Below are positions 1 to 40,451 of a stretch of 40,451 bases of DNA, piece by piece. The DNA comes from Candidatus Gastranaerophilales bacterium (GTDB taxonomy: Bacteria; Cyanobacteriota; Vampirovibrionia; Gastranaerophilales; Gastranaerophilaceae), in NCBI GenBank assembly GCA_944326015.1, contig CALVCJ010000011.1, positions 1-40,451 on the forward strand. Reading direction: 5' to 3'. The notes beneath the pieces were generated by a model. The model was not told the origin of the DNA, searched no databases, and saw only the letters and a list, made by a program, of their open reading frames with translations. Numbering within the stretch: the first letter of the stretch is position 1; the number at the start of each line of letters is the position of its first letter. A program made the position numbers and the translations under genes.

Positions 1-287
1 AGAGATCTTTCAACTTCGATTGTAAAGTCAACGTGGCCCGGGGTGTCAATAATGTTAATCTGGTGTCCTTTCCATTCAGCAGTAACAGCAGCTGACTGGA
101 TTGTAATACCTCTTTCACGTTCCTGTTCCATAAAGTCTGTTACGGCAGCACCATCATGTACTTCACCGATTTTATGAGTTTTCCCTGTATAAAACAAGAT
201 ACGTTCGGTAGTAGTGGTTTTACCGGCATCAATGTGAGCGGCAATACCAATGTTTCTGATTTTTTCCAATGGAGTTTTTCTAGCCAT
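1..287 (-). CDS. fusA: Elongation factor G, N-terminal part (partial)
   Basis: This is the first 95 codons of translation elongation factor G, the GTPase that drives ribosomal translocation; the rest lies beyond the window's left edge. The reverse strand reads [20 protein letters not shown] and continues with the G1 P-loop ([15 protein letters not shown]), the switch I region ending in RGITIQSA and the G3 motif DTPGHVDF. The ATG is at 285-287, with an AAGGA-type ribosome binding site about 9 nt upstream. The gene is divergent from uppS, so here it is the first gene of its transcript rather than following rpsL and rpsG directly. A mitochondrial-type or EF-G2 paralogue cannot be excluded from this fragment. 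Confidence 0.95.
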
Positions 288-345
288 TTTCTCATTTTCC
301 TTTTTATATTGTGTACATCGCTATTAATATTTTAGCCTCATGAAA

Positions 346-373
346 ATTATCACACAAAAAAATATTTTTACAA
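346..373 (-). promoter_or_regulatory. Probable fusA promoter
   Basis: On the minus strand TTGTAA (368-373) and GATAAT (346-351) are separated by 16 bp. This predicts a 5' untranslated region of about 50 nt before the fusA ATG. It overlaps the region upstream of uppS, so the two promoters are back to back within about 65 bp. Confidence 0.5.
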
Positions 374-382
374 ACGGATTTA

Positions 383-410
383 TTGATATTTTACATATTT
401 GCAATATAAT
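383..410 (+). promoter_or_regulatory. uppS promoter, predicted leaderless
   Basis: TTGATA (383-388), a 16-bp spacer and a perfect TATAAT (405-410) precede the ATG at 418 by only 7 nt. Transcription would start at or next to the A of the start codon. There is no Shine-Dalgarno sequence, so the mRNA is probably leaderless. Confidence 0.65.
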
Positions 411-417
411 TATATAT

Positions 418-1146
418 ATGAAAACGTTGGATAAATATGCACGAACCTCACAGATTGTAAAAGAGACGGAGCTTAAACATATAGCTGTCATAATGGACGG
501 CAATCGCCGCTGGGCAAAAGAAAGGAATTTACCTTCTGCTATGGGTCACAAAAAAGGTGTTGATGCTCTGAAAAAAACTTTGCGTGCTTGTAATGATTTC
601 GGGGTAAAATATTTAACAGTCTACGCATTTTCAACGGAAAACTGGAACAGAAAGAAGGAAGAAGTTGACTTTTTAATGGAACTTCTTGCAATTACTCTTA
701 CAAATGAGCTTGCGGAAATGCACGCAGAAGGTGTTGTGATTTCGTTTATAGGCGACACAACAAAATTAAGCGAGAAATTACAAAAAATTCTTCAAAATTC
801 TGTTGAAACCACAAAAAATAATACAGGTGTTCATTTACAGATTGCTTTTAATTACGGTGCGCGCGATGAAATTGTTCATGCAATGAAAAATATTATCGAA
901 AAAGGAGCTAAAACTGAGGATGTTACGGAAGATTTAATATCTGAAAATCTTTATACAAAAGGAATTCCCGATCCTGATTTATTAATAAGAACAGGCGGAG
1001 AAATGAGAATTTCAAATTATCTTTTGTGGCAGATTGCGTATTCGGAGATCTATATTACAAAACAATACTGGCCTGAATTTGATAAAAATTCGCTTGCCAC
1101 TGCAATAGAAGAATTCCATAACAGACAAAGAAGGTTTGGAAAATAA
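418..1146 (+). CDS. uppS: Isoprenyl transferase (undecaprenyl diphosphate synthase)
   Basis: UppS condenses isopentenyl diphosphates in cis onto farnesyl diphosphate to make the C55 lipid carrier used for peptidoglycan and surface polysaccharides; it is cytosolic and membrane-associated. The cis-prenyltransferase signature is clear: IMDGNRRWA around Asp27 (magnesium/diphosphate site), SNYLLWQ and the C-terminal DPDLLIRTGGE block. The product of 242 residues is normal for the family. I place the start at 418 rather than at an in-frame ATG at 340. The family N-terminus begins just before the HIAVIMDGN block, the upstream extension would cross both predicted promoters, and the -10 box sits immediately before 418. 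The usual partner cdsA is not next to it; repeats follow. Confidence 0.95.
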   Translation: MKTLDKYARTSQIVKETELKHIAVIMDGNRRWAKERNLPSAMGHKKGVDALKKTLRACNDFGVKYLTVYAFSTENWNRKKEEVDFLMELLAITLTNELAEMHAEGVVISFIGDTTKLSEKLQKILQNSVETTKNNTGVHLQIAFNYGARDEIVHAMKNIIEKGAKTEDVTEDLISENLYTKGIPDPDLLIRTGGEMRISNYLLWQIAYSEIYITKQYWPEFDKNSLATAIEEFHNRQRRFGK

Positions 1147-1154
1147 ATTTTTTA

Positions 1155-1262
1155 AGAGGGCAAGATGTTCAGAAGGCAAGAAGACAGACTAGTTTCAATA
1201 GTTAATTTTGTGCGTAGCACCGATAACAGCTTGACCTCCTGCCATCTGGACTTCTGTTCCTC
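1155..1262. repeat. Family-2 imperfect palindrome, copy 1
   Basis: An imperfect inverted repeat with a left arm rich in GAAGGCAAGA and a right arm containing AGCTTGACCTCCTGCC. The core around 1192-1242 is nearly identical to one at 7010-7050. It lies between uppS and rdgB. Confidence 0.6.
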
Positions 1263-1270
1263 CGACCGTT

Positions 1271-1340
1271 ACCCACCCCATCCCTCCCTAATCAGGGAGG
1301 GGAATTAAGCCTTCCCTTAATAGGGAAGGTTTGGATAGGT
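1271..1340. repeat. Family-1 palindromic element (full copy)
   Basis: Outer arms ACCCACCCC and GGATAGGT enclose two perfect hairpins, CCCTCCCT/AGGGAGGG and CTTCCCT/AGGGAAG. This is one of about fifteen copies between 1.2 and 5.6 kb. Confidence 0.8.
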
Positions 1341-1475
1341 ATCAATTAGATACAAAGAAACAAAGATGCATAGAGGCAAAGCTGTTATCAAAAATAAATT
1401 TTGTTGCAATTTTACCAACCTATCTATAAATGAAACTAGCCTGCCCTCCTGCCATCTGAACTTCCGTACCTCTTA
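1290..1475 (+). repeat. Direct repeat flanking rdgB, left copy
   Basis: About 185 bp recur at roughly 90 percent identity by eye at 2095-2285. The shared part runs from the second half of the family-1 palindrome through ATCAATTAGAT, a GATGCATAGAG block, a CTGTTATCAAAAATAAAT block and a pyrimidine-rich CCTGCC tail. The two copies bracket rdgB in the same orientation. Confidence 0.75.
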
Positions 1476-1496
1476 CAAAATAAAGGATAAATAAAT

Positions 1497-2075
1497 ATGA
1501 AACAAACAATCGTATTTGCAACAGGCAACGCTCATAAATTACAGGAAATAAACGAAATCGCACAAGGAACAGATATTGAATTTGTTTTGCCTCCCGATGG
1601 TTTCAACCCGATAGAAGACGGCAAAACATTTGAAGAAAATTCTTTGATAAAAGCACGTGAAGCAGCGCGTCTGAGCGGGATGATATCATTGGCAGATGAT
1701 TCAGGATTGTGTGTGGAGGCTCTATGCGGCGCCCCGGGGATCCATTCCGCAAGATACGCCGAAACACCTCAGGCAAGGATTGATAAGTTATTAGGAGTTT
1801 TGCAAAACGAAAAAAACAGAAAAGCAAAATTTGTCTGCGCAATGACCCTTGTAGATAAAGACGGGAATATTCTGTTCCGGACCCGCGGTGAATGCCAAGG
1901 GGAAATTGCTTATAAACAATCGGGTACAAACGGATTCGGTTATGACCCTGTTTTTCTAACAAAAGATACTGAATATAAAAAAACTATGGCAGAGATGTCT
2001 GAAGAAGAAAAAAATGAAATATCTCACCGTGGCAGAGCATTAAGGAAAGTGCTGGAGTATTTGAATAACAATTAA
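1497..2075 (+). CDS. rdgB: Non-canonical purine NTP pyrophosphatase (RdgB/HAM1 family)
   Basis: This enzyme hydrolyses dITP, ITP and XTP to the monophosphates and pyrophosphate, cleaning the nucleotide pool of deaminated purines. The 192-residue protein has the family hallmarks in order: FATGNAHKLQEI at the N-terminus (substrate loop), TFEENSLIKAREAA, LADDSGLCVEAL with the catalytic acidic pair, GAPGIHSARYA, GTNGFGYDPVF and SHRGRAL at the end. The ATG at 1497 has an AAAGGA ribosome binding site about 9 nt upstream. No operon partner is present: it sits alone between two near-identical 185-bp direct repeats. That is odd for a housekeeping gene, but the coding sequence looks intact. Confidence 0.95.
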   Translation: MKQTIVFATGNAHKLQEINEIAQGTDIEFVLPPDGFNPIEDGKTFEENSLIKAREAARLSGMISLADDSGLCVEALCGAPGIHSARYAETPQARIDKLLGVLQNEKNRKAKFVCAMTLVDKDGNILFRTRGECQGEIAYKQSGTNGFGYDPVFLTKDTEYKKTMAEMSEEEKNEISHRGRALRKVLEYLNNN

Positions 2076-2078
2076 TTT

Positions 2079-2152
2079 ACCCTCTCCCCCATCCATCCCT
2101 AAAAAGGGAGGGGAAATTAAGCCTTCCCTAATTAGGGAAGGTTTGGATGGGT
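2079..2152. repeat. Family-1 palindromic element (full copy)
   Basis: A full two-hairpin copy begins 4 nt after the rdgB stop codon. It ends with GGATGGGT. The first hairpin is slightly degenerate (ATCCCTAAAAAGGGAG). Confidence 0.75.
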
Positions 2153-2285
2153 ATCAATTAGATGCAAAGAAGCAAAGATGCATAGAGTCAAAGCTGTTAT
2201 CAAAAATAAATATTGTTGCAATTTTACCAACCTATCTATAAATGAAAATAGCCTGCCTTCCTTCCCTCTGAACTTCTGTTCCTCT
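2095..2285 (+). repeat. Direct repeat flanking rdgB, right copy
   Basis: The partner of 1290-1475, in the same orientation. A 60-codon open frame running through it is made entirely of repeat sequence, so I do not call it a gene. Confidence 0.75.
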
Positions 2286-2293
2286 GACCCGTT

Positions 2294-2326
2294 ACCCGCC
2301 CCTGTCCTCCCTGACCAGGGAGGGAG
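2294..2326. repeat. Family-1 half element
   Basis: Single hairpin TCCTCCCTGACCAGGGAGGG with the ACCCGCCCC outer arm but without the second hairpin. It lies just upstream of the first peptide cassette. Confidence 0.65.
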
Positions 2327-2377
2327 TATTGTTTTCCCTCTCTCCTTGGGAGAGAGTTAGAGAGAGGGTAAGCAAAA

Positions 2378-2406
2378 TCGACAAATTGGCTGGTTTATGG
2401 TAATAT
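2378..2406 (+). promoter_or_regulatory. Sense promoter of peptide cassette 1
   Basis: TCGACA (2378-2383), a 17-bp spacer and TAATAT (2401-2406). The arrangement is conserved in cassette 2. The start is predicted near 2411-2413, giving a leader of about 90 nt. Confidence 0.6.
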
Positions 2407-2411
2407 AAGAC

Positions 2412-2500
2412 CACAGGGTAAAAGATGTCCTTTTCGAAACGGAACAACCTACAAAATATCTTAGAACTCGGGTTGGTTCCCGACTAGAAAGGGGGTCGAT
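2412..2500 (+). promoter_or_regulatory. Structured leader of peptide 1 mRNA
   Basis: The leader is highly conserved between the cassettes. It has a hairpin TCGGG-TTGGTT-CCCGA (2468-2483) followed by a strong Shine-Dalgarno AAAGGGGG about 5 nt before the ATG. The 3' arm TTCCC could alternatively pair with the GGGGG of the ribosome binding site, which would hide it. A 20-codon frame starting at 2425 is not preserved in cassette 2 because of a 1-nt length difference, so RNA structure rather than a leader peptide appears to be conserved. Confidence 0.5.
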
Positions 2501-2581
2501 ATGAATGATTTCAATTTGACTTTATTTTTAATCTTATTGATTTTAATCATATTTAAAAGTGGCACCCACCTGAAAAGGTAA
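2501..2581 (+). CDS. Small hydrophobic peptide, candidate type I toxin (copy 1)
   Basis: A 26-residue peptide: short polar N-terminus (MNDFN), one predicted membrane segment of about 13 Leu/Ile/Phe-rich residues (positions 6-18), then a basic polar tail (KSGTHLKR). The layout matches membrane-acting type I toxins such as those of the Fst, Ldr and TxpA/BsrG groups, though I see no direct sequence homology to them. The ATG is preceded by AAAGGGGG at good spacing. The second copy shares 12 of 26 residues, and most other positions are conservative swaps in an ungapped alignment. That indicates selection on the peptide. A convergent antisense RNA is predicted over its 3' end. Toxicity is inferred, not shown. 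Confidence 0.7.
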   Translation: MNDFNLTLFLILLILIIFKSGTHLKR

Positions 2582-2636
2582 GCACCACTTAGAACTCTCA
2601 AGGGCATCCGGCAAGCTCGGCAAGCTGCCACCCTGT
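2554..2636 (-). ncRNA. Predicted antisense RNA of cassette 1 (antitoxin candidate)
   Basis: Transcription is predicted to start near 2636 from a consensus minus-strand promoter and to end at a hairpin lying inside the 3' end of the peptide gene. The terminator stem has arms AAGTGG (2557-2562) and CCACTT (2585-2590), with an inner ACCT-GAAA-AGGT stem, and on the minus strand is followed by TTTTAAA. The RNA of about 80 nt would be fully complementary to the last third of the peptide frame and its 3' untranslated region. Its 5' part forms the GGC/AGCT hairpin complementary to the one in the sense RNA (2601-2634), a possible kissing site. Confidence 0.65.
2601..2634 (+). terminator. Conserved 3' hairpin of cassette 1 sense RNA
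   Basis: AGGG (2601-2604) pairs with CCCT (2631-2634), enclosing GGC/GCC and AGCT/AGCT stems. It is followed by U-rich but not continuous-U sequence (TGTATTTATATT). It may be the sense transcript's 3' end or the antisense recognition hairpin. Confidence 0.45.
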
Positions 2637-2642
2637 ATTTAT

Positions 2643-2671
2643 ATTATTTACTATTTTATTCGGTTTGTCAA
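2643..2671 (-). promoter_or_regulatory. Antisense promoter of cassette 1
   Basis: On the minus strand a perfect TTGACA (2666-2671), a 17-bp spacer and AATAAT (2643-2648). It faces the peptide gene and is identical in cassette 2. It is stronger by consensus than the sense promoter, as is usual for labile antisense antitoxins. Confidence 0.7.
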
Positions 2672-2752
2672 GTGCTGGAAACAGTAAAAAAGTCTTCCCT
2701 GATTAGGGAAGATATAGATGGGTATTGATTTGATAAAAATGTAAAGATTGTT

Positions 2753-2892
2753 ACCCACCCCTATCCCCTCCCTAATCAGGGAGGGAGATTAAGCTCCTTC
2801 CCTTAATAGGGAAGGGTGGGATGGGTTTCAAGTTTTTTAGATTGATAAACTCTTTGTTACCCACCCCTACCCCCTCCCTAATCAGGGAGGGG
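2753..2892. repeat. Family-1 composite element
   Basis: A full two-hairpin element (2753-2826), then a spacer with TTTTTTAGATTGATAAAC, then a half element (2858-2892). The same composite order occurs at 4203, 4721 and 4931. Confidence 0.75.
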
Positions 2893-2903
2893 AAAATTAG
2901 CAT

Positions 2904-2937
2904 AAAAAAAAGACCGGCGTGAAAAGATTTCCGGTCT
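2904..2937 (-). terminator. Intrinsic terminator downstream of the pilin-like gene
   Basis: AGACCGG (2911-2917) and CCGGTCT (2931-2937) form a 7-bp GC-rich stem. On the minus strand it is followed by a run of eight T (2904-2911). It lies about 130 nt after the stop of the minus-strand pilin-like gene, with a family-1 half element in between. Confidence 0.85.
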
Positions 2938-3008
2938 ACAAAAAGATTCGATTTATAAAAATTTATTTGGGTTGTATGCTAAACCATATTGGACAAGTAC
3001 GGTTCGTC

Positions 3009-3045
3009 ACCCACCCCTTGTATTCCCCTCCCCTCAAGGGAGGGG
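3009..3045. repeat. Family-1 half element
   Basis: ACCCACCCC arm and a CCCCTCCCCTCAAGGGAGGGG hairpin variant, in the 3' region of the pilin-like transcript. Confidence 0.6.
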
Positions 3046-3063
3046 ATGAATAAATAACAAATG

Positions 3064-3732
3064 TTATTTACTGTACAATACTGCTCTTGCTGCAACAGAG
3101 CTTGGAAGAACTGTCTGGTCATAAAATACAACAGGATAGATATCCGTTGGACTTTTAATTGTACAGTTACTATCATCAGCCCCAGTTCCATCATCACATT
3201 TAACTTCTCTGTTAGGAGCTTTTATACCGTTAACATCAATGAAACCATAACATGGCTTAACACCTCTTGTTTCATCATTAGAACATGCTTTAGCATCCTC
3301 TGTATCAAATGTAAACATAATACCGTCATTAAAGAATAATGTTGTATTGTTTGTGCCAGGTGCTATAGGAGCAGGAGTTGCTCCTCCCTTGGCTGCTGCT
3401 GTTACTGAATAAGCAGTTTTCCCATCAGGTCCAACAAATGTTCCCGTTTCAGTTCTAACAACATTCATACGGTTAGTTAACATTTCTTTAATTGTATATG
3501 GGGAAGTTCCTGTAGCATCCGCGAAGTTCCATTCATCAAGTGCCATATTTAATGTTACAGCCTGTGACAATGCTGATAAAGCTTTTTTGTAAGCGGCTTT
3601 ATATTGTGCACCTTGAGTTGAATTCATCAATGTTGGCATTGTCATTGCAGCTACAACACCGATAATACCTAATGTAATCAATACTTCCGCAAGCGTAAAA
3701 CCGCCTCTCACTCTCATATTTGATAATCTCAT
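3064..3732 (-). CDS. Type IV pilin-like protein (prepilin N-methylation signal)
   Basis: A 222-residue protein with a short basic leader, then the class III signal GG/FTLAEVLITLGIIGVV. A prepilin peptidase should cut before Phe, leaving an N-terminal hydrophobic helix; the conserved Glu at +5 is present. The C-terminal part (about residues 40-222) is a variable, secreted-type domain with four cysteines. I chose the ATG at 3732, which has AAAGGTGG 8 nt upstream. A GTG at 3744 overlaps that ribosome binding site. No assembly ATPase, platform protein or prepilin peptidase is nearby, so a role in pili, pseudopili or DNA uptake is open. Regulation is probably by the divergent XRE protein (see 3778-3818). 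Confidence 0.85.
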   Translation of the reverse strand: MRLSNMRVRGGFTLAEVLITLGIIGVVAAMTMPTLMNSTQGAQYKAAYKKALSALSQAVTLNMALDEWNFADATGTSPYTIKEMLTNRMNVVRTETGTFVGPDGKTAYSVTAAAKGGATPAPIAPGTNNTTLFFNDGIMFTFDTEDAKACSNDETRGVKPCYGFIDVNGIKAPNREVKCDDGTGADDSNCTIKSPTDIYPVVFYDQTVLPSSVAARAVLYSK

Positions 3733-3770
3733 AATCATTTCCACCTTTCTTGATTATTGTATACATGATT

Positions 3771-3799
3771 ATTATACGATATAAATATCAATTTGTCAA
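3771..3799 (-). promoter_or_regulatory. Consensus promoter of the pilin-like gene
   Basis: On the minus strand TTGACA (3794-3799), a 17-bp spacer and TATAAT (3771-3776): perfect at both hexamers. Such a promoter would be constitutive unless repressed. The -35 overlaps TTGTCA (3793-3798) on the plus strand, which with TATCAT (3815-3820) could serve the XRE gene. Confidence 0.8.
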
Positions 3800-3818
3800 G
3801 ATAATTGATATAAATATC
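3778..3818. promoter_or_regulatory. Two operator-like sites between XRE and pilin-like gene
   Basis: The 12-bp near-palindrome GATATAAATATC occurs twice, at 3778-3789 and 3807-3818, 29 bp apart. Site 1 fills the spacer of the pilin promoter and site 2 lies just upstream of its -35. The likely ligand is the adjacent XRE protein, acting as a repressor of the pilin gene and possibly of itself. Confidence 0.6.
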
Positions 3819-3864
3819 ATTATATCATTTTAAACTTATCTTTATATTTTATTAGAGGTTTATA

Positions 3865-4197
3865 ATGAATTTGGATAAAGTAATAATCGGTCAAAAAATC
3901 AGGCAAATGAGGAAAGAAAAAGGACTTTCACAGGAAGAACTTTCCGAAAAAATTGATATTTCTCCGCGCCATATGTGTACTATTGAAAACGGAAACTCAT
4001 ACCCGTCAATAGAAACATTTATTAAGATTTCTGAAATTCTTGATATAGATATCAATGAATTTTTCAATTTAACCCCGCAAAAAAATGATACTCTTAGAAA
4101 TGATATTTATAACCTGATACAAACTTCATCTATAAATGAACTGCATCTCATAAAAGATATTATCTCTGCCATACAGAAAAACAGAAAAATCTGGTAA
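3865..4197 (+). CDS. XRE-family helix-turn-helix regulator
   Basis: A 110-residue DNA-binding protein. Residues 8-65 form a Cro/CI-type HTH domain (GQKIRQMRKEKGLSQEELSE, then ISPRHMCTIENG and PSIETFIKISEILDI). The remaining 45 residues are a short tail without a recognisable ligand domain. The ATG has GAGG about 7 nt upstream. It is divergent from the pilin-like gene, and the intergenic region carries paired operator-like sites. It resembles the XRE protein at 11635-11859, which also sits divergently beside a pilin-like gene. Confidence 0.85.
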   Translation: MNLDKVIIGQKIRQMRKEKGLSQEELSEKIDISPRHMCTIENGNSYPSIETFIKISEILDIDINEFFNLTPQKNDTLRNDIYNLIQTSSINELHLIKDIISAIQKNRKIW

Positions 4198-4202
4198 TTG
4201 AA

Positions 4203-4331
4203 ACCCACCACTAACCCTAATCAGTGAGGGAAATTAAGCCTTCCATGGATAGGGAAGGTTTGGATGGGTTGCATTTTTTAGATTAACAAATTTTGTTACC
4301 CACCCCTAACCCCTCCCTGATTAGGGAGGGG
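4203..4331. repeat. Family-1 composite element
   Basis: A full element (4203-4269, first hairpin degenerate), a spacer with TTTTTTAGATTAACAAA and a half element (4298-4331). It begins 5 nt after the XRE stop and ends 7 nt before the DUF559 stop. It occupies the whole convergent gap. Confidence 0.75.
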
Positions 4332-4338
4332 AATAAGC

Positions 4339-4695
4339 TTATAACTGTTTTTCTTTAATATCAAATTCCTTTTGTAGTTGTTGGTATACACCTGTAATAT
4401 TATTATCTATTTCATTGTTCCAGAAGCGTATAATTCTATACCCCTTGCTTTCTAAATATAGAGACCTTTGTTTATCATATTCAAGATTTTTAGGTTCATT
4501 ATGCTGGCCTCCGTCAATTTCTATAATTAACTTTTTCTCCCTGCATATAAAATCAACTATATAAACACCTATTACATATTGTCTTAAAAATCTGTATCCG
4601 TAAAATTGTCTGTTTCTTATTACATCCCAAAGTTTTTGTTCTTGGGGTGTCATATTTTTTCTTAAATATCTGGCATTTTCTTTTTGGGTCGGCAT
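4339..4695 (-). CDS. DUF559 (endonuclease-fold) protein
   Basis: A 118-residue protein of the DUF559 family, related to very-short-patch-repair and PD-(D/E)XK nucleases. The family core is visible: a TPQEQKLWDVIRNRQFYGYRFLRQ block, a VDF motif, an IIEIDGGQH block holding the candidate catalytic acidic residues, and RIIRFWNNEI at the C-terminus. Family members are frequent in mobile and repeat-rich DNA, but their role is not established. The start is ATG 4695; an in-frame GTG at 4728 lies inside a palindromic repeat. TATAAT on the minus strand (4700-4705) is only 4 nt from the ATG and there is no ribosome binding site, so the mRNA could be leaderless. Confidence 0.85.
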   Translation of the reverse strand: MPTQKENARYLRKNMTPQEQKLWDVIRNRQFYGYRFLRQYVIGVYIVDFICREKKLIIEIDGGQHNEPKNLEYDKQRSLYLESKGYRIIRFWNNEIDNNITGVYQQLQKEFDIKEKQL

Positions 4696-4720
4696 ATTTA
4701 TTATACTATCACAAAAATTG

Positions 4721-4854
4721 TTACCCACCCTAACCCCTCCCTGATCAGGGAGGGGAATTAAGCCTTCCCTAAATAGGGAAGGTTTGGATGGGTTATTTTT
4801 TTAGATTAACAAACTTTGTTACTCACCCCTAACCCCTCCCTAAGAAGGGAGGGG
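4721..4854. repeat. Family-1 composite element
   Basis: A full element (4721-4794) with perfect CCCTCCCTGATCAGGGAGGG and CTTCCCT/AGGGAAG hairpins, the AGATTAACAAACTTTGTTA spacer and a half element (4821-4854). Confidence 0.8.
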
Positions 4855-4930
4855 ATTTTTAAACCTGCTCATCTCTATAAATGCAATAAGCTTGCCTTCT
4901 TGACCTCTGAACTTCAGGCCTTCTGATAAT

Positions 4931-5070
4931 TCCCCTCTCCCTTAATCCCTCCCCCGAGGGAGAGAAATTTAGCCTTCCCTGGATAGGGAAGGCTTGGATG
5001 GGTTGTAAAATTTTTTAGATTAATAAACTCATTGTTACCCACCCCTACCCCCTCCCTAATCAGGGAGGGG
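4931..5070. repeat. Family-1 composite element
   Basis: A full but diverged element (4931-5003), a spacer with TTTTTTAGATTAATAAAC and a half element (5037-5070). The 4855-4930 gap before it carries a fragment of the family-2 pyrimidine-rich arm. Confidence 0.75.
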
Positions 5071-5125
5071 AAATTGTTAAACGTCCTCTGTCTTTGCGAG
5101 AGAGTTAGAGAGAGGGTAAGCAAAA

Positions 5126-5154
5126 TCGACAAATTGGCTGGTTTATGGTATTAT
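5126..5154 (+). promoter_or_regulatory. Sense promoter of peptide cassette 2
   Basis: TCGACA (5126-5131), a 17-bp spacer and TATTAT (5149-5154), the same layout as cassette 1. The start is predicted near 5160, with a structured leader to 5249 (hairpin 5217-5232 and AAAGGGGG before the ATG). Confidence 0.6.
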
Positions 5155-5249
5155 AGTACCACAGGGTAAAAGATGTCCTGTTCGAAACGGAACCGCCTAC
5201 ACATACATTGTAGACCTCGGGTTGGTTCCCGACTAGAAAGGGGGCTGAT

Positions 5250-5330
5250 ATGGATAAATTCAATATTAGTTTATTACTAATTTTTATGATTTTATTTGTA
5301 TTAAAAAACGGCTCTTACCTGAACAGATAA
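5250..5330 (+). CDS. Small hydrophobic peptide, candidate type I toxin (copy 2)
   Basis: A 26-residue paralogue of the 2501-2581 peptide: MDKFN, a Leu/Ile/Phe/Met-rich membrane segment (residues 6-18), and the tail KNGSYLNR. Phe4, Asn5, Lys19, Gly21, Leu24 and the terminal Arg are shared. The differences are mostly Ile/Leu/Phe/Val or Ser/Thr exchanges. Frame length is identical although the flanking RNA contains a 1-nt length change, which supports translation. The ribosome binding site is AAAGGGGG. The antisense RNA predicted at 5301-5383 overlaps its last ten codons. It could be an independent toxin-antitoxin pair or a backup copy. Confidence 0.7.
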   Translation: MDKFNISLLLIFMILFVLKNGSYLNR

Positions 5331-5383
5331 GAACCGTTAGACCTCTAAGGGCATCCGGCAAGCTTGGCAAGCTGCCACCCTGT
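5301..5383 (-). ncRNA. Predicted antisense RNA of cassette 2 (antitoxin candidate)
   Basis: It starts near 5383 and ends at a long hairpin. AACGG (5307-5311) pairs with CCGTT (5334-5338), then TCTTA with TAAGA, with a GAAC apical loop; on the minus strand it is followed by six T. Relative to cassette 1 the stem differs by two compensated base pairs (T-A to C-G and G-C to A-T). The terminator thus stays intact while the sequence diverges. Length is about 80 nt. Confidence 0.7.
5348..5381 (+). terminator. Conserved 3' hairpin of cassette 2 sense RNA
   Basis: AGGG (5348-5351)/CCCT (5378-5381) with inner GGC/GCC and AGCTT/AAGCT stems and a GGC loop. It is followed by TGTATTTATATT. It is the counterpart of 2601-2634 and lies opposite the 5' end of the antisense RNA. 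Confidence 0.45.
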
Positions 5384-5389
5384 ATTTAT

Positions 5390-5418
5390 ATTATTTACTA
5401 TTTTATTCTGTTTGTCAA
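5390..5418 (-). promoter_or_regulatory. Antisense promoter of cassette 2
   Basis: On the minus strand TTGACA (5413-5418), a 17-bp spacer and AATAAT (5390-5395), the same as in cassette 1. Confidence 0.7.
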
Positions 5419-5438
5419 GTGTTGGAAACAGTAAAAAA

Positions 5439-5757
5439 GTCTTCCCTGATTAGGGAAGATTTAGATGGGTATTGATTTGATAAAATGTAAAGCTTATTAC
5501 CCACCCCTACCCCCTCCCTAATGAGGGAGGGGAAATTGTTAAACGTCCTCTGTCTTTGCGAGAGAGTTAGAGAGATGCGAATTTTTATCCTTGTTCTTGT
5601 TTAACTCTTTTCCCTAATCCCTCTCCCTAATGAGGAAGGGGGAGTTTAGCTCCATTCCCAATAAGATATAGAAAAATTTAGTTAATCATCAGGATAATCT
5701 TGAAACAATTTTATTGACATCAATTTATGTTTAATAGTAAAATAAATTATGTTGTAA
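5439..5757. other. Repeat remnants upstream of the efflux operon
   Basis: This stretch has no gene. It holds a single-hairpin element (TCTTCCCT/AGGGAAGA, 5439-5470), a half element (5499-5532) and the short direct repeat to 5576. A degenerate pyrimidine/purine copy follows (about 5611-5660), then the efflux promoter. The equivalent of 5439-5532 follows cassette 1 at 2691-2790. Confidence 0.6.
5714..5743 (+). promoter_or_regulatory. Probable promoter of the RND efflux operon
   Basis: A perfect TTGACA (5714-5719), an 18-bp spacer and TAAAAT (5738-5743). The leader is about 55 nt. No TetR- or MarR-type regulator gene is adjacent. Confidence 0.55.
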
Positions 5758-5802
5758 ATGCAACACAAAACCATTTACCTAAAAATCAGACAGGGAGAGA
5801 CA

Positions 5803-6963
5803 ATGAAAAAAAATATTATAATATTTTTGTCTATAATTATAGCCGCTATACTTATAAGATTTGGATATTCCAAATTTTCAAGCATTATGCAAAATAAGTC
5901 GATGCGGAATAAACCTGCTCCGAGCGTTACAGTTCAGGAAATTGAAAGTCAAAGTGTTATAAGAAGTTTTGAGGCACCGGGAAGGGTTGTTTCAAAATAC
6001 AGGGTTGATGTTCTCGCGCGTATTTCAGGTTATTTACAGAAAAGCTACTTTAAAGAAGGTGATTATGTAAAGGCAGGACAGGTTTTATTTTTAATTGAAC
6101 CCACCGAATATTCAAACGCTGCAAATGTTGCAGGTGCAAATGTTAAAAATCTTAAAGCACAGCTTGTTTATGCGGAAAAACAGCTTGCGCGCGCGGCAGA
6201 ACTTGTAAAAAAGGATTATATTGCTAAAGCGCAGTATGACCAGATGCTGTCCAACAGAGATGCTCTAAAAGCCCAGCTTGCCTCAGCAGAAGCATCCTAC
6301 AATGATGCAAACAGAAATTTGAGTTACACAAGAGTTAAATCTCCAGTGGACGGCAAAGTCGGGATAATAAATGTTACTGTAGGAAACTATGTTTCCCCGA
6401 CTTCAGGAGCTTTAACGACAATTAACAGCACAAATCCGATATATGTAACTTTCCCGCTTGATTCAAATGATTTTCAGGCACTTTCAAGTGCTGATAAGTC
6501 TAATAACAAAAACAGAAAAGTCGAACTTCTCTTAAGCGGAGGAGCAAAATATCCGTCAAACGGTGTTCAGGATTTTCAAGATAACAAAGTTGATCCTTCT
6601 ACAGGTACGGTTACAATGAGGGCGACTTTCCAAAATCCGAATAATCAGCTTATACACGGAGAATTTGTTACGGTCAAACTATATTCCAATAATCCTGTTG
6701 ATGTTCCTGTTGCACCGGTTACGGCTGTTCTTGAAAATCAGGCAGGAAAATATGTTTACAAACTCGATGAAAATGAACTTCCGCAGTTAACTTATGTAAA
6801 AACAGGCGAACAGCACGGTGAAAACTGGATTATCACGGAAGGTTTACAAAAAGGCGACAGAATTGTTACCGAAGGCCTGCAAAAGGTAATTCCCGGTAAA
6901 CCTGTCAAAATCGTAACAGAAGAAGAAATGCAAAAAATCAAAACAGAAAAAGTAACGAAATAG
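5803..6963 (+). CDS. RND efflux periplasmic adaptor (AcrA/MexA family)
   Basis: The membrane-fusion subunit of a tripartite drug-type efflux pump, bridging the inner-membrane RND transporter and the outer-membrane channel. The 386-residue protein starts with an N-terminal hydrophobic segment (residues 2-19, no lipobox cysteine). Next come the lipoyl half-motifs (VDVLARISGYLQ with EGDYVKAGQVLFLIEP; then YTRVKSPVDGKVG) on either side of an alpha-hairpin (about 95-165). The beta-barrel and membrane-proximal domains follow. I chose ATG 5803 because GGGAGAG lies just upstream; an in-frame ATG at 5758 has no such site. A family-2 palindrome separates it from the transporter gene, co-directional and probably co-transcribed. 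Confidence 0.93.
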   Translation: MKKNIIIFLSIIIAAILIRFGYSKFSSIMQNKSMRNKPAPSVTVQEIESQSVIRSFEAPGRVVSKYRVDVLARISGYLQKSYFKEGDYVKAGQVLFLIEPTEYSNAANVAGANVKNLKAQLVYAEKQLARAAELVKKDYIAKAQYDQMLSNRDALKAQLASAEASYNDANRNLSYTRVKSPVDGKVGIINVTVGNYVSPTSGALTTINSTNPIYVTFPLDSNDFQALSSADKSNNKNRKVELLLSGGAKYPSNGVQDFQDNKVDPSTGTVTMRATFQNPNNQLIHGEFVTVKLYSNNPVDVPVAPVTAVLENQAGKYVYKLDENELPQLTYVKTGEQHGENWIITEGLQKGDRIVTEGLQKVIPGKPVKIVTEEEMQKIKTEKVTK

Positions 6964-7072
6964 AGGATCAGAAGTCAGGATGACAGGAAGGCAGGCTGGT
7001 TTCAATAGTTAATTTTGTGCGCAGCACCTATAACAGCTTGACCTCCTGCCCTCTGTACATCTGAGCTTCCAA
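6964..7072. repeat. Family-2 imperfect palindrome, copy 2
   Basis: Left arm GACAGGAAGGCAGGCTG, loop around TTTCAATAGTTAATTTTGTG, right arm AGCTTGACCTCCTGCCC. It fills the gap between adaptor and transporter genes, ending just before the transporter ribosome binding site. It could tune relative expression or mRNA processing. Confidence 0.65.
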
Positions 7073-7082
7073 ATAAAGGGAT

Positions 7083-10000
7083 ATGATGCAAAACGAAAAC
7101 AAAGGAAATTTATTTATAAAACGCCCCAAACTGGCTATTGTAATATCTCTGGCAATAATGATTGCGGGCGCATTAATGATGCTTATGCTTCCTCTGGAAG
7201 AATATCCGTCAATTACTCCTCCGCAGGTTGTTGTAACAGCAACTTATGCCGGAGCAAGCGCCGATGTTATAGAAGATACTATTGCGGCGCCTGTTGAAGC
7301 ACAGTTAAACGGTGTTGAAGATATGATTTATATGTCTTCTACTTCCCAGAACGGACAGTATCAGCTTACTTTGTATTTTGAAATCGGGTCGGATCCTGAT
7401 ATGGCTGTTGTAAACGTTCAAAACCAGCTTCAGCTTGTTACCCCGCGTCTGCCTGAAGAAGTTAGAAGATACGGGCTTTCCGTAAAAAAATCAACGGGCG
7501 GTCCAGGTTTAATGATGATTTCAGTAAATTCCCCGACACACACTTATGATTCTCTGTATGTTGCAAACTACGCATCAATATATATTAAGGACGAACTTGC
7601 ACGTATTAAAGGTGTAGGTAAAGTTGCGGTATTCGGCTCATCGGATTACTCTATGAGAATATGGCTTGATGCTTCCAAAATGGCCAGTCTCGGAGTTTCC
7701 GTGTCAGAGGTTAACAGCGCAATTCAGGCTCAAAACACTCAGGTGCCCGCAGGGGATTTAGGTGTTGAACCTATGAAAAACAAACAGCTCATCAAACTAA
7801 CAATGAGGACTAAAGGCCGTTTGAAAGATGTTAAAGAGTTTGAAGATATTATTGTGCGTTCAAAACCTGACGGTTCTCAGATTAAGCTTAAAGATATAGC
7901 AAGAGTGGAACTCGGTGCCGAAAGTTATTCTTATTTCTCGCGAATCGGCGGAAGAGACTCGGCAATTATTTCAATCAGCCAGCTTCCTGAAGCTAACGCA
8001 ATCGATCTTTCAAATAAAATCAGAGCTAAAATGGCGGAACTCAGCAAAAGTTTCCCTCAGGGGATTGAATACAAAATTCAGCGTGATGAAACGGAATTTG
8101 TAAGAGAATCAATTAAAGAAGTTATTAACGCTATAGGACTTGCGATTGTCCTTGTAGGTATTGTAACTTATATGTTTCTCGGAAGTGCAAGAGCCGCGCT
8201 TATTCCTTTCTGTGCAATTCCTGTTTCTTTAATCGGCGTGTTTATATTCATGAATATTTTAGGTTTTTCTATAAACCTGCTGATTTTATTCGGACTTGTA
8301 CTTGCGGTAGGTCTTGTTGTAGACGATGCGATTGTTGTACTTGAAAATACGCAGAGACATATTCAGGAAGGTAAAACACCTGTTGATGCAACGGAAGTTA
8401 CGATGGAAGAAGTATTCGGTGCCGTTCTTGCAACCTCTCTTGTTTTAATGGCTGTATTTGTGCCGGTTTCGTTTATGGCAGGGATTACAGGGCAGATGTT
8501 CAGACAGTTTGCCTTGTGTATTGCATCTTCAATCGGTTTGTCCACACTTGTTGCGCTTACTCTTGCTCCAGCGCTGTGTGCAATGATTTTGAAATCAGGC
8601 GAAGAAAAAGCGGATTTCGAATTTATCCAGAAATTTGACGACTGGTTTAACGGTATCAGGGACAAGTATCTAGAAGGTGTTAAAATCTTTATAAATTCGC
8701 CTAAACTTACAGTAATTTTATATCTCGGCATAATTATTTTTACGGCGGGGATGTTTTATCTTATACCGAAAGGCTTTTTGCCGACAGAAGACAAAGGCGC
8801 TGTATTTTCTCAAATTCAGCTTCCTGACGGCTCATCAGCATCGAGAACGGAAATGGTCGCAGAAGAAGTTGAAAAAAGAATTTTAGCTATCCCGGGTGTT
8901 GACACAACAATTAACCTTGTCGGATATTCAGGTGAAAATACCGCGCTTATCGTTGCGCAATTGAAAAATTGGTCGGAACGTAAAAGTAAAGATCAGTCAA
9001 TGCAGAGTATTCTGGCGAAAATTAAAAAAGAATTTGCCAATTATCCGTCTGCAACAATTGCATCATTTTCACCGCCTTCAATTTCAGGTTTGGGTATGTT
9101 CGGCGGTTTTGAATACCAGCTTCTCGATAAAGGGGACAGAACCCCTCAGGAGCTTTATCAGGAAGCGCAGAAACTTATTGCGGAAGCCAATAAAAGTTCT
9201 GACTTCCAGATGGTTTATACGTCATTTACGGCAGATCTGCCCCAGCTTTTAATAAAAGTTGACGAGAAAAAAGCTCTCGCGCAGGGTGTTGATATCTCCG
9301 AAATTTACAGCGCTCTATCAGGTTATTTCGGAAAATCTTACGTTAATGACTTTAACAAATACGGACGTGTTTACCGTGTATATTTACAGGCTGATTCGGA
9401 ATTCAGAGAAAAGCCTTCCGATATTGATAAAATTTACGTAAAAAACAAATCGGGAACAATGGTTCCGCTTTCATCCGTTGTTACAATAAGCAATATTGTA
9501 GGACCTTACAGCCAGCTGCGATTTAATATGTATCCGTCAATATTGATTAACGGACAGGCCAGAAACGGAGTAAGTTCAGGGCAGGCAATGAGCACTATGG
9601 AAAAAATCTCCGATCAGGTTCTGCCAAAAGACATGGGTTACGCATGGTCAGGCAGTTCTTTACAGGAAAAAGAATCAAGCGGACAAATAGGTCCTATCCT
9701 TGCAATGTCGCTGGTTTTCATATATCTGTTCCTTGTCGGCTTATATGAAAGCTGGATGCTTCCGATTGCAGTACTTTTAATTTCTCCCGTTGCACTTGTT
9801 GGTGCGCTATTCTTCCAGTATGTTTCAGGATATTCGCTCGATATATATTCTCAAATCGGGCTTGTTATGTTGATAGGTTTATCAACAAAACAGGCAATTT
9901 TGATTATAGAATTTGCAAAAGACGCTCACCAGTCCGGAATGAGTATAGTTGATTCGGCTATGCAGGCTGCAAAATTAAGATTTAGAGCGGTTATGATGAC

Positions 10001-10214
10001 AAATATAGCCTTTATATTGGGGCTTTTGCCTCTGGTATTTGCAAAGGGGGCAGGTGCTGCCAGCCGGAACTCCGTAGGTATGACAGTATTCGGCGGAATG
10101 ATGGCGGTTGCATTTATAGGAACTTTTCTTGTTCCGGCATTTTTCGTTATGGTTGAAAACTTTAAAGCTACCATATCTAAAAAAGCTAAAGAATTCAAAA
10201 AAAGGAATAGTTAA
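7083..10214 (+). CDS. RND multidrug efflux transporter (AcrB/MexB-like, HAE1)
   Basis: Proton-driven inner-membrane pump of 1043 residues, the normal length for the family. It has the N-terminal signature FIKRPKLAIVISLAIMIAG, two large periplasmic loops and twelve membrane segments. The proton-relay residues are present: Asp-Asp in TM4 (GLVVDDAIVVLENTQRH) and Lys in TM10 (GLSTKQAILIIEFAK). The efflux hallmark YESWMLP precedes TM8-9. The start is either of two adjacent ATGs (7083 or 7086) after AAAGGG. The channel gene follows directly, its ATG abutting this stop codon. The substrate cannot be predicted. Confidence 0.96.
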   Translation: MMQNENKGNLFIKRPKLAIVISLAIMIAGALMMLMLPLEEYPSITPPQVVVTATYAGASADVIEDTIAAPVEAQLNGVEDMIYMSSTSQNGQYQLTLYFEIGSDPDMAVVNVQNQLQLVTPRLPEEVRRYGLSVKKSTGGPGLMMISVNSPTHTYDSLYVANYASIYIKDELARIKGVGKVAVFGSSDYSMRIWLDASKMASLGVSVSEVNSAIQAQNTQVPAGDLGVEPMKNKQLIKLTMRTKGRLKDVKEFEDIIVRSKPDGSQIKLKDIARVELGAESYSYFSRIGGRDSAIISISQLPEANAIDLSNKIRAKMAELSKSFPQGIEYKIQRDETEFVRESIKEVINAIGLAIVLVGIVTYMFLGSARAALIPFCAIPVSLIGVFIFMNILGFSINLLILFGLVLAVGLVVDDAIVVLENTQRHIQEGKTPVDATEVTMEEVFGAVLATSLVLMAVFVPVSFMAGITGQMFRQFALCIASSIGLSTLVALTLAPALCAMILKSGEEKADFEFIQKFDDWFNGIRDKYLEGVKIFINSPKLTVILYLGIIIFTAGMFYLIPKGFLPTEDKGAVFSQIQLPDGSSASRTEMVAEEVEKRILAIPGVDTTINLVGYSGENTALIVAQLKNWSERKSKDQSMQSILAKIKKEFANYPSATIASFSPPSISGLGMFGGFEYQLLDKGDRTPQELYQEAQKLIAEANKSSDFQMVYTSFTADLPQLLIKVDEKKALAQGVDISEIYSALSGYFGKSYVNDFNKYGRVYRVYLQADSEFREKPSDIDKIYVKNKSGTMVPLSSVVTISNIVGPYSQLRFNMYPSILINGQARNGVSSGQAMSTMEKISDQVLPKDMGYAWSGSSLQEKESSGQIGPILAMSLVFIYLFLVGLYESWMLPIAVLLISPVALVGALFFQYVSGYSLDIYSQIGLVMLIGLSTKQAILIIEFAKDAHQSGMSIVDSAMQAAKLRFRAVMMTNIAFILGLLPLVFAKGAGAASRNSVGMTVFGGMMAVAFIGTFLVPAFFVMVENFKATISKKAKEFKKRNS

Positions 10215-11633
10215 ATGTTCAAAAAAATAATAATATTATGTTTAATATTGAATTTTACGGGTCTGAATGCTTTTTCAGCAGACGATATAGGGAACAAAGT
10301 CAATGAAAAAGAATACCCCCCAGCCGATGCCGTTCTTCCTCAAAAAAACGGCGAGGCTGATTTTATCATAGAAGGTTCTGTTGAAAAAAATATTGACATG
10401 ACACTCGACAAATGCATAGAACTTGCACTCGGAAACAATCCGCAGATTAATGCTGCATTCCATGATATTCTTGCATCTGATACAAGAATTAAACAGGTCT
10501 GGTCAAATTATTTCCCGCAGTTAAGCTGGCAGACAGGCTACACAAGAATACGTCAATTACAGTTGTCTGACGTATTCAACAGAAACCTGACATTTAATTA
10601 TTATATACTTGGTCAGATTACACTCCAGCAAATGCTTTACGACTTTGGCGTAACCCAAAATCAGGCAACTATTAAACGTTTAGATTATGAAGCTTATAAA
10701 ACAACCCTCGGCGCAACAATTAACGACGTAATTTATCAGACAAAAGATGCATACTATAACCTTTTATACGCATTTGAAAATAAACGCGTTGCAGAAGATA
10801 CAGTTAACAAATTTGAAATGTTCTACAATCAGGCAAAAGCATTTTATGAAATCGGCATGAACCCTAAAGTCGATGTTACAATTGCCGAAGTAAATTTAAG
10901 CAATGCTAAATTACAGCTTATTCAGGCGGATAATGCGGTGAATTTAGCAATTGCAAAACTTAATAACGTAATGGGTGTCCCTTTTATTGATAAATACAAC
11001 GTTCAGGAACGGCTAAAATATGAACCGGTTGATGTAACCTTTAACGGCGCAATTGAAATTGCAAGAGAAGCACGCCCTGAATTAAAACTTGCGGAATTAA
11101 AAGTTGAAAGCGCCAATCAAACAGTAAAATTAGTAAAAAAATCATATTTTCCAACTCTCTCTGTCGAAGGTCAGTTTCAGGTCGGCGGTAAAAGCTGGGC
11201 TTCTAACTACGGTTACAATATCGGCGGATATTTAAACTTCCCGACTGTCAACGGAATGTTAATTAAAAACGAAATTAAAGAAGCAAGATACCTTTATGAT
11301 AAAGAAATTGCCAATGCTAAAAACACTCAAAATCAAATATATCTCGAAATTCAAAACGCATACCTCTTGCTTGAAGAAAAGAAAAACCAGATGCCTGTTG
11401 CAATGCTCGGCGTAAAACAGGCAAAAGAAAATTATGAACTATCTTACGGCCGCTACCGTGTAGGAGAAGCCGATCCGACAGAACTTAAAGACGCGCAGAT
11501 AAACTACCAGCAGGCACAATTAAACTACTATAATGCGCTTTACCAGTACAACTCAGCAAAAGCTTCTCTTGAAAAAGCAATAGGTAAAAACCTTAATGCT
11601 GATAGCAGCAGCATTGTAGAATTAGATAAATAA
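10215..11633 (+). CDS. TolC-family outer membrane efflux channel
   Basis: Outer-membrane channel of the pump, 472 residues. An N-terminal signal peptide (MFKKIIILCLILNFTGLNAF, cleavage probably near FSA) is followed by the internally duplicated OEP domain. The first half has LDKCIELALGNNPQINAA and the second NGAIEIAREARPELKLAELKVES, then long alpha-helical coils ending YRVGEADPTELKDAQINYQQAQ. Its ATG directly follows the TAA of the transporter gene, indicating translational coupling. It ends 1 nt before the stop of the convergent XRE gene, leaving no room for a conventional terminator. Confidence 0.95.
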   Translation: MFKKIIILCLILNFTGLNAFSADDIGNKVNEKEYPPADAVLPQKNGEADFIIEGSVEKNIDMTLDKCIELALGNNPQINAAFHDILASDTRIKQVWSNYFPQLSWQTGYTRIRQLQLSDVFNRNLTFNYYILGQITLQQMLYDFGVTQNQATIKRLDYEAYKTTLGATINDVIYQTKDAYYNLLYAFENKRVAEDTVNKFEMFYNQAKAFYEIGMNPKVDVTIAEVNLSNAKLQLIQADNAVNLAIAKLNNVMGVPFIDKYNVQERLKYEPVDVTFNGAIEIAREARPELKLAELKVESANQTVKLVKKSYFPTLSVEGQFQVGGKSWASNYGYNIGGYLNFPTVNGMLIKNEIKEARYLYDKEIANAKNTQNQIYLEIQNAYLLLEEKKNQMPVAMLGVKQAKENYELSYGRYRVGEADPTELKDAQINYQQAQLNYYNALYQYNSAKASLEKAIGKNLNADSSSIVELDK

Positions 11634-11634
11634 T

Positions 11635-11859
11635 CTAATCAAAATCAATTAAGTCTTTGAGCGAAACTTCTAAAGTATCAGCTATCAAAAATAATTTTCT
11701 TAAACTTATATATTCTTTTCCTGTCTCAATACAGGCAAGGTGTTCACGTGAAAAATTTATCATTTCGGAAAATTCATTCTGTGATAATTTTTTCATTTTT
11801 CTGTACTTTTTTATGTTCTGTCCCAGTTTTTCGAGCCTTGACATATTTTTATTTTGCAT
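11635..11859 (-). CDS. XRE-family helix-turn-helix regulator
   Basis: A small Cro/CI-type regulator of 69-74 residues, essentially only the HTH domain: LGQNIKKYRKMKKLSQNEFS, then INFSREHLACIETGKEYIS and LFLIADTLEVSLKDLIDFD. Two starts are possible, ATG 11859 or ATG 11844; neither has a Shine-Dalgarno. A longer reading from 11925 would overlap the divergent pilin-like gene and its promoter, so I reject it. The domain is similar in order and motif spacing to the XRE protein at 3865-4197. It probably binds the palindrome at 11878-11896. Confidence 0.8.
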   Translation of the reverse strand: MQNKNMSRLEKLGQNIKKYRKMKKLSQNEFSEMINFSREHLACIETGKEYISLRKLFLIADTLEVSLKDLIDFD

Positions 11860-11866
11860 CAATAAT
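11838..11866 (+). promoter_or_regulatory. Promoter of the second pilin-like gene
   Basis: TTGACA (11838-11843), a 17-bp spacer and AATAAT (11861-11866), the latter within the perfect palindrome AATAATATTATT. The -35 overlaps the start of the divergent XRE gene. Confidence 0.7.
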
Positions 11867-11877
11867 ATTATTAAATA

Positions 11878-11896
11878 TGTAAGGTAATATCTTACA
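11878..11896. promoter_or_regulatory. Operator-like palindrome TGTAAG-N7-CTTACA
   Basis: Perfect 6-bp arms around GTAATAT. It lies at about +5 to +23 of the pilin-like transcript and upstream of the XRE gene, a good position for repression by the XRE protein. Confidence 0.6.
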
Positions 11897-11916
11897 AAAT
11901 TAAGGAAGGAAATTTT

Positions 11917-12597
11917 ATGAAACAAGGCTTTACCTTAGCAGAAGTTTTAATAACACTCGGGATAATAGGAGTTGTTGCAGCTCTCACATTACCTTCACTT
12001 GTTCAAAAATACAGAGAACAAGCAACGGTAACGAGAGTTAAAAAATTTTACAGCGTATTTTCGCAGGCTTATGCAATGGCGGTACAGGAAAATGGAACTA
12101 TAGATAATTGGGGATTGAAAGATTCTGAAACGTATAAAGATGATAATGGGAATAGTCTTCATAGTGAAGAATCATTAGAAGAATATGACAAATTTTTTAC
12201 AATTATGTCTAAATATTTAACAAAAGCAGAATATCAAAAGCTTCATAATACTAAAGGCGAAGGGAACTCTGCAAATACAGGTTATGTATTAGCAGACGGA
12301 ACGCAAATAATGGGCCTGTATTTAAAACCATCAAATTGTAACGGACAAAATACATATAATAAATATTGTGGAGATTTTTATATAACAACAGATATAAAAA
12401 CAGATAACAACGTATTTGCATTTATAATTCAACCTAACAGAATTTATCCTTACGGCACTGATAATGCGACATTTAAAAATTATTGTCTAAACGGAAAAAA
12501 TTATTCAAGATGTACAGGCTGGGTAATAATGAACGGGAATATGGACTACTTGCATTGTGATGATTTATCAATAAACGGAAAAACAAAGTGCAGATAA
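11917..12597 (+). CDS. Type IV pilin-like protein (prepilin N-methylation signal)
   Basis: A 226-residue protein. A four-residue leader (MKQG) is followed by FTLAEVLITLGIIGVVAALT, the classic class III prepilin signal and hydrophobic helix with Glu at +5. The C-terminal ectodomain has six cysteines (two in the NCNGQNTYNKYC stretch, two in NYCLNGKNYSRC and two near the end), suggesting disulfides outside the cytoplasm. The ribosome binding site AAGGAAGG lies 8 nt before the ATG. It is divergent from an XRE regulator, like the pilin-like gene at 3064-3732. Whether it is a fibre subunit, a minor pilin or a stand-alone surface protein is unknown. Confidence 0.88.
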   Translation: MKQGFTLAEVLITLGIIGVVAALTLPSLVQKYREQATVTRVKKFYSVFSQAYAMAVQENGTIDNWGLKDSETYKDDNGNSLHSEESLEEYDKFFTIMSKYLTKAEYQKLHNTKGEGNSANTGYVLADGTQIMGLYLKPSNCNGQNTYNKYCGDFYITTDIKTDNNVFAFIIQPNRIYPYGTDNATFKNYCLNGKNYSRCTGWVIMNGNMDYLHCDDLSINGKTKCR

Positions 12598-12700
12598 ATT
12601 TTTGTAATATTTCTTTACAAAGAGAAATGTAAAAAGGCAATTTTTTCTCAATAATATACTTTATATATATGTAAGAGATAAATAAAGAGAGAGAAAAAAA

Positions 12701-12982
12701 ATGTTACCAACAACAGGCGAATTAAATAACAACACAAACGGAAACGGGCAATTTGGGACTCTGGTTAGAAAGAGAAAAAGAAAAGAAAATGGTAATTTTA
12801 ATATTGAAGACTTCGACTATTTAGCTCAAAAAGATAGAAGAATGCGATTCAACAATTCAAAAGATCCGATATATTACGTATTTGACGTAATTGAAAACAG
12901 ACCAATAAAAACACTCGCAAAAGAATTTGTAAAAGACTCATTTTTTGAAATAGCAAACTTTGTATCAAAAGTCGTTAGATAA
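12701..12982 (+). CDS. Conserved-looking small orphan protein
   Basis: A 93-residue protein I do not recognise. The N-terminus is Asn/Gly-rich and polar (residues 1-20). A strongly basic patch KRKRKENG follows (about 24-33), then a mixed region with DPIYYVFDVIEN and a C-terminal amphipathic stretch (KEFVKDSFFEIANFVSKVVR). There is no signal peptide or membrane segment. The ribosome binding site GAGAGAG and a strong terminator 37 nt after the stop support a real single-gene transcript. A half-site TGTAAG upstream (12669-12674) resembles the XRE operator at 11878, which is only suggestive. Confidence 0.7.
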   Translation: MLPTTGELNNNTNGNGQFGTLVRKRKRKENGNFNIEDFDYLAQKDRRMRFNNSKDPIYYVFDVIENRPIKTLAKEFVKDSFFEIANFVSKVVR

Positions 12983-13018
12983 TCAACAGGAAAAGAGAAA
13001 AAAAGGAAAACAGATAAG

Positions 13019-13047
13019 AAAGATGGATTAAAAAACCATCTTTTTTT
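13019..13047 (+). terminator. Intrinsic terminator
   Basis: AAAGATGG (13019-13026) and CCATCTTT (13036-13043) form an 8-bp stem with a 9-nt loop, ending in a run of seven T (13041-13047). It ends the small-orphan transcript before ftsH. Confidence 0.9.
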
Positions 13048-13087
13048 ATGAGCTAGAACCTATATATAAATCCATAATTTCAGCTAT

Positions 13088-13115
13088 TTGTTTTTTTTAA
13101 TTTTTAAGCTATAAT
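13088..13115 (+). promoter_or_regulatory. ftsH promoter
   Basis: TTGTTT (13088-13093), a 16-bp spacer and TATAAT (13110-13115). The leader is about 23 nt and contains AGAGAGGA. Confidence 0.6.
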
Positions 13116-13144
13116 AACTAACGTAATAAGAGAGGAATTTTTTA

Positions 13145-15040
13145 ATGAATAAAAGTCAGTCTGCAGGCATGTACATTGTATTATCAATTGTTGTACTCCT
13201 TTTTGTATCATCAGTATTTTTATCGGCGCCGACTACAAAAGTAACCGAAATTTCATATTCAAATTTTTTGGAAAGACTCAGTAAAGGTGAATTCAAAAAA
13301 ATAGAAAAAGCAGATGACTACTTGTTGGCAATTCCTGTCAACCAGCCGGAGCAAAGTGCTAACACAACAGCACCGACAGTAAATAATCCTTTCGGAGTTG
13401 CAGAACAAAAAGCTCCTATTATAAAATATAAAGTTCTAACACCTAATTTTGACCCTGATTTAATGAAAAAACTTGACGCTTCGAATGCAGAAGTTCAAAT
13501 TACACGCCCAACGGAATCATCCAAAGCAATAGGAAATATATTAAGCTATCTTTTACTTCCAATATTGCTTCTAGTATTTCTTGCAGTTATGGCAAAAAGT
13601 ATTCAGGCCGGCGGCTCTCAGGCAATGTCTTTCGGGAAAAGCAAGGCAAAAATGCTTCTTGACAGCAAAGTAAAAACTACATTTAAAGATGTAGCAGGGA
13701 TTGACGAGGAGAAAAAGGAATTAGAAGAAATTGTTGACTTCTTGAAAAACGGCGATAAATATATAAAACTCGGAGCTAGAATTCCTAAAGGCGTTCTGCT
13801 TGTAGGTCCTCCCGGAACAGGTAAAACTTTAATGGCAAAAGCCGTTGCAGGTGAAGCCGGAGTTCCTTTCTTTTCTATCAGCGGTTCTGATTTCGTTGAA
13901 ATGTTTGTAGGCGTTGGTGCAAGCCGTGTCAGAGATTTGTTTGAACAGGCGAAAAAACACCAGCCCTGTATTATATTCATTGATGAAATTGACGCTGTAG
14001 GCAGACAAAGAGGTGCCGGTATGGGCGGCGGACACGATGAACGCGAACAGACACTGAACCAATTGCTCGTTGAAATGGACGGATTTGATGAAAATACAAA
14101 TATCATAGTAATTGCGGCAACAAACAGACCTGATATTTTAGATAACGCCTTATTAAGACCGGGCAGATTTGACAGGCAGATTTATATTAATGCGCCTGAT
14201 GTAAGAGGCAGAGAACAGATTTTAAAGGTTCACGCCAAAAACAAACAGCTTGAACCGGAAGTTGATTTGAAAACACTTGCAAAACGTACACCGGGATTCA
14301 CGGGCGCCGATTTGCAAAACTTGCTGAATGAAGCTGCACTTCTTGCGGCACGCCATAACAAAGATAAAATTTCAATGGAAGATATTGATAATTCTATTGA
14401 CAGAGTTATTGCAGGCATTGAAAAGAAAAGCAAAGTTATGACTGATGAAGATAAGGAATTAACTTCATATCACGAAGTCGGCCATGCTCTTCTTGCGAAA
14501 TTATTGAAAGATGCTGACGAGCTTCATAAAGTTTCCATCATTCCGCGCGGATACGCACTTGGTGTTACGTGGACAAAACCTAAAGATGAAAAAGTACACA
14601 CAAATAAAGCAAAACTTTTAGCACAGATTACAGTTTCTTTAGGCGGAAGAGCGGCTGAAGAAATAGTTTACGGCAAAGACAGAGTAAGCACAGGCGCTTC
14701 ACAAGATCTTATAAACGTAACAAACATCGCAAGAAAAATGGTTACAGCATGGGGCATGTCCGATAAACTCGGCAACATGGCTTACGGAAAAAATCAGGAA
14801 AATGTATTTATGGGCAGAGATTTCGGCCACCAGAGAGATTATTCGGAGCAGGTAGCCTTTGAAATTGATGAAGAAATGAAAAACATCGTTGATACAAAGT
14901 ATGAAGAAGCAAAAAAATTATTAAATGAAAACAGAGATATGCTGGAAGCAATTTCAAAAGAACTTCTTGATAAAGAAACAATAGATGCTGACGAATTTCA
15001 GGAAATTATGAACAGAGTGGCAAGTGAAAGACAAAGTTAA
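13145..15040 (+). CDS. ftsH: ATP-dependent zinc metalloprotease FtsH
   Basis: Membrane-anchored AAA+ protease that degrades unassembled or damaged membrane proteins and some cytosolic regulators. The 631-residue protein has TM1 (about 9-27), a periplasmic region and TM2 (about 131-150). Then come the AAA domain with Walker A GPPGTGKT (from residue 221), Walker [10 protein letters not shown] and the second-region-of-homology Arg motif ([18 protein letters not shown]), and the M41 peptidase domain with zinc motif HEVGH (443-447). Length and order are normal. The last 17 nt overlap the GTG start of the AcsD-like gene. The two following genes are thus probably co-transcribed with it. Confidence 0.97.
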
Positions 15041-15713
15041 GTATATACTGCAGATTCCTGTTTGCGAAGTTGAAAAAAATTTTAATACTGACTGTGATAT
15101 TTTAGGCATAAAGTTTACCATCGAGAATTGGGAAAATGAATTAGCGGCTTTTAAAAATCTTCTTCAGAAAATCAAAAAGCCGCTCATGCTCAGAGGGTGC
15201 GGTGAAGATTCAATTGATATGACGCTTCTGTCTCAAGTTATGGATATCATTGACAGGGAATGCATAATAGGTATTGCTAACGAAAATAATTACAAAAGTA
15301 TTGTACCTGCAGTGATAAAAGGCAGACACAAACTGATTATCCGTACCCCGATTGATATTAACCTTGCAAAAGAAATGAATATTTTAACATCAGATATGGG
15401 ACTGGGGTTAGATAAAATATTAATTGATACGGATATCGGAGGACTAGGATACGGTTTTGAATACGGCTACAGTATAATGGAAAAAATTAAACTTGAAGGA
15501 ACTTGCTCTGATAATAAACTGGGCGACAAATATCTGAATATGCCTTTAATTTCTTTTGCACCGGAAGAAACAGCCAAAACCAAAGAAGCAAAAGATGAAA
15601 ATCTCGCTTTATACCTTGAAATTGCTTCTGCTGCGGGAGTACTGGCCGCAGGAGCCGATTACATAGTAATGACAAAACAGCAGGCTGTAAATGTAATGAA
15701 AGGATTGGTATGA
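15024..15713 (+). CDS. Corrinoid iron-sulfur protein small-subunit homologue (AcsD/CdhD-like)
   Basis: A 229-residue protein related to the TIM-barrel subunit of the corrinoid iron-sulfur protein, which carries methyl groups on cobalamin in the acetyl-CoA (Wood-Ljungdahl) pathway. Family motifs include [19 protein letters not shown], then [20 protein letters not shown] and a C-terminal [14 protein letters not shown] block. It is clearly shorter than typical AcsD/CdhD proteins (roughly 300 or more residues), lacking much of the N-terminal part. The GTG start overlaps the end of ftsH by 17 nt, and its stop overlaps the next ATG (ATGA). No CO dehydrogenase or acetyl-CoA synthase gene is in the window. 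A role in methyl transfer is inferred. Confidence 0.75.
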
Positions 15714-16840
15714 CAGAACTTTCGGGATTGCAAATTTTTAAATATCTTCCGGCAGCCAAAAAAGCTGAACATACCAATTGCAAGATGTGCGGCTGTCCGA
15801 CATGTATGGCTTTTGCGCTAAAACTTGCAAAACACAATATTGATATCGAAAACTGCCCTTATGTGTCTGACGAATTAAAAAAAATTTGTGAACAAAATTC
15901 AAAAGAACCCCAAAAAACAGTTGATATAAACGGAGTTAAAATCGGCGGAGAAAATGTTTTATACAGGCACGAAAAAACTTTTATCAACAAAACCGCTATT
16001 GCGGTCATAATTGATTTATCCGAACACGATTGGAAAGAAAAATTTGAACAGGTAAAAAATTTTGAAATTACCAGAGTAAACGAACATTTAAAAATTGATT
16101 TAATTATTACTAAAAACGGTAGTCTGCCGGACTGTATAACTTACGAAGATTATAAAAAACTCCCAATCAAAGAAATAGTTAATGAAAAATTTTCAAAAAC
16201 ATCAAAAGAACTTATTGATACACGCAAAAAAGCCGTTTTAGAAAAAGATGAAAACTATTCATCTCCTGTCTGCGTTTATTTTAAACACACCGGAGATTTA
16301 AACCAGCTCTGCGCCGAAGCATCTTATTATATTTGTAAATACGCTAATATGCTTGTTTTTGAAGATTTTGATCCGTATTTGATAACAGCACTTATGACTT
16401 TAAGACAAAACATTTTCACAGATCCGCAGAAACCTCTGCAGGTAGAACCTAAAATTTATGAATTTAACAATCCCGATGAAAATTCGCTCATATTTATGAC
16501 AACAAATTTTGCACTTACATTCTTTGCGGTCGCAAATGAGCTCGAAGGCCTGCCTGTCCCGTCATACCTAATCGTAACTCCGGCAGAAGGCATGAGCGTT
16601 TTAACTGCATGGTCAGCAGAAAAATTCACGGCAAAAATGGTTGCAAAAACTTTAAAAAAATTCGACTTTGCAAATAAAGTCAAAAATAGAAAAATAATTA
16701 TCCCCGGACTTTTAGCCCACATGAAAGACGAACTTCAGGAAGAAGTTAAAGACTTTGAAATAATTGTCGGCACGGTAGACGCCTTTGCAATCGGCGATTT
16801 TGTAAAAAATTTAAAAATTCGGCATCAGCAGTCAGCCTAA
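15710..16840 (+). CDS. Corrinoid iron-sulfur protein large-subunit homologue (AcsC/CdhE-like)
   Basis: A 376-residue partner of the preceding gene. Residues 1-55 are the 4Fe-4S domain with Cys24-x2-Cys27-x4-Cys32-x16-Cys49, the spacing of AcsC/CdhE. The middle is a reduced barrel. The C-terminal 120 residues match the cobalamin-contact domain well (TTNFALTFFAVANELE, VPSYLIVTPAEGMSVLTAWS, KIIIPGLLAHMKDELQEE). The protein is shorter than usual (about 440 residues). Translational coupling with the AcsD-like gene (ATGA) supports a heterodimer. It may serve methionine or acetyl-CoA methyl transfer, or a repurposed role. Its stop shares bases with the stop of the convergent HTH gene. Confidence 0.8.
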   Translation: MTELSGLQIFKYLPAAKKAEHTNCKMCGCPTCMAFALKLAKHNIDIENCPYVSDELKKICEQNSKEPQKTVDINGVKIGGENVLYRHEKTFINKTAIAVIIDLSEHDWKEKFEQVKNFEITRVNEHLKIDLIITKNGSLPDCITYEDYKKLPIKEIVNEKFSKTSKELIDTRKKAVLEKDENYSSPVCVYFKHTGDLNQLCAEASYYICKYANMLVFEDFDPYLITALMTLRQNIFTDPQKPLQVEPKIYEFNNPDENSLIFMTTNFALTFFAVANELEGLPVPSYLIVTPAEGMSVLTAWSAEKFTAKMVAKTLKKFDFANKVKNRKIIIPGLLAHMKDELQEEVKDFEIIVGTVDAFAIGDFVKNLKIRHQQSA

Positions 16841-17040
16841 TCAGGAGTAAACTCAAGCAGGTCAGAAATTCTGCAGTTGAAATATTTACATAATAAGTCT
16901 AAAGTTTTGGCATCAAAGGCAGTTGTCTTGTTATTTCTCCAACGAGATAACGTATTTCTGCCTATTCCTGTCTTGAGTGCTATTTCCTTTGCTGTTGCTT
17001 TATGCTGCCAAATTAAATCATCAAGTTTACAAACTATCAT
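16837..17040 (-). CDS. Small XRE/Cro-type HTH regulator
   Basis: A 67-residue protein consisting of one helix-turn-helix domain: WQHKATAKEIALKTGIGRNT (helices 2-3), LSRWRNN (recognition/turn) and LLCKYFNCRISDLLEF. It resembles the Cro-like regulators annotated as HTH_26 or YozG-like. There is no ribosome binding site; a perfect TATAAT on the minus strand (17047-17052) is 6 nt before the ATG, suggesting a leaderless mRNA. It is divergent from the 63-residue orphan gene, whose promoter carries two TGCACTATA repeats, the probable operator. Confidence 0.8.
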   Translation of the reverse strand: MIVCKLDDLIWQHKATAKEIALKTGIGRNTLSRWRNNKTTAFDAKTLDLLCKYFNCRISDLLEFTPD

Positions 17041-17046
17041 AATAAA

Positions 17047-17052
17047 ATTATA
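17047..17052 (-). promoter_or_regulatory. -10 box of the HTH gene, predicted leaderless
   Basis: Perfect TATAAT on the minus strand, 6 nt before the ATG at 17040. No good -35 hexamer is seen at 16-18 bp, so activation or an extended contact may be needed. Confidence 0.45.
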
Positions 17053-17069
17053 GATTTATTTTAAATAAC

Positions 17070-17108
17070 TTGACATTTTGCACTATATATGGTATTTTAT
17101 GCACTATA
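17070..17108 (+). promoter_or_regulatory. Promoter with two TGCACTATA operator repeats
   Basis: TTGACA (17070-17075), a 17-bp spacer and TATTTT (17093-17098). TGCACTATA occurs at 17079-17087, inside the spacer, and at 17100-17108, just after the -10. The 21-bp period is two helical turns, so a dimer or two subunits could bind one DNA face and block polymerase. Confidence 0.65.
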
Positions 17109-17137
17109 AAAGAGGCATTAAATTAAAGAAGGTTTAT

Positions 17138-17329
17138 ATGATTTGGAATATTATGAATTGGATGCTTGAACTTGAAGAGTGTTTTGTGCTTACAGTAAAA
17201 AAAATTTTTCTCATTAACGCCCTTATACAAATGGAAGACATAGTTCCAGAAAACACACTATACCTTTATCATATTAGAAACTGGCAGTATGACCTTGCAG
17301 ACATCATTGAGTTTTACTATGCCTTATAG
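17138..17329 (+). CDS. Small orphan protein under HTH control
   Basis: A 63-residue protein I do not recognise. It is rich in Trp, Tyr, Leu and Ile (MIWNIMNWMLELEE..., ending IIEFYYAL), contains one cysteine and has no clear signal peptide. The ATG at 17138 has AAAGAAGG at good spacing; longer readings start inside the promoter and are rejected. With the divergent HTH regulator and operator repeats it forms a compact two-gene unit. It could be the effector of a toxin-antitoxin-like pair or a small regulator; neither is shown. Confidence 0.6.
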   Translation: MIWNIMNWMLELEECFVLTVKKIFLINALIQMEDIVPENTLYLYHIRNWQYDLADIIEFYYAL

Positions 17330-17362
17330 CAAAAATTTTTTTTTACGTTTTTTCATATTCTT

Positions 17363-17746
17363 ATGAAAATTTCAAACTGTAAAAATAATCCAAATTTTAA
17401 CGGATTATATTTCAAAAATGTTTCGCCGGAAATCTCGAGCGTCCTGAAAAATTCCCCTGTAGTTCAAAATCTGGGAAACAATTATGATGTTTTTATTTCG
17501 CAATATGAAAAACGCACCAGAGGAGATTTTGGCAGAGCAGTTGAATATGGACTTAAATATAAAATTCAAGAAATTACTCCGAATTTATTTCATAAAAAAC
17601 CTGAATTTAACGTACAAGGCTCATCCGATTTTGCTTTGAACCCCAAACTTTACACAAACAGAGAAGATATAGAAAAAACTATTATAGACGACCTTGTAAA
17701 AGAAGCTGAATTAATTGACGAAAAATTTTTTAAAAATTTTAAATAA
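17363..17746 (+). CDS. Orphan protein with NPNF-type N-terminus
   Basis: A 127-residue protein of unknown function. It begins MKISNCKNNPNFNGLYFKN, a short N-terminal motif of the type seen in several orphan proteins of this kind of genome, followed by a soluble, charged body. There is no membrane segment after the N-terminus and no catalytic motif I can name. No clear ribosome binding site is visible. Its 3' end overlaps the convergent fliR-like gene by 8 nt. Coding potential is supported by length and normal codon use. Confidence 0.6.
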   Translation: MKISNCKNNPNFNGLYFKNVSPEISSVLKNSPVVQNLGNNYDVFISQYEKRTRGDFGRAVEYGLKYKIQEITPNLFHKKPEFNVQGSSDFALNPKLYTNREDIEKTIIDDLVKEAELIDEKFFKNFK

Positions 17747-18518
17747 TCTTTGCAAACGACAAAAAATAATCCGATATTATATTCACAAGCATTGGCAAAA
17801 TCCAAACAAGAATTGCCGCTCCTAACACAGGTTTGAAAAGAAAGCTTAATTGAAAAACATTTACCTGCGGAGCTGTTTTTGAAATTACCCCAAGGATAAT
17901 ATCCTGTCCCAAAGTCGCAAGAAGTATGGGAGAAGCTATTTGTAACCCCATAAATAAAACATTTGACGATAACTCAACCATATAATCCATGTTCACAAGC
18001 TGTTTCAACGGTATAATCGTTGCATCCAGCGGGAATATTTCAATGCTGCGCATAAGAGCGTGCAAAAGCCAGTAAATTCCGCCAAGCTGTATAAAAATTA
18101 TAAGCCCGAGAAGCTGAAAACATTTCCCGACAATCGAAACCTGTGAAGATGTAGTCGGATCCAAAACCATTGCAGACGAAAGCCCCATTTGCATATTAAT
18201 CATGTCACCACCCGCATCTACCGCTAACAAAATTAACTGCGCAATATATCCTATCATTGCCCCGACTACCATGTTCAAAAGAATTGAAAGTGCAAATGAT
18301 TCCTTAATTATTGTTACATCAGGTTTTATCGTACAAGTCAAAACTATAGTTATTAAGAATATAAGCCCGAGTTTTACCATACCCGGAATTTCTTTTCTGT
18401 TAAAAACAGGAGCCAGTCTGAAAAAACCAAGTAAACGCGCAAATATAAATATCCCGGCCGCAAGGTAGGCATTAAGCATTGGAAAAATTTTCATCAACTC
18501 TTCAATAAGTTCTTGCAA
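17739..18518 (-). CDS. fliR: Flagellar/type III export apparatus protein FliR
   Basis: Inner-membrane export-gate component, 259 residues. Six hydrophobic segments are visible. Family blocks include RLLGFFRLAPVFNRKEIPG near the N-terminus, GAMIGYIAQLILLAVDAGGD in the middle, and PQVNVFQLSFLFKPVLG near the C-terminus. A TTG start at 18518 is favoured: GGAAGG lies about 10 nt upstream, and the next ATG would remove part of the first helix. It is last in the minus-strand order SpoA protein, fliO, fliP, fliQ, fliR. FlhB and FlhA are not in the window, so a complete export system depends on genes elsewhere. Confidence 0.93.
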   Translation of the reverse strand: MQELIEELMKIFPMLNAYLAAGIFIFARLLGFFRLAPVFNRKEIPGMVKLGLIFLITIVLTCTIKPDVTIIKESFALSILLNMVVGAMIGYIAQLILLAVDAGGDMINMQMGLSSAMVLDPTTSSQVSIVGKCFQLLGLIIFIQLGGIYWLLHALMRSIEIFPLDATIIPLKQLVNMDYMVELSSNVLFMGLQIASPILLATLGQDIILGVISKTAPQVNVFQLSFLFKPVLGAAILVWILPMLVNIISDYFLSFAKII

Positions 18519-18548
18519 TCTTATTTACCTTCCTTTCACTCGTATTCT

Positions 18549-19037
18549 CTACCTGCCCAAAATCTGGTTTGTCTCAACAAAATTAGGACGCGGCATAGGA
18601 TTTTGCGGACTTGCATAGTATTTTGTCTTCTGCTGCTGATCTATAAAAGGTACTTTCCCCGGATTCTTCATAATTTCATCAATATCCGGCACATTTTTAA
18701 ATTTATCATTCATTTCATGCTCAAAAGGCGTTGTATATTTAAAATAATCGGCAGGAAGAACATACGCATCATTTTTAGAAACAAGATTAAAAGCCATTGC
18801 AAAACCGTCTGCCACAAACCCTTTCAGCATATTAATAAATCCGATGCCGCCGATTACAATAACAAGAAATACTCCGAGAATTTTCGGAGCAGCCGCAATG
18901 GTTTGTTCCTGAACCTGAGTAACAGCCTGCAAAATACCGACAACAAGACCTATGCCTGCTGCAACTAGTACACAGGGCATTGAAATTGCAAGCATTATCA
19001 AAAAGCCTTTTGCCAAGTATTCAATTAAAACTTCCAT
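18549..19037 (-). CDS. fliQ: Export apparatus protein FliQ with long C-terminal extension
   Basis: Residues 1-88 match FliQ/SctS: two membrane helices with ISMPCVLVAAGIGLVVGILQ and AVTQVQEQTIAAAPKILGVF. FliQ is normally about 89 residues, but this protein has 162. The extra 70 or so residues (about 90-162) are polar and proline/glutamine-containing, ending PRPNFVETNQILGR, and match nothing I know. The ATG has GAGG upstream. A family-2 type palindrome lies between it and fliP. The extension is in frame without a sign of frameshift. Confidence 0.88.
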   Translation of the reverse strand: MEVLIEYLAKGFLIMLAISMPCVLVAAGIGLVVGILQAVTQVQEQTIAAAPKILGVFLVIVIGGIGFINMLKGFVADGFAMAFNLVSKNDAYVLPADYFKYTTPFEHEMNDKFKNVPDIDEIMKNPGKVPFIDQQQKTKYYASPQNPMPRPNFVETNQILGR

Positions 19038-19241
19038 TGTTATACCTCATCTGTTAATGTTTAAATCTATAAATCACCCGAAAGTCCGGATGGTCACAGG
19101 AAAAGAGGGCAAGCTTTTATCGGCGACTTGCGCGAAAATAACTTTTGTAAAAAGCCTGACATCCTGCCCTCCTGACTTCTGTTCTTGTAGTTTCTCTTTT
19201 TGTATTTTTGGTCATTTTATTTCTCCTGTCATAAACAGCTT
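19038..19241. repeat. fliP-fliQ spacer with family-2 type palindrome
   Basis: About 200 nt without a gene. Positions 19085-19188 contain the family-2 arms (GAGGGCAAGC on the left, CATCCTGCCCTCCTGACTTC on the right) around a diverged loop. It again sits between two co-directional genes. Confidence 0.55.
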
Positions 19242-19883
19242 CTAATTATAGCTTGTAACCAGTCCCTGAACAATTAAAGCCCAGCCATCTACCGCAATAA
19301 ATATCAAAAGCTTAAACGGCAGTGATATAATAGTCGGTGACAGCATAAACATACCTAAAGCAAGCAATATATTTGCTACAACAAGGTCTAACACAATGAA
19401 CGGAACAAATATGATAAATCCGATTTCAAATGATGTTTTAAGTTCACTGATTATAAATGCCGGCGCAACCTGCCACACTGTTATTTCATCAGGACTTTTT
19501 GGCGGTGCTCCTTTTGAAGCTTCTATAAAAAATGCCAGATCACTTTCTCTCGTCTGTTTCATCATAAACTCTTTCAATGGCTTTGAGCCCTCATTTATTG
19601 CCTCGACAATATTTTGATTTTTATGATACGGAACTGCTCCCATTTCATACATTTTTTGAAAAGTTCCGCCCATTGTATAAAACGTCAAAATCATAGCAAG
19701 ACCAATTATAACAATAGATGGCGGAACCTGCTGAGTACCCATTGCTGTTTTCAACATTGAAAACACTATAACAAATCTCAAAAAACTTGTCATGCAGCAA
19801 AACACCAATGGCAGTAGTGAAAATACCGTCATTAATATAAGCATTTGTAACACAGGGTTCATATCTTTTATTATTGTATCCAT
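19242..19883 (-). CDS. fliP: Flagellar/type III export apparatus protein FliP
   Basis: Core export-gate subunit of 213 residues. Signature regions are FLRFVIVFSMLKTAMGTQQ with VPPSIVIIGLAMILTFYTMG, and the C-terminal AFIISELKTSFEIGFIIFVP followed by DLVVANILLALGMFMLSPTI. It begins directly at the first membrane helix without the cleavable signal peptide of enteric FliP, as in SctR-type and many other FliP proteins. The ATG has GAGG upstream. It lies 10 nt after fliO and upstream of fliQ. Confidence 0.95.
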   Translation of the reverse strand: MDTIIKDMNPVLQMLILMTVFSLLPLVFCCMTSFLRFVIVFSMLKTAMGTQQVPPSIVIIGLAMILTFYTMGGTFQKMYEMGAVPYHKNQNIVEAINEGSKPLKEFMMKQTRESDLAFFIEASKGAPPKSPDEITVWQVAPAFIISELKTSFEIGFIIFVPFIVLDLVVANILLALGMFMLSPTIISLPFKLLIFIAVDGWALIVQGLVTSYN

Positions 19884-19893
19884 ATTTGTGCCT

Positions 19894-20292
19894 CTAAATA
19901 TTATTTATTATGTTTTTAAAAACCTTTTTCTGACTTGCGCGCCCGTTTTGTGAAAAATTTACTATTGTAGGAAGATCATCTACACTGCAGGTACTTTTTA
20001 TCTTTTCTTTTTCAATCATGCCTGGCCTATTACATTTATCAACATTTCCAGCATCAAGTTTTGCAATAAGCGACGTCCTTCCAACATCCGAGGCTACAAG
20101 AAAGCGCTCTGCACCAGCTTTTATTACATAAAGATTTTTACGGGGGGCAAGATTTATACAATCCTCAACTTTTAAAAACTTTGAACGTGAACCGCTGCTG
20201 AAAGAAAATTTGTTATATACAATAACTGCCAGAAAAATAACTCCGACCATAGCTGCCGTATAAACTATAAAATTTATCAGATAACCTCCCAT
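19894..20292 (-). CDS. fliO: FliO-like export apparatus protein
   Basis: A 132-residue protein with one N-terminal membrane helix (about 4-25), then a basic stretch and a small domain with LKVEDCINLAPRKNLYVIKA and RFLVASDVGRTSLIAKLD, the usual FliO pattern of a beta-rich cytoplasmic domain. Its position between the SpoA protein and fliP is the canonical fliN-fliO-fliP order. FliO is a flagellar chaperone of FliP assembly and is normally absent from virulence-type secretion systems, so it argues for flagellar ancestry. AGGAGG precedes the ATG. Confidence 0.8.
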   Translation of the reverse strand: MGGYLINFIVYTAAMVGVIFLAVIVYNKFSFSSGSRSKFLKVEDCINLAPRKNLYVIKAGAERFLVASDVGRTSLIAKLDAGNVDKCNRPGMIEKEKIKSTCSVDDLPTIVNFSQNGRASQKKVFKNIINNI

Positions 20293-20312
20293 TATACCTC
20301 CTAAAAAAACGG

Positions 20313-21494
20313 TTATATATCCTCGTCTTCCAATTCAAAATCACTGTAATCAAATTCATCTTCTTCATCAGTCGTCTGCTCTTGTACAGGCTGTTGTTGT
20401 ACGGTAGAAGTTTCATCCTCATCGGTCTCTTCTTGGGCTGGAATTTCGACCTGAACATTATCAGCAGAAACTTGTGCTGCTGGTGTTTTTGCAATAACCT
20501 CTTCAATTTTTACACCATAACGATCATTTACGATTACAAGTTCACCGCGTGCAATTGGTTTATCCTCAACACTCAGTGTAACTTTATTATCATAAATCGA
20601 TGTTAAATCAACAACCAAACCTTCTTCTATATTTTTTAATTCTCCCAGGGTTATTTTCACAGTATCAAACTGAGCATTCATCTCAACTTCTATACTATCC
20701 CAAAGGTTAGTATTTTCATCTGTCATATCTTCTCCTCCATCGTTTTCTACGGGCAGCACAAGTCCGGGATTCGGGTTTAAATTTATATCCTTTTTGTGTT
20801 CTCGAAATTTTAAAACCATACGCCTGATATCACTGTTATCAAAAACCACTATATCATCTGTTTCAATATTTTTTATGTCAATAAGTTTAAAACGGGTTGA
20901 ACCGATTTCAACTGCAGCTTCAATTATGCTCGACGAAAAATCCGTATAATTAAATTTGTCACCTTTAGATGTAACAATTTCTGGACTTAAAAGTTCTTGG
21001 GGCAAAGTTATTATAAATTTTGAGGCAGTGTTTGAGTCAATGTCTTTCAACAAAAATGTCAGATGTATAACATCAAAATTTGTACGCTTCAAAGCAGGTG
21101 GGGCAGGGATTAAATATCTTGAAAGCGCATTATACATATAATCATTAAACGAAGTGATTATTTTTGCTTCCAAATCGGTAAGCTTGTTTAAATTAAATTT
21201 TGTTCCTGATTTACCAAGAATCTTATCCAATAAAATTCCAACAGCCTTTTCCGACGTCCTGAAAAACATATCATGAAGTTTATCAATACGAATTTTGGTT
21301 ACAAAATAAGAATCTTTATCCATTAAAGTGTTAATATTTTTACTTATGCCGGCAAGAACAAATTTGAAACCCGGCAGAAAAAATTCATCAGAAGCAGACT
21401 GAACTGCAGGCGGAAAAGCATTACTAAACCAATTGTATTGCGCATACAATTCTTTATAATCCGTTGAATTGATATTTGTGTTTCCCGTATTCAA
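20313..21494 (-). CDS. Double SpoA-domain C-ring-like protein (FliM/FliN or SctQ type)
   Basis: A 393-residue protein. The N-terminal 190 residues resemble a degenerate CheC/FliM-middle type domain (IDKLHDMFFRTSEKAVGILL, TFLLKDIDSNTASKFIITLP). A first SpoA-like domain follows (about 195-245), then a linker, and a second, better SpoA domain (about 275-345: VEMNAQFDTVKITLGELKNI, then GLVVDLTSIYDNKVTLSVED and IARGELVIVNDRYGVKIEEV). The last 50 residues are very acidic and Gln/Glu-rich. Two SpoA domains on one chain are typical of SctQ or of a FliM-FliN fusion. The start is TTG 21494 with AAGGGA upstream. It is first in the export-gene run, divergent from hemW. Confidence 0.78.
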   Translation of the reverse strand: MNTGNTNINSTDYKELYAQYNWFSNAFPPAVQSASDEFFLPGFKFVLAGISKNINTLMDKDSYFVTKIRIDKLHDMFFRTSEKAVGILLDKILGKSGTKFNLNKLTDLEAKIITSFNDYMYNALSRYLIPAPPALKRTNFDVIHLTFLLKDIDSNTASKFIITLPQELLSPEIVTSKGDKFNYTDFSSSIIEAAVEIGSTRFKLIDIKNIETDDIVVFDNSDIRRMVLKFREHKKDINLNPNPGLVLPVENDGGEDMTDENTNLWDSIEVEMNAQFDTVKITLGELKNIEEGLVVDLTSIYDNKVTLSVEDKPIARGELVIVNDRYGVKIEEVIAKTPAAQVSADNVQVEIPAQEETDEDETSTVQQQPVQEQTTDEEDEFDYSDFELEDEDI

Positions 21495-21592
21495 AATTCT
21501 CTATCCCTTGTTCAAGTCTGTAATAATGAGCTTTTCCCATAAATACAATAGAATATTTGAGCAAACTTCACATCAATCATTTAATGGATATT

Positions 21593-21620
21593 TTGCAAAA
21601 ATCAAATTTTTCTATACAAT
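21593..21620 (+). promoter_or_regulatory. hemW promoter, predicted leaderless
   Basis: TTGCAA (21593-21598), a 16-bp spacer and TACAAT (21615-21620), 6 nt before the ATG at 21627. There is no Shine-Dalgarno. The geometry is the same as at uppS. Confidence 0.6.
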
Positions 21621-21626
21621 ATAACC

Positions 21627-22715
21627 ATGCCTCAAAATGTTTATATTCACATTCCTTTTTGCAAATCAAAATGTAATTACTGTTCATTTGTATCATTTAC
21701 TGATTTGAATTTAAAGAGTAATTATTTATATGCTTTAATCAAAGAAATTAAATGGTCATACAAAAATGAAAAACTAAAGACACTTTATTTTGGCGGCGGC
21801 ACACCATCCCTGCTTTCAAGTGCCGAATTTCAAATGCTTACAGACCTATTTAACACAGACAAGCACACGGAAATTACGGTAGAAATAAATCCAGAAACAG
21901 TCAGTGAAAAATTTTTTAAAGAATTAAAAAATGTAGGAATAAATCGTCTAAGCTTAGGATGTCAAACTTTCAACGACAAAATTTTAAAACTTATTGCAAG
22001 AAGACATACTTCAGCAGATGTTGAAAATTCCATTGCACTTGCAAATGCAGCAGGATTTGAAAATATAAACATTGACCTTATATACGGGCTGCCAGAACAG
22101 ACACTCACAGACTTTGAAAATGATTTGAACATAGCAACAAAATTAAATATCCATCATATTTCCCTTTACGGACTTAAAATAGATAATGACTGTTATTTTG
22201 ATAAGTATCCACCCAAAAACCTTCCTGATGACGATATGCAGGCTGAAATGTATTTAAAAGCAATTGAAATTCTTTCGCAAAACGGATTTAAACACTACGA
22301 AATCAGCAACTTTGCGAAAAAGGGATTTGAATCAAAACATAATTTAAACTACTGGGATAATAATACATACTACGGTTTCGGCGTATCTGCCCACGGATAT
22401 GAAAACGGGATAAGATACAACAACACAGCTATTTTAAAAGATTACATAAAAGCTCCCTATAAACACGAAAATCACCATAAGCTCACTTTTCAGGAACAAC
22501 TTGAGGAAGAAATATTTCTCGGATTTCGTAAAACATCAGGCATAAATGTAAAAAAAATAAATAAAAAATTCAACATAAATTTCCTGGAAAAGTACGGCAA
22601 AACTTTAAAAAAATATGTTTCTTATAAGTATCTAAAAGAAACTAATGACGGATTTACGATGACAGATAGAGGTTTTTTAATCAGCAATATTATTTTATCT
22701 GAATTTATTGAATAA
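21627..22715 (+). CDS. hemW: Radical SAM protein HemW (heme chaperone, HemN-like)
   Basis: A 362-residue radical SAM protein. The N-terminus carries YIHIPFCKSKCNYCSF, the HemN/HemW-type Cys-x3-Cys-x2-Cys cluster motif. It is followed by TLYFGGGTPSLL, the NPETV block, LSLGCQTFND, NIDLIYGLPEQT and HISLYGL. The C-terminal HemN domain includes YEISNFAKKGFESKHNLNYW. HemW proteins insert heme into respiratory enzymes; true coproporphyrinogen dehydrogenase HemN is longer (about 450 residues) and has an additional Cys after the triad, here replaced by Ser. It appears monocistronic, ending in a bidirectional terminator. Confidence 0.92.
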   Translation: MPQNVYIHIPFCKSKCNYCSFVSFTDLNLKSNYLYALIKEIKWSYKNEKLKTLYFGGGTPSLLSSAEFQMLTDLFNTDKHTEITVEINPETVSEKFFKELKNVGINRLSLGCQTFNDKILKLIARRHTSADVENSIALANAAGFENINIDLIYGLPEQTLTDFENDLNIATKLNIHHISLYGLKIDNDCYFDKYPPKNLPDDDMQAEMYLKAIEILSQNGFKHYEISNFAKKGFESKHNLNYWDNNTYYGFGVSAHGYENGIRYNNTAILKDYIKAPYKHENHHKLTFQEQLEEEIFLGFRKTSGINVKKINKKFNINFLEKYGKTLKKYVSYKYLKETNDGFTMTDRGFLISNIILSEFIE

Positions 22716-22745
22716 AAAATCCGGCATATAAAACGCCGGATTTTT
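22715..22745. terminator. Bidirectional intrinsic terminator
   Basis: AAAAATCCGGC (22715-22725) and GCCGGATTTTT (22735-22745) with a 9-nt loop give an 11-bp stem with A and T tracts on both sides. It serves hemW and the convergent membrane orphan. Confidence 0.92.
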
Positions 22746-22785
22746 ATATTTTTCTTTTATATTACTATTTATTTTCGCTACTATC

Positions 22786-23310
22786 TTAAGTTCTAGGTAC
22801 CGCTTCACCTGCATCTGCGGGTTTGGTTTCACCTTCAGCTTTAGGAGTTGCTTCGCCTGTACCTTCGGGTTTGGTTTCAGTGCTGGTTTCCGGTTTATCA
22901 GCTTTATTTCCTTCAGGAGTTTTGGTTGTTTCAGCATCTTCTGCTTTTTTACCTCTAATTCTATTCCAAAGATTTCTACCGCTATCACCGATTGAATAGA
23001 AGAAGTTGTTAACTTTCTCACCGAATTTAAGATTTTCACCTTCAGCTGCAACTTTTTTGGATATTTTACCTTTACCAACAGCAACGGAAAGACCAACATA
23101 TGATGCAAGCAGCAATGCTGCAACTCCGCCTATAATAGCACCAGTTTTGCTTTTCTTTTTATCAGAAACTGCACCTTCTTTTTCAAAAGAATCAGCCTGA
23201 GCCTCTGTTTTCGGAGTCTGGGTTGTATATTTTCCAGGGGAATGAATTAAATCCTGAGTATTAACAGCAGACTCAGCGCGAAAACTTACGTTGGAAACAG
23301 AATTTGTCAT
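22786..23310 (-). CDS. Orphan membrane protein with low-complexity tail
   Basis: A 174-residue protein of unknown function. The N-terminus has the short motif SNVSFRAESAV, like other orphan proteins in this type of genome. One membrane helix spans about residues 56-78 (KTGAIIGGVAALLLASYVGL). A short basic segment follows. The tail (about 120-174) is disordered and repetitive: Lys, Pro, Glu, Gly and Thr in units like TKPEG, GEATP, GETKP. The ATG is preceded by AAAGGAGG. It is convergent with hemW, sharing the terminator. It could be a surface or periplasm-spanning anchor; this is a guess. Confidence 0.75.
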   Translation of the reverse strand: MTNSVSNVSFRAESAVNTQDLIHSPGKYTTQTPKTEAQADSFEKEGAVSDKKKSKTGAIIGGVAALLLASYVGLSVAVGKGKISKKVAAEGENLKFGEKVNNFFYSIGDSGRNLWNRIRGKKAEDAETTKTPEGNKADKPETSTETKPEGTGEATPKAEGETKPADAGEAVPRT

Positions 23311-23495
23311 GGAAAAACCTCCTTTTTATCTACACACTTATAAATTTCAATTTCACAATAAATAAAAAACGACTGACAAATTAATTTTGACTAAAAAATA
23401 ATAGTTTTTCAATAATTGTAACAAAAATTTACATAAAAATTGGAATATTTTTTTTTTGAGTGTCATCTTGTTATATAGAAATAAGGAGAAAAAGC
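23311..23495. other. Divergent intergenic region
   Basis: AT-rich gap between the membrane orphan and the TonB-like gene. It contains both ribosome binding sites (AAAGGAGG on the minus strand, AAGGAG on the plus strand). I see no confident promoter hexamers and no repeat. Confidence 0.5.
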
Positions 23496-26400
23496 ATGGG
23501 TACGGAACAAGAAACTTTAATTTATATAGAGAATCAGGATAAACTTGATGCAAGTGCAGCCGCAAATGCATTCGCACATAAAGACGTCAGAAACAGAGCA
23601 TATATTAATACCTTAGGTGCTGAGCTAGCACTAAAATATCTTGCATCAGAAAATATTGATGTTTCTGATATTTATAATATACATTCCATAAAAAAAGTTC
23701 TTGAAGAACTTGATATTTCAGATATCATGCTGCCGAACATACATATAGACGTAAGAGTTGTATTTGACGAAAATGTTATTTTTATCCCCAAATCACATTT
23801 TCAATATAATATTGTTCCAGATATTTACCTAGTATTTTATCTTTCAAAAGATTTTTCATATGTGAAATTCCTCGGTTTCTTTGAACCAAAACTTATAAAT
23901 AAAAATAATGCCAATAATGAATACTACTTTATTGAAAAAGAAAAACTTAGTTCTGCACAGGATTTGAAAAAATATATAGACGCACATAAAGGCAATACAA
24001 AAGAAACACTTTCACAAGAAGATTTAGTAAATTCCGAACGTATTATAATTGCAATGGCAGACAATGATATATCAGAAGATGACAAAAGATATTTAATTAA
24101 ACAATTAACAAAAAGTGCCGCTTTAAGAGACAAATTTATCGAATATGAAAACTTTGAAACTCTTTCATATAAGGCGATGACAGATCCGAATATAAACAGA
24201 AAAACACCTGAAGATAAAAATTCAGCAGCCTTATCTGCGCCTGCTTTTGATGTACTTGAAAGTCTTAACAGCACTGATTCGGTTTTGGACGAAACTCCGG
24301 TTACACAAGACCAACTGCCATCACAAATTGAGGAATCAGAAAATTTAAATAACCCAGCGCTGGAAACCATTGACGCAACTACAGATGAACCAATGGAACA
24401 AACAGCTGTAAACACACCGGATAATAACTCTACTTTTGATATTGAATCATTAATACCGGATACCACAAACGAAATAAATGATACAACACCGAATATAGCT
24501 GATCTGACTGTCCAAAATACAGTTGAAACTGGTGAAAATGCAGAAAATGAAATTCAAAATAAAGCTGAAGAAATTGATTCATCTCTTGATTTTATAAATT
24601 CAGGTCTAGAATTTGTCGATAACATGTTCACAGAAAATACCGGAGAAACTGAGCATGAACTATCAGACAATCTTGCATTTCAAGAAAAAAATATCAATGA
24701 GGAAACAATATCCCTCCAAAATATAAATTTACCCGAAGTTCAAGAAAATACGGATTACATTGATTCTATAGATAATAAAATATCTTTTGAAGATATTAAA
24801 ATCAACATAGAAGAACCAAAACCAATTGATGAACCGGCTCCTGTAGACTTTGCACAAGACGCCTTGTCACTGGATAATGTAGATACATCAAATCTTGAAA
24901 ATCAGATTCCAATGGATAATTATAATGAAGAAACAATCTCGTTTGACGATATAGATACATCCAGTACATTAGAAGAACTTGATTTTGACAAAAATGAAAT
25001 TGAGAACACTATTTCATTTGATGATATTGATATTCAGGAAGAAAAAGCTGAAACTCCGTTACAAAAACAAAATGATTATCAAGAAGAAACAATTTCGTTT
25101 GATGATATAAATGTATCAGCAGATTCAATTGATAAAAACAGCGATATTGACGATTTTATGGATGATGTCATGTCATTTGATGAGGATCCGGTAGTTGAAC
25201 CCGAAGAATTACAAGCTCCCAAATTCGGTAATAATACCTGTAACGAATTATCCGCGACGCAAAACGAACCTTTGGATATGGAAGAAATTAATTCAGATAC
25301 AACACCAAATATTGACCCGCTTAATGATGAAATAAATGAACCAGATATTTCTGAGCTCGCCGAATTGCCACAAAACAGCGCACAAAATCAGGAAATTGAA
25401 TCGGAAATACAACCTGAAATAATTGAAGATGTACCACAAGAAACAGAAAAAACAGAAGGTTTCGGAAAAAATCTTCTTGAAAATTTATCCTCAGACAATA
25501 TGGATGACATTTCAATAGAAAGCCTCGGGATTGATGATACAAATATTCCGGAAGGCGCAGATAATATATCCTCACACGAATTATTATCACAAATAGATGA
25601 TATCTTAAATTCCTCAGACATAAATGGAAATCCTCAAATAATTGAAAACCGCCAACCTCATGAAGATTCCCCCAAAAACATAGATACCACAGATAATTTA
25701 ATTCCTGAGATTATAGAACAACCAGATATACAAGAAGAAAATAAGATATCCGATATTGTTACTGATGAAAATGACATAGAAAAACTTATCAAAGATTCAA
25801 ATTCTGATAACGAACAAATATCCAACGATGAAATTCCAGATACATCAATTGATGAACTCTTAAACTTTGAAGATAATTCCATGCCGCTATCAGATAACAA
25901 CCACAAAGAAGAAGAAGATGATGATGATGATAAACTCGATGTGCTATTTAACGACACCGACACAACTTCAGATTCCGAACTCGACAGTTTAAATGAAGAA
26001 ATTAACAGTATCGACACTGATAATGAAAACTTTATGGAAGATACCAATTCTGAAAATGTTCCCCCAGCAGCGGCAGTTTATAACAAAACATCAAATAAAA
26101 AAATATTGATAGTTACCGCAGCTCTCGTAACAGTTATTGCCGCAGCCTCTGCAGTTGTGCTTTTAAAACCGAAAAATAACAATACATCAAATATCGTTGA
26201 ACCGATGGCCCCACAGCCCGCAGAAACAGAAGTTGCAATGAATCAGGGAACTCAAAATCCTCTAGAAGCACCAGATAACGTTCTGACAACAAATGCTCCG
26301 GATCTAAATGTAAATAATAAAACTCCGGAGTCAAAAACCATACAAAAACCTGCGCCGGCCAAAGAACTTAGTAACATAACCCCCAAACCAAAACCCAAAA

Positions 26401-26762
26401 CTTCATCAGGAGAAAGTTCTTACCTTAACGTGAACAGACTTGTATGGGATGTAACTGATAGTCTTTCTTACAGTGATAAAATGCAAACTTATTTGAGAAC
26501 GGCAGGAAAAAGTATTAAGCTATCATTATCAGCGGATCTTCTGCTTGCAACAGAATACGCTTACACAAATCAAGTTAAAGTAAATATTAAGTTAAGCAAT
26601 ACCGGAGCAATACAGGGTATAAATATAGCCTCCAGTAGCGGCTCAACACAAATTGATAACATTGTGTTACAATCTGTTAAAGATACGTTAAGCGTCGTAA
26701 AACCGCCTAGTGACGTGATTAAGACCCCTGATTTCAATTTGAGTCTTATCATATACTTTTAA
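23496..26762 (+). CDS. Large acidic single-pass protein with TonB-like C-terminal domain
   Basis: A 1088-residue protein. Residues 1-190 are a globular cytoplasmic domain I do not recognise. About 190-865 is a highly acidic, Asn/Asp/Glu-rich disordered region. Within it (nt 24,699-25,190) a motif of the form E-E-T-I-S-F-D-D-I recurs about seven times in exact or degenerate form. A membrane helix (about 868-892) is followed by a Pro/Lys-rich spacer (QKPAPAKELSNITPKPKPKT) and a TonB-type C-terminal domain of about 110 residues (VKVNIKLSNTGAIQGINIAS). The ATG at 23496 has AAGGAG upstream. It may link cytoplasmic partners to the periplasm; the motif array suggests multivalent binding. Confidence 0.75.
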   Translation: MGTEQETLIYIENQDKLDASAAANAFAHKDVRNRAYINTLGAELALKYLASENIDVSDIYNIHSIKKVLEELDISDIMLPNIHIDVRVVFDENVIFIPKSHFQYNIVPDIYLVFYLSKDFSYVKFLGFFEPKLINKNNANNEYYFIEKEKLSSAQDLKKYIDAHKGNTKETLSQEDLVNSERIIIAMADNDISEDDKRYLIKQLTKSAALRDKFIEYENFETLSYKAMTDPNINRKTPEDKNSAALSAPAFDVLESLNSTDSVLDETPVTQDQLPSQIEESENLNNPALETIDATTDEPMEQTAVNTPDNNSTFDIESLIPDTTNEINDTTPNIADLTVQNTVETGENAENEIQNKAEEIDSSLDFINSGLEFVDNMFTENTGETEHELSDNLAFQEKNINEETISLQNINLPEVQENTDYIDSIDNKISFEDIKINIEEPKPIDEPAPVDFAQDALSLDNVDTSNLENQIPMDNYNEETISFDDIDTSSTLEELDFDKNEIENTISFDDIDIQEEKAETPLQKQNDYQEETISFDDINVSADSIDKNSDIDDFMDDVMSFDEDPVVEPEELQAPKFGNNTCNELSATQNEPLDMEEINSDTTPNIDPLNDEINEPDISELAELPQNSAQNQEIESEIQPEIIEDVPQETEKTEGFGKNLLENLSSDNMDDISIESLGIDDTNIPEGADNISSHELLSQIDDILNSSDINGNPQIIENRQPHEDSPKNIDTTDNLIPEIIEQPDIQEENKISDIVTDENDIEKLIKDSNSDNEQISNDEIPDTSIDELLNFEDNSMPLSDNNHKEEEDDDDDKLDVLFNDTDTTSDSELDSLNEEINSIDTDNENFMEDTNSENVPPAAAVYNKTSNKKILIVTAALVTVIAAASAVVLLKPKNNNTSNIVEPMAPQPAETEVAMNQGTQNPLEAPDNVLTTNAPDLNVNNKTPESKTIQKPAPAKELSNITPKPKPKTSSGESSYLNVNRLVWDVTDSLSYSDKMQTYLRTAGKSIKLSLSADLLLATEYAYTNQVKVNIKLSNTGAIQGINIASSSGSTQIDNIVLQSVKDTLSVVKPPSDVIKTPDFNLSLIIYF

Positions 26763-26774
26763 TTATGCTATAAT
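26746..26774 (+). promoter_or_regulatory. Internal promoter for sigma-like gene
   Basis: TTATCA (26746-26751), a 17-bp spacer and TATAAT (26769-26774). It overlaps the 3' end of the TonB-like gene. A leader of about 20 nt contains AAGGA before the GTG. Confidence 0.55.
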
Positions 26775-26798
26775 GTTGTAAGAACAAGGAAACTAAAA

Positions 26799-27368
26799 GT
26801 GGAATTAGCTCAAGATAAAATAGATTTAATAGAAAAAATCATAAAAAGTGACAGAAAATTCGCTAACAACGAAGATTTATATGATGACTTTTTCAACGAA
26901 ACCTGCAAAAGATCTTTTTTAATTGTTAAAACTGTAAGTTCTGATGCAACTCTGGAAGCTTATTTGAAAAAAATAGCAACCACATCTATTATAAATGTTC
27001 TTAAAAGCGAAGGCAGATTAAGACGTACTAAAACCGGTTATATGTCATCAAGAGAACTTCCTCTTGAATCAGCAGTTCAAACAGATATCCCTGATTACTC
27101 AAAAATTATAATAACTTATGAACCAGTTGATATTCAGGATACACCGGAAGATTTAGCTGTAAAAAAAGAAATTTTACAAAAAATCGTTGATTTGATTTAC
27201 GAAATAGATGCAGGTACTCCGGATAAAAACTATTTGAAACTTTACGATTTGAGATATGAAAAAGGTATGACTCAAAAAGAAATCGCCGATGAATTAGGTA
27301 TATCCCAATCAGAGGTTTCCAAAAGATTATTCAGACTGATGGAACAAGTAAAACAAGCATTCAACTAG
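26799..27368 (+). CDS. Sigma-70-like (ECF-type) regulator
   Basis: A 189-residue protein. The C-terminal part (about 130-189) is a convincing sigma region 4: KLYDLRYEKGMTQKEIADEL, then GISQSEVSKRLFRLMEQ. The N-terminal 70 residues resemble a reduced region 2 (YDDFFNETCKRSFLIVKTVS, then LEAYLKKIATTSIINVLKSE). No region 3 or obvious anti-sigma gene is seen. The start is GTG at 26799 with AAGGA. It is 12 nt upstream of the zinc-ribbon ATPase gene and follows the TonB-like gene, so the three may be expressed together. It could instead be a DNA-binding regulator with a sigma-4 fold. Confidence 0.75.
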   Translation: MELAQDKIDLIEKIIKSDRKFANNEDLYDDFFNETCKRSFLIVKTVSSDATLEAYLKKIATTSIINVLKSEGRLRRTKTGYMSSRELPLESAVQTDIPDYSKIIITYEPVDIQDTPEDLAVKKEILQKIVDLIYEIDAGTPDKNYLKLYDLRYEKGMTQKEIADELGISQSEVSKRLFRLMEQVKQAFN

Positions 27369-27380
27369 GATTTTTGTATA

Positions 27381-30353
27381 ATGAAATGTCCGATATGCAA
27401 AAAGACTATTCCTGACAATACGCTTAAATGTCCTTATTGCAAAGCAAGAACCGGTTTAGTCTGTAAAAATTGCAACACAGTAAATACTATTTTTGATTTT
27501 AAATGCAAAAAATGCGGGCAGGAAATTTTAAAACTTTGCCCTAACTGTAAAAGTGTAAATTTTCCAAATGTAAAAAAATGCCGCAAATGCGGTTATTCTT
27601 TTTCTCTCCCTGATATTGAAGATAAAGATATTGAAAATATTAAACCCGAATATCCCGCAAACCTTATGGCCCAGCAGAGCGCAAAAAATATTTTAATGAA
27701 AGGACTTCTGTCACCTGAAAAAAAAATACTATCTCTGAGCGGAGAAAAAGGTATTGGTAAAACTGTTGTTTTGAAAGCTTTAATGCATGATTTAAGAATA
27801 GAAAATATCTCATGGCTTTACGGGAAATGTACTCAGATCACCCAGATTACTCCCGGAGGGGTCGTACAGGATATTTTACTGAATATTTTTAATCTTCCGA
27901 ATTTCTGTGTCAATAATTTACAGTTCAAAAAAGATGCATCAAAATTTTTCAAAAACGAATTTCCGGAACTTAATAACGATAATATTTTTGATTTAATTAA
28001 CTTCCTATATCCGGTTAAAGAAGGTACGTTTGAACAAATAGCCGCAGCAAAAACAAAAACTTTTGAAATGTTATACAAAATATTTGATAGTATAACATCA
28101 AGAAACAAATATGTTTTTGCAATTGATAATTTTGACTTTATAGATGGTTTTTCTTATGAATTTATAAGCAGATATATAAAAAGAAGTAACATCTGGGCGA
28201 ATTTAAAACTACTTCTTATATATAATGATCCAAAACCTGCCAAGGGATATTTTTATTTTCCCGAAATAAAAGAAGAAAATATATATTTGGACGTTGGAAT
28301 TGCTCCTCTTGAATTCAAGCAGATTTACACTCTTGTAGAACAAAAAACATCAAAAATTCAGGGATTCCCAGAGTTCAATATTAGCGAACTCCATGAAATT
28401 TATCAGATTAGCAAAGGCAACCCTTCTTATATAAACCATGCGCTGAATCTATGCTTTGATTGTCAGCTTTGCGGGCAGGAATTCGAAATTGCAACTAATT
28501 TTACAGGACTGCTTGAATTCAGACTTGCACTTCTAGCACATTTAAACCCTGTTGCCTATGATATACTTCTGGGATCAGCAATAATAGGTGATAAAATTAA
28601 CCTTAATCTTGTCAAAGAAATTTTTGAGGTCGATGATAATACGTTCAAAGATATCATGATTTACTTGAAAAAAATGGATTACATAACCCCGGTCAACGAA
28701 ATATACTGCGAATTCAGCTCGCTTCTTCTATGGGAAGCAATCCTTAAAACCGCAAAAAATGATACAAACTATAAAGCAATAAATAAAAAAATACAAAATC
28801 ACTTTGCAGGTTTCACACTGAATTCAATCTCTATCCTCGGAATTATCGCTCAAAATCTTAAACAGCCAGAACAGGCACTGGAAATCTGGACAAAAAATAC
28901 AAGACTTGCCGCCTATATAGGAGATTTAAACCTTTATGCAATTTCTCAGAAGCAGTCGCTGGCACTTATTAACGAATTTGACGAAACACAGACACTTAAA
29001 ATAAGATACAATATTTCTGAACGCCTGGGCAAACTACTTTCAAACTCAAACCCTGTGGAAGCAATTGAATACCTGCCTGATGCAATATCAAATGCACAGG
29101 CTGTCGGCGATACACCAAGAGAAATTGAATTGCTTGCATATCTTGCATCTTGCTGCCGTAAAACAGGAAATTATTTTGGAGAAGTTGAATGCGTAGATTC
29201 TGTTCTAAAAAAAGTTAAACCCGATGATGATCTTAATATAGCACTTTTAAAAACAACAAAACTGAAAGCGCTTTTAAATATCGGGAATTGCGGACAGATA
29301 ATAAATATGATTGATACTGAAATCATGCCGGTACTTGACAGGTTCTTTGAAAAAAAACAAAATAACACACATCCAATGGCAGCAATTTGTTATGAGACAT
29401 GGCTTAAAACCTATCTTGTATTTGCAAATGCTCTTGTTATGCAAGGGAATGACAGATCATTCGAAATTCTTACAATACTTTTTGACATTATAGAGAGAAA
29501 CCAAATTGAAGATAATCTGTTTATATGTAAATGCAAATTAACACTTGCATTTGCAAATACAATGAAAGGCAACTACAAAGCATCAGAACAAATGCTTGAA
29601 GAAGTGCTTAAATCCTACAGAGAAAATATTATGGACAATGAAACAATATTAAGATGGAACTTCATTAATCTCATAAATAACTTCTTTAGAAAAAAATATA
29701 CAGGAATACAGGAAGACCTATTTCAAATAGTAACTTTTGCAAATAACAACGGAGATAACTTTACTAAAAATATCCTGAAAACTTTATTGGGAAAATTATT
29801 TAAAGATAATAACAACACAAAACAGGCAATGGAAATATATAATGACCAGATTGCATATTTTGCAAAAGAAAAAATGGCACTAGGTGCACTTTTAACCTGG
29901 TTTTTGATTGCAGATGCAACCCTAATTACCGAAGGGCCGCAAGCTGCAATGGAAATAGCCGAACAGGCACTTGAAGTTGCTCAAAACCCGAAAATCGACA
30001 ATTATTTCTTCACTATTGTGCTAAAAATGGTAATTGCAAAATGCTGCATTACTATTTCTAATTTCGAAACAGCAAAAATGCATATTGAAAGCTCAATACT
30101 TCTTGCAAGACAATTTAATATGAAGGACATTCTATCAAGATTGTATATTTTATACGGCAAATATTTTCAAGAATTAGGATTGATAAAATCTCAACAGCAG
30201 ATTGAATACCTTAAAGGTGCAGAAAAAATGTATGAACAGGCTGAAGAACTTATTATGCAGACACAAAACAACTATGTCAACTCTGATCTTAAAAAAGCCA
30301 AAAATGTACTTTCATCTTTTTGTAAGCTTAACAATATAGAAATTCACGGATAA
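27381..30353 (+). CDS. Zinc-ribbon, STAND-like ATPase and helical-repeat protein
   Basis: A 990-residue cytosolic protein. Residues 1-75 contain three zinc ribbons built from CPxC and CKxC pairs (Cys3/6/16/19 and two further sets). About residues 95-400 form an AAA_16/STAND-type ATPase with Walker A GEKGIGKT (121-128) and a Walker-B-like YVFAIDNFDFI near 240. The remaining 580 residues are TPR-like alpha-helical repeats. The layout matches signal-sensing ATPases that often sit beside cyclases or kinases; no effector domain is attached here. The ATG at 27381 has AGGA upstream. Coupling to a sigma-like gene suggests a regulatory role. It ends 2 nt from the convergent pilin-like gene. Confidence 0.8.
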   Translation: MKCPICKKTIPDNTLKCPYCKARTGLVCKNCNTVNTIFDFKCKKCGQEILKLCPNCKSVNFPNVKKCRKCGYSFSLPDIEDKDIENIKPEYPANLMAQQSAKNILMKGLLSPEKKILSLSGEKGIGKTVVLKALMHDLRIENISWLYGKCTQITQITPGGVVQDILLNIFNLPNFCVNNLQFKKDASKFFKNEFPELNNDNIFDLINFLYPVKEGTFEQIAAAKTKTFEMLYKIFDSITSRNKYVFAIDNFDFIDGFSYEFISRYIKRSNIWANLKLLLIYNDPKPAKGYFYFPEIKEENIYLDVGIAPLEFKQIYTLVEQKTSKIQGFPEFNISELHEIYQISKGNPSYINHALNLCFDCQLCGQEFEIATNFTGLLEFRLALLAHLNPVAYDILLGSAIIGDKINLNLVKEIFEVDDNTFKDIMIYLKKMDYITPVNEIYCEFSSLLLWEAILKTAKNDTNYKAINKKIQNHFAGFTLNSISILGIIAQNLKQPEQALEIWTKNTRLAAYIGDLNLYAISQKQSLALINEFDETQTLKIRYNISERLGKLLSNSNPVEAIEYLPDAISNAQAVGDTPREIELLAYLASCCRKTGNYFGEVECVDSVLKKVKPDDDLNIALLKTTKLKALLNIGNCGQIINMIDTEIMPVLDRFFEKKQNNTHPMAAICYETWLKTYLVFANALVMQGNDRSFEILTILFDIIERNQIEDNLFICKCKLTLAFANTMKGNYKASEQMLEEVLKSYRENIMDNETILRWNFINLINNFFRKKYTGIQEDLFQIVTFANNNGDNFTKNILKTLLGKLFKDNNNTKQAMEIYNDQIAYFAKEKMALGALLTWFLIADATLITEGPQAAMEIAEQALEVAQNPKIDNYFFTIVLKMVIAKCCITISNFETAKMHIESSILLARQFNMKDILSRLYILYGKYFQELGLIKSQQQIEYLKGAEKMYEQAEELIMQTQNNYVNSDLKKAKNVLSSFCKLNNIEIHG

Positions 30354-30355
30354 AA

Positions 30356-31066
30356 TTAATAATTCATTTCCCAGCCGTCATTTAATATTTTGCCGAAGCA
30401 TCCTCTGAAACGCGAACTTGTCTGGCACATTTTGTTATATAAATTTTCCCTTGTTTCACGGGCATTAGCAGGCAGAGTGCATTGTTTTGAAGCATTGCAT
30501 ACAGGAACAACACTTTCTTCATCAATAGTTCCATCCTCAAAATAAGCTAAAAAGAAAACATCACGGCCGCCGATATTAGGACCTTGAAGCCCGTTTGTAT
30601 CAACCAGAATATGACTCCACTTTACTCCGCCCGAACTATGTGCAGATAATGCTTCAATACATATTGCAGCCCCGCTTCCGAGAACTGCACAATTAACAGA
30701 ACCCCACCATTTATTTACATCTTCAATACCATCACCAACCGTATTGCCTGCCAAATTTCTGTACTCTGTATGCGGAATACAGGGTTCATCTAATTTGCTG
30801 CATACTGTGACTGTCTTAAAATATGTTTTTAAAAAATTATTTACCTCACTTTGAGAACCAAGTCCGGCTTCTGTCAGCGAAATTGCATTCTTATCGGTTT
30901 TATATTGTAAAAATGCCTGCTGAACTTCCGTATAAACTTTTTGAAGCTGAGTTACAAAAACCTTTTTCCTATGATTATTCATCAGAGTAGGTACAGTCAT
31001 TGCAGAAACTACACCTATTATACCAAGTGTTACAAGAACCTCAGCGAGCGTAAAAGCTTTTTTCAT
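30356..31066 (-). CDS. Type IV pilin-like protein (prepilin signal)
   Basis: A 236-residue protein: leader MKKA, then FTLAEVLVTLGIIGVVSAMT with Glu at +5. The ectodomain includes VTQLQKVYTEVQQAFLQYKT, typical of this pilin-like family, plus cysteines spaced through the C-terminal half (for example CNASKQC and the CQTSSRFRGC region) that could form disulfides. It is last in a minus-strand run that starts with an HD-GYP gene at 37364. The ribosome binding site is AGGATAAT-like and weak. Confidence 0.87.
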   Translation of the reverse strand: MKKAFTLAEVLVTLGIIGVVSAMTVPTLMNNHRKKVFVTQLQKVYTEVQQAFLQYKTDKNAISLTEAGLGSQSEVNNFLKTYFKTVTVCSKLDEPCIPHTEYRNLAGNTVGDGIEDVNKWWGSVNCAVLGSGAAICIEALSAHSSGGVKWSHILVDTNGLQGPNIGGRDVFFLAYFEDGTIDEESVVPVCNASKQCTLPANARETRENLYNKMCQTSSRFRGCFGKILNDGWEMNY

Positions 31067-31103
31067 AACATTATCCTACCTTTCATTTTATCAACGTTAC
31101 AAT

Positions 31104-32255
31104 TTAGAAAAACTTAACAGGTTTAATCTGTTTTAACATACAGTTTGCCCCACTTAACTGGCATTTTTCTGATACCGGATAACCTGTACAGTATGGAGTT
31201 AAACTGCCAACATAACCTGATTGACATGCACCTTGTACAAAACTTACGCTCTTGCTTAACCATTCCATTTTGCGTTTTCCTTCACTAATGATCTCGTTTT
31301 GGACGCTAACTTGAAGGTGTTTTATACTGTCGGCACCGCTTCCGTCCGGATTTGTAGACTTATCATAACCTGGAATAACCTTCCCTGACATTGTAATATA
31401 AAAAGGATAAACATCCTGCCACAACTCTGAAGGACCATTCTGCCCGTCAATATCTACATAAAGTGTGTAACCAGATTCGCTCAATTTCATTTCATTACCC
31501 GAAGAATCCATATAAAATCCGGCATCTGTATTATTTTGCAAAACTAATATCCTTTCAGGATTTTGGCGTAAATTATAAATACGAATACCATTACGAAGAA
31601 TTAAGTCAGGAGTTTTGTCCGTAAAATTAGTTGTGCCTGGATATACAACACTGCCGCTGCACTGACTGCCACCTATTGTATTAGCATAATTCGTAAATAC
31701 TTTACAGAAATTTTCACCCTTGCGCGGCAGAGTCTTTGGAATTTGTGCACATCTACATCCTGTTGCTGAATTATTCCACTGTTCACCTTCAGGACATGAA
31801 GGCGGCCATGGCACTATCTGTTTCCAACTACAAACTCCCGGAGTGTTATCGAATTCCTTACCTTGACAGTATTGAATACTTCTTTCTTCACTATCAGGTT
31901 CAGAACAAGGCATTGGCTCACCAGATTCCGTAAAAGCATATGATGGATTCAAGTTCAGATAAGATAAAACAAAACAGGGAATTTTTTTAAGTAAAAATGA
32001 TTCAGGAACATAGGATAAATCCGTATACATACTGTTTGAAGAGTCATAATCAGTAAGTATTTGGGATATTACTGCTCTGAGTGCAGAATAGGCAGAATAA
32101 TAAGTATAAGATATTACGTTATCCAACTTGGCTTTTGTTACTCCTATTGTAACACTTATAATAACAGCAACTACTATCAAAACCGTAACTATTTCTGCTA
32201 GAGTATATGCAAATAGTTTATTATTGGCAGTTATATTTAACATTTTAATCTTCAT
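31104..32255 (-). CDS. Large cysteine-rich pilin-like protein
   Basis: A 383-residue protein with a longer leader and then the prepilin-type helix FAYTLAEIVTVLIVVAVIIS (Glu present; the residue before the likely cleavage site deviates from Gly, so processing is uncertain). The ectodomain is large and has about sixteen cysteines, including PSCPEGEQWNNSATGCRCAQ, which is EGF-like in flavour, and a C-terminal ACQSGYVGSLTPYCTGY block. I chose ATG 32255 because TGAGG lies 6 nt upstream; ATG 32273 has none. It is 37 nt upstream of the next pilin-like gene. It could be a tip or adhesin-type minor pilin (inference). Confidence 0.8.
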   Translation of the reverse strand: MKIKMLNITANNKLFAYTLAEIVTVLIVVAVIISVTIGVTKAKLDNVISYTYYSAYSALRAVISQILTDYDSSNSMYTDLSYVPESFLLKKIPCFVLSYLNLNPSYAFTESGEPMPCSEPDSEERSIQYCQGKEFDNTPGVCSWKQIVPWPPSCPEGEQWNNSATGCRCAQIPKTLPRKGENFCKVFTNYANTIGGSQCSGSVVYPGTTNFTDKTPDLILRNGIRIYNLRQNPERILVLQNNTDAGFYMDSSGNEMKLSESGYTLYVDIDGQNGPSELWQDVYPFYITMSGKVIPGYDKSTNPDGSGADSIKHLQVSVQNEIISEGKRKMEWLSKSVSFVQGACQSGYVGSLTPYCTGYPVSEKCQLSGANCMLKQIKPVKFF

Positions 32256-32289
32256 CTCAATCCTCATTTTCATTATTCAAGCGGGAACT

Positions 32290-32820
32290 CTACCAGTCTG
32301 ACGAAACTGTATCATCTTCATCATCCTGCAATGCTGATAAATCTCTATGACTTGCGCCGTCAAAATCTTCAGGAAGCAGATCTTCTTCTGGCCACACTGT
32401 ATCATCATAGCGGGCTGCAGAAAGATTTACGGATGATGTTAAATCAGAGTTTGACAAATCTGTCTCAGATAAAATACAGCCTGCCATGTCAGTATCAGAA
32501 AAATTGCAATAAGTCATTTCCGCATAACTACAGTCTGCACCGGTCAAAAGTGCATCAGTAAAATCACATTCAAGTATTCTTGCACGGGTGAAATCAACCG
32601 ATGTTAAATCTGCATTGTTAAAATTAACAAATGAAAGACTGCTGTCCGCAAAAGAACTTGAGTTCAAATCAACATCCGAAAAATCTACTTCAGCAAGATT
32701 AATTCCAGAAAAATCAACTTCTGAAAGGTCAACCTCTTCCTGCTGAACTTTCCATTCATTAAATCTTTCGGGGTATTTTGCCAACATTTCGACTAATTCT
32801 TCTTTCGTGTAATCTATCAT
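32290..32820 (-). CDS. Pentapeptide repeat protein
   Basis: A 176-residue protein. After an N-terminal helical segment (about 1-27) comes a run of roughly 18 pentapeptides of the A(D/N)LxX type (VDLSEVDFSGINLAEVDFSD; later ADLTSVDFTRARILECDFTD), predicted to form a right-handed beta-helix. The C-terminal 35 residues are acidic (ends DDEDDTVSSDW). There is no signal peptide, so it is probably cytoplasmic. Overall charge is strongly negative, as in DNA-mimic members of the family, but no function can be assigned. It lies between two response regulators and two pilin-like genes. Confidence 0.88.
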   Translation of the reverse strand: MIDYTKEELVEMLAKYPERFNEWKVQQEEVDLSEVDFSGINLAEVDFSDVDLNSSSFADSSLSFVNFNNADLTSVDFTRARILECDFTDALLTGADCSYAEMTYCNFSDTDMAGCILSETDLSNSDLTSSVNLSAARYDDTVWPEEDLLPEDFDGASHRDLSALQDDEDDTVSSDW

Positions 32821-32843
32821 TATACAATATCTCCTTTATTAAA

Positions 32844-33449
32844 TTAATTTATTAAATTTGCTTGAATTGCAAGCAGTACAGCCTGAGTTCTGTTTTCAAC
32901 GTTAAGCTTCTTAAATATGCTGTTCAAGTGTGATTTAACAGTAACCTCTTTCACAAACAATTTTTCCGCAATCCTTTTATTACTTTCCCCTTTAGCAGCC
33001 ATTTGTAACACTTCTTTTTCTTTCGGTGTCAAAAGCTCTAACGGTATATCACAGGTATGTTCTTTCCTCTCACGTCTAGAACGCCTCAAAACAGCTTCCA
33101 TCCTCGCAAGAAGGTTCGGTAATATAAAAGGTTTTACAATATAATCGTCAGCACCTGTTTTTAAGCCTGAAATCATTTTTTGATCTTCATTTACGGCAGT
33201 CAGCATAATCACAGGTAAATCACGTGTTTTCTCATTTAAACGTATAGCTTTCAGAGTTTCCCATCCATTCATATTAGGCATCATTACATCAAGGAGCACA
33301 ATATCAAAGCTACTGCCATTCACGGAAAGTTCCTTCAATGCCTGAACGCCGTCACAAGCCGTCTTCACATCGTACCCGTAAAAAGGCAAAGCATCTTTTA
33401 AATATTTGGAATTATCGTCAACTAGCAGTACATTTGTCAATTCTGACAT
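32844..33449 (-). CDS. Response regulator, REC plus LuxR-type HTH
   Basis: A 201-residue two-component regulator. Receiver domain residues 5-120 have the acidic pair Asp11/Asp12, phospho-acceptor Asp54 (DIVLLDVMMPNMNG), Thr in MLTAVN and Lys in YIVKPF. The LuxR/NarL HTH is at 137-195 (LTPKEKEVLQMAAKGESNKR, then VKSHLNSIFKKLNVENRTQA). The receiver has the KPF motif more typical of OmpR-type receivers than of NarL ones. It follows another NarL-type regulator by 11 nt. No histidine kinase is in the run. Confidence 0.93.
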   Translation of the reverse strand: MSELTNVLLVDDNSKYLKDALPFYGYDVKTACDGVQALKELSVNGSSFDIVLLDVMMPNMNGWETLKAIRLNEKTRDLPVIMLTAVNEDQKMISGLKTGADDYIVKPFILPNLLARMEAVLRRSRRERKEHTCDIPLELLTPKEKEVLQMAAKGESNKRIAEKLFVKEVTVKSHLNSIFKKLNVENRTQAVLLAIQANLIN

Positions 33450-33460
33450 TAATTTTATCC

Positions 33461-34108
33461 TTAAACTATTTTATTTTTCAATGCCTTCAATGCTGCCTGA
33501 AGCCTGTCATCAACTTCAAGTTTCTGTAAAATATTTGCCACATGGGCTTTTGTTGTATTTATACTTATAACAAGAATCTGAGCAATTTCCATATTACTGT
33601 ATCCTTCTGTCATAAGTTTCAAAATCTGTGCTTCACGTGATGTTAGGTCATAATCTTTCCGGTTATTGTCATTATCAAACGATGGGGAATTAGCGCTTGC
33701 CCTCAGTACAATATGGGCAATACTCGGATCGAACCAGGCTGCACCGTCAGCTACCGACTGAACAACTGAGATTAATCTTTTTGGATTAATTTCTTTTGAA
33801 CAATAAGCGTTTGCTCCGGCTTTAAGACTGTTTAGAACTTCTTTTTCATCATTATGAGACGTAAGAATGATTATTTTAACATCCTTATCAGAGGAACGAA
33901 TTTGCTTTGTAGCTTCAATTCCATTCATATTAGGAAGCCCGAGATCCATAATAATTATATCTATATTATTATTATTGAAAATCTGGATTGCTGTTTCAGC
34001 AGAATCGGCTTCATAAATGTTTTCAACATAATCAACACCCTCAAAAGTTGTTCTCAGGCCAAATCTTGTAAGTTCATGATCTTCTACTATCAGAATATTT
34101 TTTTTCAT
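33461..34108 (-). CDS. NarL/FixJ-type response regulator
   Basis: A 215-residue response regulator. The receiver spans 3-118 with Glu9/Asp10, phospho-acceptor Asp55 (DIIIMDLGLPNMNG), TSH and Lys in YCSKEI. The LuxR-type HTH spans about 150-207 (LTSREAQILKLMTEGYSNME, then TTKAHVANILQKLEVDDRLQ). Its ATG overlaps the stop of the TPR gene (ATGA), so the two are translationally coupled. GAGGA lies upstream. The cognate kinase is not in the window. Confidence 0.94.
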   Translation of the reverse strand: MKKNILIVEDHELTRFGLRTTFEGVDYVENIYEADSAETAIQIFNNNNIDIIIMDLGLPNMNGIEATKQIRSSDKDVKIIILTSHNDEKEVLNSLKAGANAYCSKEINPKRLISVVQSVADGAAWFDPSIAHIVLRASANSPSFDNDNNRKDYDLTSREAQILKLMTEGYSNMEIAQILVISINTTKAHVANILQKLEVDDRLQAALKALKNKIV

Positions 34109-35646
34109 ATCTTTAATTCCTCTTTTGCCGGTTCATAATCAGGATTTAAGTGCAGAGATTTTTTAAAATAATTTTGAGCATCCTGTTTCATCCCCTGATT
34201 TTTTGCTAACAGTCCTTGATAATAATAATATCTAAAATCATTTTCGTCAATATAGCCTGCAACTTCCAAATATTTTTTTGCTTTTTGAAAGTTTTGTCTA
34301 TCGATTTCAGCCCGCCCAAGCTCTAACCAGGCATCTTTATAATTAACATTTATTGCTATTGCTTTTTTCAAATACGGAATCTCTTTGGATCTGTCTTTGA
34401 GCGCAATTTTATAATAAGCTGTATAACAATCGTTATAAGCTTTTAATATACGTTCATAAATTTCATAAGCTTTTTTTTCTTTTTCTTGCCGCTCATATGT
34501 TTCTGCAATTTTAACTGAGCTGATCGATGAAAATTTATCATTTGATTCGGCATCTTTGTAATATTTTAAAGCTGCTTTATAATCTTTATTTCTATAGCTT
34601 AAATCACCTAATACAAGAAGTGCAACAGGATTATTTCTATCAAGTTTGTGTGCTTTTTCTGCAGTATCTTCAGCTTTGTCGTAATCTTGCATGTCAAAGT
34701 AAACACGTGACAAAACTGGATAAACGTCTCTGTTATGTTTTTTCTTATTTGTTAATGCACTCTGCAATGTGCGCATTGATTTTGCAAGTTCATTTTCATA
34801 GTAATAATAGTAGCCAAGGTGGTACATTTTCTCAGAATAATCTTTATTTGCTTTATATAATACATACTGTTCAAGTGATTTAACCTTACGGGTGAAGTCG
34901 ACAGAATAAAGTTGTTGTTGTTTTATATATTCAAGAATTTTTAAAGCATCTTTTGGTTTTTTACCCTGCGAAAGAATTTCCGCTTTTAGCTTCCGGTAAT
35001 TAAGATTTTGTGGATTCATTCCTATTGCTGTATCAATATATTTGCCCGCGCTTATTATATCGTTTGATTTTAAATAACCGAGAGCGGCTATATAATTTGC
35101 ATAATCAGAAGCCGACAAAAGGTCAGTATTTTTTACCAATTCAGAAGTAGCCTCTCTGCTCTGATCATTATAAATTATATTTGAAAAAACTTCTCCCAGA
35201 TAAATTTCATCATCAACATCAAGTTTTTTAGATGGGAAATAGTAAATTTTTATATCATCTATAAGAAGATTCGACAAAGTTTTATCGCTTATTTTGGAAG
35301 ACGAAAGGGCTGAAAGATTAAAAAATCCAATATCAGCCATATTTTCGGCCATTTTCATATAAGCATAATCATTACTTTGCATGGTTTCTATAAGAATTTT
35401 AAAGTCAGAATATGCTGATTTAACATTACTCTGCATAAATCTTTCAAATGCAATAACATACTGATTATGTATTGAATTATGCGTAAGTGTTGCTTTTTTA
35501 ACCGGTAAAGCTATTGTGTTTGCAGGCAATACCATAGGAGCAAATGGATTTGCAGGCTGAATTACATCAAATTCCCCTGCTGCTGATACAGAAGTCAATG
35601 TCAATGCAGATATTAGAAGTATTAATATAAGCTTTTGCATCAACAA
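34105..35646 (-). CDS. Exported TPR-repeat protein
   Basis: A protein of 511-513 residues. An N-terminal signal peptide (MQKLILILLISALTLTSVSA) is followed by a roughly 140-residue domain and then at least seven TPR-type repeats to the end (for example PVLSRVYFDMQDYDKAEDTA, LLVLGDLSYRNKDYKAALKY and FRYYYYQGLLAKNQGMKQDA). TPRs mediate protein-protein contacts, so this may be a periplasmic or outer-membrane-associated scaffold. The start is ambiguous: ATG 35640 lacks a good ribosome binding site, while a TTG at 35646 has GAGGG 9 nt upstream. It is 2 nt downstream of the HD-GYP gene. Confidence 0.85.
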   Translation of the reverse strand: MLMQKLILILLISALTLTSVSAAGEFDVIQPANPFAPMVLPANTIALPVKKATLTHNSIHNQYVIAFERFMQSNVKSAYSDFKILIETMQSNDYAYMKMAENMADIGFFNLSALSSSKISDKTLSNLLIDDIKIYYFPSKKLDVDDEIYLGEVFSNIIYNDQSREATSELVKNTDLLSASDYANYIAALGYLKSNDIISAGKYIDTAIGMNPQNLNYRKLKAEILSQGKKPKDALKILEYIKQQQLYSVDFTRKVKSLEQYVLYKANKDYSEKMYHLGYYYYYENELAKSMRTLQSALTNKKKHNRDVYPVLSRVYFDMQDYDKAEDTAEKAHKLDRNNPVALLVLGDLSYRNKDYKAALKYYKDAESNDKFSSISSVKIAETYERQEKEKKAYEIYERILKAYNDCYTAYYKIALKDRSKEIPYLKKAIAINVNYKDAWLELGRAEIDRQNFQKAKKYLEVAGYIDENDFRYYYYQGLLAKNQGMKQDAQNYFKKSLHLNPDYEPAKEELKI

Positions 35647-35648
35647 AT

Positions 35649-37364
35649 TTACAAACCCTCACTTTTATTTATATTCCCTGAATAATAAAAATTAAACAAT
35701 TCCACTATTCGTTTTTCTTGATCAGATGAATTTTCATTAACTGTAAAATCATAAATGTTCAAAAGATTATAGTGGCTTAAAGTCTCACTGTCTTCTACTT
35801 TAAAATAATGATGATTCTCGGTAAGAAAAACATGGACAATTTTATTCACGGGAATTTTCAAAAATGCATCAACCAGACTCCCGTCAAAATGTTTATTTTT
35901 ACCGCTCAAAAGAATATCTATTACATTTTTTATAGGCATTTTATCGCGGTAATGGCGTTTTGAGGTTATGGCGTCAAAAACATCTGCAACCGCAAGAATT
36001 CTTCCGCCGTAAGGAATATTTTCTCCGCTTAAATGCCTGTAATAACCGGTACCATCATATTTTTCATGATGTGTACAGGCAATCTCCGTTATCATTTTAA
36101 AATCTTCGGACATATGTATTTTTTCCAGAATATCATGCGTAATTTTAACATGTTCCTGAATATGCTTATACTCTTCCTCAGTAAGTTTTCCTTCTTTTTG
36201 AAGAACGGAATCTCTTATGCCTATTTTGCCTATATCATGCAGTATTGCAGCTTTTTCAACAAGTTCTTTAAATTTAGCGGCACAGCTAAGTTCATCTACA
36301 AGAAGCATTGCATAGAGTTTAACACGGCTTGAGTGACCTGCAGTAATTTTGTCTCTTGCATCTATTGAAGTTGCAAGGGTATCAATAAAACTTTCAAAAA
36401 GCGCTTTTTGTTCTTTATAAAGCTCTTTCTGCTGTTCAAAAAGCTGGGCATTTTCAAGAGCAATTGACGCACTACCGCCTATAGCTGCAAGCAAATCTTC
36501 ATCACCTTTTGTGAAAACACCACCGTTCTTATTCAAAACCTGAAAGGCGCCGATTATCTCTTTGTTGTTGTTCTTGATAGGCATACAAAGAATTGTTTTA
36601 GTTCTGTATCCTGTTTCCTTATCTATATCGGGATTAAATCTGGGATCATTATAAGCATCAGGAATATTCAACGGTTCACCGGTTTTAACAACATAACCGG
36701 CAAGTCCTTTATCTGCCGGAAATCTTATTTCTTGACTGTCCATACCGAGTGCTACCTTGCTCCAAAGCTCATGTTTTTCTGGATCAAGCAGAAAAACAGT
36801 ACATCTGTCAGCCTGTATTGCGACTTTTGTTTCCTCAGCTATAACACGCAATAGCACATCAATATCAGTTACCGCAGATATAGAGCGTCCTATTTTCACA
36901 AGCGAAACAAGAGGATCACTTTTTACAGAAATCGTAAATCCTGTTTTTTCAGTTATCTGCTTAATTCTTGACAAAACATAACCCATTACCGAGAGAATAT
37001 CTCCACTTAGCAAAGATATGTTTTTTGCATTTTCAAAATGGGTCAATGCTGTATCATCAAATCCTTCTCCAAAATAAACAGTACCTTTAGCAAATTCATT
37101 AATCAGTTTTGCTGTCCCGCTTTTTAAAAAATCTGCCATATAACAGGCATCATTTAAAAATCCTAGTGATTCCTGATAATTCACCTTATCAATCAGATAT
37201 TTTGTCATCCCTAGAAGACTCATACATATGGAAATTCCTTCAGTCACATTTTGAGCCGCATAAAAATTTCGCTTATCTTCAAAAAATTGCATAGCTCCTG
37301 AATAATCACCGCCATCCAACAGAACAAAACCTTCTTTTAAAATACTTGTATCACACTTAACCAT
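35649..37364 (-). CDS. GAF plus HD-GYP domain protein (c-di-GMP phosphodiesterase type)
   Basis: A 571-residue cytosolic protein. Residues 1-140 form TPR-like helices; about 160-310 form a GAF sensor domain (ADRCTVFLLDPEKHELWSKV, then ADKGLAGYVVKTGEPLNIPD). A short coiled coil leads to the HD-GYP domain, with HD at His376-Asp377 (HDIGKIG) and HHEKYDGTGY from His432. The signature reads GYY: the proline of GYP is Tyr442. Metal ligands appear present, so cyclic-di-GMP hydrolysis is plausible, but GYP variation can affect partner binding or activity. About 50 residues follow the domain. It is the first gene of the minus-strand signalling and pilin-like run. Confidence 0.9.
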   Translation of the reverse strand: MVKCDTSILKEGFVLLDGGDYSGAMQFFEDKRNFYAAQNVTEGISICMSLLGMTKYLIDKVNYQESLGFLNDACYMADFLKSGTAKLINEFAKGTVYFGEGFDDTALTHFENAKNISLLSGDILSVMGYVLSRIKQITEKTGFTISVKSDPLVSLVKIGRSISAVTDIDVLLRVIAEETKVAIQADRCTVFLLDPEKHELWSKVALGMDSQEIRFPADKGLAGYVVKTGEPLNIPDAYNDPRFNPDIDKETGYRTKTILCMPIKNNNKEIIGAFQVLNKNGGVFTKGDEDLLAAIGGSASIALENAQLFEQQKELYKEQKALFESFIDTLATSIDARDKITAGHSSRVKLYAMLLVDELSCAAKFKELVEKAAILHDIGKIGIRDSVLQKEGKLTEEEYKHIQEHVKITHDILEKIHMSEDFKMITEIACTHHEKYDGTGYYRHLSGENIPYGGRILAVADVFDAITSKRHYRDKMPIKNVIDILLSGKNKHFDGSLVDAFLKIPVNKIVHVFLTENHHYFKVEDSETLSHYNLLNIYDFTVNENSSDQEKRIVELFNFYYSGNINKSEGL

Positions 37365-37392
37365 ACTTACTTTTCTTTGTTCAAAATATATT

Positions 37393-37421
37393 TTTACAAC
37401 TCTATATTTTTATTGTACAAT
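37393..37421 (+). promoter_or_regulatory. Promoter of the glycosyltransferase gene
   Basis: TTTACA (37393-37398), a 17-bp spacer and TACAAT (37416-37421). The leader is about 35 nt. Its -10 overlaps the -10 of the opposing promoter through the palindrome TTGTACAA (37413-37420). Confidence 0.6.
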
Positions 37422-37440
37422 ATTTTTGTAAATATTACAA
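37412..37440 (-). promoter_or_regulatory. Promoter of the HD-GYP operon
   Basis: On the minus strand TTGTAA (37435-37440), a 17-bp spacer and TACAAT (37412-37417). The leader is about 43 nt. It faces the glycosyltransferase promoter with overlapping -10 boxes, so the two should be mutually exclusive. Confidence 0.6.
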
Positions 37441-37463
37441 ATTTTTTATCAAACGGAGTTTAT

Positions 37464-38150
37464 ATGGAAAAAGTTACTATTTTAATACCCGTATATAATG
37501 AAGTGAGCACACTTGACAAAATTCTGGAAAGGGTTAAAAATGCAAATTTTTGTGGTCTTGAAAAAGAAATTATCCTGATAGACGATTACTCTACTGACGG
37601 AACACGGGAGTTATATCCAAAATATCCATACAAAATTTTGTATCACGACTATAATCAGGGCAAAGGTGCAGCATTAAGAACGGGATTTAAAGAAGCAACA
37701 GGAGACATCATAGTCATTCAGGATGCAGATCTTGAATACGATCCTGTTGATTACGAACCTCTGATCAAACTTATACTTGACGGCAAAGCCGATGTTTGTT
37801 ACGGATCAAGGCTTTCTGGCGGAAAACCTTCTAGATCGTTTATGTTCCATCACCTTTTAGGAAACAAATTCTTGTCGCTTTTGACGAATATTCTATACGG
37901 CTCAACCTTAACCGATATGGAAACGTGCTATAAAGCCTTTAAAGCAGATTTTATAAAAGATATTAAGATTAAATCAAACAGATTTGATTTTGAACCTGAG
38001 ATAACCGCAAAAATTTTAAAACGCGGAGCAAGATTATATGAACTCCCTGTATCATATTACGGTCGGGAATTTTCAGAAGGGAAAAAAATTACATGGAAAG
38101 ACGGATTTCATGCGATTATTGCACTTATTAAATACAGATTTACTGATTAG
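37464..38150 (+). CDS. Family 2 glycosyltransferase (dolichol-phosphate mannosyltransferase-like)
   Basis: A 228-residue soluble GT-A enzyme that probably transfers a sugar from a nucleotide sugar to a polyprenyl phosphate. Motifs: VTILIPVYNEVSTLDKILER at the N-terminus, IILIDDYSTDGTREL, NQGKGAALRTGF, the metal-binding IVIQDADLEYDP (DxD type) and the acceptor-side TDMETCYKAFK. No C-terminal membrane segments are present, so it is of the short soluble class. I chose ATG 37464 because GGAG lies 6 nt upstream; a longer frame begins inside the promoter. The sugar cannot be predicted. Confidence 0.92.
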   Translation: MEKVTILIPVYNEVSTLDKILERVKNANFCGLEKEIILIDDYSTDGTRELYPKYPYKILYHDYNQGKGAALRTGFKEATGDIIVIQDADLEYDPVDYEPLIKLILDGKADVCYGSRLSGGKPSRSFMFHHLLGNKFLSLLTNILYGSTLTDMETCYKAFKADFIKDIKIKSNRFDFEPEITAKILKRGARLYELPVSYYGREFSEGKKITWKDGFHAIIALIKYRFTD

Positions 38151-38353
38151 ATGAAACAGAGGGCAATCAGAAAGATAAGAGGGTAAGAAGATTGGAAGAT
38201 AGGCAATTTTGGTACAATATAACAAAAACAACTTTACGGAATAATAGTTTACTACCATATCTTCTCAGTTTCTTATCTTCTATATATAAGAAAGGGTAAC
38301 AAACTTTAACAAAAACTTAATAAGTCGAACGAAATTCGGCGGAAAGGGTAAAA
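38151..38353. other. Intergenic imperfect palindrome
   Basis: About 200 nt without a gene. AGAAAGATAAGAGGGTAAGA (from about 38169) and CTTCTCAGTTTCTTATCTTC (ending about 38280) are imperfect inverted arms over about 115 bp, similar in style and position to the family-2 repeats. A small hairpin (CGAA/TTCG) precedes the next gene. Confidence 0.5.
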
Positions 38354-39190
38354 ATGAAAAAGATTATTCTATCGTTATTTTTAGCAGCATCGCTTGCAGC
38401 TCCATCACTGGCTGCAACATGGAACGCAGTAGACAGAGTTCCGACAGTAGGCAAACAGGTTTTGACCAAAAACAGCCTGCCTTCCGACACTAAATTTGTC
38501 GTAACAGAAACAGAAGCTGCAAACAGCACTTCAAATGCAAATAATGAACTTTATATCAGCAAAACTAATCTTAATTACACAGGAAACGACAATGAAGTTG
38601 CCGCAGTTATTTCACAGGAACTCGGCGCGCTCATAAATGCAAATGCATCTAAAAAGAAATTAGTATCAAATATAACAAGTGCAATTGCCGGAAGTTTTGT
38701 AGACACATCTTTAGAAACAACAGCACTTGCGGCAAATGAGCTTACACTCAATAATATGTCAGAAAAAGATCAGATGAATGCAGATATAACAGGTATTGAC
38801 TTGATGATTCAGGCAGGCTACAACCCGCTTGCCATGATTGTTGTATTAGGCAAAATGCCGGGTTCTACAATGGATTTGCTAAAGAGTCAGCCGAATAACT
38901 TCAAGCGCTCAATGTATATATATGACTATCTTGCATACAACTATCCTTCAAAAGTAAAAGCAGGATATGGCTGCCAGGAATACAGAAATTTTACAGCTTA
39001 CATTCAACCGACTCTTGATGAAAGAAATTCAAGCGAAAAGAAACTTAAAAAATGGGAAAAAGAACAGGTTAAATTGAAAAAAGAAAGAGCAAAACAAATT
39101 GCCAAATACAAAGCAACAGGCGGGCTTAACGGCTGGGATGCATCTTACACTATTTTGAAAAACCTGTCTGAAAATGCAGAAGTAAAATAG
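38354..39190 (+). CDS. Exported M48-like pseudoprotease
   Basis: A 278-residue protein with a clear signal peptide (MKKIILSLFLAASLAAPSLA). The body follows the layout of M48 (Ste24/BepA-type) metallopeptidases: an EVAAVISQELGALINA block where the zinc motif should be, then MNADITGIDLMIQAGYNPLA, the equivalent of the family's E-x-x-A-D...AGYDP segment. The HExxH histidines are both replaced (Gln88 and Ala92; Glu89 is kept), and the third ligand Glu is Asn or Gln. The protein should therefore not bind zinc or cleave. The C-terminal 70 residues are Lys/Glu-rich and helical. The ribosome binding site is AAAGGG. It is likely a periplasmic scaffold or chaperone. Confidence 0.72.
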   Translation: MKKIILSLFLAASLAAPSLAATWNAVDRVPTVGKQVLTKNSLPSDTKFVVTETEAANSTSNANNELYISKTNLNYTGNDNEVAAVISQELGALINANASKKKLVSNITSAIAGSFVDTSLETTALAANELTLNNMSEKDQMNADITGIDLMIQAGYNPLAMIVVLGKMPGSTMDLLKSQPNNFKRSMYIYDYLAYNYPSKVKAGYGCQEYRNFTAYIQPTLDERNSSEKKLKKWEKEQVKLKKERAKQIAKYKATGGLNGWDASYTILKNLSENAEVK

Positions 39191-39290
39191 AGAGACGGAG
39201 GGCAGGAAGGCAAACTTATTACAAAATTTTATTTTTGTACGGAGCACTGATAACAGCCTGCCTCCTGACATTCTGTTCTTCTGGACTTTT
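39191..39290. repeat. Family-2 imperfect palindrome
   Basis: GGAGGGCAGGAAGGCAAACT on the left and ACTGATAACAGCCTGCCTCC on the right. It lies between the pseudoprotease gene and the first zf-TFIIB gene, ending just before the AAAGGAG ribosome binding site. Confidence 0.6.
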
Positions 39291-39306
39291 AAAAAAGGAG
39301 ATAAAA

Positions 39307-39825
39307 ATGAATGACACAATAGAAACAATCAACTGTCCCGCATGTGGGAAAGAAATGCATAAAATTTTTATGCAGGAAAGCGGTTCGGCACTTGACGTAT
39401 GCCTTGACGGCTGCGGCGGAATATTTTTCGACGGACAAGAATTAAAACACTTTGATGAACAGGCTGAAAGTATAGAAGAATTAAAACAAACTATGGAAGG
39501 TAAAACGTTTGAAAAAACGGATGAAACCGTAATAAGAATTTGTCCCGTTTGCGGAAACAACATGGTTAAAAACAGCGTAAGTGTAAAACATGAGATAACA
39601 ATTGATGAATGCTACAACTGCGGAGCAAAATTCTTTGACTATGGTGAACTTAACAAAATGCGTGAACAGTATGCCACAGAAAAAGACAGACAACAGGATT
39701 TTCTTTCATCAACGTACAGCGAAATAGGTTCAAAAATTGATGCTCTTGAACTTCAAAATAATATGAACAGGGCAAAACGTTCAAAATTTTTAAAACTATT
39801 AGATAAAATATTTTTAGGACGGTAA
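39307..39825 (+). CDS. Two-finger zf-TFIIB domain protein
   Basis: A 172-residue protein with two copies of the zf-TFIIB type zinc finger. The first is CPACGKEMHKIF followed by VCLDGCGGIFFDGQEL; the second is CPVCGNNMVKNS followed by ECYNCGAKFFDYGEL. Each offers four cysteines for one zinc. The C-terminal 50 residues are helical and basic. The family is widespread and has no established role in bacteria. I chose ATG 39307, which follows AAAAAAGGAG; the longer frame starts inside a repeat. The next gene, 4 nt later, is a paralogue. Confidence 0.85.
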   Translation: MNDTIETINCPACGKEMHKIFMQESGSALDVCLDGCGGIFFDGQELKHFDEQAESIEELKQTMEGKTFEKTDETVIRICPVCGNNMVKNSVSVKHEITIDECYNCGAKFFDYGELNKMREQYATEKDRQQDFLSSTYSEIGSKIDALELQNNMNRAKRSKFLKLLDKIFLGR

Positions 39826-39829
39826 AAAA

Positions 39830-40375
39830 ATGACTGATTCACAAAACAATTTGATATGTCCGGCTTGCGGAAGCGAAATGCAAAAAGTATTTATAAGCGA
39901 TAAAGCAATAAATATTGACATCTGCTCTAACGGATGCGGAGGTATTTTTTTCGACAACAAAGAAATTCAGGAATTCAGCGGGGTAAACGATGATATAGGC
40001 GAAATAAAAAAACTTATTGAAAACAAAAACTTCATGCCTGTAGACGAAACCAAAACAAGAATTTGCCCCGCCTGCAATACCCCCATGGCAAAAACAAACG
40101 CTATTGGAGTTCAAATAGACACCTGCTACAAATGCGGTGCAATTTTTCTTGACAACGGGGAATTTGAACAGGTAAGAACCAAATTTAAAAAACGAAAAAA
40201 AGTAACTCCAGTGAACCTTAACCAAAATAGTGATATAAAACTTGAAGAATTTTACAGAGATGCACAGGAAGAACAGTTGCAATATGAAGGCTACAGAACA
40301 GCTGCTCATCTTTTGCGTTCCGGGCTAAGACGAAGAAATCCTGTATCCGTTTTATTTGATTTACTCTTCTGGTAA
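39830..40375 (+). CDS. Two-finger zf-TFIIB domain protein (tandem paralogue)
   Basis: A 181-residue protein built like its upstream neighbour: finger 1 CPACGSEMQKVF with ICSNGCGGIFFDNKEI, finger 2 CPACNTPMAKTN with TCYKCGAIFLDNGEF. A basic linker follows, and a C-terminal segment ends in hydrophobic residues (PVSVLFDLLFW). The two proteins align along both fingers and share the spacing between them, so they arose by tandem duplication. AGGACGG precedes the ATG. Function is unknown. Confidence 0.85.
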   Translation: MTDSQNNLICPACGSEMQKVFISDKAINIDICSNGCGGIFFDNKEIQEFSGVNDDIGEIKKLIENKNFMPVDETKTRICPACNTPMAKTNAIGVQIDTCYKCGAIFLDNGEFEQVRTKFKKRKKVTPVNLNQNSDIKLEEFYRDAQEEQLQYEGYRTAAHLLRSGLRRRNPVSVLFDLLFW

Positions 40376-40378
40376 ATA

Positions 40379-40407
40379 TTGACAAAACAAGTAAAATCGT
40401 AAATAAT
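40379..40407 (+). promoter_or_regulatory. Promoter of the gene entering the right edge
   Basis: TTGACA (40379-40384), a 17-bp spacer and AATAAT (40402-40407), the same hexamers and spacing as the antisense promoters and the 11917 pilin-like gene. Confidence 0.6.
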
Positions 40408-40439
40408 ATGTTTATAAGCAAAATTAAGGAGGATGAAAA

Positions 40440-40451
40440 ATGATGAATAGA
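40440..40451 (+). CDS. Start of a further gene (partial)
   Basis: ATG at 40440 (or 40443) follows AAGGAGG at ideal spacing and a consensus promoter. Only about four codons (MMNR) are inside the window, so the product cannot be identified. Confidence 0.6.

Follow-up and report, generated by a model that had tools for sequence, protein, structure and literature searches.

Cassette 1 of the 40,451-nt stretch of DNA analysed here (the window) was very probably a chromosomal type I toxin-antitoxin cassette acting by the mechanism proposed below, and it belonged to family A, a branch of a superfamily found in Gastranaerophilaceae-like gut bacteria (estimated probability, roughly 0.84). It displayed the type I layout, namely a short basic hydrophobic peptide, a strong convergent antisense promoter, a Shine-Dalgarno sequence (SD) predicted to be sequestered, closure of the mRNA, and multiple copies. 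The proposal of a candidate new type I family, made in a preliminary description of this DNA, was supported by a conserved frame, a conserved antisense promoter, and covariation in the terminator and the antisense hairpin; the candidate family stood, but the one or two members recognized there accounted for a single peptide branch within a larger superfamily. Against the type I reading, the sense promoter scored just 9/12 and no sense 3' end was identified. There were no data on expression and toxicity, and the label "candidate" was thus kept. The features are collected in Table 1.

Table 1. Features of cassettes 1 and 2 and peptides of families B to F
Feature	Positions	Strand	Sequence	Basis or remark
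Sense (toxin) promoter	2378-2406	+	TCGACA-17-TAATAT	9/12 match; TG ahead of -10
Toxin mRNA, approximate	2412-2660	+		Ends inferred; 3' end not determined
5' zipper arm	2414-2430	+	CAGGGUAAAAGAUGUCC	Pairs with 2601-2608 and 2630-2635
5'-UTR hairpin directly 5' of SD	2441-2480	+	GGAACAACC...GGUUGGUUCC	Sequence and predicted fold
SD	2488-2495	+	AAAGGGGG	Sequence; 6-13 nt 5' of start codon
Toxin-candidate ORF, 26 aa	2501-2581	+	MNDFNLTLFLILLILIIFKSGTHLKR	Conserved frame with homologues
Predicted antisense RNA (antitoxin candidate), ~83 nt	2554-2636	-		Bounded by promoter and terminator; transcription inferred
Intrinsic-terminator-like hairpin of antisense RNA	2557-2590	-		Covers last codons and stop of ORF
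3' zipper arm	2601-2608	+	AGGGCAUC	Cognate pairing test
Antisense RNA 5' hairpin	2610-2629	-	GGCAGCUUGCCGAGCUUGCC	Fold and covariation
Antisense promoter	2643-2671	-	TTGACA-17-AATAAT	11/12 match
Second cassette	5123-5437	+		86% identical to first, same architecture; sequence comparison
Second-cassette ORF	5250-5330	+	MDKFNISLLLIFMILFVLKNGSYLNR	Paralogue of ORF 2501-2581
Family B peptide, example			MNRELIKKALAILELLIKLIIVLI	Grouped by eye
Family C peptide			MIDKIIMLLIAFDILLVALKLFKS	Grouped by eye
Family D peptide			MTNEIIKTVITVIITVLQIVIYWL and kin	Grouped by eye
Family E peptide			...SITEKALWLILAIIIALKLLK	Grouped by eye
Family F peptide			...YALVVIGHILLVLASFM	Grouped by eye

The hydrophobic 26-codon frame with its strong ribosome binding site and the sense promoter of its own, as claimed in the preliminary description, were all located in cassette 1. 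The peptide, whose translation is inferred, was basic and hydrophobic with one hydrophobic stretch, and the complementary arms of the 5'-UTR hairpin co-changed among copies (judged by eye, without a formal count). The sense promoter was kept in close copies, and its family-wide mean of 8.5/12 was below that of the antisense promoter. Exactly two SD-preceded, strongly hydrophobic ORFs of 20-35 residues were present in the window, i.e., those of cassettes 1 and 2, compared to a mean of 0.23 in first-order Markov randomised windows; at the level of sequence, a chance origin of cassette 1 is excluded, and it is conservation that decides the matter.

A DNA search of the genus yielded about 20 full cassette copies with mostly differing flanks. 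The search of related genomes that had been proposed for the peptide was carried out with a profile of 18 peptides, and matches were found in 107 of the 288 sampled genomes of the bacterial family (28/41 genera), the family A homologues containing very few stop codons. A wider draw from the class gave matches in 60/240 genomes, all 60 from that same family of Gastranaerophilales; the named matching records were Candidatus Gastranaerophilales or Melainabacteria MAGs, and family A was absent from some genomes of the genus. The ORF measured exactly 26 codons in 63/67 copies, and pN/pS was 0.39-0.43 in the peptide frame versus 0.76 and 3.9 in the two alternative frames (given the relatedness of the sequences, the ratios characterise the set and give no probability). 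Judged by these comparisons, the family A frame is under purifying selection; loss of the frame in most homologous copies, which had been named as a result that would refute the family, did not occur, and the frames were intact in nearly all copies.

The facing antisense promoter and the antisense terminator within the 3' end of the peptide gene, likewise proposed beforehand, were both confirmed as conserved features. At the expected place, the antisense promoter scored 10/12 or better in 65 of the 66 copies picked by peptide alone (mean, 10.9 of 12), and shuffles averaged about 7.5; these shuffles were derived from the cassette catalogue, which required an antisense promoter and whose promoter figures are therefore conditional, while the unbiased promoter count was that of the 66 peptide-picked copies. 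The minus-strand hairpin 2557-2590 was predicted to fold strongly, and the minus-strand stretch 2637-2540 had a z of -3.5 versus shuffles. In the alignment of 39 distinct copies, both-side (compensatory) changes were observed in 6/7 pairs of the terminator hairpin and 4/4 counted pairs of the antisense 5' hairpin, and the whole-structure covariation score was 0.300, compared to 0.166 in shuffles and a maximum of 0.109 when the structure was slid. The terminator of cassette 1 had a short U-tract (UUUUAAAU), weaker than that of most copies (UUUUUUAAU). A structured 5' UTR, a short ORF, and a terminator-like hairpin would also be found in a leader peptide or attenuator governing the next gene, a reading that is hardly tenable: the hairpin terminates the antisense strand and not the sense strand, the next downstream gene in the window lies on the opposite strand, and the flanks vary between copies.

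For the toxin mRNA of the type I cassette, the predicted fold of 2412-2660 had a z of -4.4 (0/200 shuffles as stable), and the 5' end (CAGGGU...GAUGUCC) paired with the 3' end (GGGCAUC...ACCCUG) to form a zipper with an outer stem 97% paired. Past the invariant CAGGGU/ACCCUG, the zipper arms varied between copies and matched inside each copy: across 39 copies, cognate duplexes averaged -11.9 kcal/mol versus -6.8 for mismatched arms, and cognate beat non-cognate pairing in 39/39 copies (z -12.1; 0/5000 permutations). The inverted-repeat-like ends of the locus (CAGGGT...ACCCTG) and its location among intergenic palindromic repeats would suit a palindromic or MITE-like mobile element with a chance frame, the 5'-3' complementarity then being terminal inverted repeats; this is very improbable given the purifying selection on the frame, the conserved promoters outside the inverted ends, the syntenic flanks in congeners, and the arms themselves, which differ across copies yet co-vary within each, unlike the terminal repeats of one element.

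Within the candidate toxin mRNA, the family A SD was predicted to be mostly paired, its mean unpaired probability (39 copies, full-length RNA) being 0.26; deletion of the first 25 nt raised this value to 0.39, and deletion of the last 50 nt lowered it to 0.20. In these models, trimming of the 5' end freed the SD and trimming of the 3' end did not, which favours a 5'-side activation step by folding inference only; since the SD pairing was only moderate and was not opened by 3' truncation, the activation step is guesswork. Plain 3'-processing activation in the style of AapA was rejected, because the SD stayed closed in the models. The locus ends form an inverted repeat, and thus the antisense RNA would start like the mRNA (CAGGGU...); with this common 5' start, it is inferred that it would compete with the mRNA 5' end for the mRNA 3' end. 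The idea that the zippers keep tandem copies orthogonal was abandoned, since one zipper sequence was common to all three copies in locus L095.

Loci drawn in solely by the antisense promoter coded for different hydrophobic peptides, likewise preceded by strong SDs. The superfamily contained at least five further hydrophobic peptides beside A, i.e., at least six peptide types, of 24-29 aa; peptides were assigned to families by pattern, and common descent of the six types is not implied. A covariance model of the B-F 5' UTR matched 62 places in 22/32 genomes of the genus and, among 232 class genomes, 57 genomes, all from the same family as A. Cassette kinds were often adjacent (L062 had A, C, and D inside about 1.2 kb), and tandem A copies occurred in L086 and L095; the tandem arrays of L086, L095, and L062 had a spacing of about 320 nt and sometimes mixed peptide families. 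A terminator-like antisense-strand hairpin overlapped the ORF in 114/114 catalogued cassettes. In each family, the terminators exceeded synonymous-codon shuffles in strength, with mean z values of -2.3 (A), -3.7 (B), -5.2 (C), -2.6 (D), -6.5 (E), and -4.2 (F), and 69/4240 shuffles equalled the real terminator. For B-F, (i) SD/anti-SD pairing was cognate-specific (z -7.5), (ii) the SD had a predicted unpaired probability of 0.33, which reached 0.58 once the 5' end was removed, and (iii) the test for cognate-specific 5'-3' pairing was negative (z 0.1), the closure relying on invariant AGGG/CCCU. It is fairly likely that at least six hydrophobic peptides share one RNA scaffold, composed of a 5'-3' closing stem, an SD-sequestering leader, an antisense promoter, and a terminator written into the toxin codons, the toxins having apparently been swapped or remodelled in a constant chassis and their codons also encoding the antitoxin terminator. 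Toxicity is only inferred, and the sequence evidence is that of an antisense-regulated conserved small hydrophobic protein, so a physiological small membrane protein (e.g., a transporter or stress regulator) tuned by antisense RNA could be meant instead; this is unlikely, since the numerous divergent copies in each genome, their tandem arrays, their patchy presence, and the several peptide types on one RNA scaffold suit toxins better than a protein with a housekeeping role.

As proposed for the type I cassette, the weak sense promoter would give a compact mRNA for a 26-residue, putatively membrane-active peptide, and the full-length mRNA would close on itself via the locus-specific 5'-3' zipper with the SD tied up and be poorly translated. 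The strong convergent promoter would produce an antisense RNA of about 83 nt, which would stop at the terminator overlapping the toxin codons and pair with the 3' third of the mRNA, most likely leading to cleavage of the mRNA by RNase III. Shortage of the antisense RNA, or a presumed processing of the mRNA that opens the SD, would allow the peptide to be made, and it would then damage or depolarise the inner membrane. The physiological role is likewise a matter of inference, with stress, dormancy, phage response, and element upkeep as open options.

The peptide had been described as unlike the toxins known from the TxpA/RatA and BsrG/SR4 architecture, and in agreement with this, searches of Pfam (where the top hits reached 13 bits), NCBIfam, and PADLOC gave nothing above cut-off. 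With Rfam, whether at gathering or at relaxed thresholds, there were chance hits only, mostly on the palindromic repeat at 2693-2784. Pfam contains models for Fst, Hok, Ldr, Ibs, and TisB, and no curated-profile match was obtained for these or other curated families; there was also no Pfam, NCBIfam, or Rfam match indicating peptide or RNA homology to AapA/IsoA, the presence of an AapA model in these libraries not being confirmed. Among open-licence full texts, none was found in which Melainabacteria occurred together with type I toxin-antitoxin, or antisense RNA together with Gastranaerophilales; two that mentioned both Gastranaerophilales and toxin-antitoxin did so incidentally.

On the best reading, the superfamily works like AapA/IsoA and TxpA/RatA and is related to neither. 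The convergent 3'-overlap architecture of TxpA/RatA and BsrG/SR4, to which the locus had been likened, held good as a layout but not as the sole model, the mRNA logic being equally AapA/IsoA-like. AapA/IsoA of Helicobacter pylori (PMC6733600, PMC8167048) shares with the present system multi-copy chromosomal cassettes, a small hydrophobic peptide, a long-distance 5'-3' interaction of the mRNA, and, as predicted here, a cis antisense RNA and SD/anti-SD control; the likeness in the 5'-3' interaction is mechanistic and not kinship. A non-translatable primary transcript is a major hallmark of type I loci, and AapA1 is activated by 3' processing (PMC6733600). Here, the antisense RNA would lie opposite the 3' third of the mRNA instead of the SD, and removal of the 3' end would delete the antitoxin site and leaves the SD closed in models. 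Bacillus subtilis TxpA/RatA and BsrG/SR4 (PMC6562991, PMC8167048) likewise have convergent genes with 3' overlap, a strong antitoxin promoter, and an expected RNase III route, a 5'-3' zipper not being known from these accounts; TxpA, with 59 aa (PMC8167048), compares with 26 aa in cassette 1 and 24-29 aa in the superfamily, and no homology was found. Fst/RNAII of par (PMC8167048) resembles the cassette in its convergent toxin and antisense genes and in repeats at both RNA 5' ends; the par repeats are direct and let both RNAs pair, whereas the 5' ends here form an inverted repeat, and par, unlike the cassette, has a shared bidirectional terminator, the cassette peptide being without a Pfam match. 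In MsoT1/MsoA1 of Microcystis, from the same phylum, the 3' coding end and 3' UTR of the toxin are covered by an antisense RNA of 56 or 83 nt, but MsoT1 has 63 aa and two predicted helices versus 26 aa and one hydrophobic stretch, no similarity was seen, and the system has not been described as a scaffold for several toxins (PMC12390103). Extension of an antisense RNA into the 3' coding end of a toxin is therefore not new as a trait alone; what is new, as far as could be found, is that one scaffold uses it for six peptide types. Before that single cyanobacterial case, type I systems were placed only in Proteobacteria, Firmicutes, and Tenericutes by the 2025 paper (PMC12390103).

If the reading is true, Gastranaerophilales would gain their first described type I superfamily, a widespread one in a gut lineage rich in uncultured members with more than 100 natural variants, and it would place several peptides on one chassis under a dual-coding constraint (toxin codons doubling as antitoxin terminator) testable by synonymous mutation. 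Type I systems are hard to detect because of their short ORFs and diverging RNAs, and a gene for a 26-residue peptide is easily missed because it is tiny; a search template was gained, namely antisense terminators within short hydrophobic ORFs.

The genome of the window harbored two A cassettes and three of other kinds (G000:C7, C8, and C28). Some congeners retained the gene orders rdgB-like gene/cassette 1/pilin-like gene and HTH gene/cassette 2/efflux gene; a DNA search with family A only found no match in plasmids and phages, and IMG/VR gave no match to the family A peptide or to two exact patterns, the first representing A and the second B-F. From this synteny and the absence of such matches, the cassettes have the appearance of resident chromosomal modules.

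Intergenic palindromic repeats (CCCTCCCTAATCAGGGAGGGG ... TTCCCTAATAGGGAAGG) of REP/MITE-like character were numerous at 1250-5600 (e.g., 2693-2812, 2865-2892, and 4236-4330), flanked both cassettes, and recurred on other contigs. Antisense-like promoters (TTGACA...TATAAT; TTGACAAAACAAGTAAAATCGTAAATAAT) were also present at 3771-3799 (-), preceding a type IV pilin-like gene (3064-3744), and at 40379-40409 (+), preceding a truncated ORF at the end of the window. Across the genus, many matches to the promoter alone sat upstream of similar pilin-like genes; loci L025-L027, L030, L032, L034, L051, and L054 were discarded as containing no cassette, only a promoter-like stretch having matched. Runs of 10-13 G (GGGGGGGGGG), possibly phase-variable tracts, were found upstream of or inside the pilin-like loci L027, L032, L034, and L051 in several congeners. 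The region 17739-19883 (-) contained genes resembling FliR/FliQ/FliP-type export components, as read from their translations only.

Follow-up and report, generated by a model that had tools for sequence, protein, structure and literature searches.

Organization of the locus

The window, a stretch of 40,451 nt from an assembly of Candidatus Gastranaerophilales bacterium (contig CALVCJ010000011.1), carries three consecutive genes on its forward strand. The first (23496..26762, +) encodes a protein of 1088 aa that combines a DUF1822 domain, an anti-sigma domain, an acidic linker, a membrane helix and a TolA/TonB-type domain. The second (26799..27368, +), starting 36 nt 3′ of the TonB-tailed gene, encodes an ECF sigma factor of 189 aa (TIGR02937, E 7.9e-21, residues 19-187), and the third (27381..30353, +) a STAND-like zinc-ribbon/AAA/TPR protein of 990 aa with matches to the Pfam profiles DZR, AAA_16 and TPR. 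Because an alternative GTG start of the first gene at 23460 lies inside a conserved promoter block, the ATG at 23496 is the likely start codon.

The translated reading frame presents, in this order, an N-terminal cytoplasmic domain, the acidic linker, one membrane helix, a Pro/Lys spacer and the TolA/TonB-type domain. The initial annotation had described such a multi-part protein of 1088 residues, which is borne out by the translation, profile matches and AlphaFold2 (AF2) models, and it was right to find so long a cytoplasmic part surprising in a TonB-like protein. The cytoplasmic domain that it left as unknown is identified by profiles and structure comparison as DUF1822 plus an anti-sigma domain.

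Elsewhere, the window contains a row of minus-strand genes for FliP, FliO and a FliN/SpaO-type C-ring protein (19242-21494) of flagellar or type III-type export. A gene for a CdhD-like protein (CO dehydrogenase/acetyl-CoA synthase delta-subunit) with an Fe-S domain lies downstream of FtsH at 15710-16840, here in a gut lineage. Two LuxR-type response regulators, a TPR protein and a GAF/HD-domain protein form a second signalling cluster on the minus strand (32844-37364).

Distribution and conservation of the operon

Of 191 genomes examined from the same family, 171 carry an orthologue of the TonB-tailed protein and 150 a relative of the sigma factor; the named relatives belong to Candidatus Gastranaerophilales or to other uncultured gut bacteria. 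For comparison we used the window locus and 40 further loci, i.e. 41 orthologues from 20 genera, and both the N-terminal and the C-terminal part were found in all 41. An ECF sigma gene adjoins the TonB-tailed gene in 39/41 loci. Outside genus g17 it lies downstream on the same strand with a gap of 0-86 nt in 34/36 loci, the exceptions being L077 and L078, and in g17 it follows a split gene pair in 5/5 loci. The zinc-ribbon/AAA/TPR gene comes after the sigma gene in 37/41 loci; the four loci lacking it include L074, where the contig ends in the sigma gene, and L079, which lies near a contig start.

In all five g17 genomes (L064-L068), two adjacent genes 27-33 nt apart replace the single gene, with the break inside the linker, so that one ORF encodes DUF1822 and the anti-sigma domain (298-327 aa) and the other the linker, membrane helix and TonB-type domain (635-679 aa). 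Because head and membrane part are separate genes in this genus, the covalent tether is not universal, and the arrangement suggests that the two parts can work as two proteins. The linker may therefore act through non-covalent contact besides tethering. L077 (g21) and L078 (g37), the loci without an adjacent sigma gene, have short non-acidic linkers and an intact zinc signature; they perhaps represent an ancestral form or a paralogue.

The cytoplasmic head combines DUF1822 with an anti-sigma domain

DUF1822 occupies residues 4-166 (23505..23993, +). The profile PF08852 matches at E 1.2e-8 and 34.9 bits (cut-off 25) over positions 2-156 of its 370 when residues 1-245 are scanned alone, and is not reported by a Pfam scan of the full-length protein; at E <= 0.5 it matches 39/41 orthologues. 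The AF2 model of the N-terminal part, built from the 41-sequence alignment, has a pLDDT of 90 and a pTM of 0.84. The initial annotation had proposed a structure comparison of this domain. VIA-align related residues 4-166 to PD-(D/E)XK-like proteins, namely a SPARDA subunit (Z 8.1), Hjc (Z 7.9) and DpnI (Z 7.1), values that count as middling at Z 7-9 by the tool's own note, and it also found the RsiW/MucA likeness described below; Foldseek returned no match for the N-terminal model at E <= 0.001, and we therefore rate the VIA-align matches as moderate. The catalytic (D/E)xK is replaced by I97-P98-K99, and D85 and K99 are nearly invariant among the orthologues. We read DUF1822 here as a probably catalytically degenerate domain, for which the PD-(D/E)XK fold is a moderate match.

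Directly behind DUF1822, residues 174-229 (24015..24182, +) form a predicted three-helix domain (AF2 helices 174-188, 194-206 and 208-229). A search of the PDB with the alignment profile matched RsiW (E 0.0081), and VIA-align placed residues 174-228 on RsiW with Z 7.2 and on MucA with Z 7.0 (54 residues, 2.2 Å). Judged by profile and model, this segment is an anti-sigma domain resembling those of RsiW and MucA. Its zinc ligands have been lost: the window protein has no match to zf-HC2 and lacks the Hx3Cx2C ligands, a signature kept in 3/41 orthologues (from g19, g21 and g37), and zf-HC2 exceeds the Pfam cut-off in orthologue L077. Together with the profile match to RsiW, these zinc features back the anti-sigma assignment independently of the structural alignments. 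According to PMC7406223, about half of the membrane anti-sigma factors of this class are likewise without zinc ligands. The same paper describes a fourth helix of class I domains that binds sigma-2 (PMC7406223); a separate fourth helix is absent from the 245-residue model and may fall in the linker. The domain is cytoplasmic and precedes the membrane helix, but lies behind about 170 residues of DUF1822. Because it is thus not at the extreme N-terminus, we regard it as a variant that would work like class I and not as a standard member.

A head of this composition might instead assist the sigma factor, as a chaperone or co-activator whose DUF1822 part delivers sigma to RNA polymerase or DNA. 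The PD-(D/E)XK-like, possibly nucleic-acid-related fold of DUF1822 would suit such a role, as would the cyanobacterial DUF1822 proteins beside sigma genes, which match the full profile; the resemblance of residues 174-229 to the inhibitors RsiW and MucA in both sequence and fold argues against it, and we consider a positive partner improbable.

The acidic linker is long, and its repeats are confined to two genera

By composition, residues 236-863 (24201..26084, +) are an acidic, disordered linker with 27% Asp+Glu and 4% Lys+Arg. The acidic disordered stretch of the initial annotation thus exists, at a length of about 630 rather than about 670 residues. The linker sequence evolves fast between genera; it is long and acidic in most orthologues although the repeats differ, and in g21 and g37 it is non-acidic and comprises 104 and 126 aa.

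The seven or so copies of a Ser-Phe-Asp-Asp motif noticed earlier are real and form an array at residues 404-566 (24705..25193, +), with the sites ISLQNI, ISFEDI, LSLDNV, three exact ISFDDI and MSFDED. A broad ISFDDI pattern has 6 matches, where shuffling of the linker leads one to expect 0.14, and its strict core has 4, with 0.06 expected. Conservation across orthologues, which had been put forward as the check on this motif, largely fails: at least four broad copies occur in 11/41 orthologues and 2/20 genera, g1 (the window's genus, 9/9) and its sister genus g22 (2/2), and in the other 18 genera an array is absent, no orthologue exceeding 3 copies. Because of this confinement, the array is not a defining feature of the protein.

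The most widely conserved element of the linker is [LIV]xxL[FY], which lies 22-65 residues ahead of the membrane in 33/41 linkers against 0.9 expected and is represented in the window protein by DDKLDVLFND (residues 811-820; 25926..25955, +). A linker motif scan also yielded the helical-looking, partly conserved ISSHELLSQIDDILNS (residues 691-706; 25566..25613, +), which reaches p<0.02 in 13/30 linkers outside g1 and g22, in 6/18 genera; the motif LLxxIDxLL is likewise found in 13 of these 30 linkers. Other candidates were dismissed: outside g1 and g22, FGKNLL is significant in g27 alone (2/30 linkers), single SFDDI-like sites occur in 6/30 linkers and a 12-residue LF profile in 8/30. A FliL profile match of alignment A2 (E 0.0061), which spans the membrane helix with the neighbouring part of the linker, was taken as compositional.

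These motifs bear on the suggestion of the initial annotation that the protein could be a multivalent docking scaffold working through the ISFDDI array, which would liken it to platforms for polarity or motility. The array is indeed above chance and present in 11/11 examined g1 and g22 orthologues, and the element before the membrane is conserved, but the other 18 genera keep the remainder of the protein and the operon without the array. For a GltJ-like motility platform, considered as a possible parallel, a literature search yielded nothing. We hold such a scaffold to be very unlikely; the linker could still have a docking role.

The TolA/TonB-type domain occurs in a genome without detectable receptor plugs

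The membrane helix (residues 870-890; 26103..26165, +), delimited by hydropathy, sequence and alignment A2, contains no His, the residue that has a role in the membrane helix of TonB. The periplasmic domain at residues 978-1088 (26427..26759, +) is of the TolA-III/TonB-CTD type. TonB_2 (PF13103) matches residues 1023-1073 with E 5.2e-6 and 26.9 bits (cut-off 22), and an AF2 model of residues 799-1088 is confident solely for 978-1088, at a pLDDT of about 96. VIA-align of this segment gave Z 9.2, 8.8 and 8.6 for TolA domain III and Z 9.1 for the TonB-CTD of H. pylori; Foldseek with the C-terminal model gave no match at E <= 0.001.

A true TonB- or TolA-type energy transducer or envelope tether, with a large regulatory cytoplasmic head and a sigma neighbourhood that reflects co-regulation only, would account for the TonB_2 match and the TolA/TonB fold. 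A search for the ExbB partner, as the initial annotation had advised, gave a mixed answer: ExbB is encoded in the genome, but the single copy adjoins a different TonB-type gene. The genome, which is 92.5% complete, has no match to the Plug domain of TonB-dependent receptors (PF07715) at E <= 1 and none to TolB_N as a partner. Because no Plug domain was found and the sole ExbB sits beside its own TonB, energy transduction to transporters appears unlikely from the gene content. The absence of His from the membrane helix also speaks against an energy transducer, which would moreover leave the anti-sigma domain unexplained, and we regard this reading as very unlikely.

The genome has 13 TonB_2 matches at E <= 1, of which 12, including the window protein, exceed the cut-off. 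These 12 lie on contigs C4, C7, C12, C24 and C31 of the genome (G000), several of them clustered, although a Plug domain is not detectable there.

A conserved ECF-type promoter precedes the operon

Upstream of the operon, conservation marks a putative ECF-type promoter, GGAATATTTTTTTTTTGAGTGTCATC (23442..23467, +), with the -35-like element GGAAT and the -10-like element TGTCATC. Among 99 distinct upstream regions, 80 have the pattern GGAAT-N14-TGT[ACG][AGT]TC, where mononucleotide shuffles give 0.000 expected, and 92 have a relaxed form, with 0.28 expected; these expectations overstate independence because the upstream regions are related by descent. In 15 genus representatives, positions that nothing in the pattern forces, ATWTTT following GGAAT and a TC close to the block's end, are nonetheless nearly invariant, while the middle of the spacer and the flanks vary. 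Further upstream, at 23385-23440, there is another conserved block (TTTTGAC..., TTTTCAATAATTGTTACAAAANTTTACA), which could be a housekeeping promoter or the site of a regulator.

Of 18 related genomes, 17 have a single T-rich copy of the promoter, located at the operon; the other exact matches are mostly random in appearance. In the window's genome, the exact form GGAAT-N13..15-TGTMATC was found at the operon and at one further site that is probably due to chance (control 1). With 3 mismatches allowed, 6 sites were found, and the control had 0. Three of the five sites besides the operon were inspected as possible further targets (on C12, C55 and C38; the remaining two are on C64 and C68) and were rejected: those on C12 and C55 are inside other ORFs, and the one on C38 precedes an unrelated ORF of 170 aa by about 0.5 kb. 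A promoter-like site in G182 (L254) was discarded as a second target as it is inside a minus-strand ORF. Because the site is at the operon and neither the exact nor the 3-mismatch search of the window's genome established a second target or a regulon beyond it, the pattern fits autoregulation.

A proposed self-regulated sigma switch

We conclude that the protein is most likely the transmembrane anti-sigma factor of a self-regulated ECF switch of Gastranaerophilales. It would then probably sense the envelope and control its own genes, and not drive nutrient uptake. The computations show the domain identities, the operon, the promoter conservation and the missing TonB receptor plug domains; that the protein binds sigma, which way it regulates, that it senses in the periplasm and how sigma is set free we infer. 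The anti-sigma domain behind DUF1822 would hold the neighbouring ECF sigma factor inactive at the membrane, with the acidic linker of about 630 residues tethering the head to the single inner-membrane helix and the periplasmic TolA/TonB-type domain reading the state of the envelope. On a signal, sigma would be released, by proteolysis or by conformational change, and, once free, it would start transcription of its own operon at the GGAAT/TGTMATC promoter. Firing of the operon would raise sigma, its brake and the zinc-ribbon/AAA/TPR protein together.

More tentatively, the protein may stand for a distinct trans-envelope class of anti-sigma factors that is near-universal in gut Gastranaerophilales. 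In this class, a TolA/TonB-type reader of the outer envelope would pass the signal through an acidic tether of 600 residues to a DUF1822 anti-sigma head, and the sigma factor under its control would have essentially a single promoter, that of its own operon. On this view, DUF1822 would represent, across Cyanobacteriota, a family of sigma regulators that use a degenerate nuclease fold. We put this wider proposal forward as possible, with more doubt than confidence. If our reading is true, a protein that annotation would name TonB acquires a function in an uncultured gut lineage, DUF1822 turns from a domain of unknown function into a likely sigma-regulator domain common with cyanobacteria, and an anti-sigma factor turns out to use a TolA/TonB-type domain as its outer end.

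Comparison with known systems

The protein shares with TonB and TolA the membrane helix, the Pro/Lys-rich spacer and the C-terminal fold, but differs from them in its huge cytoplasmic head and in a genome in which neither a receptor plug nor TolB_N was found. Cell-surface signalling of the FecR/HasS type also ties a trans-envelope anti-sigma factor to TonB-type biology, with FecR combining a periplasmic FecR domain with a TonB-dependent receptor. Here, in contrast, the anti-sigma factor itself bears the TolA/TonB-type fold, and a receptor plug was not found in the genome. In the parts of the literature that our searches covered, works joining an anti-sigma factor with a TonB domain concern FoxA, HasB and TonB transport, and we found no description there of a TonB-tailed anti-sigma factor; searches for sigma factors in Gastranaerophilales or anti-sigma factors in Melainabacteria returned nothing.

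The cyanobacterial sigma-like/DUF1822/CHAT clusters resemble our locus in that DUF1822 is encoded beside a sigma gene, and PMC8195603 notes an association of DUF1822 with ECF sigma factors. In several clusters, the DUF1822 gene lies directly 3′ of a sigma-like gene; the sigma profile marked 8 of 20 cyanobacterial DUF1822 loci, the neighbours outside L200 and L206 being judged by that profile alone. In L200 and L211, Pfam gave no match for the short genes upstream. Cyanobacterial DUF1822 proteins are stand-alone and cover the full profile of 370 positions, whereas only positions 2-156 are represented here, and the third gene encodes CHAT and periplasmic-binding-type domains in L200 and L206, the two clusters scanned, but a zinc-ribbon/AAA/TPR protein here.

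The class I systems RsiW, MucA and RseA share with our protein a three-helix cytoplasmic domain, one membrane helix, a periplasmic part and a paired ECF sigma gene. The present protein departs from them in having DUF1822 in front of the anti-sigma domain, about 630 acidic residues between that domain and the membrane, a periplasmic domain of the TolA/TonB type and a gene that lies upstream of that of its sigma factor.
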